From a bacterium (GTDB lineage: Bacteria > UBP14 > UBA6098 > JAFGQG01): a DNA stretch of 41,844 nucleotides. The notes below the pieces were generated by a model. That model worked only from the letters and a program-made list of their open reading frames with translations. It ran no database searches and was not told the origin of the DNA. Below, one piece after another: positions 1-41,844 of this stretch (within the stretch, counting starts at the first letter, position 1; every line of letters begins with the position of its first letter). The stretch lies in assembly GCA_016930435.1 (NCBI GenBank), contig JAFGGQ010000063.1, forward strand, positions 1 to 41,844, in the 5' to 3' direction. A program made the position numbers and the translations under genes.

Positions 1-158
1 AGCTTATCTTTCTGATATTTGCGATTTCTTTTATAGGTTTATTTATAATATTTACAATGGTTTATACCGTATCAATCAAGCTGTGGCCAATGTCTTTTGT
101 GGTTTTTGGTGCAGCCCTAATGATACTTGAACACCTGAATAATAAAATGAGAAGATAG
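1..158 (+). CDS. C-terminal end of a membrane protein (partial)
   Basis: An open frame runs from the window edge to a TAG at 156-158 and encodes about 51 residues. It has two hydrophobic stretches (from LIFLIFAIS, then from MSFVVFGAAL) and ends in a short basic tail, NNKMRR. It looks like the last one or two membrane helices of an integral membrane protein whose start lies outside the window. The next gene starts 9 bases downstream and its ribosome binding site (AGGAGC) overlaps this stop region, so the two are probably co-transcribed. The family cannot be named from this fragment. Confidence 0.6.
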   Translation, partial: LIFLIFAISFIGLFIIFTMVYTVSIKLWPMSFVVFGAALMILEHLNNKMRR

Positions 159-167
159 GAGCTTATA

Positions 168-1601
168 ATGAATGATTCCAAAGATATAAATGTAGTATTT
201 GTAGAACCTCTGGGTTCATATTCTAATGTTTTTGCCCAGTTCATGACTATCCCAATGCTGGGCCCAATTTACCTGGGAACAATTGCAAAGAATGCTGGTT
301 ATAAGGTGGCAATTCTGAACGAGAATATACTTGGTCGAAAAGTGAGGATCGCGGAGCTGTTGGAGGCAGATATTTTATGCTTGAGCTGCATGACAGCTAC
401 AATTGACCGTGGTAAGGCTATTGCCAAACAATATAAGGATCTTCGTGAAGCACGGGGATTGCCTTCCCATTCAATTATAGGGGGAATTCACGCATCTATG
501 TTACCGGATGACGTAGTTGATCATTTTGACCAGGTTTTCGTCGGAGAGGGGGAAATAAAATTTGTGGACCTTCTTGCCGGTAAGTTCCCCGAAAAAATAG
601 TCTATGGCGACCGCCTGAAGGACTTAGACAATGTGCCTATACCCGATTTTAAGTTGATTAAAAATTATCAGAGAATCAAGGTTTATCCACTTATGACATC
701 CCGGGGTTGTCCTTATAACTGTACTTTTTGCTCGGTCACCGAAATGTTCGGTCGAGGCTATCGTATCCGTAGTATCGAAAACGTTATGGACGAGATCAAA
801 GCCCAGGGTCAAAATCGGTATTTCTTTGTAGATGATCATTTTGTAGTAAATAAAAACCGTACCAGAAAACTGTTAGATGAGATATATGCTTACAATCCCA
901 AGCTAAAGTGGTCCTGCCAGCTTAGGGCAGAAGTAGCCCGTGACCCCCAGTTAGTTAACCAAATGAAGGAAACTGGCTGCCAAACCGTCTATATCGGATT
1001 CGAGTCGATAAACCCGGAAAGTCTCAAGGAGATCAAGAAATCACAGACGGTTGAAGATATCAAAAATTCTATCCGGGTTTTTAACCAGAATGCTATCGAT
1101 GTGCATGGTATGTTCATGTTCGGCAGTGATTCTGATGACAAGGATATCTTCCAGACCACCTCCCGGTTCTGCAAAGAAAGCGGATTATCAAGCGTTCAAT
1201 ACCTTATTCTCACCCCACTGCCGGGAACGGTTTTCTATAAACAGATCGAAGCTGATGGACGGTTACTGCATAAAAACTGGGCTTTCTATGATGCACTACA
1301 TGTGGTCTTTCAACCCAAAAACCTTACTCCTGCAGAACTCCAACTAGGAATGATAGAATGCTTTAATGATTTCTATTCCTATGCTAACGCCTTCAATGAA
1401 GCTATTAATATATTCTTCCGAACTTGTGGTGCACTATTCACAAGGTTGCATCGGAGGGTTTACTTTCCCTCTATCAATTCATCACTGGTAAAGCTTTTCG
1501 GGAAAAAAATAGTGAAAAAATGGGTGAATTTCAATAAGCCATACATGGGCTACCTCAAGATCATCTCCATGAATCTTTTGCCGGACAGCTTCTCAAAATA
1601 A
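168..1601 (+). CDS. B12-binding-domain radical SAM protein
   Basis: This 477-residue protein has an N-terminal cobalamin-binding-like Rossmann region (about 10-140, with GGIHAS and VFVGEGE typical of the class). A radical SAM core follows, with the [4Fe-4S] cysteines in CPYNCTFC at 181-188 (C181, C185, C188). The architecture matches the BchE/HpnJ/P-methylase group, which carries out methylations, ring closures or lipid modifications. The classical DxHxxG cobalamin motif is not evident, so B12 may be held differently. A C-terminal segment (about 400-477) is rich in aromatic and basic residues and may bind membranes. The ATG follows an AGGAGC site, and the gene lies directly behind a membrane-protein gene. 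The substrate cannot be deduced. Confidence 0.85.
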   Translation: MNDSKDINVVFVEPLGSYSNVFAQFMTIPMLGPIYLGTIAKNAGYKVAILNENILGRKVRIAELLEADILCLSCMTATIDRGKAIAKQYKDLREARGLPSHSIIGGIHASMLPDDVVDHFDQVFVGEGEIKFVDLLAGKFPEKIVYGDRLKDLDNVPIPDFKLIKNYQRIKVYPLMTSRGCPYNCTFCSVTEMFGRGYRIRSIENVMDEIKAQGQNRYFFVDDHFVVNKNRTRKLLDEIYAYNPKLKWSCQLRAEVARDPQLVNQMKETGCQTVYIGFESINPESLKEIKKSQTVEDIKNSIRVFNQNAIDVHGMFMFGSDSDDKDIFQTTSRFCKESGLSSVQYLILTPLPGTVFYKQIEADGRLLHKNWAFYDALHVVFQPKNLTPAELQLGMIECFNDFYSYANAFNEAINIFFRTCGALFTRLHRRVYFPSINSSLVKLFGKKIVKKWVNFNKPYMGYLKIISMNLLPDSFSK

Positions 1602-1620
1602 AAAGTAGGATTATTAACCT

Positions 1621-1650
1621 TGCAATATATAAGCTATTGCATACTTTTAT
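1621..1650 (+). terminator. Candidate intrinsic terminator after the radical SAM gene
   Basis: TGCAATA at 1621-1627 and TATTGCA at 1635-1641 form a perfect 7-bp stem with a 7-base loop. A T-rich stretch (TACTTTTATTG) follows. It sits 20 bases after the radical SAM stop codon. The stem is AT-rich, so the terminator would be weak. Confidence 0.45.
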
Positions 1651-1767
1651 TGTAATCGGAACCCGTAGAGTTTTTTACTCATCAGAAGGTCAGCGGGTAT
1701 GTGTAATCTTATTCAATTAAAAGATAATTAAACGATTTGTTTCAACTATTTAACCAAGGAGTAGTAA

Positions 1768-2874
1768 ATGTTGTTCAACCTGTTTCAGAACAAAAACCTG
1801 AGTTTAACCTTGCTCTCTATTCCGATACTATTTCTGTGTCTGACTATTTGGTCATGCTCTAATGCAGACTATAATGAAACCGTTAAGCAAGCCTATGCCA
1901 TGCGTATGGAAGGGAAAGCCGATTCGACATTAATCCTATTGGAGAATGTCATAGCTGAAGATTCCACAGTGGCTCCGGTTTGGTTCGAATATGCCCGTAC
2001 CCAAATGCACATCGGATTAGGGGATCCCCGAAAATTATTCGACAATCTGGATGATATCCAAACAAGTATCAGTAAAGCAATAAAGAATGAACCGGATAAT
2101 GTTATTTATGCTTATTTTGATAGCTATTTCAAGTTTTTCAGAGCCTATATTGCCTTGATGGGTAATCAGCCCGATGTTCTGAACCGGGTAGGGGAGGTTA
2201 TTGCATCCTTTGAATCAGTACTGGCTCTTAAACCTGACTACTTAGAAGCAAAGCTATTTTTAGTAGAAACGCTGAGCCTTCCTGTTGAACTCGGTGGCGA
2301 TCCCGTTCGGGCGGAGAGCTACGTGATTCAATTAGAAAAAGAGGACCCATTTTTAGGAGCACAGGCAAGGGAATTGATCCTCCCCGATGAAGCTGACCGT
2401 GTAGAATACTGGCAAACCCTTGTAGAAGAGCATCCGGATCAGGTTGATTACCTGGCCCAGCTGGGCAAAACTTTTTTCCATCAGGATAATACCGAAAAAG
2501 GATTGGAATATATGGAAAAAGCCATCCAGGCTGACCCCTCGAGATCCCTGCTGATCCTGGATATTGGCCGTTACTATATGATGACTGCAATGATGGATGA
2601 AACCCGTTTAGAAGCTTCACTACCATTGGCGGAAGAAGCCCTAAACCGCTTCCTTGCAACTAAACCTTCTGCTTATATGAAAGCATTTACCCTGGAATTA
2701 TTGGCAAAGATCAAATGGGCATCCGGTGATAACGATATGGCAACTTCCCTGCGGGAACAAGCTGCCGCAATAGACCCCTATTATTCCAAAGCAATGGGGA
2801 TCCCACCGGAATTGCTTTTCAATGCGCCCTATGAGATCTCACATTATCATAGTTACTTTTTCAGACCATTTTAG
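1768..2874 (+). CDS. TPR-repeat lipoprotein
   Basis: This 368-residue protein has a signal peptide whose hydrophobic core ends in a lipobox-like IWSC, with Cys30 as the predicted lipidation site. The rest is helical with tetratricopeptide-type repeats, for example around 35-70, 215-260 and 290-345 (patterns such as YLAQLGKTFF and GLEYMEKAIQADP). TPR lipoproteins of this type act as scaffolds at the outer or inner membrane, and no catalytic motif is visible. The gene starts with ATG after an AAGGAG site. It follows a terminator-like hairpin and is probably transcribed on its own. Confidence 0.75.
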   Translation: MLFNLFQNKNLSLTLLSIPILFLCLTIWSCSNADYNETVKQAYAMRMEGKADSTLILLENVIAEDSTVAPVWFEYARTQMHIGLGDPRKLFDNLDDIQTSISKAIKNEPDNVIYAYFDSYFKFFRAYIALMGNQPDVLNRVGEVIASFESVLALKPDYLEAKLFLVETLSLPVELGGDPVRAESYVIQLEKEDPFLGAQARELILPDEADRVEYWQTLVEEHPDQVDYLAQLGKTFFHQDNTEKGLEYMEKAIQADPSRSLLILDIGRYYMMTAMMDETRLEASLPLAEEALNRFLATKPSAYMKAFTLELLAKIKWASGDNDMATSLREQAAAIDPYYSKAMGIPPELLFNAPYEISHYHSYFFRPF

Positions 2875-2933
2875 TAATCCCTTTTGTTTTTTTTAAAAAC
2901 GGTTAATATTAATCGGTACGGGAAGGAGAAAAC

Positions 2934-3206
2934 GTGGATTTTAAATTGGCAACTACAGTATTTTTATCGATTTTTTTGGCAGAATTGGGTGACAAAACAC
3001 AATTTGCAACCATGCTTTTTGCTGCCAACAAGGAAACTAATAATATAACCGTCTTCTTAGGAGCTTCTTTAGCTCTGATATTAGCTGCAGGGATAGGGGT
3101 TCTGGCGGGTAGTTTTATCTCCCGTTTTCTCAGTGAAAAGCACTTGCATTATATCGCAGGGGTCGGTTTTGTCTGTATCGGAATCTGGACCTTGATAAAA
3201 GCTTAG
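2934..3206 (+). CDS. Half-size TMEM165/GDT1 (UPF0016) cation transporter
   Basis: A 90-residue membrane protein with the UPF0016 signature E-L-G-D-K-T at residues 17-22 and three predicted membrane helices. Family members move Mn2+ or Ca2+ across membranes. The eukaryotic and cyanobacterial forms carry two copies of the ExGD motif in about 200 residues, whereas this gene encodes only one half. A working transporter would therefore need a homodimer or a partner. The start is a GTG placed 5 bases behind a strong GGAAGGAG site. No second half-gene occurs next to it in this window. Confidence 0.85.
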   Translation: MDFKLATTVFLSIFLAELGDKTQFATMLFAANKETNNITVFLGASLALILAAGIGVLAGSFISRFLSEKHLHYIAGVGFVCIGIWTLIKA

Positions 3207-3272
3207 CAGATAATCATGGGCTTTTAATAAAAATATGAATATTAAACATTTCTAAACATTGAAAGGTCAATA

Positions 3273-3632
3273 ATGGAACTTGAATTGGTCAAAAGGGCAG
3301 AGCAATGCTATCTGAGAGGTCCCATCGGAAAGAGACTACTAAGCAGTCCTCTGCAGATTATGGAACTTCTTAATGAATGCGCCAATCATAATACTAACTT
3401 GATCCTTCTCCGGGCAGAAAACCTGACTCCGGGCTTCTTTGATTTGAGTTCCAGAGAGGCTGGCGAGATCTTGCAGAAATTCAGTAATTATAGGATAAAA
3501 GCAGCTTTAGTGATTTCCTCAGATCAGGAAAAGTCCCGAATGTTCAACGAGATGAGCCTGGAAACCAATCGGGGAAACATCTTTCGGATCTTCGAGAAGG
3601 TCGAACAAGCCGAACAATGGCTGTTATCCTAA
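3273..3632 (+). CDS. DUF4180 domain protein
   Basis: This 119-residue soluble protein matches the DUF4180 pattern: ILLRAENLTPGFFDL near 45-60, AGEILQKFSNYRIKAALV near 63-81, then ETNRGNIFRIF and a final W near the C-terminus. The family has no established biochemical function. It is common in Bacteroidetes and Firmicutes, often near regulators or transporters. The ATG at 3273 is preceded by GAAAGG. It may be co-transcribed with the GDT1 half-transporter 66 bases upstream. Confidence 0.8.
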   Translation: MELELVKRAEQCYLRGPIGKRLLSSPLQIMELLNECANHNTNLILLRAENLTPGFFDLSSREAGEILQKFSNYRIKAALVISSDQEKSRMFNEMSLETNRGNIFRIFEKVEQAEQWLLS

Positions 3633-3676
3633 AACACTTAGCTAACCAATTACCTAAATGAACAGGAGGATGAAGG

Positions 3677-4507
3677 ATGATGATCATGAAACGCTTGATT
3701 TGTATTATCATAATGTGCTTGACAGTATTTACTATTGCTCATAGCCAGGAAACCTATCCCCGCTTAAAAACCGTAGCCGAACTCGGATACTTGGGGGTCT
3801 TATCCCATAAAATACAATTCAGTAAAGATGGTACATATTTTCCTTATCATGAAGAGGGCGGACAGGATGTGTTATTTGCCACCAGTCGGTTTTCCCTGGA
3901 ATTGGACCTCGATTCTAAAAGTACTTTGATATTCCTTTATCAACCTCTTTTGATCGAAACCCGGGAAATTCTTGAGGATGATCTTATCGTGAATGGACTT
4001 GTTTTCCCCATGGGGACTCCGGTTAAGTTCACCTATGGTTTTCCCTTTTACCGGTTAAGTTATTTAAGGGAATTACTGGCCGCCAATGATGATTGGGATC
4101 TGGGAGTGGGTTTCTCCCTGCAGATTCGGAATGCTACTATTTCCTTTGAATCTCTGGACGGCGAGTTATTCCGGACCGAAAGGGATGTGGGGCCAGTACC
4201 GGTTTTAAAAATCAGGGTCGCCAGGTACTTTTCGGATAAATATTGGGTTGCTCTGGAAGGTGACGGCATCTACGCCCCGATAAGTTACCTGAATGGCAGT
4301 AACGAAGAGATTACAGGAGCGATACTGGATGCCAGCTTGAGAATGGGAATAACGCTCACTGAACCCGCAAAGGCTTTTTTTAACTTGCGTTATCTGGGAG
4401 GGGGCGCAGTGGGAACCAGTGAAGACGATCAGGGACCGGGTGATGGCTATGTGAAGAACTGGCTGCATTTCCTTACCGCAACAGTAGGATTCTCTTTTGA
4501 AATATAG
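3677..4507 (+). CDS. Signal-peptide-bearing outer-membrane beta-barrel protein, unknown function
   Basis: A 276-residue exported protein. The N-terminus (MMIMKRLICIIIMCLTVFTI then AHSQ) is a Sec signal peptide with a cleavage site near AHSQ. The rest alternates hydrophobic and polar residues in strand-length blocks and ends in an aromatic-rich strand, TATVGFSFEI, as outer-membrane barrels do. Three ATG codons lie close together (3677, 3680, 3686). The SD AGGAGG at 3664-3669 is best spaced for 3677. I do not recognise a named family. Confidence 0.65.
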   Translation: MMIMKRLICIIIMCLTVFTIAHSQETYPRLKTVAELGYLGVLSHKIQFSKDGTYFPYHEEGGQDVLFATSRFSLELDLDSKSTLIFLYQPLLIETREILEDDLIVNGLVFPMGTPVKFTYGFPFYRLSYLRELLAANDDWDLGVGFSLQIRNATISFESLDGELFRTERDVGPVPVLKIRVARYFSDKYWVALEGDGIYAPISYLNGSNEEITGAILDASLRMGITLTEPAKAFFNLRYLGGGAVGTSEDDQGPGDGYVKNWLHFLTATVGFSFEI

Positions 4508-4549
4508 ACGGTTAATCATCTGTCTGAATAAATTTTGGAGAGCTTTATA

Positions 4550-4690
4550 ATGCCTCCAATAAAACTGGCGATCGACCCTCTGGGGAAAGAAATGCAACCT
4601 GTTGCATTGGTTTATCGAAACAAGAATATTGGAATGGAGATCACGGACTTTGCCTTCATTGCTAATCTTATTAGCGATCCGGTTGATTAA
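4550..4690 (+). CDS. Small ORF, 46 residues, unknown
   Basis: An ATG at 4550 preceded by a GGAG at 4537-4540 opens a 46-codon frame that contains PPIKLAIDPLGKEMQPVAL and ends with TAATAG. Composition is protein-like and the spacing to the SD is acceptable, but no family is recognised. It may be a true small protein or a remnant of a longer gene. About 90 non-coding bases follow before the LysE-type gene. Confidence 0.3.
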   Translation: MPPIKLAIDPLGKEMQPVALVYRNKNIGMEITDFAFIANLISDPVD

Positions 4691-4780
4691 TAGAAAAAGA
4701 CCTTTACGGGTTTTTACTAGGAACCAATATTGGGAAATTAAAATGAAGAAAATGATAGTGCTCCATAAACTTCTACCTTA

Positions 4781-5413
4781 ATGATTATACCCTCGATCCC
4801 TACTCTATTTCTCTTTCTTACCGCCTCAATTTTGTTGATTCTTGCGCCAGGACCGGATATTGTATTCTTAGTTACCCAGAGCATTCGGTATGGTCCTAAG
4901 GCAGGCTTCTCCACTGCCATGGGGCTGGCGTCGGGTAACTTAGTACACACGTTGGCAGCAGCATTGGGCCTTTCCCTGGTTTTCCAAAAATCCGCCTTAG
5001 CCTTCAATTTGTTGAAGATCGCCGGTGCCCTTTACCTCCTGTATCTTTGCTATCTTACTATAAGGAACCGGAAAAACCTCTTGGGGAATTCTATGGATAC
5101 CTTTCCAAAGATACCAGCAATGGTTATAAAAGGGTTCTTGATGAATATCACCAATCCCCGTGTAGCCCTCTTCTTCCTGGCTTTTCTCCCCCAATTCGTA
5201 AATCCGGACCAGGGCAGCTTTCTCCTCCAGGTGTTGACCCTGGGAACTATCTTTATTGTTTTGGTAGTACTGCTTTTTGGAATAATCGGCTTGACCGCTG
5301 GGTTCCTGGGGACATTATTGACCCAGAATTCTAAGATTAATAAAACAGTTACCTGGCTAAGTGTCCTGGTCTATTTAGTGCTGGCAGTTAGACTATTACT
5401 AATCAAGTTGTGA
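4781..5413 (+). CDS. LysE/RhtB-family amino-acid exporter
   Basis: A 210-residue inner-membrane protein with about six membrane helices. It carries the family hallmark APGPD near residues 22-26, followed by a G-rich segment (YGPKAGFSTAMGLASGN) and the mid-protein NPRVALFFLAFLPQFV. The LysE/RhtB superfamily exports amino acids such as lysine, homoserine, threonine or leucine, and the substrate cannot be told from sequence. Length is typical of the family. No clear SD precedes the ATG, so the exact start is less certain. It is convergent with the ArsR-type gene, with only 15 bases between the two stops. Confidence 0.85.
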   Translation: MIIPSIPTLFLFLTASILLILAPGPDIVFLVTQSIRYGPKAGFSTAMGLASGNLVHTLAAALGLSLVFQKSALAFNLLKIAGALYLLYLCYLTIRNRKNLLGNSMDTFPKIPAMVIKGFLMNITNPRVALFFLAFLPQFVNPDQGSFLLQVLTLGTIFIVLVVLLFGIIGLTAGFLGTLLTQNSKINKTVTWLSVLVYLVLAVRLLLIKL

Positions 5414-5428
5414 TCCTTAAGCCTTTTT

Positions 5429-6004
5429 TTATGAAGAAGTCACTTTCCAATAGATACCTTGCTTCCGTTTCATGAAACTGTAGTCCACCAAGTAGCGCCG
5501 CAGTGTCGCTACATCATCATTGAACTCCAATAATATCCGGTTCACTTCCATCTCCCGGTATTCCTTTCCCGCCTTGAACGCCTGAACTACTTCCTCTAAT
5601 AATATCAAACGCTTCTTTAACTTGGCTGGAAATAGGATTATCCGCCCCTGTTTCATAAAGGTTTTAATTACCTTTTCCCGGTAAGCTTCCTCATTGACCC
5701 GGTCAGGCAAAATAGACCGGGGTAAGAGCGCTGCGCTTGAAATGGTCCTATTGAAAGTATTGGACTTTAAGGAATAAGTATTGTAGTATTGCTCTTTACG
5801 GGAGCTTAGCAATCCGACCTCACTGAGCTTGGCCAGATGAAAAGAAATCGTAGCTGGCTTTAAATTGAGTATTTCAGCAAGTTCTTCACCATGGCGGGGT
5901 TTTATCCGGATAAGATTGAGTATTAAAAGCCGGGTAGGATGCCCTAATGCTCGAAATAACTGTGCTCGCATTTCAATGCTGTTTGCATCTTCATTCTTGA
6001 TCAT
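5429..6004 (-). CDS. ArsR-family regulator fused to DUF2087
   Basis: This 191-residue protein has an N-terminal winged-helix ArsR/SmtB-type domain (about 12-90, with FRALGHPTRLLILNLI and a recognition region ATISFHLAKLSEVGLL). A C-terminal DUF2087 domain (about 115-185) ends in YLVDYSFMKRKQGIYW. DUF2087 is usually fused to or paired with ArsR-type HTH proteins and its ligand is unknown. No classical metal-binding ELCVCDL motif is present, so a metal sensor is unlikely. I chose the ATG at 6004 because GGAGG lies 5 bases upstream. A TTG 15 bases earlier is in frame but would include the SD. The gene overlaps the end of the small gene upstream by 14 bases. Confidence 0.8.
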   Translation of the reverse strand: MIKNEDANSIEMRAQLFRALGHPTRLLILNLIRIKPRHGEELAEILNLKPATISFHLAKLSEVGLLSSRKEQYYNTYSLKSNTFNRTISSAALLPRSILPDRVNEEAYREKVIKTFMKQGRIILFPAKLKKRLILLEEVVQAFKAGKEYREMEVNRILLEFNDDVATLRRYLVDYSFMKRKQGIYWKVTSS

Positions 6005-6233
6005 TGTTGCCTCCAGCAAACCTGTACCATAAGTTAGATAGTTCCAGAATATGTTTTAATATATTCCTTTTAAGCTGATCCTTCAGTAGAAATTCCCGAT
6101 CATCAAAAAGCTTAAATTTCTCGATTTCCTGAGCAGAATGTTTTACAGTGCTATGAAGGATCATCTTAAATGAATTTGAAAGCGTAGCTAACCCAGGTAA
6201 CTCACTATAAAAAAGCTCACTGAATTCCTTCAT
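5991..6233 (-). CDS. Small protein (80 aa) co-transcribed with ArsR-DUF2087
   Basis: An 80-codon gene starting with ATG five bases behind a perfect AAGGAG, with its end overlapping the start of the ArsR-type gene by 14 bases. The overlap implies translational coupling. The protein is mostly helical and rich in Phe, Leu and Lys, with no signal peptide, membrane segment or cysteine cluster. I do not recognise a family. It could be a partner or antagonist of the regulator encoded next to it. Confidence 0.65.
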   Translation of the reverse strand: MKEFSELFYSELPGLATLSNSFKMILHSTVKHSAQEIEKFKLFDDREFLLKDQLKRNILKHILELSNLWYRFAGGNNDQE

Positions 6234-6300
6234 ACCAACTCCTTTTAATTAAAATAACACAATATTAATATGCTGATTATGCTTAGATATATAACTAACT

Positions 6301-6331
6301 ATTATAATAAATATAATACTAATATTGTCAA
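6301..6331 (-). promoter_or_regulatory. Promoter with inverted repeat over the -10 box (small ORF / ArsR operon)
   Basis: On the minus strand TTGACA (6331-6326) and TATAAT (6306-6301) are exact consensus hexamers, spaced 19 bases, which is slightly long. The -10 box is one arm of a perfect inverted repeat ATTATA-N5-TATAAT (6301-6317). This is a natural place for an ArsR-type protein to bind and repress its own operon. A longer, more widely spaced inverted pair CAATATTA (6260-6267) and TAATATTG (6320-6327) brackets the region. The sequence is AT-rich, so chance matches are possible. Confidence 0.45.
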
Positions 6332-6420
6332 TACAAAAGTTAAATTATTTCCATTTTGGAGCAAGCTTAAATGACCAGATGCCCTTAATATCACAATATA
6401 AAGGCTTTTCATATTAATGT

Positions 6421-6703
6421 GCGGATCAAATAATTTTAGCAGGGTCCGCACGTATTTGCATCTGTCGGGAAGAGACCTGCGGGTCGCCTATTTGCTCTAT
6501 CCGTAAATGCGTACTGGAACGGAATATCGAACTTTGTCCATGCTGCGAAGATTATCCCTGCTACCGCATCGAAGAATTGGCCAAAGGATACCCCAGGTTT
6601 TGATCCCCGACGGACGCCGAATAAAGGAGATCGGGCTTTCTGAATGTATTAAAGAGCAGAAAGAAAGGGTAAGACCGGGTTTTACTATACGTATATTCGC
6701 TGA
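6421..6703 (+). pseudogene. Decayed DUF3795 (cysteine-rich, zinc-binding-like) gene
   Basis: Frame 1 reads a conserved DUF3795 block: CREETCGSPICSIRKCVLE, then NIELCPCCEDYPCYRIEELA, and hits TGA at 6601-6603. The continuation (LIPDGRRIKEIGL then KEQKERVRPGF) is in the next frame from 6600. A further shift is needed for the family-like ending YYTYIR with a TGA at 6701. No start codon or intact N-terminal cysteine segment is present. The signature cysteine spacing (C-x4-C, CxxCEDYPC) makes the family assignment good even though the gene is broken by at least two frameshifts. The decay could be partly assembly error. Confidence 0.7.
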
Positions 6704-6881
6704 TCACCGTACGATATCCCTGAATAATCCACAATTCGTATAGACTTATCACGATCCGTAAACTCGATTAGCCCACAAACCAGATCGGTCTAAAAGAAGC
6801 TTGAGTTCCTTTGGAAATATCTTATTTTATAAATACAAGGAAAATTTAATAACTGAAATTTTTAGTAGAGAGTATGATAAA

Positions 6882-7242
6882 ATGAATGAGCTTGTACTGA
6901 TATTATCCGTAGCTTTATTAGACCTTATATCGCTAAATTTTGCCCAGGAGCAATTCGAAAGGGATACTATTTCCACAGCTTCCGGATCCCTGGTGATGAC
7001 CTTTATCGGCCAATGTACATTGATGTTCGAATTTGATGAAAAGGTTATACAAACAGATTATGCTTTTTTACCAATGAACCTCCCATATACCATGAGTGCG
7101 AAGATGGTCGTAGATGCGGTAAATCTCTTTCATCCCCAGTTGCTTTATCCCTGTCATTACGGGGGATGCCAAGATCGAAGAACTGCTAACCCTTATGGAT
7201 GAAAGGGAGGATTGCCAGCGAAGGATCAGGCAAATTCAATAG
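6882..7242 (+). pseudogene. Internally deleted and frameshifted MBL-fold metallo-hydrolase
   Basis: The frame begins with a signal-peptide-like segment (MNELVLILSVALLDLISLNF then AQEQF). It continues with the first strands of an exported metallo-beta-lactamase-fold hydrolase (GSLVMTFIGQCTLMFEF, KVIQTD). At about 7057-7062 it jumps directly to the C-terminal part of the same family (AFLPMNLPYTM, then LFHPQLLYPCHYG). The HxHxDH metal-binding core, roughly 120-150 residues, is absent. Within the GGGGG run at 7161-7165 the frame changes by one base, and the normal C-terminus (DAKIEELLTLMDERE) continues in another frame to TAG at 7240-7242. It cannot encode an active hydrolase. Confidence 0.75.
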
Positions 7243-7268
7243 TCATTACTGTTAGTAAGGTGATTTAA

Positions 7269-7733
7269 TTGGAATACAGAAAAATTAATTATTTAAAAGC
7301 GCTGGTTGGGTATCTGGGATTGCTTCAAGTTGCCCACTTCTTTGTATTGATTAGGGCGGGGATTATGCTATTTCGAAGGGGCATTTGGGGATTTCCAGCC
7401 TCGCCTCCTCCCGACGGCTGGAGCAGCCAGGCGGTATTCTTTCTGATTGCATTGGGGATTATCGATGGATTGAACGCCATAGTCAGCTTGGTCTTCGTCT
7501 ATCTCTTCTTTAAAGGTAATACCTGCCGGCTTTGGCTGGGAACGTTAACCCTCACAGCCATAATGATTACCGGATTTACATACTCTCTCGTGATTATCGG
7601 AACCGGTGCCCTTGAATGCTATCCTGGTCAGTATTTGGGTATAGGCTTAGCATTTCTGCCCATTCTTATTCTAACTATCATCTTCATCGGACGGGCAGGT
7701 AAAACCGATCCCGGGCAGAGGACTATCCCTTAA
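7269..7733 (+). CDS. Four-helix integral membrane protein, unknown function
   Basis: This 154-residue hydrophobic protein has four predicted membrane segments (about 10-32, 55-80, 88-110, 122-145) and a short charged C-terminal tail. The start is TTG at 7269, with AAGGTG at 7256-7261 as ribosome binding site. No conserved motif was recognised. It follows the decayed MBL-fold gene and precedes a separate promoter for the RRM gene, so it may be read from upstream or from its own promoter. Confidence 0.6.
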   Translation: MEYRKINYLKALVGYLGLLQVAHFFVLIRAGIMLFRRGIWGFPASPPPDGWSSQAVFFLIALGIIDGLNAIVSLVFVYLFFKGNTCRLWLGTLTLTAIMITGFTYSLVIIGTGALECYPGQYLGIGLAFLPILILTIIFIGRAGKTDPGQRTIP

Positions 7734-7826
7734 TATTGTCAAAGTTGATTACGGTAGTGATACGCAGTTAATCTGGGCAAATTTAACTATTTATTAAAGT
7801 CAACGTAAAAATAATTCAATAATCTA

Positions 7827-7854
7827 TTGACAATAATCAATGCTCGTGTATTTT
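7827..7854 (+). promoter_or_regulatory. Candidate promoter of the RRM RNA-binding-protein gene
   Basis: TTGACA at 7827-7832 is an exact -35 consensus, followed after 16 bases by TATTTT at 7849-7854. Transcription from here would give a leader of about 150 bases before the GTG at 8013, long for a single small gene and similar in size to cold-shock gene leaders. Confidence 0.5.
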
Positions 7855-7935
7855 TCCTATGTTTAATATCTCATATTAACTAGATTACCAAAATGGGGTA
7901 TCCGGTAAGAGAGATATTTTGTTCAGTGAATGAGC

Positions 7936-8006
7936 ATTGGGAAAGTACATTGGTAGGGATTTCCCAATAGCGTATAACTAACCATATTTGTTCCTTACCA
8001 AAGGAG
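7936..8006 (+). promoter_or_regulatory. Structured leader with SD-sequestering hairpin
   Basis: Two hairpins precede the RRM gene. ATTGGGAAA (7936-7944) pairs perfectly with TTTCCCAAT (7960-7968) over 9 bp. Closer to the gene, TCCTT (7992-7996) pairs with AAGGA (8001-8005) across a four-base ACCA loop. This buries most of the Shine-Dalgarno AAGGAG (8001-8006), which lies 7 bases ahead of the GTG start. The second stem is short, so it would be marginally stable and could respond to temperature or to protein binding. Confidence 0.45.
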
Positions 8007-8012
8007 TAAACA

Positions 8013-8396
8013 GTGAATATCTATGTAGGCAATCTTGCTCATGAAACTACTGAAGCGGAATTGCGAGAAGCCTTTCAGGCTTACGGAGAAGTAGAAAAGG
8101 TAACCATCATCAAAGATAGATATAGTGGCGAATCCAGAGGATTTGGCTTCGTAGAGATGCCTTCCAAAGAAGAAGCTCAGTCGGCGATGAAAGAGCTTAA
8201 TGGCACGGAATTAAAAGGCCGCGCATTGACGGTGAATGAAGCACGCCCCCGGGTTGAACGTGGTGGTAATAGTGGTGGCGGCGGTGGTCGGGAACGTCGG
8301 CCAGGTGGCACCGGACGCCCATCGAGTGGCGGTCGAAATACCGGCGGCAGAAGCTCTGGCGGGAAAAGCTCCGGCGGCGGACACCGTTCCTGGTAA
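8013..8396 (+). CDS. Glycine-rich RRM RNA-binding protein
   Basis: A 127-residue protein with one RNA recognition motif: RNP2 IYVGNL at 3-8 and RNP1 RGFGFVEM at 42-49. A C-terminal tail (about 85-127) rich in Gly, Arg and Ser follows. Cyanobacterial and other bacterial Rbp proteins of this design bind single-stranded RNA and are often cold-induced; the RGG/SG-like tail is thought to help binding or condensate formation. The start is GTG behind AAGGAG. The leader is unusually long and structured, which fits post-transcriptional or autogenous control. Function is inferred from the domain only. Confidence 0.9.
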   Translation: MNIYVGNLAHETTEAELREAFQAYGEVEKVTIIKDRYSGESRGFGFVEMPSKEEAQSAMKELNGTELKGRALTVNEARPRVERGGNSGGGGGRERRPGGTGRPSSGGRNTGGRSSGGKSSGGGHRSW

Positions 8397-8518
8397 AAGA
8401 CAACTTCCCTTAAAATAAGGTCTTTCAACAATCTGCCTCAGTTGTAGTAGGCGGCTTATATCCAGGACCTATAAGTAGGATTCTTCGGATAAGAAGGATT
8501 GTAGTCTCTATTTTCAAC

Positions 8519-8547
8519 TTGCTTATCTTGGGCAGGCCTTTTATATT
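8519..8547 (+). promoter_or_regulatory. Possible glpK promoter
   Basis: TTGCTT at 8519-8524 and TATATT at 8542-8547 are spaced 17 bases and lie about 40 bases ahead of the glycerol kinase ATG. The -10 box is close to consensus and the -35 box matches only in TTG. The rest of the 193-base gap after the RRM gene has short imperfect hairpins (for example CCTTA-AAA-TAAGG near 8407-8420) but no gene. Confidence 0.35.
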
Positions 8548-8589
8548 ATTTCCGTTTATTATCCTAATACCGAGGCCCTATCCCGTTTT

Positions 8590-10089
8590 ATGAGCAGCAA
8601 TGTGAACTATATCCTGACTTTTGATCAAGGCACTACCAGTTCCCGGGCAGTCCTTATTGACCAAAAAGGCCAGATTGTAGATATGGTCCAAGAGGAGTTG
8701 ACCCAGTATTTCCCCCAGCCAGGCTGGGTGGAGCATGACCCCTTAGAGATCTGGAATACCCAGCTTGAAGTCGCCCGAAAGCTGCTCAGAAAAAATAAGA
8801 TCAATGTTAAGGAGATCGCCGGCCTGGGCATTACTAATCAACGTGAAACTACCATAGTTTGGGACCGATCCTCGGGTATTCCACTTTATAGGGCAATTGT
8901 ATGGCAAGACCGCCGTACTTCTGAGCATTGCGGGAAATTGAAGTCAGCGGGATTAACGGCCGGGATCAGGGAACGTTCCGGATTGGTCCTCGATGCCTAT
9001 TTTTCCGCTACTAAATTAGCCTGGATACTGGATAATGTACCCGAAGTTAGGTCAAGAGCAATACATGGCGAACTGGCTTTTGGCAACGTTGATTCATGGC
9101 TGATCTGGAATCTCACCGGTGGAAAAGTCCATGCTACTGATGTGACAAATGCCAGCCGGACTATGCTATTCAATATCAACAAGCTTAACTGGGATAATAA
9201 GCTTCTGGAGATTTTCGATGTTCCCCGGGCTATACTGCCTGAAGTAAAAAGCTCAAGCGAGGTCTATGGTCAAACAGACCCCTCCCTTTTCGGCAGCCCA
9301 ATCACTATCTGCGGGGTTGCAGGTGATCAACAGGCAGCGCTGTTCGGAGGGTGTTGCCTCCGAAAAGGCATGGTCAAGAACACCTACGGAACAGGTTGCT
9401 TTATGGTTATGAACACCGGTCATAAACCGGTCTATTCTCAACATAATCTTTTATCAACAATTGGCTGGTCCTTAGGAGATAGTACTATTTACGCTTTAGA
9501 AGGAAGCGTATTTACCGGAGGATCGGTAGTACAATGGCTCAGGGATGGTCTCGGGTTGATAAAAGACTCCTTCGAGGTAGAAACGTTAGCGGGTGAAGTT
9601 GCCTATAATGGAGGCGTGTATTTTGTCCCGGCCTTTACGGGCTTGGGTGCGCCCCACTGGGATCAATATGCCCGGGGCACCATTGCAGGACTGACCCGGG
9701 GTTCCACAGCAGGGCATCTGGCCCGGGCAGCGCTGGAAGCTATCGCTTTTCAAACCTACGACGTCCTTGAAGCAATGAAAGCAGATTCCGGCATCGAACC
9801 TATTGAGTTAAGGGTGGATGGAGGCGCGGCGGTCAATAACCTGCTCATGCAGTTTCAGGCTGATATACTGGGAATTAAGGTAGTCAGACCCCGAATATTG
9901 GAATCCACAGCAATAGGAGCAGGTTACCTGGCAGGATTGGCCGTGAAATTCTGGAAGGATATAGAGGAGATACAAGCTAACTGGCAAGCCGAACGGTCTT
10001 TTATGCCGGGAATGGATGAAAAGCATAGAGCATCTCTCCTAAAAGGCTGGAAAGAGGCTGTTAAATGTGCCAGGAGCTTTTATCCCTAA
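8590..10089 (+). CDS. glpK: Glycerol kinase
   Basis: This 499-residue FGGY-family kinase phosphorylates glycerol to sn-glycerol 3-phosphate with ATP in the cytoplasm. Visible hallmarks are the N-terminal phosphate loop [10 protein letters not shown] (about 10-19), the glycerol-binding region [18 protein letters not shown] and WQDRRT. The C-terminal FGGY signature region [20 protein letters not shown] is also present. Length matches the family. The ATG at 8590 lacks a strong SD (only a distant GAGG), but the protein N-terminus aligns well with the family. No glpF or glpD neighbour is present, so it is a stand-alone gene here. It converges on the efflux operon, with 131 non-coding bases between. 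Confidence 0.95.
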
Positions 10090-10220
10090 AGATTATTTCA
10101 ACCCTGTTATTAAGACCAATCATTTCTACAAACCGGTCAGTGGGAACCAAAAAACACTATATCACGGGGCCAGATCGGTTAATAACCTTGACAGATATCC
10201 AGTATAATTGCTATAATAAT

Positions 10221-12212
10221 CTATTCATATCTTAGCGCTTCAATGGGGTCGAGTTTAGATGCTTTATTAGCTGGATACATTCCGAAGAAAATACCCACCA
10301 GGACAGCGAAGCCGAAGGAAAGCACCACAGAACTCATTGTAACAACGGATTTCCCTCCGTCAGCAGACATGAAGCGGGGACCCATCATCCCAACCCCTAC
10401 GAACATATTACCCAGAGTACTGGCGAATACAATCCCAACTAAGATGCCCAGCAATCCTCCTACCAGGGCCAGGATGGTAGATTCGATCAGGAATTGCACC
10501 AGAATGTCCCGGCGCTTGGCACCTACTGCTTTCCTGATGCCGATCTCCCGGGTTCTCTCGGTTACCGAAACCAGCATGATGTTCATGATCCCGATGCCGC
10601 CAACAAGCAGAGCGATAGCGGCTATACAAGCAAGCATTAGTTTTAAAGTGCCCACGGTCTCTTCAATGGTGGTCTGGAACTCTTCCTGACTTCGAATACG
10701 GAAATCCTGCACTTTGTTATGGAGTTCAAACAATAGGTCATTCACTTCCGTTTGCACTGCCGATGTTTGCTCAGAGGTAAAGGACTGTATATAGATCGCG
10801 CTGAGTACATCACTTCCCGAAAAGCGCTTCTGGGCTGTAGTATAGGGGATGATGATCTGGTCGTCGAAATCTTCCCAGCCTACCCTGCCCTTCTCAGCTA
10901 ATACCCCAACGACCGTAAAGCGGTCATTACGAATCTTGATACTTTGCCCTACGGGATCGGTATCCTCAAACAGCTCATCCACGATGGTTTTTCCGACTAT
11001 GCAGACCTTTGCCCAGTTGGAAACGTCCTTTTCAGAGAGGAACCTGCCTTTATTTAACTCCAGATTCCGTATGAGCTTGTAAGGATAAGATGTACCTATG
11101 ATCATGGTATCCCAGTATTTATCCATATATTTTACGCGTTCATTACTTCGGACCAGCGGAGCCACTTCCTTGACACCCTGGACTTGTGTTTTAATAGCAT
11201 CTACGTTATCCTGAGTCAAGCCATCAGAGCGACCGCGCCACTCCAGTGCCTCCTCCTTGGTCTCCGCCCGTGCCGGAAAAATCATCACCACATTGGAACC
11301 GAGCTTCTCAATCTGTGAAGTGATTTGGTATTTTGCTCCCTCCCCGATACCCAGCGTTCCGATTACTGCCGCAACCCCAATGATTATTCCCAGCATGGTT
11401 AGAAAGGACCGAAGCTTGTTTCCCAGCAATCCCTTATAACCGGACGAAAAACCGGACATAAGGCTTCCCCAGAGACTACTCTTACGGTGGGATAGGGTAT
11501 AATGTTCATCTAAGTCTTCAGAATCGGGCCTATTTCTCATTTCCTCGATGATCTGCCCATCCCTTACCCGAATAACCCGATCTGCATACTTTGCTATTTC
11601 AGGGTCATGGGTGACCAGTACTATTGTTTTACCCTGACGGTTAAGACTCCGGAAGATTTCCATGATCTCTTTGCCCGATGTGGTATCCAGGTTCCCGGTG
11701 GGTTCGTCGGCAAGGATTATCTGGGGATTATTAACCAGTGCCCGGGCAATAGCTACCCGTTGTCTTTCGCCGCCGGACATTTTATTCGGAAAATGATGAG
11801 CCCGGTGGGATAGATTAACCGCTTTCAGAGCATCCAGAGCCATCTTGTGACGCTCCCCCTTGATCATGCCGGCGTAAAGAAGTGGCAGTTCAACATTGCT
11901 AAGCGCCGAAGTCCGGGGAAGCAGGTTGAAGGTTTGGAATACAAAACCGATGAGTTTGTTCCGAATATCTGAAAGTTGATCCTCGGTAAGATCATCCACC
12001 CGTTGATCGTGGAGCAGGTATTCCCCGGAGGTAGGCTTGGAAAGACAACCGATTATATCCATTAGAGTCGTTTTTCCGGAACCGGAAGCGCCCATTATAG
12101 AGACGAATTCACCCTTCTCAACCTCCAGAGAGATCCCCCTCAAAGCCTCCACCGATACCTGTCCCATCTGAAATCTCTTTTTTATATCTATTGCTTTTAT
12201 TAAAGTTGACAT
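10221..12212 (-). CDS. macB: MacB-type ABC transporter (ATPase-permease fusion)
   Basis: A 663-residue fusion. An N-terminal ABC ATPase (Walker [10 protein letters not shown] at 41-49, signature SGGERQR, Walker [11 protein letters not shown]) is followed by a linker and a MacB/FtsX permease. The permease has one helix near 280 ([19 protein letters not shown]), a large periplasmic domain, and three C-terminal helices including the [19 protein letters not shown] loop. MacB-type pumps drive export of lipopeptides, heme precursors or macrolides through an adaptor and TolC. The start is ATG 12212, whose SD AAGGA overlaps the adaptor gene's TAA 16 bases upstream; a longer in-frame extension would overlap the adaptor. 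It is the last gene of the operon. Substrate unknown. Confidence 0.9.
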
Positions 12213-12228
12213 ATTGTTCACTTTTTCC

Positions 12229-13653
12229 TTACATTGGGGGTCGCCCAAAGTCGCCTTTATTTGACTCAGATGTCTCAACCTTGGATGGTGATAGCAAAAC
12301 CTTTTGCCCTTCTTTTAATCCTGAGAGTATCTCTATGTTGACCTCGCCTTCCAGTCCGGTTTCTACAACAACAACTTCGATTTTATCCCCCTCCGGTATT
12401 TTTACCTTAAACTGTTGATCCTCTTCATAAACCGCTTCGATGGGAACAACCAGTGTATTTCTGGTTTGAGCTATGATGATGTCCAGGTCGCCGGTCATTC
12501 CTGGCTTTATTAGTTCAATCCCGTTATCTTCGACAATTTCAGGGGGGATTGGGGGAGAGCCGGGGATGGTCCCGACTGCTAGTTCCGGCCTTCCTAATCC
12601 AAACTCTTTCAATTTCTCATCTATAGCCATCCTCATTTGGTCGCGGTCTAAGCCCTGCTGTGAAAGCTTTTGCATGGTATTTCTAATCTCCTTCTGCTGT
12701 TTTTCATTGAGCTGGGCAAGGATATTTTCCATCCCTTTCCGCTGAGATTGCCGGTCATCCTCCCTCTGTAATTGGCCTGAAGCAGAACCAATTATCTCCA
12801 CTTCTACCGGATAAACAACAATATTGTTGGATTGGATTCCGGCTGGAGCAATTTTTTTCACACGACCCCGGTAGATTTTACCTCGGATTGCGTCAAATCC
12901 AATATCCACAGGTTGTCCAGTTTTTACCTGGCCCACATCTACCTCGTTGATGTTGGTTTTCACTATCAATTTACTGAGGTCTGCGATGACCATCAGAACC
13001 GTTCCGCCACCCCCAACGGATTGAGTACCCGAAGTAATCATCTCACCCTCCTCAATGCTGCAATCAAGAACCACTCCGGACATTGGGGATTTTATAATGA
13101 AATTATCAAACCTCATCTCCGACAAAGCCTGAGCCATATTTATACTATTACCACCAAGAGTAAGCCATAATTGCTTTTCCGAAAGTTCATGAGAGATCTT
13201 GCTGTTCTCAAAGGATTTTTGGGCGTCTTCCACTTCTTTAAGTGCTATGAAGCCCTTTTCGTATAATTCTTCTTTCCTTTTTAAATTACGCTCCGCTTCT
13301 TCCCGATTCAGCATGGCTTGCTCGTAAGAGGCCCGTGACTGAGCAATCTGCTTGGCCATTGATGATTCCTGCTGGATAAGCACCAGCCGATCACCTGCCT
13401 TCACGCTGTCCCCTTCTTCAACATAGATGGCTTTTACTTCCCCGGAGAATTCGGATTTAATATCCACAGTAGTCAGAGGTTCTACGGTTCCGCTTTCCGT
13501 AACTTTAAGCACAATATCATTCCTGCCTACGGTTGCCGTAACCAGTTGGTTATTGTTTTTGGCTTTTTCGCCGGGTAGTATTTTTAAAAAAAGAACCAGT
13601 GCAAAAACCAGGATAACTAATGCACTTATTATGATAATGACTTTTTTCTTCAT
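12229..13653 (-). CDS. macA: MacA/HlyD-family periplasmic adaptor protein
   Basis: The 474-residue adaptor links MacB to TolC. It has an N-terminal membrane anchor (KKKVIIIISALVILVFALVL) and a biotinyl-lipoyl-like half (GTVEPLTTVDIKSEFSGEV to EGDSVKAGDRL, about 55-95). An alpha-hairpin (about 98-165) precedes the second lipoyl half (IIKSPMSGVVLDCSIEEGE). A beta-barrel region and membrane-proximal domain end in EGQKVLLSP. Odd feature: about residues 295-380 form a Gln/Glu/Lys-rich helical insert followed by a Pro-rich stretch (IPGSPPIPPEIV) inside the barrel region, making the protein longer than typical MacA. The start ATG follows AGGAGG with 5-base spacing. It lies 43 bases behind tolC and 16 ahead of macB. 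Confidence 0.9.
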   Translation of the reverse strand: MKKKVIIIISALVILVFALVLFLKILPGEKAKNNNQLVTATVGRNDIVLKVTESGTVEPLTTVDIKSEFSGEVKAIYVEEGDSVKAGDRLVLIQQESSMAKQIAQSRASYEQAMLNREEAERNLKRKEELYEKGFIALKEVEDAQKSFENSKISHELSEKQLWLTLGGNSINMAQALSEMRFDNFIIKSPMSGVVLDCSIEEGEMITSGTQSVGGGGTVLMVIADLSKLIVKTNINEVDVGQVKTGQPVDIGFDAIRGKIYRGRVKKIAPAGIQSNNIVVYPVEVEIIGSASGQLQREDDRQSQRKGMENILAQLNEKQQKEIRNTMQKLSQQGLDRDQMRMAIDEKLKEFGLGRPELAVGTIPGSPPIPPEIVEDNGIELIKPGMTGDLDIIIAQTRNTLVVPIEAVYEEDQQFKVKIPEGDKIEVVVVETGLEGEVNIEILSGLKEGQKVLLSPSKVETSESNKGDFGRPPM

Positions 13654-13696
13654 GGATACCTCCTGAATATCTAAATTGGATAAAGTACAGTATTAA

Positions 13697-15061
13697 TTAT
13701 TCAATTTCATAGGGTGGCTGGCCCGTGACCATATTAAACTTCGCCCGTGCATAAAGATAATCATAAACAGCCCGGATATAATTTAATTCACTGCTTGTCA
13801 GAGCCACTCCGGCGTCGAGAACCTCGGTGATGGGAGCGGTTTGGGTCTCATAGCGACCCTTTGATGAATTATAATTATCTTCTGCTGATGCCACTTGCTT
13901 TTCGGTCAATTCAATCTTCTTTAATGAAGTAGTCAGGTTCAGGTAAGCCACTTTAACTTCCAGCTCTATCTTCTGCTGCAATTCTAACAGATCAAGCTGG
14001 GCATTTGAGAAGTCGATTTTAGCGGACTTGACAGCTCTTGTTTTGTCGCCTCCATAAAACAAAGGAACATTAAGGTTCAGTCCCACTTGCCAGCTGGAAT
14101 TTAAATCCCAGTTTTCACGGCTTATCTCTGTTTGGCCCAATACATAATCATCCATAAAAGCGGAATAATTGCCGTTTAGGGACAATGATGGCCAGCGGTT
14201 GATCTGGGCAAGCTGGATATTGTATTTCCGGGTAAGGGTATTGGCCTGCTGTTGTTGTATCTCTGACCGCTCTTTAAGGGCAAGCCGGGTATTAGCCTCC
14301 AGGTCGATTAGGCCTGATATTTCCAAAGGGATCGGCTTTATTGATAAAGGGGTGTCCAGTGGAAGACTCATGACCTGGTTCAATTCGGCCTGGGTAATTT
14401 CCAGATCACCCTTAGCTTGAATGGAATCCAATTGGGCACTAGTGTGCTCAACCCGGGCCTTTAAAATATCTGACCGGGGAACTAAACCCAATTCAAATTG
14501 AGCCTCTGCAAAGGCAAGATCATGTTTTTTCCGAATCAGGCTTTCCAACCTTAGCTTATATAGCTCCTGGCTCTCCAGGAAGTTGAAATACTTAGAGGCT
14601 ACCTCCATCATAAGGGACCTTTGATCGATAATAAATTGCTGCTCGGAAGATGTTAAGGCTAACCTCGATTTTTTGGTGCTAATAAGATTCCGACCACCGT
14701 TAAAAATGGTAACAGAAGCACCCAGTGTCAGGTTATAATGATTATCATCCCATTCAAGGGCGTCATACTGATCCGAAATGGTATAACCACCAGTCAGACT
14801 TGCTTTAGGCAGAAATTCCGACCAGGAATCCCTTAGCGCGATCCGGGATTGCTCCAGATCACCCCTGGACTGAATGAGCCGATAGGAGTTTAATACTGCT
14901 ATACTGATACAGTCATCAAGGTCCAGTGAGTCCCCAATGTTTAATGAGGATATCTCTACATCTGCATAGCTGGTTAAAATGCAGAAAAATAAAATACTGA
15001 ATATTATGACTATATTGCGTTTATACTTTCCTATGCAATAGCTGAAAAATGATTTTAAGAT
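13697..15061 (-). CDS. tolC: TolC-family outer-membrane efflux protein with apparent ATC start
   Basis: The minus-strand frame is open from the stop at 13697 back past 15061. It encodes a signal peptide (RNIVIIFSILFFCILTS then YADVE) and then a full TolC-type OEP repeat protein: LDDCISIAVLNSY, SEFLPKASLTGGY, later RWPSLSLNGNYSAF and YNSSKGRYETQTAPITEVLDA. Length from 15061 is 454 residues, normal for TolC. The only strong ribosome site is AAGGAGG at 15073-15067, exactly 5 bases ahead of an in-frame ATC at 15061-15059. There is no in-frame ATG, GTG or TTG before the signal peptide. The first ATG (14611) would remove the signal peptide and half the first barrel repeat. It is the first gene of the tolC-macA-macB operon. 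Confidence 0.85.
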   Translation of the reverse strand: MLKSFFSYCIGKYKRNIVIIFSILFFCILTSYADVEISSLNIGDSLDLDDCISIAVLNSYRLIQSRGDLEQSRIALRDSWSEFLPKASLTGGYTISDQYDALEWDDNHYNLTLGASVTIFNGGRNLISTKKSRLALTSSEQQFIIDQRSLMMEVASKYFNFLESQELYKLRLESLIRKKHDLAFAEAQFELGLVPRSDILKARVEHTSAQLDSIQAKGDLEITQAELNQVMSLPLDTPLSIKPIPLEISGLIDLEANTRLALKERSEIQQQQANTLTRKYNIQLAQINRWPSLSLNGNYSAFMDDYVLGQTEISRENWDLNSSWQVGLNLNVPLFYGGDKTRAVKSAKIDFSNAQLDLLELQQKIELEVKVAYLNLTTSLKKIELTEKQVASAEDNYNSSKGRYETQTAPITEVLDAGVALTSSELNYIRAVYDYLYARAKFNMVTGQPPYEIE

Positions 15062-15138
15062 AGCTGCCTCCTTTCTACAAATAAAATTACTGTTAAAAGT
15101 TAGACAATCAAAAGCATGGGGTGTTTAATTATTTTTGA

Positions 15139-15198
15139 AATATAATACTTTTTTGTCTATTCAACAATTTAGATATACCATATTTATTTTATCTAAAT
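15139..15198 (-). promoter_or_regulatory. Efflux-operon promoter and operator-like inverted repeat
   Basis: On the minus strand TTGTTG (15167-15162) and TATATT (15144-15139) are spaced exactly 17 bases and lie about 70 bases ahead of the tolC SD. Touching the -35 box is a perfect 9-bp inverted repeat, ATTTAGATA (15167-15175) and TATCTAAAT (15190-15198), with 14 bases between. Arm centres are 23 bp apart, about two helical turns, as expected for a dimeric repressor or activator bound on one DNA face. No regulator gene is adjacent on the same strand. Confidence 0.5.
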
Positions 15199-15339
15199 GT
15201 AGGAAATTACTATTAATCCGGCAAACGGTCTTTTCTATTCCAATCTAAAACCTTCCGATTATTTAACCTAAAGAATTATCAAAGCATTCTCTCATTTTTC
15301 CCCCTCCTGAATGCATGAAAATACCAGTTTTTACGGTGA

Positions 15340-15623
15340 TTTCAATCTGGTTACACGGAACCCTCCTGTATGGCCGGGAATGCCCTTGAAGATTCACATA
15401 GAGAGGATACCGTTATGTTACTCTTTTCTATCAAAAAAGTATAGTCTTTGTTCCCGTTTGGAATTATGGGATAATTCCGGAAAGGATTGCACTGCGGATA
15501 TTCAAACGCAACTTCATAACAAAATTGTATTCAGGCAACGATACAGGAACGTTCTTTTTCAAACTGATCGGAGAGAAACATTTAGGAGGCAGGGTTAACT
15601 TCAAGAGTACACCCGGGAAATGA
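15340..15623 (+). pseudogene. Remnant of a sensor histidine kinase ATPase domain
   Basis: Two frames together spell a HATPase_c domain. Frame 1 (15373-15443) reads GNALEDSHREDTVMLLFSI, the N-box region. Frame 0 (about 15402-15623) reads VFVPVWNYGIIPE (G1 box), then ERIALRIFKRNFITK (F box). It then reads GNDTGTFFFKLIGEKHLGGR and VNFKSTPGK (G2 box and last strand), and stops at TGA 15621. The order and spacing match histidine kinases whose typical text is VWNxGxIPE-RIFxRxFSTK-LGTYSxKLIxExxLGGRV. The dimerisation/phosphoacceptor part is missing, the frame changes once, and the G2 glycines are degraded. It is a dead fragment. Confidence 0.65.
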
Positions 15624-15762
15624 TTACTTCTTCGTCAGATTACATTGTTGATATTCTTACTCTGATGACACTTATTTTGTTGCCAATTTTTTAATAATAG
15701 TCTATCTTTAACTGATTTTTACTGAGATATTAGCAAATCTGCTGAATGGTTAGGGATGGTTT

Positions 15763-16572
15763 ATGAAATACACCAAGATTATTTTATATTTATGCCTGTT
15801 AATATTCTTGATCGGGGTCCAATTACTTTATGCGGACATCACTTTTCTGCCATTGGGACGTTCCTGGGCGGGTAATGCCGAACTTCCACTCCCATTGGGT
15901 GTCGGGATCACTTACTATCATCAGGAACAGGATTATCACATATCAAAACTTACATTAAACGAAGAGCCTTTATCGCAGGAAACCCTGGATACCCTGGGGG
16001 TTTTTAATATCAGTACTGAATGGAATTTTCTCTTGGACGCATGGGTACTACCATTTTTCAATGTTTTCGGTATTATGGGAAAAGTCTGGGGGGTCACGGA
16101 GGTCGATATCAATGAGATGGAGGGTATGGATATCGACCTTGATAATATTCAAAATATTGAATATGATGGTTGGATGTATGGAGGCGGAGGAACCCTGGCC
16201 GGTGGTGGCGGTATCTTTTTCGGTTCGGTCACTGCAACCATCACCAAGACCAATCTGGATGTAGCCACTTCCAGTGTGCGAGCCTGGGTTATGGCCCCCA
16301 AAGCAGGTGTAGTCGTAGAAAATTTATCCTTCTTCAATTCGGTCAACCTGTGGCTTGGAGCGATGTACCAGAATTCCGAAGAAAGCCACCAGGGTCATGT
16401 CGAAGTTCCCCTATTCGGAGAGCTGGAATACAAGGTAAAATTACACCAGGAAGAGCCCTGGAGTTACCAGTTGGGATTGGTTGCAGAATTGAGTAAAAGG
16501 GTCATACTGGCCATGGAAGGGGGCATGGGGGGCAGAAAACAACTATCCGCTACACTCCAATACCGTTTCTGA
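15763..16572 (+). CDS. Outer-membrane beta-barrel protein, unknown function
   Basis: A 269-residue exported protein with a Sec signal peptide (KIILYLCLLIFLIGVQLLYA, cleavage near LYADI). It is rich in Gly and aromatic residues with alternating strand patterns, and a poly-Gly turn (GGGGTLAGGGGIFFG) lies near 145-160. It ends LQYRF; a terminal aromatic is the normal insertion signal of barrel proteins. The ATG at 15763 is preceded by GGGATGG-like purines but no clean SD. The 140 bases between it and the histidine-kinase relic hold nothing recognisable. It converges with the next gene. I do not know its family. Confidence 0.65.
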   Translation: MKYTKIILYLCLLIFLIGVQLLYADITFLPLGRSWAGNAELPLPLGVGITYYHQEQDYHISKLTLNEEPLSQETLDTLGVFNISTEWNFLLDAWVLPFFNVFGIMGKVWGVTEVDINEMEGMDIDLDNIQNIEYDGWMYGGGGTLAGGGGIFFGSVTATITKTNLDVATSSVRAWVMAPKAGVVVENLSFFNSVNLWLGAMYQNSEESHQGHVEVPLFGELEYKVKLHQEEPWSYQLGLVAELSKRVILAMEGGMGGRKQLSATLQYRF

Positions 16573-16720
16573 ACACACGGTTATTGGCTTATCAGTTTAT
16601 TTTCATCACCTTTCTTTTAACGTATTAATAGTATAAACAATTGAACAACGGTAGGCAGTTTCCAATACCTTTTAATTTCCGTTATTATGCCCCGGATTAG
16701 CTATCAATCTGAATAATGGA

Positions 16721-17656
16721 TCAGGTTGAATCAGCAAAATCCTCTTCTGCTAATGATGTAAAAAGGGAGTATTTTTCACCAAACTGGGCCAGGAACTCTA
16801 CGCTGAAAGCCCTTAACGTATAAGGTATCGGCAGGGTAACTACCGTGCCTATATAAGGAATAATGAGCAGTATAAATCCGATGCAGCATGTTGCGAGACC
16901 AGCAGCAGCAACCAGGAAGAAGATGGCCACTTTAAGCACCATAACGATTAATCCGTATAGTAAGAAGTAGCCCATTTTTTCTTTAAAGATGGATAAAAAT
17001 AGTCCCCAGGCCTGGTTTGTACGTATTTTGTGCTTATACATCAGGGGCACTATAAAATCATTCAGGAACAAGGAAATATAAGCAGTAATTATGAGCATGG
17101 CCAGAAATAGCAAGCCCATACCCATTATTGGCAATAGATAGCTGATCCAGGTTAACCCGTTGAAATAAAAACCGCTTAAGGTCAAAAAACAAAACGTCAG
17201 GTATCCGATGAAAACCATTGCCAGTATGATCCCGTAACCTAACCGCCAGAGGAAAAGGGCATTACCCTGCTCCCTGTAATCATACCAGGGCCCCTTAACT
17301 TCAGAGCAATTCCGAACAACATTGTGAAGAAACATGAATTTACCCCGGGAACTGAGCCAATTCAACAAAAGAATGATCAAGATTACCAGCAATACAAAAA
17401 ACACAATCAACGCTGACCAGAAAGGATGAGCCCGGAGCCATTCCATAGCCATGGATGGGAATTCGAATATCTTCCCGATATCCCAATCTCTACTCCGGTT
17501 ACCGATTGAGCTGCCACGGTGAAAGCCATCGGTCAATTCGGCTAAGAAAGCGGTAAAACCTATCACAAACCATTTGGTCAGATCAAAAGGCTTGAAGAGG
17601 GCTTGAACCATTTTTTTCCAGGCCCTTGAAAAAGGCTCAATAAATGCGATATTCAT
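16721..17656 (-). CDS. Multipass membrane protein (DUF7544-like)
   Basis: A 311-residue protein with about six to seven membrane helices. The start MNIAFIEPFSRAWKKMVQAL then FKPFDLTKWFVIGFTAFLAE resembles the DUF7544/glycerophosphodiester-phosphodiesterase-membrane-domain-like family found in many FCB and archaeal genomes, whose role is unknown. The ATG is placed behind GGAG with 4-base spacing. About 240 bases upstream (17657-17894) hold no gene and no clear structure. The gene appears monocistronic. The family name is from memory of the N-terminal pattern and should be treated as moderate. Confidence 0.6.
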   Translation of the reverse strand: MNIAFIEPFSRAWKKMVQALFKPFDLTKWFVIGFTAFLAELTDGFHRGSSIGNRSRDWDIGKIFEFPSMAMEWLRAHPFWSALIVFFVLLVILIILLLNWLSSRGKFMFLHNVVRNCSEVKGPWYDYREQGNALFLWRLGYGIILAMVFIGYLTFCFLTLSGFYFNGLTWISYLLPIMGMGLLFLAMLIITAYISLFLNDFIVPLMYKHKIRTNQAWGLFLSIFKEKMGYFLLYGLIVMVLKVAIFFLVAAAGLATCCIGFILLIIPYIGTVVTLPIPYTLRAFSVEFLAQFGEKYSLFTSLAEEDFADST

Positions 17657-17894
17657 AAATTCTCCATCTTGAAAAGAAATATAAAATTACAGTACGAATT
17701 TTAAAAATATAGTAATATTATAAACGCAGGATTCCAATTGTGCAACATATTATTTGTGAAATGCCTCACCCTAAATTGGACTTTGTCCGGTTTAGGCTTA
17801 ATCAGTGCATTCTCTGCAAAAAAATAGCCACTAATTCACCAATCAAAACGAATGGGAAAAAACTCCGAATATTTTAAACCTAATAAAAATTATT

Positions 17895-18926
17895 TTAATC
17901 CAAAGAGACAACGCGATTTTTGCCCTCTTCTTTCGCTCTGTACATTCGCTCATCGGCTTTGGTGATCAATTCCTTGATTTGATTTCGGTAATTTTGGCCG
18001 ATAATTTGTTCCGATACCCCTATACTTGCTGTAGTAGGTACTGAATCAAGATTACTCTCAAAAATCTTTGCTCGGACTTTTTCAGCAATTTGATTAGCCA
18101 TACCAGTTTGGGGATCATAGAACAAGGCAATGAATTCGTCGCCTCCGTAACGGGCCAACAGGTCGGAACTGCGGATGTTATCCATTAAAATCAGGGCAAT
18201 GCTTTTAAGGATTCTATCGCCTTCCTGATGGCCATAATTGTCGTTGATCAGCTTAAAATTATCGATATCGACCATCATTATTCCCAATCTATGATGATTT
18301 CTGCTGGCCAGGGCAGCTAATTGGGAAGCATTACCCAGGAAGGTTCTCATATTCAGCAAGCCGGTAAGACTATCCTGTTGAGCTTGATGGGCAAGCTTTT
18401 GGTTCTCCTTCCATAGCTGTTGCAATGTATCACCAAGCATTTCCATTTCCGGGGTAACATCCCCGAATTTGACCAGGCCTTCAATGAACCTGTTGAGGTG
18501 ACTCTGATAGCCCTCTTCAGGGTTGGGACATTCTGTAGCAAACAGGTGGAGTGTATGAAAAAGGGTACTGAAAGTGGGATGAAGAAAGTGAAATTCCATC
18601 CGGTAGGCCATCTGAAAAGCATTACTGTCGCTATTGATGGGTTCATATTTATGGACCAGATCCTGGGCTTTTTGGTATGTTGTGCGGAGATCTTCAAGTA
18701 TCTTAAGTGGTTGTTCAAGAACTGGGGGCAATTTTCTTTCCCGGGCATAGTCCAAAAGCGCCTTCCAAAAAGTTATATGCTGTTTTTCTTCCGCTGCCAT
18801 GATTTTCCAGAAATCACTCAGCACCTCGGATGAAGCTACATCAGCAAACCGGAGATAGGTCTCATGTGCCAGGGAATCCAACTTAAGGCAAATATCCAGT
18901 ATAGAATATATCAAATCATCAGGCAT
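17895..18926 (-). CDS. Ferritin-like domain fused to a GGDEF diguanylate cyclase
   Basis: The first 160 residues of this 343-residue protein are helical and carry ferritin/rubrerythrin-type ligands: E22 in HETYLRF and E47-x2-H50 in AAEEKQH. The C-terminal part (about 185-343) is a GGDEF domain with substrate-site VDIDNFKLINDNYGHQEGD and catalytic RYGGDEF near 258-264. An allosteric I-site RSSD sits 5 residues before GGDEF. It should make cyclic di-GMP, and the N-terminal di-iron-like domain is a plausible oxygen, peroxide or iron sensor. It is cytosolic with no signal peptide. The start follows GGAGGTG with good spacing. Monocistronic. Confidence 0.85.
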   Translation of the reverse strand: MPDDLIYSILDICLKLDSLAHETYLRFADVASSEVLSDFWKIMAAEEKQHITFWKALLDYARERKLPPVLEQPLKILEDLRTTYQKAQDLVHKYEPINSDSNAFQMAYRMEFHFLHPTFSTLFHTLHLFATECPNPEEGYQSHLNRFIEGLVKFGDVTPEMEMLGDTLQQLWKENQKLAHQAQQDSLTGLLNMRTFLGNASQLAALASRNHHRLGIMMVDIDNFKLINDNYGHQEGDRILKSIALILMDNIRSSDLLARYGGDEFIALFYDPQTGMANQIAEKVRAKIFESNLDSVPTTASIGVSEQIIGQNYRNQIKELITKADERMYRAKEEGKNRVVSLD

Positions 18927-19062
18927 TAATCACCTCCAGCCCAAAGCCAGCAAAATTATAATCAGCAGAGCCTTACAACAATTAAATTATAAATTAAATC
19001 ATCAAAGTCAAATTTATTCATTTTATGACTTCTCAAAGCAGGGAATTACTGCTAACCTACTA

Positions 19063-19470
19063 TTAAGGTTTTTCCCCGGCGGGGCAGCTCAGGCTCACCA
19101 GTCTTGGAGGATTCTTGGGATTAGGTTGATCATAGTCATCCTGCCGGAAATGTAACCACATAATATCTTTCTCATCATCTTCCTGCGATCCGTATCCCAG
19201 TGAATATCCACCCTGAAGATGATTCCCGGTCATCCTGTCGGGAGGGCCAAGTTTTTCAACTACTTCGGCCAGGGTCGTCCCCAGTGGCAGGTAACCAAGC
19301 CGGTATAATTCCAGCACTGCTTTTTGCAATCCAGCATTATCCTGTTCTGAACGGGCGTTGCTGAAGTTCTCCAGGTTTTGCTTGATCAATCTGGCTTTTT
19401 TTTCGGGCTGGTTTCCACAGGAGATGATCATTATTAAAATTAGAAAAAGCCAGACCCCGTGTTTTATCAT
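19063..19470 (-). CDS. Small lipoprotein, unknown (BamE-like motif)
   Basis: A 135-residue protein starting MIKHGVWLFLILIMIISCGN. The lipobox IISC gives a lipid-modified cysteine at position 18. The mature part has one segment, GTTLAEVVEKLGPPDRM, that resembles the Gx-t-xxEVxxxLGxPD turn of SmpA/OmlA (BamE-like) proteins, but the overall family is not certain. I prefer the ATG at 19470, as it gives a classic signal peptide; an in-frame extension of 15 residues upstream would spoil it. The SD is weak (GCGGGG). Confidence 0.6.
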   Translation of the reverse strand: MIKHGVWLFLILIMIISCGNQPEKKARLIKQNLENFSNARSEQDNAGLQKAVLELYRLGYLPLGTTLAEVVEKLGPPDRMTGNHLQGGYSLGYGSQEDDEKDIMWLHFRQDDYDQPNPKNPPRLVSLSCPAGEKP

Positions 19471-19661
19471 TTTACCCCGCTTAAAATTAGTATTTCTGTT
19501 AAGCTTCAGACCCATCCAAATGGTGATCGTAAAAGCATCGGATTTCGATTAGAAAACCGCTTTGAAATCGGATAATCTAACTTGAGAACCCCTTCCAGTC
19601 CTTTTATTATTAGTAATTATGCTTACCTTACCGTACGCTTTCGTTGCGAAAGTTTGGGTTA

Positions 19662-19907
19662 TTACTTTATATCTTCTATACCGGGAAGGCTCTCCTTTTT
19701 CTTTTTAGAAAAGCTTTTTCGCCAGGCGAAGATAAAAGCGATAGCGCATATTATCTCCACTACAACGATGACAATATCGAGGGTTAAACCGAATGTGTCC
19801 TGGGGAAGCTGCTGGATATAGCGTATCATCCCCACCAACTGAGCCAAAGCCAGGGCTAAAAATATTATGGCGGCAATAAGGTAACCGCGTGTGGAATTGT
19901 TTTTCAT
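19662..19907 (-). CDS. Small two-helix membrane protein
   Basis: An 81-residue protein with two membrane helices (about 9-28 and 43-63) and a Lys/Ser-rich cytoplasmic tail (RKSFSKKKKES). The ATG lies 5 bases behind a perfect AAGGAGG, so the gene is very likely real. No family was recognised. Between it and the lipoprotein gene downstream are 190 bases with a perfect hairpin CTTTCG-TTG-CGAAAG (19638-19652) just after the stop codon. Confidence 0.7.
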   Translation of the reverse strand: MKNNSTRGYLIAAIIFLALALAQLVGMIRYIQQLPQDTFGLTLDIVIVVVEIICAIAFIFAWRKSFSKKKKESLPGIEDIK

Positions 19908-19929
19908 GCAAACCTCCTTAGTACATAAA

Positions 19930-19963
19930 ATAATCCCTTCACCAGTATAGGCAAAGGGATTAT
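19930..19963 (-). terminator. Intrinsic terminator of the GyrI-like gene
   Basis: ATAATCCCTT (19930-19939) and AAGGGATTAT (19954-19963) form a perfect 10-bp stem with a 14-base loop. Read on the minus strand it is followed by TTTATG, and it sits 37 bases after the stop codon of the gene at 20000-20599. Confidence 0.6.
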
Positions 19964-19999
19964 GTAAATAAATCCTTCAAAAAGTGAATTCGGTACTTA

Positions 20000-20599
20000 T
20001 TATTCTTCGGCCTTTGTGACCGGAACGAATATCTCGGACTGGATAGTTATAACCCCATTCTCGTCAGGTACTGGTGCGCTCAAGTATCTTTCCATAATCG
20101 GTCCTTCGGGGACCATATTATTCTCGGCTATCCAATTGTAGAGTTCGGTATAAGTTTGCTCCATTTCAGGGGCTTCCATAGGGCCCTTATATTCGGTCCG
20201 GGCAAGCATTCGGTACTCCCAGGTCTTAAGAACCAGCGGTTCTTTCACCTCGGTACCTTCAGGGACTATAAAGCCGACTTCCCAGGAGAGTTTTTCCTCA
20301 GGTGTAACATTGGGGTTGTCATAGTAGATCCCAAAAGCGATTTCTTTCATAGACAATCCCTGCATTGTCCCGGCGGTATAAAGGGTGCCGAAGGCAGTTT
20401 CATGCTGGTTATAGGACCCGGTCATTTCAACTGCACAATAGGTGAATGGCTGCATTTCTATTATCTGGAATACGGGGACTGGAGTATGAACTGATACAGG
20501 GGCTGGTGGTGGCGGGGGCTCTGATTCCTGTGCTATTAATAAGGTGCTGAATCCTGCCAGGATGATCATTATCACAAAGAACAAAAGGACCTTCTTCAT
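20000..20599 (-). CDS. Exported GyrI-like effector-binding-domain protein
   Basis: This 199-residue protein has a signal peptide (KKVLLFFVIMIILAGFSTLL, cleavage near IAQE), a Pro-rich linker (ESEPPPPPAPV), and a GyrI-like/BmrR-type small-molecule-binding domain (about 45-195). That domain carries the two-fold pattern FGTLYTAGTMQGLSM, IAFGIYYDNPNVTPEEKLSW and the closing IQSEIFVPV. Cytosolic relatives bind hydrophobic drugs, or inhibit gyrase in the case of SbmC. A secreted version most likely acts as a periplasmic ligand-binding protein. The start follows GAGGTATT. A terminator hairpin lies downstream. The 224 bases upstream are AT-rich and hold no gene. Confidence 0.75.
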   Translation of the reverse strand: MKKVLLFFVIMIILAGFSTLLIAQESEPPPPPAPVSVHTPVPVFQIIEMQPFTYCAVEMTGSYNQHETAFGTLYTAGTMQGLSMKEIAFGIYYDNPNVTPEEKLSWEVGFIVPEGTEVKEPLVLKTWEYRMLARTEYKGPMEAPEMEQTYTELYNWIAENNMVPEGPIMERYLSAPVPDENGVITIQSEIFVPVTKAEE

Positions 20600-20802
20600 A
20601 ATACCTCCTCGTTTTTATTATTTCTTTCCTGGTACTGAATGACTTTTCAATTTATACAACATCATAAGTAAAAACAAGAGAAATTTTCGAGAAGACAGAT
20701 ATTTTCAAATCCTGATTACTACTTAATAATAAAAACAAAGAAAAATAAAAAAGGAAAAAACAGTATATTTTCATATTCAAGAAAGGGTTTGCAAAAGAGA
20801 AG

Positions 20803-20825
20803 AGAAATAAAAGCCTATTGGCCTT
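20803..20825 (-). terminator. Intrinsic terminator of the SET/MGMT operon
   Basis: On the minus strand AAGGCC-AATA-GGCTTT forms a 6-bp stem with one G-T wobble, overlapping the stop codon of the SET gene, and is followed by TTATTT. Plus-strand arms are 20810-20815 and 20820-20825. Confidence 0.5.
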
Positions 20826-21351
20826 ACGCCTGATGGTTTTCCTTCAATACCAGTATCCGCTTATTCAAGAGGGGTGAGAAATGGCCTTCGTAGAGTTTCT
20901 GCAAAGCCGGAATTTTCCAATCCTGACCGGTCACCCTTCCCCGGCATAATGGCGAACCGCAATGACAATGCCATTTTGAAATATAATTATCTTCGCATTG
21001 GAAAAGCCCATAATCAATCGTCAGCTCTTCACCCGAGTGAACATTTCTCCGGGCTGTAAGAGTAAAAGCATCCTCCATCCATAGGGTGGGGTCACAGGAA
21101 TGATTGACCAGATAGGCTTCTTCTTTAATCCCGGCATCATAGCTGTAGAGATCCTCGTCCCAGCGCATAACTTCCTCCCCCTTTTTTCCGAGTTCCTCAA
21201 TCCCTTTGCGGTCTGTGAAATAACCTCCCCAGATGACCACTACTTCGTCCTTCCGGATATCCGATCTGGCGAACATTCCAAGTCCCTGTATGGTGCTTTT
21301 ACAGACTTCTAATCGGGGATTTACCCAACATTTTTTATGGTATATAGCCAT
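20824..21351 (-). CDS. SET-domain protein lysine methyltransferase
   Basis: A 175-residue SET protein. Visible motifs are GLGMFARSDIRKDEVV (SET-I start, AdoMet-side GxG at 23-25), NHSCDP at 83-88 and GEELTIDYG at 107-115 (catalytic Tyr114). A post-SET cysteine cluster WHCHCGSPLC (C129, C131, C136) with C119 likely holds one zinc. These are the features of eukaryote-like SET methyltransferases, which are patchily found in bacteria. The substrate is unknown; ribosomal or nucleoid proteins are candidates. The ATG is 6 bases behind the stop of the alkyltransferase gene with no strong SD, so translation is probably coupled. Confidence 0.85.
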   Translation of the reverse strand: MAIYHKKCWVNPRLEVCKSTIQGLGMFARSDIRKDEVVVIWGGYFTDRKGIEELGKKGEEVMRWDEDLYSYDAGIKEEAYLVNHSCDPTLWMEDAFTLTARRNVHSGEELTIDYGLFQCEDNYISKWHCHCGSPLCRGRVTGQDWKIPALQKLYEGHFSPLLNKRILVLKENHQA

Positions 21352-21357
21352 GTTCTT

Positions 21358-21918
21358 TTAATAGAATATAGAGGGTTCGATCAATTTAAAATTTTCATCA
21401 AAACAATGTCCTTCAAGCTCTAAAAGATTGTGTTTGAATTCTGAACCAAATTGGAATCCCCCTGGCGAAAAATCACTTAGCACGGTTCTGTGACAGGGAA
21501 TAATAATGGGGAAGGGATTCCGCGCAAGTGCGTTACCCACAGCCCGAAAACCGCCGGGCTTGCCCAAATACTTTGCCAATCGGCCATAAGTGGAAATATA
21601 GCCACGGGGGATTCTATACTCAGCCTCTAAAACCCTCCTCTGAAAAGGGGAACAAATATCCAAACAAACTTTGTCCAGTGAAAATTCAATGGGTTCACCA
21701 GCCAGAAAAGCCCGGATATCATCAGATAACTTTTTGATATCATAGCAAACATCTCCACGGCTATTATAATACTGACTATTTAAAATTTTTTCTGCAGGAT
21801 AGAGGGAACTTGACAACAGCACCCTCATTATCTTCGGACTCCCTTTATACTCCCCCCATACCAGGATGAATTCACCAAAGGGGCTTGGTGAAGAATAGTA
21901 GTTTAAATGATTAGACAT
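21358..21918 (-). CDS. ogt: Methylated-DNA-protein-cysteine methyltransferase (MGMT/Ogt)
   Basis: This 186-residue protein carries the active-site motif IPCHRTV (C142) followed by FSPGGFQFGSEFKHNLLELEG. The helix-turn-helix region STYGRLAKYLGKPGGFRAVGNAL with its arginine finger is also present. It removes O6-alkyl groups from guanine in a suicidal, single-turnover reaction. Length is typical of Ogt without the Ada N-domain. It forms a two-gene operon with the SET methyltransferase. The SD is weak (GAGC). The 260-base upstream region contains two stable hairpins. Confidence 0.9.
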   Translation of the reverse strand: MSNHLNYYSSPSPFGEFILVWGEYKGSPKIMRVLLSSSLYPAEKILNSQYYNSRGDVCYDIKKLSDDIRAFLAGEPIEFSLDKVCLDICSPFQRRVLEAEYRIPRGYISTYGRLAKYLGKPGGFRAVGNALARNPFPIIIPCHRTVLSDFSPGGFQFGSEFKHNLLELEGHCFDENFKLIEPSIFY

Positions 21919-22003
21919 GCTCGTTGATAATAAGTTAGATTATATTGGGCTTCTGTTTATTTTTTCGATTTTGTTTATACAGATACAGATTTGACGCAAT
22001 GGG

Positions 22004-22068
22004 AGCATTTTCTCGAAATGCTTTATGCAAATTATTACGCAAAGGACTTAAAAAAAATTTACCTTTGC
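22004..22068 (-). promoter_or_regulatory. Two adjacent hairpins upstream of the ogt/SET operon
   Basis: AGCATTT (22004-22010) and AAATGCT (22016-22022) make a perfect 7-bp stem with a 5-base loop, extendable by G-T pairs. GCAAAGG (22039-22045) and CCTTTGC (22062-22068) make a second perfect 7-bp stem around an A/T-rich 16-base loop. Neither has a T-run on the minus strand, so terminators are unlikely. They fill the middle of a 261-base gene-free stretch (21919-22179) in which no coding signal is seen. Confidence 0.35.
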
Positions 22069-22179
22069 AGTCCGCAATTTTTCTTCGCGGGAAATGGGTC
22101 CTTGTCTGATTGCTATAATTTAGCACAGTAGTTCCGATTAATTTGTACACAAATATCTTAAGGTGCGCAAATGGACCAC

Positions 22180-23166
22180 TCAGTCTTTGCCCATGATCTC
22201 CCGGACTGCTCCAATGACTGCATCGTGGATAATTCCGTTAGTGGCCAGTATCCCCCGGTTATTGACCAATTTCCGGGCAACTGAGAAATCCAGGGGTTGG
22301 TTATCGAAATCGGTTACTTTTCCTCCGGCCTCGGTTACGATGATAGCGCCGGCGGCATGGTCCCAGATGTTTTCCCGGTAATTTATGTCGCGGGGTACCC
22401 GGATATAGATGCCTGCCTCCCCACGGGCAACGGCTGCATATTTGCATTGGCTATCCATACGCAGGGATGGGCGGGTAATCCCAACTTTATCCGCTATTCG
22501 GGCGTGTATAGAGTGCGATACGTGAGCGCTTTCCACGGATTCGGTAAATCGAAGACCAGCAGTGCTATTCGGACTACTCACCGAGATGGGGAAAATTTCG
22601 GGCTGGGTGTAACCTTGCATCCAGGCTCCGCCAGTTCGGGTGGCATAAAAAATACAGCCTCTTAATGTATTGGGATTGTTCGGTTCCACTGGGTATTTGG
22701 GCCCACCCAGGATCCCCAGCACAACCTCACCATCCTCGACAAGGGCCAGGGCAATGGCATATTGATCCCCCCGCAGGAAACCCTTGGTGCCGTCAACGGG
22801 ATCGATAGTCCAGTAACGACCGGACGAACTGGGCTCACCACGGCCATGTTCAAGAAGCTCTATTATTACTCCCCGGTCATGCCCCGGAAGATATTGACCA
22901 GTATAATGCCAGACCTTGTCCAACAACTCCTCATTCTGACCCAGTGAGGCGCTGTCCTCCTCCGCCACAATGGGGATATCAGGAAAAGCCCTTAAAAGCT
23001 CCATGGTAATAACTACCTGACTGCCGATGTCGGCAACGGTCACAGGAGAATGGTCAAACTTTTTCATGGAATCCTCTTCGGTTAAACCCTCCCGTACTTT
23101 CATGCACAGCGAAGAAGCCTTCCTGACCACATTTAAGCATATTTCAAGTTCACGATCTAAATACAT
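22180..23166 (-). CDS. 3'(2'),5'-bisphosphate nucleotidase (Hal2/CysQ-like)
   Basis: A 328-residue inositol-monophosphatase-superfamily enzyme. Motifs are VAEEDS (about 69-74), WTIDPVDGTKGFLRGDQYAI (the D-P-x-D-G-T-x-G-F metal site, extended in the way typical of Hal2/SAL1 enzymes), and near the C-terminus IWDHAAGAIIVTEAGG. These enzymes hydrolyse 3'-phosphoadenosine 5'-phosphate to AMP, clearing a by-product of sulfate assimilation and sulfotransfer. No sulfate-reduction gene is near, though a cysteine synthase lies 4 kb away on the other strand. The ATG follows AAGGAA. Monocistronic. Confidence 0.85.
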   Translation of the reverse strand: MYLDRELEICLNVVRKASSLCMKVREGLTEEDSMKKFDHSPVTVADIGSQVVITMELLRAFPDIPIVAEEDSASLGQNEELLDKVWHYTGQYLPGHDRGVIIELLEHGRGEPSSSGRYWTIDPVDGTKGFLRGDQYAIALALVEDGEVVLGILGGPKYPVEPNNPNTLRGCIFYATRTGGAWMQGYTQPEIFPISVSSPNSTAGLRFTESVESAHVSHSIHARIADKVGITRPSLRMDSQCKYAAVARGEAGIYIRVPRDINYRENIWDHAAGAIIVTEAGGKVTDFDNQPLDFSVARKLVNNRGILATNGIIHDAVIGAVREIMGKD

Positions 23167-23356
23167 CCCATGTTCCTTTCTAAATAAATGTTGTTATATC
23201 AATATATAAACACATTGAAGAAATTGTCAATAGACTAAAGAAATCCACAATCTACCAAATACCTCTTTGAGCAGGTGCAAAGGTTTTAAAAAAATAACTA
23301 AACTTTTGTCATTGGGGTAATTCACGGTTCAAAACTGTTCTCTGTTATAAAAGCTA

Positions 23357-23384
23357 TTGACTGTTCATATAAAGAAATTATATT
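23357..23384 (+). promoter_or_regulatory. Candidate mscL promoter
   Basis: TTGACT (23357-23362) and TATATT (23379-23384) are spaced 16 bases and lie about 65 bases ahead of the mscL ATG. The rest of the 284-base divergent region between the nucleotidase and mscL shows no gene. Confidence 0.5.
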
Positions 23385-23450
23385 TGCAAGTTATACAAAG
23401 CCAATAATCCTGAATATTGGTGAAATATTCTAAATAAATGGAGGTTTAGT

Positions 23451-23900
23451 ATGTTCAAAGAATTCAAAGAATTTGCCATGCGTGGCCCGGTGATCGATCT
23501 GGCTATTGCAGTGGTATTGGGAGCAGCCTTTGGGGCTATTATCGCTTCACTGGTAGCGGACGTGATCATGCCTCCTATTGGGCTGTTACTGGGCAATGTT
23601 GATTTCTCAAATTTATTTGCGGTACTTAAATCCGGATCAGTATCGGGACCTTATGTATCTTTGGCTGAAGCCAAGGAGGCAGGAGCGGTTACAATCAATT
23701 ACGGGTTATTTCTGATGGCTATCATAAGGTTCGTGATCATTGCCTTCGTCATCTTCATGATAGTGAAAAATATGAACAAGATGAAGCGGAAAGAAGAGGC
23801 TCCACCCGAGGAACCTACCACCAAGGAATGTCCTTATTGTTTCAGTTCCATTGCAATAAAAGCAACCCGTTGTCCAAATTGTACTTCTAATTTAGAATAG
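23451..23900 (+). CDS. mscL: Large-conductance mechanosensitive channel with zinc-ribbon tail
   Basis: The 149-residue protein has the MscL N-terminus [20 protein letters not shown] with the gate-lining first helix (14-45), a periplasmic loop, and a second helix (85-108). MscL opens under membrane tension to release solutes on osmotic downshock. Instead of ending in the usual amphipathic bundle, the tail carries four cysteines, C127-x2-C130 and C141-x2-C144 (CPYC and CPNC), forming a zinc ribbon. MscL proteins with such a ribbon occur in scattered lineages. Start ATG is behind GGAGG. A structured 60-base element lies downstream. Confidence 0.95.
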
Positions 23901-23934
23901 GTTGCATCGATAGCAGGTCAAAAGGAAAGGGATT

Positions 23935-23997
23935 GAGTGCGCCTGAAGCTTCCGGAACAATATACCGGACTCCTTGCAGATTGTAAGCTTTGCACTC
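23935..23997. other. Nested hairpin in the mscL 3' region
   Basis: GAGTGC (23935-23940) pairs with GCACTC (23992-23997), and inside it TCCGG (23951-23955) pairs with CCGGA (23965-23969) across a 9-base loop. The strand is undefined. No T-run follows, so it is not a plain intrinsic terminator. The surrounding gene-free stretch 23901-24214 (314 bases) shows no coding frame with a ribosome site. Confidence 0.3.
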
Positions 23998-24214
23998 CTT
24001 AAATTTAGGTGGATTTTTTACAAACAAACCGGTTCTGTTACCACTTTGTTCTTAAAATGAGATGGATATGCAGCTTATTTAAAAACCGCCTAATTTTTTT
24101 AAAAATACCGAGATCGCTACTATAATCTGTTTCCCAATAGGCTAATCATAAGTATGCAAGTAATTCGTTTATAACCCAAAAATTTAAGGATCTAACCGGG
24201 CAGGATAGTATAAA

Positions 24215-24556
24215 TTACTCGTCGAGGTCCGTTGTGTTATAGGAATATGAGACCACGATACCGCGGTCATCGAAGCGCAACACCAAATCCTGGGTTGATG
24301 CTTCCCCAAAAAGGCAATAATGGTATTTTCCATAAGTCCAGGTCCTCATGCCATCCTCTATCCCCACCCTCCAGGGATTGCCGAACATATCCTTAATTTC
24401 CTGTTGAGTGGTTTCATTAAGCTTGATAGTGGGGACCATTTCGGTTGGGAAATCATTCCCGATAGTTGCGCAACCCGCAATGAGAATGGCAATCAAAAGG
24501 ACAAGCAAAAGGGTTGTCCGGTGCTTCTGTGTTTGGCTTAATATTATCTTGTTCAT
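24215..24556 (-). CDS. BamE/SmpA-OmlA-like lipoprotein
   Basis: A 113-residue lipoprotein with signal peptide and lipobox LIAGC (Cys29). The domain pattern is IKLNETTQQEIKDMFGNPW, then WTYGKYHYCLFG, then LVLRFDDRGIVVSYSY. That is the SmpA/OmlA fold shared with BamE, a small outer-membrane subunit of the BAM complex. Many stand-alone members have other, unknown roles. The ATG at 24556 has AGGAGG 9 bases upstream; a longer in-frame extension overlapping the lipocalin gene is unlikely. It follows the lipocalin gene by 13 bases and is in the same operon. Confidence 0.8.
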   Translation of the reverse strand: MNKIILSQTQKHRTTLLLVLLIAILIAGCATIGNDFPTEMVPTIKLNETTQQEIKDMFGNPWRVGIEDGMRTWTYGKYHYCLFGEASTQDLVLRFDDRGIVVSYSYNTTDLDE

Positions 24557-24569
24557 TGTAAATGGCCTC

Positions 24570-25124
24570 CTATTCACTGATTTGAAGGTTCTGTTTAACT
24601 TTATACAGCTGACTGGTGTCGAATCCCAATTCCCGGGCGTAATCAACCAGATCCATGTATAATTGGGGATTCATTTCGGGGGTTCGGCTCAGTATCCAGA
24701 GATAATCCGGGGATCCGCTGGTCACCATTGCATAGCTGTAGTTTTCCTGATCAAGGGCAATTACCCGATAATCCGCTGCGAAGAAAAGAAAGAAGCTCAC
24801 CTTTAAACGCGCTGCCTGAGAGGGATCGGGCACCCAAGCCCTGCCCTTCGCATCTTCCCACTTTCCCTTACCGGGATTGTAACCCCTGTTTATCACCCTG
24901 ACTTTCCCCGGTTCGAGCAGCTCATAGGTAGCAGTAACCATTTCCAGGTCCTTCTCGAAACGGTGCTGGAAACGGGCAATCTCGTACCAGGTTCCCAGGT
25001 AACGATCCAGGTTAAATCCCTCTACAAGGTCCAAATCCTTCGTGTTTAATTGCCTGGATGATCCACAAGTTATCATCAACATAGACAGTAGCATTACAGA
25101 CACTGCAAATTTAATAAATTGCAT
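24570..25124 (-). CDS. blc: Outer-membrane lipocalin (Blc-like lipoprotein)
   Basis: This 184-residue protein has a signal peptide ending in LMITCGSS (predicted lipid Cys20, with Thr at -1 being unusual). A bacterial lipocalin domain follows: FNLDRYLGTWYEIARFQHRF with the invariant GxW at 44-46, TYELLEPGKVRVINRGYN, and the third motif DYLWILSRTPEM. Blc proteins sit in the outer membrane, bind lysophospholipids or fatty acids, and are induced by envelope stress. SD is AAGGAAG. The downstream partner is the BamE-like lipoprotein. Confidence 0.9.
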   Translation of the reverse strand: MQFIKFAVSVMLLSMLMITCGSSRQLNTKDLDLVEGFNLDRYLGTWYEIARFQHRFEKDLEMVTATYELLEPGKVRVINRGYNPGKGKWEDAKGRAWVPDPSQAARLKVSFFLFFAADYRVIALDQENYSYAMVTSGSPDYLWILSRTPEMNPQLYMDLVDYARELGFDTSQLYKVKQNLQISE

Positions 25125-25258
25125 AATTTATACTTCCTTCTATTTTAACAAATATTAATAGTTAGGACAACGAAAAAGTTTATCCGGTTCCCTCTAAAGG
25201 AAAAGAATTTCGTCTATAATATATAAATTGCCAGCGGTTTTCCTACAAAAAAATTAAA

Positions 25259-25284
25259 CAAGCGCTTGAAATTTTCTGTTGACA
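25259..25284 (+). promoter_or_regulatory. Perfect palindrome next to a TTGACA box before lemA
   Basis: CAAGCGCTTG (25259-25268) is a perfect 10-bp palindrome. Ten bases further, TTGACA (25279-25284) matches a -35 box. No well-spaced -10 is obvious; TTTAAT at 25305-25310 is 20 bases away. The site may be an operator for the lemA-DUF3137 pair. The nearest start codon is 25369. Confidence 0.35.
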
Positions 25285-25368
25285 TTTATAGTATATTAAT
25301 TGAATTTAATTACAGTAAAAATTTTGATTAATAAAAATCTGCAAAATTCTTAATTTAGGGAGGTATAA

Positions 25369-25935
25369 ATGGTCTGTGCTCTTGGAATATTAATTTTGTT
25401 AATCATCCTGATTGCCATTCCTATTTTTCTCCGCAACAGCTTGATCAACAAGAAAAACCAGGTTCAGAATGCTTTTGCCGGGATGGATGCTTTGTTGAAA
25501 AAGCGCTACGATCTTATCCCCAATCTGGTTGCAACCGTTAAAAGCTATATGACCCATGAGGCGAAGGTGTTAACCGAGATTACCGAACTTCGGGCCAAAG
25601 CCACCAGCGGCACACTTTCTGAAGATGATACCATCGCCCTGAATAACCGTATCAGCAAGGCTCTCGGCGGGATAATGGTGGCGGTCGAAAATTACCCGGA
25701 CCTGAAAGCCAATCAGAACTTCATGCACCTGCAGTCCACACTAAACGAGGTTGAAGAGCAGATTTCGGCTGCCAGAAGGGCTTACAACGCCAGGGTTACC
25801 GATTATAACAACGCCGTGGAGATGTTCCCCACAAATATATTCGCTAAAATGATGAACTACGAACTAAAGCCGCTATTCGAGATTCCAGAAGCCGAAAGGC
25901 AAAACGTGGATGTTAAAAAGCTTTTTAATGAATAG
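25369..25935 (+). CDS. lemA: LemA family protein
   Basis: A 188-residue protein with an N-terminal membrane helix (ILILLIILIAIPIFL) and the LemA helical domain: KKNQVQNAFAGMDALLKKRYDLIPNLV, VTDYNNAVEMFPTNIFAKMM and the C-terminal FEIPEAERQNVDV. LemA proteins are membrane-anchored helical bundles with an N-out topology and unknown biochemical role, often encoded with membrane proteases or DUF3137 proteins. Start ATG follows GGGAGG. The partner gene starts 19 bases downstream. Confidence 0.9.
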   Translation: MVCALGILILLIILIAIPIFLRNSLINKKNQVQNAFAGMDALLKKRYDLIPNLVATVKSYMTHEAKVLTEITELRAKATSGTLSEDDTIALNNRISKALGGIMVAVENYPDLKANQNFMHLQSTLNEVEEQISAARRAYNARVTDYNNAVEMFPTNIFAKMMNYELKPLFEIPEAERQNVDVKKLFNE

Positions 25936-25954
25936 CCCGGAATAAGGAACTCAA

Positions 25955-27016
25955 GTGGGCAACCATTCCATCGGCGAGTTTGAGAAATACTATCAGTCTG
26001 CTATCCTGCCTCAGTTAAAGGAATTGGAGACGAAGCGGAAAGAGGTGCTTCAAAAAACTATCTTCCTGATCCTTATCGTTGGTTCGGTGTTTATTCTATT
26101 ATTACTGATAGCTGTATTTATGGCCGGTATGTTTTCCCCATTCCTTATCTCTGCAGCAATACTGTCAGTAGTTGTCTATATCATAATTGACCGTCTGACC
26201 CTCTATAAATACCGAAAGCAGTTCATCCTTGAATTCAAGATGGAAGTTATCAAGAAGCTGATCGACTTCTTAAGCCCTGGCTTGAGTTATGACCCGGACA
26301 GGTACATCCCAGCATCGACCTTCCGGAGCAGTCAGATATTTCTGGACCGGATTGACCGCTACAAGGGGGATGATCTGGTCTGGGGTAATGTAGGCGGCAC
26401 CGCGCTGGAATTCTCCGAACTGACCGTTCAGAAAGAGGAGAAACGGCATACCAGCAAGGGAACTCAAACACAGATAGTAACAATCTTCAAAGGTCTTTTC
26501 TTTGTAGCTGATTTCAATAAGGAATTCAAGGGCTCCTATGTTCTGCTCCCTGATCTGGCCCAAAAATTCCTTGGACATCTGGGCCAAAAACTCCAATCTA
26601 TATTCAGCCTTCGGGGAGAACTCATAAAGCTGGAGGATCCGGAATTCGAAAAAAGATTCCGGGTCTATGGCACCGACCAGATCGAAGCCCGATATATTCT
26701 TTCCACTTCACTGATGAAAAGAATGGTGGATTTCTGGGATAAGGCAAATGCTAATCGTAATCAGATAGTAGATGTTAAATTTATCCCCAGGCTCAGATTC
26801 CTGAACAACTTCATGGATAACCGGATGGTTTACGTCTCTTTCGTTGCCTCAAAAATGTATATGGGAATCGCTTACCGAAAAAACCTTTTCGAACCCAAAA
26901 TCACCCGATCATTGATCGATTATCAAAAGATTTTGGAATATTATGAGGATCTGGATCTGGCTCTGGGTATCGTTCATGACCTTAATCTGAATACCAGGAT
27001 TTGGTCTAAAACTTAG
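25955..27016 (+). CDS. DUF3137 membrane protein
   Basis: This 353-residue protein has a soluble N-terminal helix and two adjacent membrane helices (about 33-85). A DUF3137 domain (about 110-345) contains FRSSQIFLDRIDRYKGDDLVW, TQTQIVTIFKGLFFVADFNK, RFRVYGTDQIEARYILSTSL and VYVSFVASKMYMGIAY. The function is unknown, but pairing with LemA is recurrent in bacteria, which points to a shared membrane role. The start is GTG with AAGGAA upstream. Confidence 0.85.
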   Translation: MGNHSIGEFEKYYQSAILPQLKELETKRKEVLQKTIFLILIVGSVFILLLLIAVFMAGMFSPFLISAAILSVVVYIIIDRLTLYKYRKQFILEFKMEVIKKLIDFLSPGLSYDPDRYIPASTFRSSQIFLDRIDRYKGDDLVWGNVGGTALEFSELTVQKEEKRHTSKGTQTQIVTIFKGLFFVADFNKEFKGSYVLLPDLAQKFLGHLGQKLQSIFSLRGELIKLEDPEFEKRFRVYGTDQIEARYILSTSLMKRMVDFWDKANANRNQIVDVKFIPRLRFLNNFMDNRMVYVSFVASKMYMGIAYRKNLFEPKITRSLIDYQKILEYYEDLDLALGIVHDLNLNTRIWSKT

Positions 27017-27133
27017 CATGATCGATATATTTTCAAGAGCATCTTACTGGATCATTCTTTCTCTATTTTAATTAGTGTATTTGTGGCAAATCTTATCTGT
27101 AGATACACAAACCAACACTTTCTACTTGATTAT

Positions 27134-27184
27134 TTGTGAATTCACTGTAATATCTATATTCAAAATAGATTTTAGTTGTGAATT
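27134..27184 (+). promoter_or_regulatory. Palindrome and direct repeats upstream of cysteine synthase
   Basis: GTGAATTCAC (27136-27145) is a perfect 10-bp palindrome. The nonamer TTGTGAATT occurs twice, at 27134-27142 and 27176-27184, 42 bp apart, which is four helical turns. Between them ATCTAT (27152-27157) and ATAGAT (27165-27170) form another inverted pair. The block sits 23-73 bases before the cysK start and looks like a regulator-binding region. No matching regulator gene is adjacent. Confidence 0.35.
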
Positions 27185-27206
27185 TTTTGATCTGGAGTTA
27201 ACACGT

Positions 27207-28106
27207 ATGAAAGTCGCCAATAATATTTTGGGTTTGATAGGTAATACCCCCCTGGTCAGGATAAACCACCTTAATCCCAATCCAAAGGCGGTTATCTACG
27301 CCAAGTTGGAGGGTTTTAATCCTACGGGAAGCATTAAGGACCGTATTGCTCTGAAGATGATCGAGCAGGCAGAGGCGGAGGGCAAGCTGTTTCCGGGGAA
27401 GACTATTATCGAACCCACTTCCGGCAACACCGGAATAGGCCTGGCTATGATCGGGCGGGTCAAGGGATACGCTGTAGAGATCGTAATGAGCGCTGCGGTT
27501 TCCCGGGAACGGGTGAATATGATCAAGGCCTTTGGCGCCACGGTAACCTTGACAGATGCCCAAGACGGAACCGACGGAGCTATCAAGAAGGCTAAAGAAT
27601 TGATAGGGGAACACCCGGATAAATACTTCATGCCCGATCAGTTTTCCAGTGAGTATAACAAGATGGCTCACTATACCACCACTGCGGAGGAGATATGGGA
27701 ACAGACCGATGGGAAATTAGATTACTTTGTATCCGCGGTAGGAACTTCCGGAACATTGATGGGTGTCGGATTAGCCTTAAAGATGAAAAATCCCCGTATC
27801 AAGATCGTGGAAGCTCACCCTGTAAAGGGGCACTACATCCAGGGCTTGAAGAATATGGAGGAGGCCATTGTCCCCTCTATTTATAATCCCAAGATGATCG
27901 ACCAGCAGATCATGGTAGAGAGTGAACAAGCTTTTGGGATTTCGCGTAAGTTAGCCCGGGAAGAGGGGGTTTTTGTTGGTATGAGCGCTGGGGCAGCGAT
28001 GTACGCAGCCATCCGGGTAGCAGAAGAAATTGAAAACGGTTTGATCGTGGTCATATTTGCCGACCGGGGTGAAAAATACCTGAGTACTGACCTGTTTAAA
28101 GAATAG
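27207..28106 (+). CDS. cysK: Cysteine synthase (O-acetylserine sulfhydrylase)
   Basis: A 299-residue PLP enzyme that joins O-acetylserine and sulfide to give cysteine. The Schiff-base lysine is in NPTGSIKDR (about residues 38-46). SGNTGIGLA binds the substrate carboxylate, and GTSGTLMGVG is the phosphate-binding loop. I start at ATG 27207, with GGAG 9 bases upstream, because this matches the family N-terminus NILGLIGNTPLVRI. An in-frame 44-residue upstream extension looks non-coding and covers the promoter. Distinguishing CysK from CysM or O-phosphoserine-using forms is not possible by eye. Confidence 0.88.
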   Translation: MKVANNILGLIGNTPLVRINHLNPNPKAVIYAKLEGFNPTGSIKDRIALKMIEQAEAEGKLFPGKTIIEPTSGNTGIGLAMIGRVKGYAVEIVMSAAVSRERVNMIKAFGATVTLTDAQDGTDGAIKKAKELIGEHPDKYFMPDQFSSEYNKMAHYTTTAEEIWEQTDGKLDYFVSAVGTSGTLMGVGLALKMKNPRIKIVEAHPVKGHYIQGLKNMEEAIVPSIYNPKMIDQQIMVESEQAFGISRKLAREEGVFVGMSAGAAMYAAIRVAEEIENGLIVVIFADRGEKYLSTDLFKE

Positions 28107-28405
28107 AATTTTACTCCTGATACTATCTGATAAATTGAACCCGTAAAATTCAGTTGATAATGTTGAATATATTGCACCAATTGATAATGATTTAATCAGC
28201 ACGTTGCAACTTGCACCGAGATGCCCTTCATCATTTATATCCCGGACTAAACCACCTGGATTCTATAATCCAAATTCCTCGAATTCTGTCGTATTAGTTT
28301 CTAACACAGGCATTTCGTATTCCCCAGCAGGGATTAAGGCACCGTTTTTACCCTTTATTAACCAAATACTATTCTTCAATAAAATAAACAATAAATTACT
28401 ATCGT

Positions 28406-30451
28406 TTAGTAGAATCTGGTGAGTTTTTTATCGTACCACTTTGGTTTTTTGGGTTTACGGTCGTGGGTGTTCTTATATTCTCTAAGATCCTTGATGTTGT
28501 CCCGGAGAAAGGCCGCATACTCGAAATTAAGTTTTTTGGCTTCCTCTTCCATAATTCTGGTCAGTTCTTCAATCTGTTCTTCCACGGGCAAATTCTGAAC
28601 ATACTGGGGCAGGTCGGCGGGTTTGGTCTTGAATTTTTCCTGGGAATCGGCTATAGCTGTGATATTCATAATGGATTCTGTGGATTTCACGATGGAGGTA
28701 GGCGTGATATTATGTTTTTTATTATAATCCAGCTGGATTTTTCTTCGGCGTTCGGTCTCGGTAATTGCGGATGCCATAGCATCGGAGATTTTGTCTGCGT
28801 ACAGAATCACTTCCCCGGCGGAGTGCCTGGCAGCCCTGCCGGCAGTTTGGATCAAAGCCCGGTGGGAGCGCAGGAAACCCTGCTTATCCGCATCCAGGAT
28901 GGCAACCAAAGAGACTTCGGGGAGATCCAGCCCCTCACGCAGAAGATTAATTCCGACCAGAACATCGAATTCACCCAGCCTCAAGCCCCGGATGATCTCA
29001 ACCCGGTCTAAGGCATCGATCTCTGAATGCAGGTAGCGCACCCTGATATCCAGATCCGCCAGGTATTCGGTGAGGTCCTCGGACATCCTCTTGGTCAATG
29101 TTGTTACGAGCACCCTTTCGCCCTTTTTGACCCTATTATTGATCTCCCCGATAAGGTCTTCCACCTGTCCGGTTGATGGTTTTATGATGAGCACCGGGTC
29201 CACTAATCCCGTAGGCCGGGTCAACTGCTCCACGATATGAGGTTTGCTGATCTCCAGTTCCCAGTCCCCTGGAGTTGCTGACATATAAACCAGCTGGGGT
29301 GCTATTTCCATAAATTCTTCGAAGTACAGTGGGCGGTTATCCAGGGCGGAGGGGAGGCGGAACCCATGCTCAATGAGTGTCAGCTTGCGGGATCGGTCCC
29401 CGGCGAACATCCCGTGTAGCTGAGGGAGGGTCATGTGAGACTCATCGATGATGACCAGGAAGTCGGGTGGGAAAAAATCGAGTAAAACCCATGGGCGGCT
29501 GCCCGGTTCACGCGCCGCTATATGCCGGGAATAATTCTCTATCCCGCTGCAATAACCAATCTCCAACATCATCTCCAGATCAAAATTGGTCCGGGTTTCC
29601 AAACGCTGCATCTCCAATAGCTTGTTCTCCGATTCAAACTGCTTCAGCTGCTCAATTAATTCCTCCCTGATGGATTTTGCCGCTCGCTTCAGGTTGGGAT
29701 GAGAGGTTACAAAATGCCTTGCAGGGTAGATACTTGCGCTTTTCTGTTCCCCTAATATCTCACCGGTAAGGGGATGGATAATCTTTATGCTCTCCGGCTT
29801 GAATCCAAAATATTCCACCCTGATGACCTTATCCTCATAAGCCGGATAAATCTCCACCACGTCGCCCCTTACCCGGAAAGTCCCATGATGAAAATCAATC
29901 TCGTTGCGCAGATAATGAATGTCCACCAGTTTGGAGATGAGTTTTTCCCGGGAAGGCCCCTCGTTTATCTTTATTGTAACCAGCAACTCCCGGTAATCCG
30001 CCGGTGAACCCAGACCGTAAATACAGGAGACACTGGCGATGATGACTACATCCCGGCGCTCCAGGAGTGAAGCAGTAGCTTTTAACCGCAGGCGGTCAAT
30101 ATCCTCGTTTATCTGGGTGTCTTTCTCTATAAAGGTATCAGTGGAAGGGATGTAGGCTTCCGGCTGATAATAATCGTAGTAACTGATGAAGTATTCAACC
30201 GCATTTCGGGGGAAAAAGGATTTGAATTCGCCGTATAGCTGTGCAGCCAGGGTTTTATTATGGGAGATTACAAGGGTGGGTTTCCGGAGCTTCTGAATCA
30301 CATTGGCGATTGTAAAGGTCTTACCGGACCCCGTAACCCCGAGGAGTGTCTGGTGTTTTGTACCCTTTAGGACATTCGCTGAAATTTGTTCGATTGCCCG
30401 GGCCTGGTCGGTGCTGGGTTTATACTCGGAAACGAGTTCGAATTCTTTCAC
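28406..30451 (-). CDS. uvrB: Excinuclease ABC subunit B
   Basis: The 681-residue helicase-like damage-verification subunit of nucleotide excision repair. It shows Walker A GVTGSGKT, the beta-hairpin region [12 protein letters not shown] that is inserted between DNA strands, DESH box, and helicase motifs MSATPGD and [11 protein letters not shown]-terminal UVR coiled segment ([20 protein letters not shown]) binds UvrC. I place the start at the GTG at 30451 ([13 protein letters not shown]), matching the family N-terminus. It lies 5 bases after the stop of the rodZ-like gene without its own SD, so translation should be coupled. Last gene of the ubiA-dtd-maf-rodZ-uvrB operon. The 299 bases beyond (28107-28405) hold no convincing gene. 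Confidence 0.95.
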
Positions 30452-30455
30452 TGTA

Positions 30456-31463
30456 TTATTGCGGATTAGTTGGAGGAATGGCGGACCTTGCCGGAGTGGC
30501 ACCGGGAACAGTTGAATCCATACGCCCCCGAACGCTATCCATTGAGGTGGTATCCGGTGGTACCTGGGTTGGGATCAATGAAGGTGGCAGAATCAGGTCT
30601 TCATGACCCTCCAGCATATTCATAACATTACCCCGGTCAATAGTTACCTCCTTGGGGAATCCAGTAGCCGGAAAAGCGGTTAAAGGGAATCCGTTGATTT
30701 CCAGCAGTAAAGCCTCCGGGCGACCAATAGTAAGGTAGAAAGAGTTTTTAGCCCTCCAGTCCTGTTCGGTCTTGTATTTTATAGTGCCCTTAAAAGCACG
30801 CTTGTAGTCAGTTTCAACCAGTAACCATGTGTCATCATTGGCTTTAACGGTAAGGGTCAGGGAGTCGGCCCGGCCGATTGCCCAGGCGGGATTGATCTTC
30901 CCTACCTTTAATCGAATCTCCTGAGCAAGGTCTTCCTCAGAAGGGGTTACCTCCCAGTTCTCTCTAACCCTTGTAGTATCAATAAACAGCTCCTCTCCTG
31001 TCTGCGCAGGACGTTCATTAAAACCGCTCTTAACGGCCATTAAAATAACGACCAACGCTAATATCACTATCACTGCAAGGAAGAGATAATCCCTTTGCAG
31101 CCGAACCTTTCGGCGGCTCTTCACCTCCGCGGGAATCTCGGGGAATAGACCCTGAGCATGGGTAAATTCAGGGACCGGTTTCTCCGGCTCTTCGACCTCC
31201 TTTTTCCGGGAAGGAATTTTGCCGCCACTTTCCTCAAAGGACTTCTGGAAACGGGCATGAAGTTCACTTATATCAGCACCCAGATAATCCCCATAAGCCT
31301 TAATATAACCCATAACATAGACCATCGGAGGCAGCTTTTCCCAATTCCCTTCCTCCAGAGCCTTCAAATATTTTATATTAACTTTAGTAGCTTTAGCGAT
31401 ATCTTCAAGAGTTACCCCCTGAGCTCCACGCATCTGCTTTAAGTACTCGCCCAGTTCTCTCAA
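30456..31463 (-). CDS. rodZ: RodZ-like helix-turn-helix membrane protein
   Basis: This 335-residue protein has an N-terminal Cro/XRE-type HTH (about 1-70: [20 protein letters not shown] and [13 protein letters not shown]). A charged linker and one membrane helix ([18 protein letters not shown], about 127-145) follow, then a periplasmic DUF4115 domain ([16 protein letters not shown], about 205-280). RodZ couples MreB filaments to the cell-wall elongation complex. The start is TTG, overlapping the maf stop codon as TTGA. The Pro/Thr-rich C-terminal tail is not conserved. Confidence 0.88.
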
Positions 31464-32065
31464 CTTATAACCTGCCTTTTTAGTATGGATTCCCTTTTAA
31501 AACCGGCCTTTTCCATTAAATTTATCAAGCAGCTAATGGGTAAACCTACTACATTATAAAAACATCCCTCCACTCTGTCAATAAACATCGCACCTATTTT
31601 TTGAATTCCATAAGCTCCAGCCTTGTCCATAGGCTCTCCGCTTTGGACATAAAGCTCTATCTCGGCATCGGTCAGCGGTGTAAATTTAACACGGGTCATC
31701 TCATAGTCTTCCAGATATTGGCCGGTTCCGTGATTATAGAGACAGAGGCCCGTATAGACCTTATGCCAGCGGCCTGATAACCACCTTAGCTTGCTTTTAG
31801 CATTTTCAGCATCATGGGGTTTACCCAGTATTTGACCATCGATAAAAACAATGGTATCGCAGGCCAAAATCCACCCGTTTTTCGGTTTCTGTATAACAGC
31901 CCGAGCCTTCTGCAAAGCATGTTTTAAAACCATTTCCACGGGGTCGAAAAATCCCTGGGTATCCTCCTCAAATTCCTCTTTACCGATGGGCTCGAAGGGA
32001 ATACCAATTTGATTGAGCAGGTAGATCCTCCGTGGCGACCGTGAAGCAAGGTAAAGTTTATCCAT
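31460..32065 (-). CDS. maf: Maf-family nucleotide pyrophosphatase
   Basis: A 201-residue Maf/YhdE-type enzyme that hydrolyses non-canonical or modified nucleoside triphosphates (dTTP/UTP or m7GTP classes). Motifs are ASRSPRR (7-13), the substrate-site ILACDTIV, the QILGKPHDAENAK loop, and the late DKAGAYGIQ and VEGCFYNVVGLP. The start ATG is 2 bases after the dtd stop codon with GGGAG as SD. Its stop overlaps the rodZ start. Confidence 0.93.
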   Translation of the reverse strand: MDKLYLASRSPRRIYLLNQIGIPFEPIGKEEFEEDTQGFFDPVEMVLKHALQKARAVIQKPKNGWILACDTIVFIDGQILGKPHDAENAKSKLRWLSGRWHKVYTGLCLYNHGTGQYLEDYEMTRVKFTPLTDAEIELYVQSGEPMDKAGAYGIQKIGAMFIDRVEGCFYNVVGLPISCLINLMEKAGFKRESILKRQVIS

Positions 32066-32067
32066 GA

Positions 32068-32514
32068 TTACCGCTCCCGTGAATCGATTAAAATAGTTAC
32101 AGGACCGTCGTTCTGAATATTAATCAGCATTTTTGCTCCGAAGATACCCTGTTTAACTTTTAAACCCGAGTTTTCTATGCCCCTGCAAAAGTCCTGGTAA
32201 TATTTTTCAGCCTGGACGGGCTCCATTGCCCTTCCGAATCCAGGCCGGCGGCCCTTGGCCGTGTTTGCACAGAGGGTGAACTGGGAAACGGCCATGACTT
32301 CACCACCGATTTCTACAACGGATAAATTCATTTTGCCAAGGTCATCCTCAAATATCCGAAGCTCCGAGCATTTCCGAATGGTGTAAAGTAAATCATCGGG
32401 TTTATCCTCATTAAAAACTCCCAGCAGTATAAACAGGCCCGGGCCGGTCTCACTGATCAATCTGCCCTCGACCTCTACCGAGCATGATCTTACCCGTTGA
32501 ATTAATGCTCTCAT
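32068..32514 (-). CDS. dtd: D-aminoacyl-tRNA deacylase
   Basis: A 148-residue protein that hydrolyses D-aminoacyl-tRNA (and Gly-tRNA(Ala)), protecting translation. Both hallmarks are present: SQFTL near 77-81 and the cross-subunit Gly-cisPro region, here NDGPVT near 136-141. KGRRPGFGRAMEP lies between them. I begin at ATG 32514 (MRALIQRV) because that matches the family. An in-frame extension upstream overlaps the prenyltransferase gene, whose stop is at 32519. Confidence 0.93.
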   Translation of the reverse strand: MRALIQRVRSCSVEVEGRLISETGPGLFILLGVFNEDKPDDLLYTIRKCSELRIFEDDLGKMNLSVVEIGGEVMAVSQFTLCANTAKGRRPGFGRAMEPVQAEKYYQDFCRGIENSGLKVKQGIFGAKMLINIQNDGPVTILIDSRER

Positions 32515-32518
32515 AAGC

Positions 32519-33352
32519 TTAACCGACCTTACTAAGTAATAAAGCTGCCAGTCCCAGTACAATATCCAGTTTTAATATTCTGGATATTCGATTATAATCA
32601 GCCCTGTCCCGGGCCTTAAAAATCTTAATTATAATCAAAATTAAAATAGAATCAACTATAATTAAGACCACCAGGAAATAAATCAAATGAAATAACCCGA
32701 GTATATATGGTAACAGAGTAATGATGATCAGCAGGGCAAGGGCAAGGTTTGCGATCCATTTCGCCTTGTTTATACCCATTATCAACGGAATGGTTCGGCC
32801 TGAAACCATACGGTCGCCTTCTACGTCTTCTATATCTTTAACGATCTCTCGTCCCAAATGGAATAAAAAGGCAAATGCTGCGGCAAACCAGCAGCCGGCG
32901 GTCAATTGGCGCCCAAGGCCACCATATATAAATACCAATCCTCCAAGAAAAGCGACCGTAAGATTTCCGATCAAGGGAAGTCGTTTCCATTTCCAGTTGT
33001 AGATGAACAATAGCAGGCCTGCTAAAAGTGCCAGAAGGAAGTGTATTATTCCAGCCATTATAGCGCTTGCCAACCCCAGGATCATAAGCACTAACCCGAA
33101 AATAAGGGCACCCGCCGGTTTAAGCTGACCGGACGGCAAGGGCCGATAAGGCTTGTTTACAGCGTCAGCAGTTTGATCAAAATAATCATTAAGCACATTT
33201 CCACTGCTAAACACGAATCCAACCGCGAACATCGGCATGAGAAAATCCATCATATTTATTGACCCCTTCCCCAGGTAATAGCCAACGGCTCCGGAAGCAA
33301 GCGCCAATATCACGTTCCCGGGGCGGGTCAACTTAAGATAAGCTCGAAGCAT
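32519..33352 (-). CDS. UbiA-family prenyltransferase, DGGGP-synthase-like
   Basis: A 277-residue integral membrane enzyme with about eight to nine helices. It has both Asp-rich motifs: NDYFDQTADAVNKPYRP (about 55-71), where the N-D-x2-D-x3-D binds Mg-prenyl diphosphate, and DIEDVEGDR near 172-180. The short length and motif wording resemble (S)-2,3-di-O-geranylgeranylglyceryl phosphate synthase and its relatives rather than MenA, UbiA or heme O synthase. Such genes have been reported in FCB-group bacteria in connection with archaeal-type ether lipids. The actual substrate is not provable here. First gene of the five-gene operon; ATG follows GGGGAAG. Confidence 0.8.
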   Translation of the reverse strand: MLRAYLKLTRPGNVILALASGAVGYYLGKGSINMMDFLMPMFAVGFVFSSGNVLNDYFDQTADAVNKPYRPLPSGQLKPAGALIFGLVLMILGLASAIMAGIIHFLLALLAGLLLFIYNWKWKRLPLIGNLTVAFLGGLVFIYGGLGRQLTAGCWFAAAFAFLFHLGREIVKDIEDVEGDRMVSGRTIPLIMGINKAKWIANLALALLIIITLLPYILGLFHLIYFLVVLIIVDSILILIIIKIFKARDRADYNRISRILKLDIVLGLAALLLSKVG

Positions 33353-33528
33353 AGACTTAACTTCCCCATATTTGAAATAGCCTTTACTATCATTGCCTGA
33401 AAATTATAAGTTAGGCTTAATGTTGGGATTGTCAAATATAAATAACCTAAAAAAAGCTGAAAATAATACTTGTCTAAGTTAATGAAAATGCTATTTTAAA
33501 AATCGGTTTGACTATTCATAATGATGCT

Positions 33529-34359
33529 ATGATAAAAATTTGGATTAGCTTTACTGCTTTAGTTATTATAATTCTGGGATGTTTCTCAACGGCCTCAGGG
33601 GTATTTGATTATCACCTTTCGGAATTAGCATCTGCAGGAGTAGGCGGAGGGGGAGTTGCTACTCTGAAAGGAGCTAAAGCCCTTATGGGCAACCCGGCCG
33701 GACTGGATGACCCGGGGATACTTGAAATCCGGTTCTGGGGCTCCCAGCTTTACGGATTGAAAGATCTTCAAAGGGGAACACTGGGAGCCACATTTAATTC
33801 CAAATACGGTAACCTTGGCCTGGCTCTAACACTGTTCGGAAAAACTGACTACTATCAGGAAACTACGCTATCGCTGCTTTATAGCCGGCCGGTTATATAT
33901 AAGGTACAGTTAGGATTGAGGACTAATTATTATCACCTCTCTTTACCCTCCGACTACGGAAGCGCCTCTTCTATAGGTTTAGACCTGGGAGCCCGTTGGA
34001 AACCTCATCATCTGGTAGCCTTAGGGATCACTGCTAACAACCTAAGTCAGTCCAAAGTGGGTGAGGATTATATTCCTACTTTCCTGTGCCTGGGAGTCGG
34101 GTTATATCCTGCCGATTGGATAATTTTCAATGTGGATGTCGAATTAGAAGATGGCTTTCCGGGGAGCATCAAAGTAGGAGAGGAATTAAAAATAGGCGAG
34201 CACTTCTTATTTCGAACCGGACTGAGTGGTAATCCGGTAAAATTCCATTTTGGGGCTGGGTTCAGCTGGGCGAATGCGGACATCGAGATGGCTTATACCA
34301 TTCACCCGGATCTGGGAGGAAGTCTCCTGGTCAATCTGGGTTACCGGTTCCAGAAATAA
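33529..34359 (+). CDS. PorV/UPF0164-like outer-membrane protein
   Basis: An approximately 276-residue exported barrel protein. The signal peptide IWISFTALVIIILGCFSTAS is followed by GVGGGGVATLKGAKALMGNPAGL, the pattern seen at the mature N-terminus of PorV/PorQ-like and FadL-like barrels in FCB bacteria. Alternating strands end in LVNLGYRFQK. PorV-type proteins recycle or anchor T9SS cargo, and a T9SS cargo protein is encoded 3 kb away, but the specific role is uncertain. Neither ATG 33529 nor the in-frame TTG at 33508 has a clear SD. It precedes purA by 52 bases. Confidence 0.65.
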   Translation: MIKIWISFTALVIIILGCFSTASGVFDYHLSELASAGVGGGGVATLKGAKALMGNPAGLDDPGILEIRFWGSQLYGLKDLQRGTLGATFNSKYGNLGLALTLFGKTDYYQETTLSLLYSRPVIYKVQLGLRTNYYHLSLPSDYGSASSIGLDLGARWKPHHLVALGITANNLSQSKVGEDYIPTFLCLGVGLYPADWIIFNVDVELEDGFPGSIKVGEELKIGEHFLFRTGLSGNPVKFHFGAGFSWANADIEMAYTIHPDLGGSLLVNLGYRFQK

Positions 34360-34411
34360 GGCTGATAATATTTCGATGATATTTTAACATTAAGGATATT
34401 AAGAAGGTGAT

Positions 34412-35695
34412 ATGGCATTTAACCGGATTGTAGTAGGGCTTCAATGGGGTGATGAGGGTAAGGCAAAGGTAGTGGATGTTCTTGCCAGTGAGGCAGAGAT
34501 CGTTGTCCGTTTCCAGGGGGGGGCAAACGCCGGGCATACTGTTGTTATCGGTGATATCAAGTACGTATTCCATCTGGTTCCTACGGGATTATTATACCCT
34601 CATAAATTAGGGGTGATCGGAGGGGGAATGGTAGTGGACCTTCCCGGATTGCTGGAGGAGGCGCAAGCTCTGGAATCAAATGGCCCGGCGATCCTGAACC
34701 GCCTGTTTATAAGCGAACGAACTCACCTCATAATGAAATATCATAAATTATGGGATGAATATGAGGATGAACGGAAGGGTATCGGGACTACCAAACGGGG
34801 CATTGGTCCCGCCTATACCGATAAAATAGCCAGAAAGGGTATCAGAGCCATCGATTTTTGCTACCCAAACCATTTTCGGACATTGGTTACTGCACATCTG
34901 CAGGAGAAAAACGAATTGTTTACCAGGATATATGGCAAGCCAGCGGTCGCTCTAAAAGATGTTCTGGAGCCCTATGAGTCAATCCGGAACCTTCTTGCTC
35001 CACGAATAACCAATACTGCGGTGTTATTAGAGAAGTTCCAAAAGGAGGGGAAAAGTATTTTGTTCGAGGGAGCCCAGGGAAGCCTTCTGGATATCGATTG
35101 GGGAACCTATCCTTTTGTAACCAGTTCCAACAGCACTGTTTGCGGCATTCCGGGCAGTATCGGGCTGGGGCTGAGGATGATCGACGAGGTGATCGGTGTA
35201 ACGAAGGCTTATACTACCCGTGTTGGCAATGGGCCGTTCCCCACCGAGTTGTTCGGAGAGCTGGCAGACCTTATCCGGGGGACCGGCCACAATATTGGCG
35301 ATGAATTCGGAGCAACTACCGGCCGTCCAAGACGATGCGGATGGCTGGACCTGGTAGCCCTGAAACACAGCATAAGAATGAACGGGGTAAATAAGCTGGC
35401 TATCACTAAATTGGATGTACTTGATAAATTACCGGAAATAAAGGTCTGTGTAAAATATCTCTATAAGGACAAGGAGTTAGAACACTTTCCTGCCGCTGAT
35501 TATATTCTCAGCGAATGTAAGCCAGTTTATCGGACCTATCCGGGCTGGCAATGTCCCACACGAGGACTTACCAATCAAAAGGACCTTCCACCAGGCGCCC
35601 GGAATTATATCAATATGATAATTGAAGAACTGGGTGTACCGGTACAAATGGTTTCCACTGGACCATGCCGACAGGACCAGTTGACCTTCTCTTAG
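34412..35695 (+). CDS. purA: Adenylosuccinate synthetase
   Basis: The 427-residue enzyme joins IMP and aspartate using GTP in the first step of AMP synthesis. It shows GLQWGDEGKAK at 9-19 (catalytic Asp14 side), the switch GGANAGHT, GTTKRGIGPAYTDK, EGAQGSLLDIDWGTYPFVTSSN and TGRPRRCGWLDLVAL. The normally near-invariant GDEGKGK loop reads GDEGKAK here, with Gly to Ala. The reading is unambiguous, and I recall similar variants in spirochaetes. The ATG follows AAGGTG with short spacing. Confidence 0.95.
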   Translation: MAFNRIVVGLQWGDEGKAKVVDVLASEAEIVVRFQGGANAGHTVVIGDIKYVFHLVPTGLLYPHKLGVIGGGMVVDLPGLLEEAQALESNGPAILNRLFISERTHLIMKYHKLWDEYEDERKGIGTTKRGIGPAYTDKIARKGIRAIDFCYPNHFRTLVTAHLQEKNELFTRIYGKPAVALKDVLEPYESIRNLLAPRITNTAVLLEKFQKEGKSILFEGAQGSLLDIDWGTYPFVTSSNSTVCGIPGSIGLGLRMIDEVIGVTKAYTTRVGNGPFPTELFGELADLIRGTGHNIGDEFGATTGRPRRCGWLDLVALKHSIRMNGVNKLAITKLDVLDKLPEIKVCVKYLYKDKELEHFPAADYILSECKPVYRTYPGWQCPTRGLTNQKDLPPGARNYINMIIEELGVPVQMVSTGPCRQDQLTFS

Positions 35696-35763
35696 TAATA
35701 CATTCGGATTATATGCAATATAGGTGGTTTTCCCTATTTATCCATTAGGTAGTCTAATTTAAC

Positions 35764-37251
35764 CTATAATTCAACCCTTTGTATATCCCGATTATCTTTT
35801 ACATAGAATAGATATTTGCTATCTCCGGAAAAGGACAATCCGGAAACTGCCTGATAAACAGGGGATTCTTTGCCATCCAGGACTACCACTACACCGCCAT
35901 CGGGCTGCTCCGCGCGGTAGGCATAATGCCTGCTATCAGTTGAAAACTCTACATAACAGAAAACTTGCCCGATAAAGCTGTAAAGCCCCTCTTCTTTTCC
36001 ATCGACCACCACTGCTACGCTATCCGGGCCATAATCCCTGGTCATTACAACACGTTTCCCGTCCGGAGAGAACCGGATAAAATAGTACCCCGGGTACTTC
36101 ACTCCATCGATAACCGGGACATATACGCTTTCCTGCTCCACTATTTCGTAATAGGTATGAATTGCATTCGGAGAGTACTGGAAAAAATAAACTTCATCAT
36201 AGCCCTCGCTGAGGGTAACTCCAGTAACCACTATAAACTTTTCATTTATTGCTGCTGCGATATAGCCAAAATCCTTGCTATCCGGGGAAAACTTTTCATC
36301 GTAAGCATACCGTATTCCAAAATGCTCCGAGCCGTCCAGAACGATATGGTGTAATTCACCTCCGTCGATATATTCATAAGCATATCTTTTCCCGTCAGGG
36401 GAAATGAAGAAATCCACAACCTGGCCATTGGTGGGAAGAAACTTACCATTGAATACTACACCATTTCTGTTTTCCGAATCTACTGCACCGAAACCCCACT
36501 TCTTACCATTATCGGAAAAAGCTATGGGGGTTATGATCATACTGTATTCTCCAACTAATTTCCCATCAATGATGACCCCATAATTACCGGATTCCAGCAT
36601 ATAATAATAACCGTAATGGCCCCCCTCCCCGGAAAGGACTACTTCATAAGGTTCATATTCATCATAAAGAACTCCATTTATATAGACCTCGACCACATCC
36701 CCACCAAATAACAGATACTCAAGGCCCGGATCATAGTATTCCCCGGTGAAAGTATAATAGTTGAGATCCCCTGTCATCAATACATCTTTAATCTCATCAT
36801 ATCCCGTTCCGATTTGCTGGCCATCGTAAAGAAAAAAATAGTACAGACTCTCATCCAAAACCACAAAAGCATAGTGTGATAGATCCGGTGAAAAGTAGTA
36901 TTCCGGAATATCCAGGCCGAAAAAGCCGATAGTATCGTCTTTAAATATAGCTGAATATAGTGTATCCCATTCCAAAACCATCCCAAAGTGTTTTCCGTCT
37001 GGGGAAAGAGCTATCTCCTTTACACCATTACAGACCATGTAAAAATCGTCATCCTTGACCACAACAGGGCCCTGCATAGACATCCCCGAGTAGATCCAGT
37101 CACTGCCATCATTAGAATATCTGATCTCAAAAACAGAATGTTCCGGTGAAACTGAACCTATAGTTACAGCCTCAAAATCCCAATCTGCATGTAGTTTATT
37201 GATAGATAATAGAATAAGAACACAACAAACCAAGAACGAGGTTTTTTGCAT
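35764..37251 (-). CDS. Secreted beta-propeller (PD40-like repeat) protein
   Basis: This 495-residue exported protein has a signal peptide (KTSFLVCCVLILLSINKLHA) and at least eight repeats of about 45-55 residues. These centre on S-x-D-G-K-x-x-x-Y and include LSPDGKHFGMV, FSPDLSHYAFV, ISPDGKRYAYE, FSPDSKDFGYI, FSPDGKRVVMT and FSTDSRHYAYR. Each is followed by a VVLDGKE-type turn. This resembles the WD40-like (PD40/TolB-type) beta-propeller. It is unusually rich in Tyr and acidic residues. It starts 31 bases behind the T9SS cargo gene with a very strong AAGGAGGTGG site, so the two are an operon. No catalytic residues were seen. Confidence 0.75.
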   Translation of the reverse strand: MQKTSFLVCCVLILLSINKLHADWDFEAVTIGSVSPEHSVFEIRYSNDGSDWIYSGMSMQGPVVVKDDDFYMVCNGVKEIALSPDGKHFGMVLEWDTLYSAIFKDDTIGFFGLDIPEYYFSPDLSHYAFVVLDESLYYFFLYDGQQIGTGYDEIKDVLMTGDLNYYTFTGEYYDPGLEYLLFGGDVVEVYINGVLYDEYEPYEVVLSGEGGHYGYYYMLESGNYGVIIDGKLVGEYSMIITPIAFSDNGKKWGFGAVDSENRNGVVFNGKFLPTNGQVVDFFISPDGKRYAYEYIDGGELHHIVLDGSEHFGIRYAYDEKFSPDSKDFGYIAAAINEKFIVVTGVTLSEGYDEVYFFQYSPNAIHTYYEIVEQESVYVPVIDGVKYPGYYFIRFSPDGKRVVMTRDYGPDSVAVVVDGKEEGLYSFIGQVFCYVEFSTDSRHYAYRAEQPDGGVVVVLDGKESPVYQAVSGLSFSGDSKYLFYVKDNRDIQRVEL

Positions 37252-37282
37252 ATCCCACCTCCTTAAGGTTTAATTAATTGCT

Positions 37283-40200
37283 TTACTTGACCAGGATCAT
37301 CTTGTGGGTATATTCATTTCCCCCTATCCAAAGGCGATAGAGATATATCCCCGAGGACATTGGTTGGCCTGAAGAGTTTTGGCCATCCCAGTGAATATTA
37401 TGGATCCCCGCTTGCCAAAATTCGGTTTTAGTGCTCCTGACCAGTTTACCTTGAATGTCAAATATCTCTAATTTGACCTCTGCAGGTTGAGGCAGAGCAA
37501 ATGAAATGAAGGTCTGGCTGTTGAATGGATTAGGGTAATTGCCCAACAACTCCACCCGGTCAGGCAATATACATCTAACCGTGATTGCCCAACGGGCGTT
37601 ACAAGAGCTTGAAAGGCAAGATACCACACGCATATCACAAGTCTGGTCGCCATCTGTAACTATGAAGTCGAATCCCTCCGGAAAATCACCTGGATCCCAT
37701 TTCAGGTTGGTTTCCTGGTTGACTCTCAATATCCAGCTCATGGATGCAGCAGTCTGCTTGATATCCCTAACATAGATTAAGTTGGCATCAGAATTCGGCT
37801 CTTCTAACCAAATGGAATAATATTTGAAAGGAGGGGAAGGAGGCAATATCCGGTCAAGGTTATCCCTTCCGGAAATCCCTTTATCATCCCACCCGATATA
37901 GCAAGAATCCTGGATAAAACCACTTTCAGCGATGATCGGGATCAATATTTCGGGTCGCCCGGTTCGGAAAAGAGCCCGTCCGGGTACCGACCATCCCGTC
38001 GCATGAAAATCGCCTTCCGATTCGGAAAACATCCAGTAGCCCAAACCCACCTGCAGGTAGGATGATGCAAGTTCGTAGTTTCCTCCCGCATTATCAAACC
38101 AGTAATATGTGCCGGTACAGGGGATGCTGTCCTCAAAAGTATAGGGAACCCCGATCATATTCCATCCGGGATACAGATGCATAGAATACTCTTCCACGGG
38201 TACACCGGCATAACGGGTTTGTATAGTATCCAGTGCATAGAGCCAGTAACCCTTACCGGCTTCGGGATAGAGCTCAATCCGATAAATACCCGCTTCCGGA
38301 TCGTACCAATACACATCGAACAGCATTCCCGGAAGAAGTTCTGCAAAAGTAAGATCGTTACGGGGGAGTAATGGGAATGAAATCAGGTGCCAGCCGGGCT
38401 TGAATAATAGTTCTCGGGTGAAAACTTCAAGGTGCCGGTAATGGATGAAGAGATTGGCATCATCCATAGCCGAAATCGTGGTGTCAGTGTGCATATCGAT
38501 AATGGGACCATCAGCATATTGAATGGTCATTCGCCCCTCCGGAATGTCCCCGGTATTCCACCAGACGCTCCAAATAGAAGTGTCCGGTTCGACATCGATC
38601 TCGATTTCCCATGAAAGGGAATAATCGTGCGCGCTCTTGATATCCCGCTGTAATTTCTGAAAATAGGGATAGATAAAGTCCGCCATGGGGAAATAAGCCT
38701 TCAGCTTTTGGCCGGAGGGCACGATACTCTGGTCCAGGCCGGGATTAAAGGTTTCATCGCCGAATCGAGAAACCCCAAAGTGAAGAAAAACCGGATATTC
38801 CGCCTCGGTTGCTTCCACCTTTAAGGGCACCAGCCACTCCATAAGGTCCCAGAGTACCAGGAAAAAGCCTTCCCGGGTATAGGCAATGACCGACCCTCCA
38901 TCTATTTCCACATCGCGGAAATCCAACCGGGTGAATGAACCCTGTATCCCATCAGGGTTTACAAGGTAACGTATATATAATAATTCCGAGTCACCGGTTA
39001 ACTCCGTTCCATTGCCCGAAATAGTAATATCTCCCCCGCTAACGGAGTATGACAATGAGGATGCCCACGGCTCGGTGATGGTTCCGGCGGAATTTATCCC
39101 AAGGGGTATCAGAACTTCCTCATCAGCGGATATAGTAAATTCTAATCTGGTAATCTCAAACTGGGTTAACTCTTCGGTGAAGATAGGTATCAATACGGTA
39201 TCTCCCAGGTGGCCTTCACGTTCGGGTAGGTACATTGACAGCATTTCGAAGTGAATGCTCCAGCAAAAAGGCTCCTGCAGAGGGTTCTGTTCACAGAAAT
39301 CGGGTGGCATATCGGCGGCGGCAAGCAGGCATGCGAAGACGGTGTCGTATTCAGAGAACTCCATGCCTGCAACCGAGGGGTAGAAATGCAGGGTACCGCC
39401 ATCCCAGTTCAGCGCCGGATTGGAAACATTATAAACGATTCTATTTACCTCGAAGATGATAGTTGATGCATCGACAGGGGTAAGATTATCCTCGATATTG
39501 ATTGTCATTTCAGGCAGTTCAGGGTAACCCAGCAGGGATCCTTCCGGAGGGAATTCCCCATAGGCGATGGGTCCGGAAAGGTCCATCTGGAAGCTACTTT
39601 CTAAAGTATCATTTAAGGGGCACCCTGATGAATCGGCGGCATAAGTCAGGGCATAATATACGATTTCCTCATCCCTGAAAGGGCTGCCGGGAGTGAAGGT
39701 CAGTGTAGGTTCGATGTATTCGAGTTCGGGGTCGCTGAGTCCATAGAAAACGCCATTGACCATAAATTCAAGTGAATGGTGTTCCAGAGCGATTGGTGAT
39801 TGGATATTCAGGAGTATCTCCTGAAAAGGGCAGGCGGATCGGGTTCCGGATATGGGGCTGATGAGTGATGCCTCTGGCCGTAAGCCGGTAGCCGGCATGC
39901 TGATATCACCCTCTACCGATTTCACTACCAGCGAACCCAGTACCGAATAGGTTACTTCCACTATTACAGTGAAAACAGTGTCGGAGATTGAGCCATCGGC
40001 ATAGAGTTCCCAGGATGTAGTGCCCACACCTCCTGCGGGAACTTCGCCGGGTACCAGGTCGTGGAGATAAGTTTCGCCGGAGACCAGTTCCAGGCCATCG
40101 GGAAGGGTTATTTCGGCTTGAGCATCATCAAGCTCAAAGATGCCGCTATTGCCTACCCAGAGACTGGCGAAGAAGGGTACGGCTTCGTAATTGCAGGGGT

Positions 40201-41164
40201 CTTCCACTATAATACTCAGGGGTAGCGTAAGGTCCACATCCTGTGCGCTGTAGAGTAAGCCTAATCCGTAGTACGTAGTAATTACCAGGCTGTCCCCGGG
40301 TGCAATGCTTACCGGGAACCACCACATCAGTACGGATGAATCGAAATAATATCCTGGTGAGATGGTATAATCCCAGACCACTGGCCAGAAATGCGGCCAT
40401 GCGCCAATTGCGAAACGGTCAGGGGGGGTGGCCTCTAACCCGGCCAGGATGCCCATGGCGATAAGTTGATCCTCGGGCCCGGCGGGACCCAGGGCGCTTT
40501 CATAAGCATGCCAGTAAAAGGGAATAGAATCCGGTCCCCAAAAATCATCCTCCAGTCCGCTGTATCTGCCCTGAGTAGCCAACGGCGCGCCATCATTTGC
40601 TCCCACCATTGTATCCAGTTGAAGCAGTAAGCCTACTTGCCGGCTACGGGAATCTATATTCACCATAGTATAACGGATCATGATGGTTCCGGTAGTATCA
40701 CGGGGATTAGTCAAATACACCGGCTGCAGTCTCTGGGTCACTTCTAAGATACCCGCTAAACGCCAGGTGCCCTCGATAAAACTCGAATCGCCGGAATGAG
40801 AATAGATTCGGAAGCTGTTGGTAATACCCATTGTATTAGGTCTGGAACTCTCCGCTCCATGACCATTCGTTGGATCCTGAGTAAAATAAACACCATCTAT
40901 ATTTATTATGGTCCAGGAACTCCAGGGGCGAAAAGGGTATTGATACATCAGGGCCCGATCATCCGGGTAAGTGCCGATATTGAATTGACCATCGGCATCA
41001 TCAAGCTGCACCCGGACGTAATCATTGTGAACAGAGATTACCGATTTAGAGGAATTAGGCTCGTTCATCGAGGATTTCCAGGCTTCATAGCGTCCGGTTT
41101 CCTGAGCATTGAGGAAGCTATAACAAAAAAGGGCTAATAAGGTGATTTGAAGGAATCTATTCAA
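37283..41164 (-). CDS. Large T9SS-secreted protein with cohesin-like domain and type A sorting signal
   Basis: A 1293-residue cell-surface or secreted protein. A signal peptide (FLQITLLALFCYSFLNAQ) leads into a long beta-rich region with Ig-like or CARDB-like segments. A cohesin-like domain lies at about 645-760 (GDTVLIPIF, then LLYIRYLVNPDG and LDFRDVEIDGG). A doubled GW-module (LFKPGWHLISFPL, LYPGWNMIGVPY) lies at about 920-1010, and the T9SS type A sorting domain at about 1208-1293. That last domain contains NYPNPFNSQTFISFALP, LEIFDIQGKLV and GIYLYRL and ends KMILVK. Such proteins are exported by the type IX system and anchored or released. The start is TTG 41164 with a weak SD. Ligand unknown. 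Confidence 0.88.
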   Translation of the reverse strand: MNRFLQITLLALFCYSFLNAQETGRYEAWKSSMNEPNSSKSVISVHNDYVRVQLDDADGQFNIGTYPDDRALMYQYPFRPWSSWTIINIDGVYFTQDPTNGHGAESSRPNTMGITNSFRIYSHSGDSSFIEGTWRLAGILEVTQRLQPVYLTNPRDTTGTIMIRYTMVNIDSRSRQVGLLLQLDTMVGANDGAPLATQGRYSGLEDDFWGPDSIPFYWHAYESALGPAGPEDQLIAMGILAGLEATPPDRFAIGAWPHFWPVVWDYTISPGYYFDSSVLMWWFPVSIAPGDSLVITTYYGLGLLYSAQDVDLTLPLSIIVEDPCNYEAVPFFASLWVGNSGIFELDDAQAEITLPDGLELVSGETYLHDLVPGEVPAGGVGTTSWELYADGSISDTVFTVIVEVTYSVLGSLVVKSVEGDISMPATGLRPEASLISPISGTRSACPFQEILLNIQSPIALEHHSLEFMVNGVFYGLSDPELEYIEPTLTFTPGSPFRDEEIVYYALTYAADSSGCPLNDTLESSFQMDLSGPIAYGEFPPEGSLLGYPELPEMTINIEDNLTPVDASTIIFEVNRIVYNVSNPALNWDGGTLHFYPSVAGMEFSEYDTVFACLLAAADMPPDFCEQNPLQEPFCWSIHFEMLSMYLPEREGHLGDTVLIPIFTEELTQFEITRLEFTISADEEVLIPLGINSAGTITEPWASSLSYSVSGGDITISGNGTELTGDSELLYIRYLVNPDGIQGSFTRLDFRDVEIDGGSVIAYTREGFFLVLWDLMEWLVPLKVEATEAEYPVFLHFGVSRFGDETFNPGLDQSIVPSGQKLKAYFPMADFIYPYFQKLQRDIKSAHDYSLSWEIEIDVEPDTSIWSVWWNTGDIPEGRMTIQYADGPIIDMHTDTTISAMDDANLFIHYRHLEVFTRELLFKPGWHLISFPLLPRNDLTFAELLPGMLFDVYWYDPEAGIYRIELYPEAGKGYWLYALDTIQTRYAGVPVEEYSMHLYPGWNMIGVPYTFEDSIPCTGTYYWFDNAGGNYELASSYLQVGLGYWMFSESEGDFHATGWSVPGRALFRTGRPEILIPIIAESGFIQDSCYIGWDDKGISGRDNLDRILPPSPPFKYYSIWLEEPNSDANLIYVRDIKQTAASMSWILRVNQETNLKWDPGDFPEGFDFIVTDGDQTCDMRVVSCLSSSCNARWAITVRCILPDRVELLGNYPNPFNSQTFISFALPQPAEVKLEIFDIQGKLVRSTKTEFWQAGIHNIHWDGQNSSGQPMSSGIYLYRLWIGGNEYTHKMILVK

Positions 41165-41385
41165 CCTGGCATCCCGTTAAGTAGTTTAAATGCATATTCA
41201 ATAAACAAGTTAAATAAATCTGACATAAAGTCAAATTATATTTTGTACCGTATAGTTGTACGGACAGCCTGGAATTTGTATTGTCATAAAAGTTGTTCAC
41301 CTGCAATTTATGTGCAATTTTTTCAAACGACTGGAATCATTTCCAATAAATCTTTTAAGAAGATGATATTCGGTTTCTCTGGCCG

Positions 41386-41840
41386 AACCAACCTTGTTGG
41401 TTACTGCGCGCCTCCTTTGCGAGGGTGGGGTTGTTGTGGGGATGGGCTCTGCGTTTAAGACCACACAAAAATTTAGGTTATTATTTATGGTGTTTTTCCC
41501 CCTTTACTCCACTGGCGTGGAGATGTCCCCCCGGTGAACGGTTGGAACAAAGATACCCGGCAATTTGGAATTAAGCGTATGATTTTAATTCTATTTCGTC
41601 CCTAAAGGGACTATTATTATTCTTGTGATGTTTTAACTATAAACATTACGTGCCTACGGGACTAAAATCTAATCGGATCATTCAATCCCATCAATAAATT
41701 GATGGGCTAATTTCACATGATCCCTTACGGGATTATATAACAAGGTAGATCAACAGTGATACCCCGAAGGGGTAATTTCGTATAAACCGGGGCAACGCCC
41801 CGGGTGCCAAAAGAACCAATCATATAAGCCCTGAAGGGGC
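41386..41840. repeat. Array of short covarying hairpins (REP-like)
   Basis: Nine perfect or near-perfect hairpins lie within 455 bases. They are AACCAAC/GTTGGTT (41386-41402), CTCCAC/GTGGAG (41507-41522), GTCCC/GGGAC (41598-41611), GTGCC/GGGAC with one mismatch (41650-41662) and CCCATCAAT/ATTGATGGG (41687-41706). They continue with ATCCC/GGGAT (41720-41733), TACCCC/GGGGTA (41760-41774), CCGGGGC/GCCCCGG (41787-41803) and GCCCT/GGGGC with one wobble (41828-41840). Loops are 2-4 bases except for occasional longer ones, and flanks are AT-rich. The first five stem sequences share little, yet pairing is kept. The gene-free stretch 41165-41844 (680 bases) shows no coding frame with a ribosome site. 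REP-type elements moved by RAYT transposases look like this, and the array reaches the window end. Confidence 0.6.
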
Positions 41841-41844
41841 GAAG

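Follow-up and report, generated by a model that had tools for sequence, protein, structure and literature searches.

A conserved, probable AUC start codon of tolC in a TolC-MacA-MacB efflux operon and its proposed control by initiation factor IF3

The tolC-macA-macB operon and its start region

The window analysed here, a stretch of 41,844 nucleotides from a bacterium of the GTDB lineage UBP14; UBA6098; JAFGQG01 (contig JAFGGQ010000063.1), carries on its minus strand a putative operon for a TolC-type outer membrane channel, a MacA/HlyD-type adaptor and a MacB-type ABC transporter (Table 1). This row of OEP, HlyD/MacA and MacB genes is that of TolC-MacA-MacB tripartite efflux systems, and the adaptor and transporter genes (13653-10221) place the channel in such a system. 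What sets the locus apart is that the channel gene lies inside the operon and that its putative start is ATC. The OEP profile matches the protein twice (14920-14369 and 14290-13721), and both repeats score over the Pfam cut-off. The best NCBIfam match is type_I_sec_TolC (4.1e-43), which lies under the cut-off of that model. The adaptor gene begins 43 nt after tolC with its own ATG.

Table 1. Positions of the operon, of the tolC start signals and of the two infC genes (window coordinates unless a locus is given)
Feature	Position	Strand	Remarks
MacB-type ABC transporter	10221..12212	minus	start taken at ATG 12212; Pfam MacB_PCD, ABC_tran, FtsX
MacA/HlyD-type periplasmic adaptor	12229..13653	minus	ATG start; Pfam HlyD_D23, HlyD_3
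ATG-start ORF, 304 aa	13697..14611	minus	result of calling with ATG/GTG/TTG only
Full-length TolC-type outer membrane efflux protein, 454 aa	13697..15061	minus	Pfam OEP 1.3e-59, two repeats
Signal-peptide-like N-terminus (M)LKSFFSYCIGKYKRNIVIIFSILFFCILTSYAD	14960..15061	minus	Lys/Arg-rich n-region, then hydrophobic stretch
Putative tolC start codon ATC	15061-15059	minus	in frame with the OEP protein, no canonical alternative
Shine-Dalgarno AAGGAGG	15073-15067	minus	5 nt ahead of the start codon
infC, window's genome (G000)	L115:2034-2558		ATC start behind AAGGAGGT
infC, related genome (G001)	L161:4253-4774	minus	ATC start behind AAGGAGGT

The minus strand around the tolC start, read directly from 15121 to 14950, is ...TTTGTAGAAAGGAGGCAGCTATCTTAAAATCA... 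The original prediction was that the TolC frame is open upstream of its first ATG, that a strong Shine-Dalgarno sequence (SD) lies 5 bases ahead of an in-frame ATC, that no ATG, GTG or TTG precedes the signal peptide, and that standard gene callers truncate the protein at 14611. Direct reading bore out all of this. The OEP frame runs without a stop from ATG 14611 back to the TAA at 15127-15125 and is open from 15124. The spacer between the AAGGAGG motif and ATC is CAGCT. From the ATC through 150 codons there is no in-frame ATG, GTG or TTG; the first canonical codon is the ATG at codon 151, and it is here that the standard ORF listing begins. Thus a noncanonical codon lies in frame at a proper distance from a strong SD where a canonical start is absent.

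The N-terminus predicted from this codon resembles a signal peptide. Its hydrophobic stretch, IVIIFSILFFCI, has a mean hydropathy of 3.4, and the charged n-region and hydrophobic core exist only when translation begins at the ATC or nearby. The product from ATG 14611 has no such N-terminus and lacks much of OEP repeat 1.

The surroundings of the operon were also inspected. The next gene upstream of tolC (15763-16572) is divergent. Some 200 nt upstream of tolC, the minus strand also has a mini-ORF of 10 codons (15296-15264, ATGAGAGAATGCTTTGATAATTCTTTAGGTTAA) whose SD, AGGAGGGGG, is strong; it could be a leader peptide or a chance occurrence. Rfam gave no match anywhere in the window, and promoter- and terminator-like sites in it were no commoner than in shuffled sequences. 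A structured leader hiding the tolC SD was considered and found unsupported, as the fold was no better than that of shuffles in either of the two genomes compared below. Far from the operon, a large secreted protein (37283-41164, minus strand) ends in a sorting-like domain (NYPNPFN...GIYLYRL) that resembles those of proteins exported by type IX secretion in the FCB group, and this domain suggests the broad lineage of the source.

Conservation of the ATC start in a related genus

The comparison set comprised 17 genomes in the phylum, two of them in the family; the window's genome (G000) was the sole representative of its genus. Searches at genus, family, order, class and phylum level returned a single close tolC ortholog, in a separately assembled MAG of another genus of the same family (G001; MAG Zod_Metabat.733, record JAFGQG010000030.1). 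No third close relative was found: scans of genome contigs gave G001 alone, and viral contigs gave nothing. The two TolC proteins share 48-49% identity. The start region of the G001 gene, ATTATAAGGAGGCCAAAATCATACTA, contains AAGGAGG (L158:5011-5017) followed after 5 nt by an in-frame ATC, and the encoded hydrophobic stretch, IYGILFVSFCLI, has a mean hydropathy of 2.6. The original prediction had named the homologous start in a relative as the comparison to make, and an in-frame ATG elsewhere in a homologue as evidence against an ATC start. In G001 the ATC is retained with identical SD and spacing, and this nearest homologue has no usable in-frame ATG elsewhere.

The conservation is confined to the start signals. 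Around tolC, the background identity between the two genomes in shifted alignments is 0.30. Ungapped nucleotide identity is 28/87 over codons 2-30, 21/60 over the 60 nt that precede the SD, and 1/5 in the spacer, while the SD (7/7) and the ATC (3/3) are identical. Nothing but the SD, the spacer length and the ATC rises above the background, which is the pattern expected of a functional start. The codon is thus conserved in the single ortholog compared.

It is very improbable that tolC starts elsewhere, be it at ATG 14611, at a non-AUG codon farther upstream or in a different frame with a subsequent frameshift. ATG 14611 is the choice of standard callers, but a start there would drop the signal-peptide-like N-terminus together with much of OEP repeat 1, where the sequence is conserved with G001. 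In G001 the first canonical codon is a TTG at codon 28, which falls within the hydrophobic stretch and has no SD, and neither genome has an ATG or GTG in any frame from the SD to the signal-peptide core. That the ATC is a recent mutation or an artefact of sequencing or assembly, which evidence from one draft genome would have permitted (both orthologs come from draft metagenome-type assemblies), is the least probable explanation and is largely refuted, because SD and ATC are identical amid background-level identity in a separately assembled genus with the same spacing and no other start.

The genomic context before tolC differs between the two genomes, yet the ATC start is retained. In G001 a co-directional lipoprotein-like gene (L158:4073-4945) stops 77 nt before the tolC ATC. 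Contig C92 of G001 has tolC at its end, and contig C15 has the macA ortholog (60% identity) at its start, an arrangement that fits adjacency of the two genes without proving it.

Taken from the reading frames and their conservation, AUC is very probably the natural start codon of tolC in vivo. There is good support for a real and conserved AUC start of the channel gene in the TolC-MacA-MacB operon.

ATC starts and infC in the two genomes

We surveyed ORF starts in samples of 1.18 of 2.85 Mb (797 ORFs) for G000 and 0.82 Mb (509 ORFs) for G001. The samples took in every AAGGAGG-N4-8-ATC site of both genomes; other start patterns were surveyed in about 41% of G000 and about 21% of G001. There are 59 such sites in G000 against 28 for a reversed control pattern, and 48 against 47 in G001. 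Canonical starts behind an SD of at least 6 matches were found for 175 ORFs (G000) and 130 ORFs (G001). In both samples, infC and tolC alone came up as convincing genes in which an SD of this strength precedes an ATC and a canonical start is absent. The other survey matches (L093, L120, L126, L053, L248, L180 and L163) were judged to be chance or extended frames; those at other codons resemble chance. On the basis of this survey, we rejected the idea that the lineage tolerates ATC starts generally.

The infC gene, and with it the presence of IF3 in the organism, was established in both genomes by TIGR00168 (about 5e-65) and Pfam. In each of them, 7 nt separate the AAGGAGG of infC from its conserved ATC; in G000 there are two consecutive ATC codons, of which the second is the conserved one. 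The analogy of the tolC start to that of infC, drawn in the original prediction, therefore holds within these genomes, where infC itself begins with ATC. For distant TolC homologues from the class, and likewise for the remaining OEP genes of the two genomes, a canonical start is available close to the signal peptide, and in nearly all of them it is ATG.

Rare starts that are not conserved can also occur in G000. A yyaL/DUF255 (Thioredox_DsbH) gene (L124:8463-10568, minus strand, contig C145) has an apparent ATT start 7 nt from GGAGG and 55 codons without a canonical start, and its G001 ortholog (L228) has ATG. Because of this example, the case for the tolC start lies in its conservation and not in its mere occurrence. 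When a variant initiator tRNA was sought with aragorn in a partial sample of G000, one CAT tRNA and no GAT tRNA were found.

Proposed control of the efflux channel by IF3

IF3 destabilises 30S complexes at codons other than AUG, GUG and UUG (PMC5472188). The infC gene starts with AUU in E. coli, its Streptomyces counterpart with AUC, and these starts give feedback control (PMC5472188). We propose that tolC, as the first gene of the operon, would be translated from an AUC picked out by its strong SD. The initiator tRNA would pair with AU and mismatch at the third base; weak initiation and destabilisation by IF3 are therefore expected. Channel output would be low, and lower still when free IF3 is high; it would rise under a shortage of IF3 or impaired IF3 proofreading. 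The output of tolC would then move in step with that of infC, which has the same AUC start in the same genomes. We assign this model as a whole, with weak, IF3-sensitive initiation in step with infC, a probability of about 0.8. That the yield is low and that it responds to IF3 is what we infer from comparable genes: initiation at tolC is most likely kept low and IF3-sensitive, and repression by IF3 itself is likely on the same analogy. Because macA has its own ATG, the effect of IF3 may be specific to the channel and spare the adaptor.

Several known genes support the comparison. Like tolC, infC has a rare codon beginning with AU (AUU, AUC or AUA) behind a strong SD; it encodes IF3 itself and closes a feedback loop, whereas control of a channel gene would be one-way. 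Streptomyces sigR, a target of repression by IF3, has a conserved GTC behind the extended SD AGGAGGTG (PMC5472188). It resembles tolC in being a nontranslation gene that heads an operon and is missed by callers; it differs in its codon, in encoding a sigma factor and in that its IF3 effect is experimental (PMC5472188), where the tolC case comes from sequence. In S. aureus, cvfC1 (AUU) and ccpN (AUA), reported alongside the AUA start of infC, have conserved noncanonical starts with extended SDs and give about 10% of the AUG yield in poor medium; cvfC1 is also first in its operon (PMC13009471). Unlike tolC, these genes encode a small protein and a transcriptional repressor, and their starts were confirmed by ribosome profiling and reporters (PMC13009471). 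E. coli pcnB shares with tolC a rare start, and is, according to PMC9410913 and PMC13009471, the only E. coli gene besides infC with AUU; it encodes a poly(A) polymerase and has AUU instead of AUC. In the open-licence papers searched, no gene for an efflux or outer-membrane protein was seen to start in this way.

The same AUC could also be a fixed low-expression setting, real but serving just to keep the channel scarce, with IF3 sensitivity incidental and carrying no signal. This is quite possible, if somewhat short of an even chance. The AUU start of pcnB limits its translation (Binns and Masters 2002, as cited in PMC9410913), and all three S. aureus noncanonical starts that were tested cut the yield, that of cvfC1 with no dependence on the medium (PMC13009471). 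Against a merely fixed setting, the survey of the two genomes showed tolC to share its strong-SD ATC start with one further gene alone, infC, the classic IF3-regulated gene.

A further step beyond the IF3-sensitive model would make tolC and infC a two-gene AUC set under IF3, in which a disturbance of initiation derepresses the efflux channel and the ribosome acts as the sensor of the pump. We regard this as unlikely. The triggers may be a shortage of IF3 or drugs that bind the ribosome and disturb IF3 on the 30S subunit. Tetracyclines are reported to perturb IF3 there (PMC8273347), and a drug-sensing role for the tolC start is therefore imaginable.

Conserved starts other than AUG, GUG and UUG have been characterised in just a handful of bacterial genes. 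The kind of start described here is already known; the gene that carries it, an efflux channel, is unexpected. Callers limited to ATG, GTG and TTG cut such genes short; here the loss is 150 residues and takes in the putative signal peptide. A two-genome screen for a strong SD and a conserved ATC, ATT or ATA with no canonical start may uncover more IF3-controlled genes in uncultured lineages. If the proposed model is true, a channel that shares the rare start of the IF3 gene would extend IF3-type control to the export of drugs or metabolites.
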